This document shows, piece by piece, positions 1 through 6,838 of a DNA stretch of 6,838 nt. The DNA is from Desulfamplus sp. Its GTDB lineage: Bacteria > Desulfobacterota > Desulfobacteria > Desulfobacterales > Desulfobacteraceae. Position 1 is the first letter of the stretch, and each line of letters begins with the position of its first letter. The notes below the pieces were generated by a model, which was not told where the DNA came from, ran no database searches, and saw nothing but the letters and a program-made list of their open reading frames with translations. The DNA lies in NCBI GenBank assembly GCA_015231395.1, contig JADGBP010000126.1, forward strand, positions 1 to 6,838. The letters are read 5' to 3'. Both the position numbers and the translations under genes were made by a program.

Positions 1-1122
1 TCACAGTTATCAGAAAATGTTATCTCCGGAAAAATAGAAAATACGGCAACAGAAGAAGCCAAAATAAAAAAGCTCTTAATACAAGAAGGTAAAACAGAAC
101 AGCTCTCAATAGAAGAAGGCAACGCAGAAAATCTCTTAATAGAAGAAAGTAAAGCAAAAAACATCTCAATAGAAGAAGGCAAAGCAAAAAACTTTTCATC
201 AGAAGAAAGTTTGTCAGCTATTGTTAAAATTATCCGGACACTCCGGGGAGAAAACGGCTGTTCATGGGACAAAAAACAGACTCCTGAAACTATGTGGAAA
301 TGTTTGGCTGAAGAGATGTATGAGCTTTTGGCTGCAATTGAAGCTGATGATTCTGATGAAATATGTGAAGAATTAGGAGATGTTCTTTTTCAGCTTGTAT
401 TTATTGCTGAGATTTACCGTGAAAAGGGAAGTTTTGATATTAAAAAAAGCATCGCAAAAAGTGCTGCCAAAATGATCCGAAGACATCCTCATATTTATGG
501 AAAGAGTGTCATCAACAGTGATGAAGAGCTCTGGGCAAGCTGGGAGAGCATAAAGAAGGAGGAAAAAGAAGAAAAAAGAAAACAAGAAAAAAGCAGAATA
601 GAGGAGCAAGAAAGCAAAAAAGAGGAAAAGGAAAGCAACAAAGAGGCAAAAGAAAACCGAAAAGAGAAAAAAAAGGATCAAGACGAAAAAGAGAATTTCA
701 GCGAAAACAAAACAGTATCAGTTCTGGACTCCGTGCCAACTGGAATGCCCGCTCTGATGCGATCTTATAAAATTTCAGAACGTGCGGTCAGAGCTGGGTT
801 TGACTGGAAAGATATAGATGAAGTCATTGAAAAGGCATCAGAGGAGTGGAACGAATTCACTGTTGCCCTTGCAGAAGGAAATAAAAAAGATATCCAGATG
901 GAATTTGGAGATGTACTCTTCACTCTTGCTAATGTGGCACGTCTTGCAGGTATTCACCCTGAGATTGCTTTGAGTGGCTCTACCGTGAAGTTTGAAAAAA
1001 GATTCAAGTATATGGAGCAGAAACTTGCCGAAAAAGGATATTCGCTCAAGGATGTTCCCCGTCAAGATCTGGAAGTGCTTTGGGAGAAGGCAAAGGAGCA
1101 GGTTTATGATAGTTATTGTTGA
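1..1122 (+). CDS. mazG: MazG-type nucleoside triphosphate pyrophosphohydrolase, 5' end outside window
   Basis: MazG hydrolyses (d)NTPs to NMP and pyrophosphate, removing non-canonical nucleotides or tuning nucleotide pools in the cytoplasm. Two MazG domains are visible. The first begins near nt 220 (IVKIIRTLRGENG) and carries EEMYE followed by ELGD. The second carries EEWNE followed by EFGD. Both match the metal-binding EExxE...ExxD pattern. The domains are separated by a charged Lys/Glu linker (nt 550-708) much longer than usual, leading into the typical VLDSVPTGMPALMRSYK segment. The frame is open without a stop to nt 1, through an in-frame 30-bp repeat array, so the gene probably starts upstream of the window. 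The first conventional start codon in the window is TTG at 211, next to where family members normally begin, but it has only a weak AGAAAG upstream. Starting there would give 303 aa against about 263 aa for E. coli MazG. The 3' end overlaps hisH by 17 nt. Function is well supported; the true start is not. Confidence 0.9.
   Translation, partial: SQLSENVISGKIENTATEEAKIKKLLIQEGKTEQLSIEEGNAENLLIEESKAKNISIEEGKAKNFSSEESLSAIVKIIRTLRGENGCSWDKKQTPETMWKCLAEEMYELLAAIEADDSDEICEELGDVLFQLVFIAEIYREKGSFDIKKSIAKSAAKMIRRHPHIYGKSVINSDEELWASWESIKKEEKEEKRKQEKSRIEEQESKKEEKESNKEAKENRKEKKKDQDEKENFSENKTVSVLDSVPTGMPALMRSYKISERAVRAGFDWKDIDEVIEKASEEWNEFTVALAEGNKKDIQMEFGDVLFTLANVARLAGIHPEIALSGSTVKFEKRFKYMEQKLAEKGYSLKDVPRQDLEVLWEKAKEQVYDSYC
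73..222 (+). repeat. 30-bp in-frame tandem repeat at the mazG N-terminus
   Basis: Four 30-bp units lie at 73-102, 103-132, 133-162 and 163-192, with a degenerate fifth at 193-222. Each encodes ten residues: LLIQEGKTEQ, LSIEEGNAEN, LLIEESKAKN, ISIEEGKAKN, then FSSEESLSAI, which merges into the MazG domain. Adjacent units share about 26 of 30 bases by hand comparison. Weaker copies can be traced upstream at 43-72 (TATEEAKIKK) and about 19-42. The period is a multiple of three and no unit carries a stop in the mazG frame, so the array is most simply read as a translated acidic/basic N-terminal extension. It could instead be a non-coding leader if translation starts at TTG 211. Confidence 0.85.
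550..708 (+). repeat. Purine-rich low-complexity tract encoding the Lys/Glu linker of MazG
   Basis: About 160 nt composed almost entirely of A and G on the + strand encodes a linker of roughly 53 residues, dominated by Lys and Glu with scattered Ser, Asn, Gln and Arg. It contains loose KEEKE/ESKKE/ESNKEA-type iterations and several A-runs, the longest seven As at 668-674. It lies exactly between the two MazG domains, where family members have a short charged linker. The composition predicts a solvent-exposed, highly charged helix or disordered tether. It is imperfectly periodic, unlike the 30-bp array at the N-terminus. Confidence 0.7.
1092..1098 (+). promoter_or_regulatory. Ribosome binding site of hisH inside mazG
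   Basis: AAAGGAG lies 7 nt before ATG 1106, close to ideal spacing. This fixes the hisH start at 1106, where the canonical HisH N-terminus [11 protein letters not shown] begins, rather than at an in-frame upstream ATG at 992 that lies within mazG. The site lies within the last codons of mazG, so the two genes are probably translationally coupled. Confidence 0.85.
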
Positions 1123-1834
1123 TTACGGAGCAGGCAATCTGACAAGTGTGGCACGGGCAGTGTCATATCTTGGGTATGATTCAGTGATTACTGATGACCC
1201 TGAAAAGATAGCCTCCGCAGAAAGAGTTATCTTTCCGGGAGTGGGAGCAGCCGGTGCTGCCATGGAAGTAATGCGAAAAAAAGGTATTGACCATGCCTTA
1301 AAACAGACTTTTGAATCAGGGATTCCCATGCTTGGGATATGTGTGGGGTGTCAGATTATTATGGAGAGCAGCGAGGAAAACAATGCTTTATGTTTAGGGC
1401 TGATTCCAGGGAAAACCACTATGTTTTCAGCTCAAAACAGCATGTCCTCAGCTCAAAGCAGTATATCCGCATCTCAAAACAGTATATCTACATCTCAAAA
1501 TAGCATATCCGCATCTCAAAACAGTATATCTACATCTCAAAATAGCATGACTTCATCTGTCCTGAAAGTTCCCCATATGGGATGGAACGGGCTTAATATA
1601 GTTCAGGAACACCCGCTCCTTAATGGTATAAAACCTGAAGATGAATTTTATTTTGTACACAGCTATTTTCCGGTTCCAGTTGATCAAGGAGATGTCTATG
1701 GCAAAACAGAATATGGAATTACATTTGCGTCTGTAATTGGACGAAATCATCTTTTTGCAACGCAGTTTCATCTTGAAAAAAGTGGTGAACCAGGGTTGCT
1801 GATTTTAAAGAATTTTTGTCTTTGGGAGTCATGA
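1106..1834 (+). CDS. hisH: Imidazole glycerol phosphate synthase glutaminase subunit HisH, with internal repeat insertion
   Basis: HisH hydrolyses glutamine and channels ammonia to HisF in the fifth step of histidine biosynthesis. The 242-aa product is a class I glutamine amidotransferase: N-terminal VDYGAGN, oxyanion-strand region FPGVGA near residue 43, nucleophile Cys79 in [14 protein letters not shown] near 156-161, and His222 and Glu224 in QFHLEKSG completing the triad. The usual family length is about 200 aa. The excess is a 42-residue Ser/Gln/Asn-rich block (residues 108-149) made of six heptapeptide repeats between [10 protein letters not shown] and [10 protein letters not shown]. All catalytic residues lie outside it, so the enzyme is probably active. 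The gene overlaps mazG by 17 nt and is followed 25 nt later by hisF, its obligate partner. No other his gene is in the window. Confidence 0.95.
1427..1552 (+). repeat. 21-bp (42-bp higher-order) in-frame tandem repeat within hisH
   Basis: Six 21-bp units encode the heptads [35 protein letters not shown] and TSQNSMT. The last four form two consecutive 42-bp blocks (1469-1510 and 1511-1552) identical at 39 of 42 bases, indicating a recent duplication on top of the older 21-bp expansion. The array is exactly in frame and sits in a loop between two conserved HisH segments. Nothing in its sequence suggests a catalytic role. It probably forms a flexible polar loop. Confidence 0.95.
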
Positions 1835-1859
1835 TAAGACACGATGGAGATATTCAAAA

Positions 1860-2642
1860 ATGCTGAGTAAAAGAATTATTCCGTGCCTTGATGTACGTGA
1901 GGGTAGAACAACCAAAGGAATCAAGTTTGAGAACAATGTGGATATCGGAGATCCGGTTGAAATGGCACGTTTCTACTATGAAGCCGGTGCTGATGAACTC
2001 GTATTTTATGATATTACAGCATCTCACGAGAAAAGAAATATTATGATTGATGTAGTAAGACGAGTTGCTGAAACTATTTTTATCCCGTTTTCAGTGGGGG
2101 GAGGCATTAGAACTCTTGAAGATATGAGAGCAGTACTTCTGGCTGGTGCTGAAAAAGTAAGTGTCAACTCTGCTGCTGTTAAAAATCCCGCAATTATTTC
2201 TGAAGGTGCCAAAGCATTTGGAAATCAATGTGTTGTTTTAGGAATGGATGTCAAGTATGTGGGAGAGAAAAAAGGTATTCCATCCGGATATGAAATTGTT
2301 ATCAATGGTGGCAGAACATATATGGGGCTTGATGCACTGGAATGGGCACAAAAAGGGCAGAACCTCGGAGCAGGAGAAATATGCCTAAACTCCATTGATG
2401 CAGACGGAACTAAAGATGGTTATGAAATGAACCTGACCAGATTGATTTCAGACAATGTGACTATTCCTGTGATTGCTTCAGGAGGAGCCGGGAAACCGGA
2501 ACATCTTGCTGATGTACTGACAGATGGTCATGCAGATGCCGCCCTTATTGCATCTATGGTTCACTATGGAACCTATACAATTCATGATATTAAAACTTAC
2601 CTTGAGCAGCAAGGAATTAAAATCAGAAAAATAGCAAAATAA
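1860..2642 (+). CDS. hisF: Imidazole glycerol phosphate synthase cyclase subunit HisF
   Basis: HisF uses ammonia from HisH to convert PRFAR into imidazole glycerol phosphate and AICAR, linking histidine and purine synthesis. The 260-aa product is a full-length (beta/alpha)8 barrel of normal family size. Visible features are RIIPCLDV with the catalytic Asp11, Lys19, the phosphate-binding FSVGGGIRT (residues 77-85), VNSAAV, the second catalytic acid Asp130 in LGMDVK, and the second phosphate loop VIASGGAG (204-211). The retained Asp11 and Asp130 argue against the HisF-like paralogues of surface-polysaccharide clusters. GGAG at 1846-1849 lies 10 nt before ATG 1860. hisA is not adjacent, so this is a split his arrangement with only hisH and hisF together. 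No tandem repeat was seen in this gene. Confidence 0.97.
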
Positions 2643-2649
2643 TGAAAAA

Positions 2650-2955
2650 ATGAAAAAACAACTGACACACATCAGCAGCATTCTTGACAGTGCATTAAAA
2701 GCCTTTAGACCCAATGCTGATATGGAAATGACAAAAATATGGGATTTATGGCATATTTCTGTAGGAGAAACAATTGCCAGAGAGGCAAAACCAGGAGCAT
2801 TTAAGGATGGTATTCTTATAGTCCATGTTTCAAGCTCGGTCTGGATGCAGCAGTTAACATTTCTTAAGCGTAATATGATAGTCAAGCTTAATAATGCCCT
2901 GAACTGCGAGATGGTAAAGGAGATCAAATTTAAAATTGCAAATGTCCGCAACTGA
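2650..2955 (+). CDS. DUF721/DciA-family protein
   Basis: This 101-aa protein matches the DUF721 fold pattern. It has an N-terminal helix (ISSILDSALKAF), then WDLWHISVGETIAREAKP, then the hydrophobic strand GILIVHVSSSVWMQQLTFLK, and a C-terminal segment ending EIKFKIANVRN. DciA, the characterised member of this family, interacts with the replicative helicase DnaB and helps load it, so a role at replication initiation is possible but not shown here. The start ATG 2650 lies 7 nt after the hisF stop with no clear Shine-Dalgarno, only an A-rich stretch, suggesting translational coupling to hisF. The end overlaps the next gene. The product is short and appears complete; family assignment is by pattern recognition only. 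Confidence 0.8.
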   Translation: MKKQLTHISSILDSALKAFRPNADMEMTKIWDLWHISVGETIAREAKPGAFKDGILIVHVSSSVWMQQLTFLKRNMIVKLNNALNCEMVKEIKFKIANVRN

Positions 2956-3643
2956 ACTTCTCATGCAAATTCCTCCTGTTATTCAAACTACCCGTATCAT
3001 GCAAACTCCACATGTCATGGAAATTCCCCCTGAGATTCAGATTGATCAGCCAAAAAACGGTTATCGGTTTTCCATTGATCCTATTTTATTAATATCCCGT
3101 GTAATACCCGAAAAAGAAGAACGGATACTTGACATTGGTACAGGGTGTGGGATCATGCCTCTACTTCTTGCCTTCAAATATCCAAATATTCACATAACTG
3201 CTGTGGAGATACAAAAAAGTTTAGCACAATTTGCACAAAAAAATATTGTGGCAAATCATTTTAAAAACAGAATCACCCTGATTAATAGAGATATCAGACA
3301 AATAAGCAATGCAGACACTGGCGGCAGATTTGATAGAATTATCTCCAATCCACCTTATAAAAAAAAAGGAAGCGGAAGAGTTAATCCTGATATTCAAAAA
3401 GCCATTGCACGACATGAAATCACTTTGTCTCTCAACGAGCTGATCTTATGTGTTGCAAACTTTCTGAAACCAGGCGGGATATTGAATATTGTATATCCTG
3501 CTGATCGACTGATTGAATTGCAAAATGCCATGCTTAGACATTCCATTCAGCTTATTGACATGATATTTGTCAATACAAAAAAAGATAAAAAACCTAAACT
3601 TATGTTAATTACAGGGTGTGCCCAACAAAAAAGAAACATTTAA
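2942..3643 (+). CDS. trmN6: TrmN6-type tRNA1(Val) adenine-N6 methyltransferase, short C-terminus
   Basis: This is a class I SAM-dependent methyltransferase of the TrmN6/YfiC-like family (COG4123 type), whose characterised member methylates A37 of tRNA1(Val). Numbered from ATG 2942 (233 aa), it has the family lead-in GYRFSIDPILL (40-50), SAM motif I LDIGTGCG (63-70), acidic Glu89 after strand 2, and the catalytic NPPY (136-139) followed by KKKGSGRVNP and ARHE. Residues about 8-37 are a degenerate six-residue repeat preceding the fold. The product stops soon after KPKLMLITG, lacking the PL-x-IY...GxYTxE tail I expect in this family, so the C-terminus may be truncated by roughly 25 residues. TTG 2936 and ATG 2963 are alternative starts. 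AAAGGAG at 2916-2922 is rather far from all of them. The gene overlaps the DUF721 gene by 14 nt, implying coupling. Exact tRNA target is inferred. Confidence 0.8.
   Translation: MSATELLMQIPPVIQTTRIMQTPHVMEIPPEIQIDQPKNGYRFSIDPILLISRVIPEKEERILDIGTGCGIMPLLLAFKYPNIHITAVEIQKSLAQFAQKNIVANHFKNRITLINRDIRQISNADTGGRFDRIISNPPYKKKGSGRVNPDIQKAIARHEITLSLNELILCVANFLKPGGILNIVYPADRLIELQNAMLRHSIQLIDMIFVNTKKDKKPKLMLITGCAQQKRNI
2963..3052 (+). repeat. Degenerate 18-bp in-frame repeat at the trmN6 N-terminus
   Basis: Five 18-bp units at 2963, 2981, 2999, 3017 and 3035 encode MQIPPV, IQTTRI, MQTPHV, MEIPPE and IQIDQP. Unit 1 matches units 3 and 4 at about 14 of 18 bases and unit 2 less well, so the array is older or more diverged than the hisH one. 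It sits before the first conserved methyltransferase segment and adds about 30 residues that family members normally lack. Confidence 0.65.
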
Positions 3644-3644
3644 A

Positions 3645-3650
3645 AGAGGT
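3645..3650 (+). promoter_or_regulatory. Ribosome binding site deciding the aminomutase start
   Basis: AGAGGT lies 9 nt before ATG 3660. It supports ATG 3660 over the in-frame GTG at 3618, which lies inside trmN6 and has no comparable site. The site begins immediately after the trmN6 stop, so the two genes are separated by only 16 nt and are probably co-transcribed. Confidence 0.7.
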
Positions 3651-3659
3651 AGTACATTA

Positions 3660-5456
3660 ATGATCAATACAGGTAAATATTCTCCTGAATATCTTTTGTC
3701 GGAAATTCCCGAAATTTTTGAAATTGCACGTCAATATAATACTGTTGATGAATTCCGTAAAAAAGCAGCAGAATACGTTCATAAAATGCAGTATGAAACC
3801 TTTGATGAATTTAATTTGTTCAGCGAAGGAAGTATTATACGTGTTAGAGACTGTGCTCAGGTTATTAACCAGATTTTTACTTGTCGTTCGGAAGAAAAAT
3901 CACAATTCTCTGTAGTTCAGGCAATAATGGATATTGCCCACAGTGTGCCACGACCAGATCTTTATTCAGCATTCTATGCGGAAATTCTTCATCTTTTTTT
4001 AGGATTGCATGGCAGATCACCACGTCCAAGATTTGCGGATCACCACCTTATACCCAGCGGACTGGAAGGGAGGGAAGCTGCCATAGAGCGAAGCGGTCAG
4101 CTTGACACCTTGTCAGAAGATGTTTCAAGGTATATGAGAAGATATTCTGACGGGCTTGAAAAAACATCTGTTGCTCGCCGTGAAAAAAGGCGTGATCATA
4201 TTATAAAAATACTAAACGCCTCTTTAAGTGACTGGTATAACTGGAAATGGCAATACAATAATGTTATGCGTAGTGCAGAGAAGATTAAACAGCTTGTAAA
4301 CCTTACTCCTGATCAGGCTCTATCTCTGGAAATGGCACGGAAAAGCCGTATCCCGTTTGGAATCACACCATACTATCTCTCCCTTATGGACGAAGACCCT
4401 GATTTAGGAAGAGATCTTGCTATCAGAGCACAGGTGATCCCCCCACTCAGTTATACAGAGCAGGTGTCAGAACATGACAAAAAAGATATATCCTGCCTTG
4501 ATTTTATGCGTGAAACTGACACATCTCCTGTAGATCTGATTACACGGCGTTATCCTTCCATCTGCATTTTCAAGCCTTTTAACACATGTCCGCAGATATG
4601 CGTATATTGCCAGAGAAACTGGGAAATCAAAGATGCCATGACTCCAGGAGCAATGGCTTCGGAAAAACAGATTCTTGAGGCTCTTCAGTGGATTCGCGAG
4701 CATCCCGCCATTCATGAGGTACTGATTACAGGAGGAGATCCGTTTGGAATGAGTGACCGAAATCTGGAACGTATCCTTTCAGGGGTTGCAGATATTCCTT
4801 CTATAGAGCGAATCCGGATTGGAACAAGAACACCTGTGACCGCACCGATGAGGATTACAGATGATCTTGTCAATATTTTAACCAAACACAGAAAAAAAGG
4901 CAGGATCCAGATTGCGATCGTGACCCATATTCAACACTCATATGAACTGACACCTGAAACAGCAGAAGCGGTGAAACGTTTAACAAACAACTCCATATCT
5001 GTTTTCAATCAACTTGTTTATACATTTTTTGTATCACGGCGTTTTGAAGCGTCATATTTAAGAAGAAATCTTACCCGTATCGGAGTGCAGCCCTATTACT
5101 CCTTTAACACAAAAGGAAAAGATGAGACTGTTGAATATCGGGTTCCCATAGCTCGTCTGCTTCAGGAACAAAAAGAGGAAGCAAGGCTTCTTCCTGGTAT
5201 TTCTCGAACTGATGAGGCAGTTTATAATGTGCCAGGAATGGGAAAAAACTATCTGCGTGCCCGTCAGCACCGTGATCTGATTTCCATTCTTCCGGACGGC
5301 ACAAGAGTGTATGAATTTCATCCATGGGAAAAAAATATTACAAAAAATATATCCACACACATTGGGTATGATGTTCCAATACTTGATTATCTCATCCGGT
5401 TAGACGCTGCTGGAGAGGATATATCGGATTATGAGACAATATGGTATTATTTTTGA
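3660..5456 (+). CDS. KamA-family radical SAM/PLP aminomutase, glutamate 2,3-aminomutase-like
   Basis: This family moves an alpha-amino group to the beta carbon using a 4Fe-4S/SAM radical and PLP. In the 598-aa product the cluster motif is Cys310-x3-Cys314-x2-Cys317, followed by Arg319 at the position of the carboxylate-binding Arg of lysine 2,3-aminomutase (LAM). ITGGDP lies at 356-361, IRIGTRTPV near 385-393 and PLP-lysine motif PGMGK at 525-529 (Lys529). The LAM-like core starts near WYNWKWQYNN (192-201). LAM binds the lysine side chain with Asp293 and Asp330; the aligned residues here are Lys485 (PYYSFNTK) and Asn523 (VYNVPGMGK). As I recall, glutamate 2,3-aminomutase has Lys and Asn at these sites, so glutamate to beta-glutamate is the likelier reaction. 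Residues 1 to about 185 are an N-terminal extension I do not recognise. It follows trmN6 by 16 nt, and its stop lies in the first copy of a 21-bp repeat. Confidence 0.88.
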   Translation: MINTGKYSPEYLLSEIPEIFEIARQYNTVDEFRKKAAEYVHKMQYETFDEFNLFSEGSIIRVRDCAQVINQIFTCRSEEKSQFSVVQAIMDIAHSVPRPDLYSAFYAEILHLFLGLHGRSPRPRFADHHLIPSGLEGREAAIERSGQLDTLSEDVSRYMRRYSDGLEKTSVARREKRRDHIIKILNASLSDWYNWKWQYNNVMRSAEKIKQLVNLTPDQALSLEMARKSRIPFGITPYYLSLMDEDPDLGRDLAIRAQVIPPLSYTEQVSEHDKKDISCLDFMRETDTSPVDLITRRYPSICIFKPFNTCPQICVYCQRNWEIKDAMTPGAMASEKQILEALQWIREHPAIHEVLITGGDPFGMSDRNLERILSGVADIPSIERIRIGTRTPVTAPMRITDDLVNILTKHRKKGRIQIAIVTHIQHSYELTPETAEAVKRLTNNSISVFNQLVYTFFVSRRFEASYLRRNLTRIGVQPYYSFNTKGKDETVEYRVPIARLLQEQKEEARLLPGISRTDEAVYNVPGMGKNYLRARQHRDLISILPDGTRVYEFHPWEKNITKNISTHIGYDVPILDYLIRLDAAGEDISDYETIWYYF

Positions 5457-5579
5457 ATTTGTATAGAGCTTGTCTGAATTTGTATAGAGCTTGTCTGAAT
5501 TTGTATAGAGCTTGTTTGAATTTGTATAGAGCTTGTTTGAATTTGTATAGAGCTTGTTTGAATTTGTATAGAGCATATT
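5454..5579 (+). repeat. Intergenic 21-bp direct tandem repeat, six copies
   Basis: Units start at 5454, 5475, 5496, 5517, 5538 and 5559. Each begins TGAATTTGTATAGAGC and the first five continue with five more bases differing only in the last one (C in units 1-2, T in units 3-5). Unit 6 diverges after the first 16 bases. The TGA of unit 1 is the stop codon of the upstream aminomutase gene. There are no spacers, so this is a minisatellite, not a CRISPR. It fills essentially the whole gap up to the possible TTG start of the permease gene. No clear stem-loop terminator is seen in this gap. Confidence 0.97.
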
Positions 5580-6747
5580 GCAGAACTCAAACCACCTATT
5601 TCAGATAGTTTTCACGATAAGAATTACGGTAAGAATTACGGTAAGAATTACGGTAAGAATTAAAGAATTAAAAAGGTGTATTATAGTCAGATACAAAAAT
5701 AGAATAGAAATACAAATCCCTCAGCTTTTTATAATCATGTTTCTTCTCCTTATGGTCTTTGTGGCTCTCCATCTTGATATTCCAATGAACTGGATTATAA
5801 GTGATGCCCTGATAAGACTTGTGATGAACGGAGTATTGGTTCTCTCTCTTGTGCCAATGCTTAAAGCTGGCATTGGTATCAATTTTGGACTGCCAGTTGG
5901 TGTGATTGCGGGGCTTATTGGTATGTGCATATCTGTAAATTTTACCATTCGGGGAATTTGGGGATTGTTTGCATCAATGCTCTTTGCAGTGCCTGCGGCT
6001 GTGGTTCTGGGGTTTATTTATGCCATGATTCTAAACCGGGTCAGGGGGAGAGAGGAGATTACAGCCACATTTGTAGGTTTTTCTTTTATACCCCTGATGA
6101 ATTTTTTCTGGGCAACAGCACCATTTTCCAACCCTGGAATGCTTTGGCCTATTGGTGGCAAAGGTATGCGTCCTGTAATTGGCTTGAAAAGCTATTTTGC
6201 CAAAACACTCAATGATCTCTGGATGGTAAATATTGGAGGAGTTAATCTGCCTTTAGGGCTGCTGTTATTCTTTTTCATACTTTGTATTCTCATGGCTCTT
6301 TTTTTCAAAACCACCTTTGGAAGAGCAACCGTTGCAGTTGGTGAAAATGAGCAATACGCCTCTCTTGCTGGAGTAAATATAGTCAAGGTAAGAACGGTTT
6401 CTATTATTCTCTCCACCATAATTGCAGCTATTGGTATCTGTATTTATGCCCAGAGCTACGGATTTATTGAGCTTTACGATGCTCCTTTAATGATGGCATT
6501 TCCGGCAGCATCAGCCATTCTGGTTGGAGGGAGCATGGGTAGAAAGACCGATATTGTTCATGTTATTCTTGGCACCTTTCTTTTTCAGACCACCTATCTT
6601 ATTTCTGGTCCTATTGCCAATGAGCTTATGGTGTCAGAGGTTGCCGAGATATTCAGACTTATGGTTACTAATGGAATTATTCTTTATGCTTTATTATATG
6701 AAGGTGGTATTGGTAGGAAGAATTCGCATGGTAAAGGGAGTTATTAA
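5578..6747 (+). CDS. ABC importer permease, BPD_transp_2 (RbsC/simple sugar-nucleoside) type
   Basis: This is an integral membrane permease of the family that imports sugars, nucleosides or branched-chain amino acids with an ATPase and a binding protein. Numbered from TTG 5578 (389 aa), hydrophobic segments lie near 49-66, 82-120, 125-153, 163-180, 225-243, 272-292, 305-320, 326-344 and 357-374. The cytoplasmic coupling segment FGRATVAVGENEQYASLAGVN (split here as FGRATVAVGENEQY and ASLAGVN, 247-267) matches the family pattern RAvGxNxxxAxxxGI. The substrate cannot be told from the sequence. The start is doubtful: TTG 5578 has only a weak GAG upstream. The next in-frame start, ATG 5737, falls inside the first membrane helix and also lacks a site. 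Residues about 14-28 are a RITV repeat. A second transporter gene probably follows 41 nt downstream, and the ATPase and binding protein would lie outside the window. Confidence 0.85.
   Translation: MQNSNHLFQIVFTIRITVRITVRITVRIKELKRCIIVRYKNRIEIQIPQLFIIMFLLLMVFVALHLDIPMNWIISDALIRLVMNGVLVLSLVPMLKAGIGINFGLPVGVIAGLIGMCISVNFTIRGIWGLFASMLFAVPAAVVLGFIYAMILNRVRGREEITATFVGFSFIPLMNFFWATAPFSNPGMLWPIGGKGMRPVIGLKSYFAKTLNDLWMVNIGGVNLPLGLLLFFFILCILMALFFKTTFGRATVAVGENEQYASLAGVNIVKVRTVSIILSTIIAAIGICIYAQSYGFIELYDAPLMMAFPAASAILVGGSMGRKTDIVHVILGTFLFQTTYLISGPIANELMVSEVAEIFRLMVTNGIILYALLYEGGIGRKNSHGKGSY
5619..5670 (+). repeat. 12-bp tandem repeat at the permease N-terminus
   Basis: Three perfect AAGAATTACGGT units lie at 5619-5630, 5631-5642 and 5643-5654. 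A partial unit AAGAATTA follows at 5655-5662, and that octamer is duplicated at 5663-5670. In the permease frame the array reads RITV repeated. The four-codon period keeps the frame open. It separates the only upstream start codon (TTG 5578) from the first membrane helix, so it either lengthens the cytoplasmic N-terminus or lies in the untranslated leader. Confidence 0.95.
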
Positions 6748-6778
6748 GGAAAGAGAATTATTAAAGTCTAAGTAACAT

Positions 6779-6783
6779 GGAGG
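6779..6783 (+). promoter_or_regulatory. Ribosome binding site of the right-edge gene
   Basis: GGAGG is followed after five A/C-rich bases by ATG 6789. It is the strongest Shine-Dalgarno in this half of the window, in contrast to the permease gene just upstream, which has none that is convincing. Confidence 0.85.
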
Positions 6784-6788
6784 CAAAA

Positions 6789-6838
6789 ATGATACCACAA
6801 GAAAAACAAAAAATGACCCCTGAAGATTATCTTGAATT
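6789..6838 (+). CDS. Start of a gene truncated by the right edge, possibly a second ABC permease
   Basis: The ATG follows GGAGG with 5-nt spacing and gives MIPQEKQKMTPEDYLE before the window ends. Sixteen residues are too few to identify a family. The hydrophilic start would fit the cytoplasmic N-terminus of a partner permease or an ATPase subunit. Importers of this class usually encode two permeases side by side, so a second permease is the leading guess, based on position only. It is 41 nt downstream of the permease stop and probably co-transcribed. Confidence 0.6.
   Translation, partial: MIPQEKQKMTPEDYLE

Follow-up and report, generated by a model that had tools for sequence, protein, structure and literature searches.

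The window analysed here, 6,838 nt at the end of contig JADGBP010000126.1 from a Desulfamplus MAG (hereafter G000; other genomes carry similar numbers), includes genes for MazG, HisH, a TrmN6-like methyltransferase, a radical-SAM protein and a putative permease, as well as six short tandem arrays (Table 1). The original observation of five arrays and a sixth, Lys/Glu-rich expansion within 5.7 kb was borne out by TRF, which recovered all six where they had been placed, against a chance expectation of about 0.06 arrays per window in Markov and codon-shuffled nulls. Because the window begins at the contig end inside mazG, the start codon of this gene is not seen.

Table 1 Features of the window, with positions counted from its first nucleotide
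Feature	Positions	Strand	Location and basis
30-bp × 4.8 array	47..191	+	MazG N-terminal extension, about residues 17-63 of the open frame; TRF
21-bp × 5.4 Lys/Glu array, degenerate, 69% match	559..672	+	Linker between the MazG halves; TRF
hisH gene	1106..1834	+	Pfam GATase match
21/42-bp array, heptads	1426..1558	+	HisH loop, about residues 108-151; TRF; insertion in alignment
18-bp × 3.7 array, weak, 69% match, score 57	2961..3027	+	TrmN6-like methyltransferase N-terminus; TRF
21-bp × 5.9 array, near-perfect, 98% match	5452..5574	+	Intergenic, begins at the radical-SAM gene stop codon; TRF
Degenerate end of 146-bp MITE	5569..5611	+	36/43 bases identical (84%) to the end of L005:1398-1543
12-bp × 4.1 array	5614..5662	+	Upstream of conserved permease sequence; TRF
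3′ remnant RIKKVYYSQIQK and stop	5664..5702	+	Left from a frame that in G004 has 348 codons and precedes the permease

The domain match of MazG begins at residue 93, after the 30-bp array. In the alignment the site of this array varies in G003, G004 and G008, none of which has such an array, and is short in G001 and five outgroups, and the Lys/Glu linker is short in G001, G002 and the outgroups and longer in G008, G003 and G004. The mazG arrays of G000 are missing from the 10 relatives compared.

The catalytic HisH residues C79, H222 and E224 do not vary across the 56 sequences aligned, in spite of the array, and AlphaFold predicts a disordered loop (pLDDT below 50 in 113-126, 128-136 and 138-153) in an otherwise confident fold. 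The loop has 21-74 residues in the 14 closest proteins and 19-26 in the other 37 of the 51 parsed out of 120 listed, with 20 residues in D. magnetovallimortis. The hisH array of G000 is missing from 13 relatives compared, G003 carries its own, different 18-bp array in the same loop, and no repeat is common to the loops of close HisH that were inspected. Array sites are reused, the same loops being hit again in different lineages. There is no second strain of the G000 species among the 120 HisH listed, the next being 73% identical. The arrays had been taken for expansions rather than conserved domains, and identical arrays are indeed absent from relatives in hisH and mazG, the two genes compared.

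The 18-bp array lies upstream of the MTS domain of the methyltransferase and is absent from both readable orthologue N-termini, those of G004 and G007, orthologue N-termini and 5′ flanks having been read at plus-strand loci only. Further downstream, each unit of the 21-bp intergenic array holds the tip of a MITE terminal repeat (TAGAGCTTGT compared with TAGAGCGTGT), and the array runs out in the degenerate MITE end. This element is present in two complete 146-bp copies (L004 and L005) with 14-bp inverted ends, which start and finish with TA, and further ends are found in L149 and L150. No TRF match scoring at least 30 was found within 400 bp 3′ of the radical-SAM gene in G008, G005 and G009. 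The 12-bp array, originally assigned to the permease N-terminus, is present and falls within a permease open frame starting from TTG at 5578, so judged by the sequence it may be coding; its assignment to the permease itself was not established, as the permease sequence common to G003, G004 and G005 starts only at about 5704. The remnant that follows the array corresponds to a G004 frame which we presume to resemble glycosyltransferases.

Within a sample of 513,447 bp (18% of the MAG), 225 arrays were counted, i.e. 4.38 per 10 kb; arrays had a TRF score of at least 50, periods below 6 were dropped and overlapping rows were merged into one. Without the window the density is 4.32 per 10 kb (bootstrap 3.60-5.08), and the window is only mildly rich in arrays for this genome (P = 0.08 for six or more). 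Third-order Markov sequence of 513 kb yields only 4-5 arrays of that score, as do 410 kb of codon-shuffled genes, which bears out the genome-wide process originally proposed. In samples of 80-400 kb the congeners show 1.01 (G004), 1.05 (G007), 1.01 (G009) and 1.78 (G001) arrays per 10 kb, the last being also the figure for D. magnetovallimortis. The smaller samples gave 3 arrays in 33 kb of G003, 6 in 40 kb of G008 and 2 in 13 kb of G005; G002, with 4 arrays in 10.8 kb, is nearly as rich as G000 in its small sample and may be array-rich too. Strict perfect repeats in G000 occupy 17 rows (33/Mb), two of which are parts of one array, as against none in 556 kb of G004, G007 and G009 together, three in 400 kb of G001 and one in 140 kb of G024. 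Genes called with our own simple codon-usage caller carry arrays in 66 of 389 cases in G000 (17%) and in 8-10% in four congeners; since this share is only about twice that of the congeners, the excess in G000 lies less in genes than in strict repeats and gaps.

The units were described as unrelated and mostly are, with 10 similar pairs among the 225 arrays. Within arrays the repeats are mostly imperfect, the mean match being 85% in coding and 89% in intergenic arrays. It might be supposed that misassembled or foreign contigs created or imported the arrays, as G000 is a fragmented MAG (52% complete, 548 contigs). This is scarcely credible, however: most arrays are imperfect and their units unrelated, estimated contamination is 0.21%, the best congener identities are 70% for mazG, 73% for hisH and 95% for hisF, and repeats tend to collapse rather than appear in assembly, as noted in PMC9879509.

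The 104 of 105 coding arrays whose period is a multiple of three (3n; 104/1/0 for periods modulo 3 of 0/1/2) uphold the prediction that selection removes arrays which break the frame. Coding periods range from 6 to 54 bp, peaking at 15, 18 and 21, and 14 mixed arrays were left out of both the coding and the intergenic counts. It had also been hinted that the duplication mechanism itself, or former coding status, may favour 3n periods, outside genes as well as inside them, and 52 of 106 intergenic arrays do have such periods (P = 6e-4), or 48 of 98 when each family is entered a single time (P = 0.001). Against this, the excess is strongest in gaps above 500 bp or at contig ends (24/44, P = 0.003), where it fits what uncalled or decayed genes may leave, and is smaller in gaps of at most 300 bp (20/45, P = 0.08) and in clean gaps, i.e. 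those of at most 500 bp with repeat families counted once (24/54, P = 0.058); in G001 the 3n periods make up 14 of 33 intergenic arrays (P = 0.18). A preference of the mechanism for 3n is thus not established, and we consider it improbable.

Thirty of the 66 array-bearing proteins were scanned, and two of them match no family. The families matched, from whose names localisation was judged, are partly cytosolic (TrpCF, Dxr, PrmC, TsaD, YchF, TrpE, ClpA, riboflavin synthase, PurD/PurE and UDG) and partly related to the envelope or signalling (MltA, NamZ, TonB, FliL, MCP and histidine kinases). Conserved motifs are broadly avoided, as predicted, but not everywhere: in a ParA/Mrp-like protein (L139:6454-7380) the P-loop stretch KGGTGKTT is itself duplicated by an array, and some arrays lie inside domain envelopes, for instance in the ClpA-like AAA_2 and CobB-like CbiA matches. 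The array region of Dxr (411-462) is outside the aligned part in all 9 congeners, and the Dxr alignment breaks near residue 170 in G004, G005, G006 and G007; TrpCF aligns across its own array in 8 congeners with varying spans. Array residues are rich in T, S, Q, N, H and K and poor in W, Y, R, F, M and C, and A makes up 38.3% of the coding strand in arrays vs 31.7% in genes.

This composition, disorder-promoting as in Borgs, would suit protein repeats under selection, with disordered segments doing a job in enzymes such as condensation, binding or regulation. The expansion of the same loop in several close HisH is consistent with it, and so is a unit-to-unit pN/pS of 0.62, which, being below 1, implies some constraint on array units. 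Yet in-frame arrays are no denser in genes than in gaps: their coding density is 254/Mb, compared with 353/Mb for each non-3n residue class of the clean gaps, and is only 45% of that of the 3n class there (565/Mb). Moreover, the enzymes affected and nearly all unit sequences are unrelated, and the close HisH loops inspected share no repeat, so selection for a protein function is unlikely to account for the arrays.

As regards their birth, 59 duplications consist of two perfect copies. For 40 of them a third copy may once have existed, and the count was confined to the other 19, which show no trace of a decayed one. Of these, 14 have a junction homology of 0-2 nt, so birth is likely homology-independent; if every birth were blunt, 95% would be expected to fall in this range, and the shortfall makes some homology-guided events likely. 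Microhomology as the general route was discarded: before this filter the junctions match over 5.5 nt on average, which resembled slippage between short repeats, but flank identity increases along with the match, as decayed third copies would cause. No Ku was found in any of the 10 genomes of the genus, of which several are incomplete, and this speaks against bacterial end joining. Neither polA (PF02739, PF00476) nor MutS_V was found in G000, which says little about missing repair genes as a cause, given a genome only 52% complete.

Arrays could also have been seeded by mobile elements, each growing at an inserted MITE or IS end. The array of the window that carries the MITE tip and runs into the MITE end agrees with this, as does a 40-bp array in L150 adjoining another MITE end. 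But for the one element family covered, 4 terminal-repeat matches (at most 2 mismatches) in the 513 kb of G000 stand beside 225 arrays of unrelated units, so the MITE was rejected as a general cause and seeding by mobile elements is very improbable as an overall explanation. The array at the MITE end nevertheless makes the insertion junction likely to be one further birth site.

The window samples a genome-wide build-up of short tandem repeats, denser in G000 than in the four congeners of the larger samples. It is quite reasonable to suggest, with a probability of roughly two in three, that it goes back to duplications of 12-36 bp which would appear at a high rate both within and between genes and would then lengthen by slippage; in genes, loss of frame purges nearly all non-3n arrays, and those left sit mostly between domains, at ends and in surface loops. 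The comparison of coding density with the non-3n classes of clean gaps speaks for this reading, and the 45% relative to the 3n class, the pN/pS below 1 and a share of array-bearing genes only about twice that of congeners speak against it. The surviving inserts are likely tolerated as disordered segments, as predicted for HisH and suggested elsewhere by composition, and their retention is probably near-neutral. With age, arrays likely lose their repetitive character and end as the expanded, non-repetitive loops of congeners, and a high birth rate is a likelier source of the density than slow loss.

The closest known case is the tandem repeats of Borgs (Schoelmerich et al. 2023, PMC9879509), whose disordered repeat proteins are proposed to be functional. 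Borgs and G000 have in common repeats that are pervasive, unrelated and of independent origin, unit lengths in multiples of three inside ORFs, a disorder-promoting composition with an A-rich coding strand, and arrays rarely found in orthologues (for G000 this concerns hisH and mazG only); Borg examples include 18- and 21-nt units, as in G000. Unlike the repeats of Borgs, linear extrachromosomal elements with terminal inverted repeats, the G000 arrays lie in core metabolic genes (his, trp and others) of a bacterial MAG. Borg repeat proteins are often extracellular or membrane-bound; those scanned in G000 include many of cytosolic enzyme families and others of envelope or signalling families. 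Borg repeats are mostly perfect, those of G000 mostly imperfect (strict perfect repeats number 17, TRF arrays 225); strict density is about 55/Mb in Borgs (46 per 829 kb) and 33/Mb in G000, and the intergenic 3n share is 14-38% and 49%, respectively. Prokaryotic satellites (Subirana and Messeguer 2019, PMC6749651) resemble the G000 arrays in being unique and scattered over some genomes, with long-repeat periods often 3n and coding; the densities given here follow TRF rather than the satellite definition of that study, and a contrast with congeners in genes and gaps is added here. The Bacillus repeats of PMC8161180 likewise have many differing sequences in one genome, but their unit size is constant whereas the coding periods of G000 are spread.

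A bolder formulation, put forward tentatively and at somewhat less than even odds, is that one lineage of Desulfamplus has become a lasting mutator for short duplications, in which homology-free 12-36-bp duplications and frame selection continually supply disordered loops to core enzymes as a bacterial counterpart of Borg repeats. Rickettsia palindromic elements, too, are in-frame inserts in unrelated housekeeping proteins, but they form families of one mobile kind, whereas the G000 units are unrelated. Should the rate prove as high as it seems, roughly one in six genes of this free-living bacterium, core enzymes included, is being lengthened by young repeats, and the birth of disordered loops and the tolerance of enzymes to them would become measurable through sister species with and without inserts. 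The named relative D. magnetovallimortis, which is cultured, would make the mutation rate testable.

The one paper found that links Desulfamplus with tandem repeats concerns magnetochrome domains.

The metagenome-assembled genome of Desulfamplus sp. (hereafter G000) comprises 2.81 Mb in 548 contigs, with 52% completeness and 0.21% contamination. The window carries mazG, hisH, hisF, a DciA-like gene, a TrmN6-like methyltransferase gene, a radical-SAM gene, which we take to be of the lysine-aminomutase type, and an ABC permease gene. All six arrays originally named for it were recovered with TRF. In the sequence surrounding hisH-hisF in 13 relatives, nothing matched the DciA, methyltransferase, radical-SAM or permease gene; none of these stretches therefore unites both halves of the window.

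Across the genome, 48 stretches were sampled (513,447 bp including the window, 18% of the genome), with arrays defined by a TRF score of at least 50 and a period of at least 6, overlapping rows being merged, and genes called by a simple codon-usage caller which ignored repeat letters in scoring. This resulted in 225 arrays (105 coding, 106 intergenic and 14 mixed) versus 4-5 expected under either third-order Markov or codon shuffling nulls, and 128 arrays of score at least 80 versus none in either null, which supports the original reading of a genome-wide process. The window is only mildly rich compared with the rest (P=0.08); leaving it out gives 4.32 arrays per 10 kb (bootstrap 3.60-5.08), with zero arrays in 11 of the 47 remaining stretches.

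The density in G000 is 4.38 arrays per 10 kb, compared with 1.78 in G001, taken as D. magnetovallimortis, 1.01, 1.05 and 1.01 in the congeners G004, G007 and G009, and 0.64 and 0.75 in G024 and G023 from other genera of the family; small samples of four further congeners gave 0.9 (G003), 1.5 (G008), 1.6 (G005) and 3.7 (G002). The strict rule of the Borg paper (PMC9879509; perfect repeats of at least 50 nt and at least three units) retained 17 rows in G000 (33/Mb), two of which are parts of one array, 3 in 400 kb of G001, 0 in 556 kb of three congeners, 1 in 140 kb of G024, 0 in 120 kb of G023, and none in the four small samples. Arrays are borne by 66 of the 389 genes called in G000 (17%), by 8-10% of genes in four congeners and by 2-5% in two other genera.

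The period is a multiple of three in 104/105 coding and 52/106 intergenic arrays. The second figure fits the suggestion that such periods are favoured even outside genes, but the excess weakens in clean gaps (20/45 at up to 300 bp; 24/54 at up to 500 bp, with repeat families entered once) and comes largely from long gaps and contig ends (24/44), which probably include uncalled or decayed genes. Clean gaps contain 353 arrays/Mb per non-multiple residue class and 565/Mb for the multiple-of-three class versus 254/Mb of the latter inside genes, so survival of in-frame arrays within genes is about 70% of what neutrality would give by the first yardstick and 45% by the second. The latter figure, together with a gene share only twofold above that of the congeners, weakens the contrast. 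Codon differences between adjacent units gave a pN/pS of 0.62, which is weak constraint.

Of the perfect duplications in G000 with a period of 14-60 (77 in all), 59 have fewer than three copies, and 19 of those lack any sign of a decayed third copy. Junction homology of 0-2 nt was found in 14 of these 19 (13/18 when two rows that are copies of one unit are counted once) versus 95% expected under blunt birth, which is therefore likely the main route, though not the sole one. Ku was not found in 10 genomes of the genus; a search of G000 detected neither polA nor mutS, which carries little weight as the assembly is half-complete.

The intergenic 21-bp array probably arose across the junction of a MITE insertion: a part of the window is identical in 36/43 bases to the end of a 146-bp MITE family with the ends TAGAGCGTGTCGCA, and every 21-bp unit consists of flank plus MITE tip. 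In G008, G005 and G009, the 400 bp 3' of the radical-SAM orthologue contain no TRF match at a score of at least 30. The 12-bp array, located past the 21-bp array, adjoins a 12-codon remnant, namely the end of a frame 348 codons long in G004. Elsewhere, a 40-bp array begins directly at one of the further MITE ends.

Coordinates of features in the window and in sequence stretches (L handles) fetched from the genomes
Feature	Genome	Coordinates
DciA, methyltransferase, radical-SAM and permease genes	G000	window 2650-6747
Match to MITE end	G000	window 5569-5611
MITE, complete copies	G000	L004:819-964, L005:1398-1543
MITE, further ends	G000	L149:6626-6655, L150:74-87
ParA/Mrp-like ATPase gene		L139:6454-7380
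51-bp family, tandem		L246:11123-11269, L250:13366-13517, L251:9006-9132
60-67-bp family, tandem		L236:17604-17723, L243:1229-1444, L253:11442-11636
60-67-bp family, look-alikes	G001	L156:16350, L158:16969, L169:12019

The array sites were compared in 13 relatives for hisH and 10 for mazG. Both are short in G001, G002 and the outgroups, whereas G003, G004 and G008 show variable sites that for the most part lack repeats; the G003 HisH loop carries a separate 18-bp array of its own. Among the 51 sequences parsed of 120 HisH listed, the loop has 21-74 residues in the 14 closest and 19-26 in the other 37, including D. magnetovallimortis with 20. The AlphaFold2 model, built from 56 of the 120 sequences, predicts the fold with confidence (mean pLDDT 86), and pLDDT falls below 50 in segments 113-126, 128-136 and 138-153; C79, H222 and E224, presumably the catalytic residues, are invariant in the alignment of those 56. 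All this fits recurrent expansion at tolerant loops followed by presumed decay. In G002, a 40-bp array (2.8 copies, 94% match; stretch L043) spans the start of the hisH open frame, beginning roughly 59 bases 5' of it and ending at its base 51. Dxr seems to have an insertion of its own near residue 170 in G004, G005, G006 and G007, absent from G000.

Array-encoded residues are enriched in T, S, Q, N, H and K and depleted in W, Y, R, F, M and C. A Pfam scan covered 30 of the 66 array proteins plus three from the window, and the gene names follow its matches. In TrpCF and TrpE the array separates the two domains, in TsaD, riboflavin synthase and Dxr it follows the domain, and in PrmC it precedes it; arrays also occur within domain envelopes, as in ClpA-like and CobB-like proteins, PurD and an amino acid kinase. 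In a ParA/Mrp-like ATPase with Fe-S domains, the P-loop stretch is duplicated in frame with a 54-bp period.

The nearest known case is that of the Borg repeats (PMC9879509): the G000 arrays resemble these in the frame rule, unit uniqueness, A-richness and disorder-type residues but differ in genome type, perfection and, on 30 proteins, the kinds of proteins affected. Coding satellites with periods divisible by three are common across prokaryotes according to PMC6749651, so the frame rule by itself is ordinary. What is unusual in G000 is how dense the arrays are within a single lineage and how far they extend into core enzymes.

Two other intergenic repeat families, each tandem at three places, have units of 51 bp, in a dispersed family, and 60-67 bp. 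The latter has look-alikes in G001 and, with units matched by eye, is perhaps common to G000 and D. magnetovallimortis.
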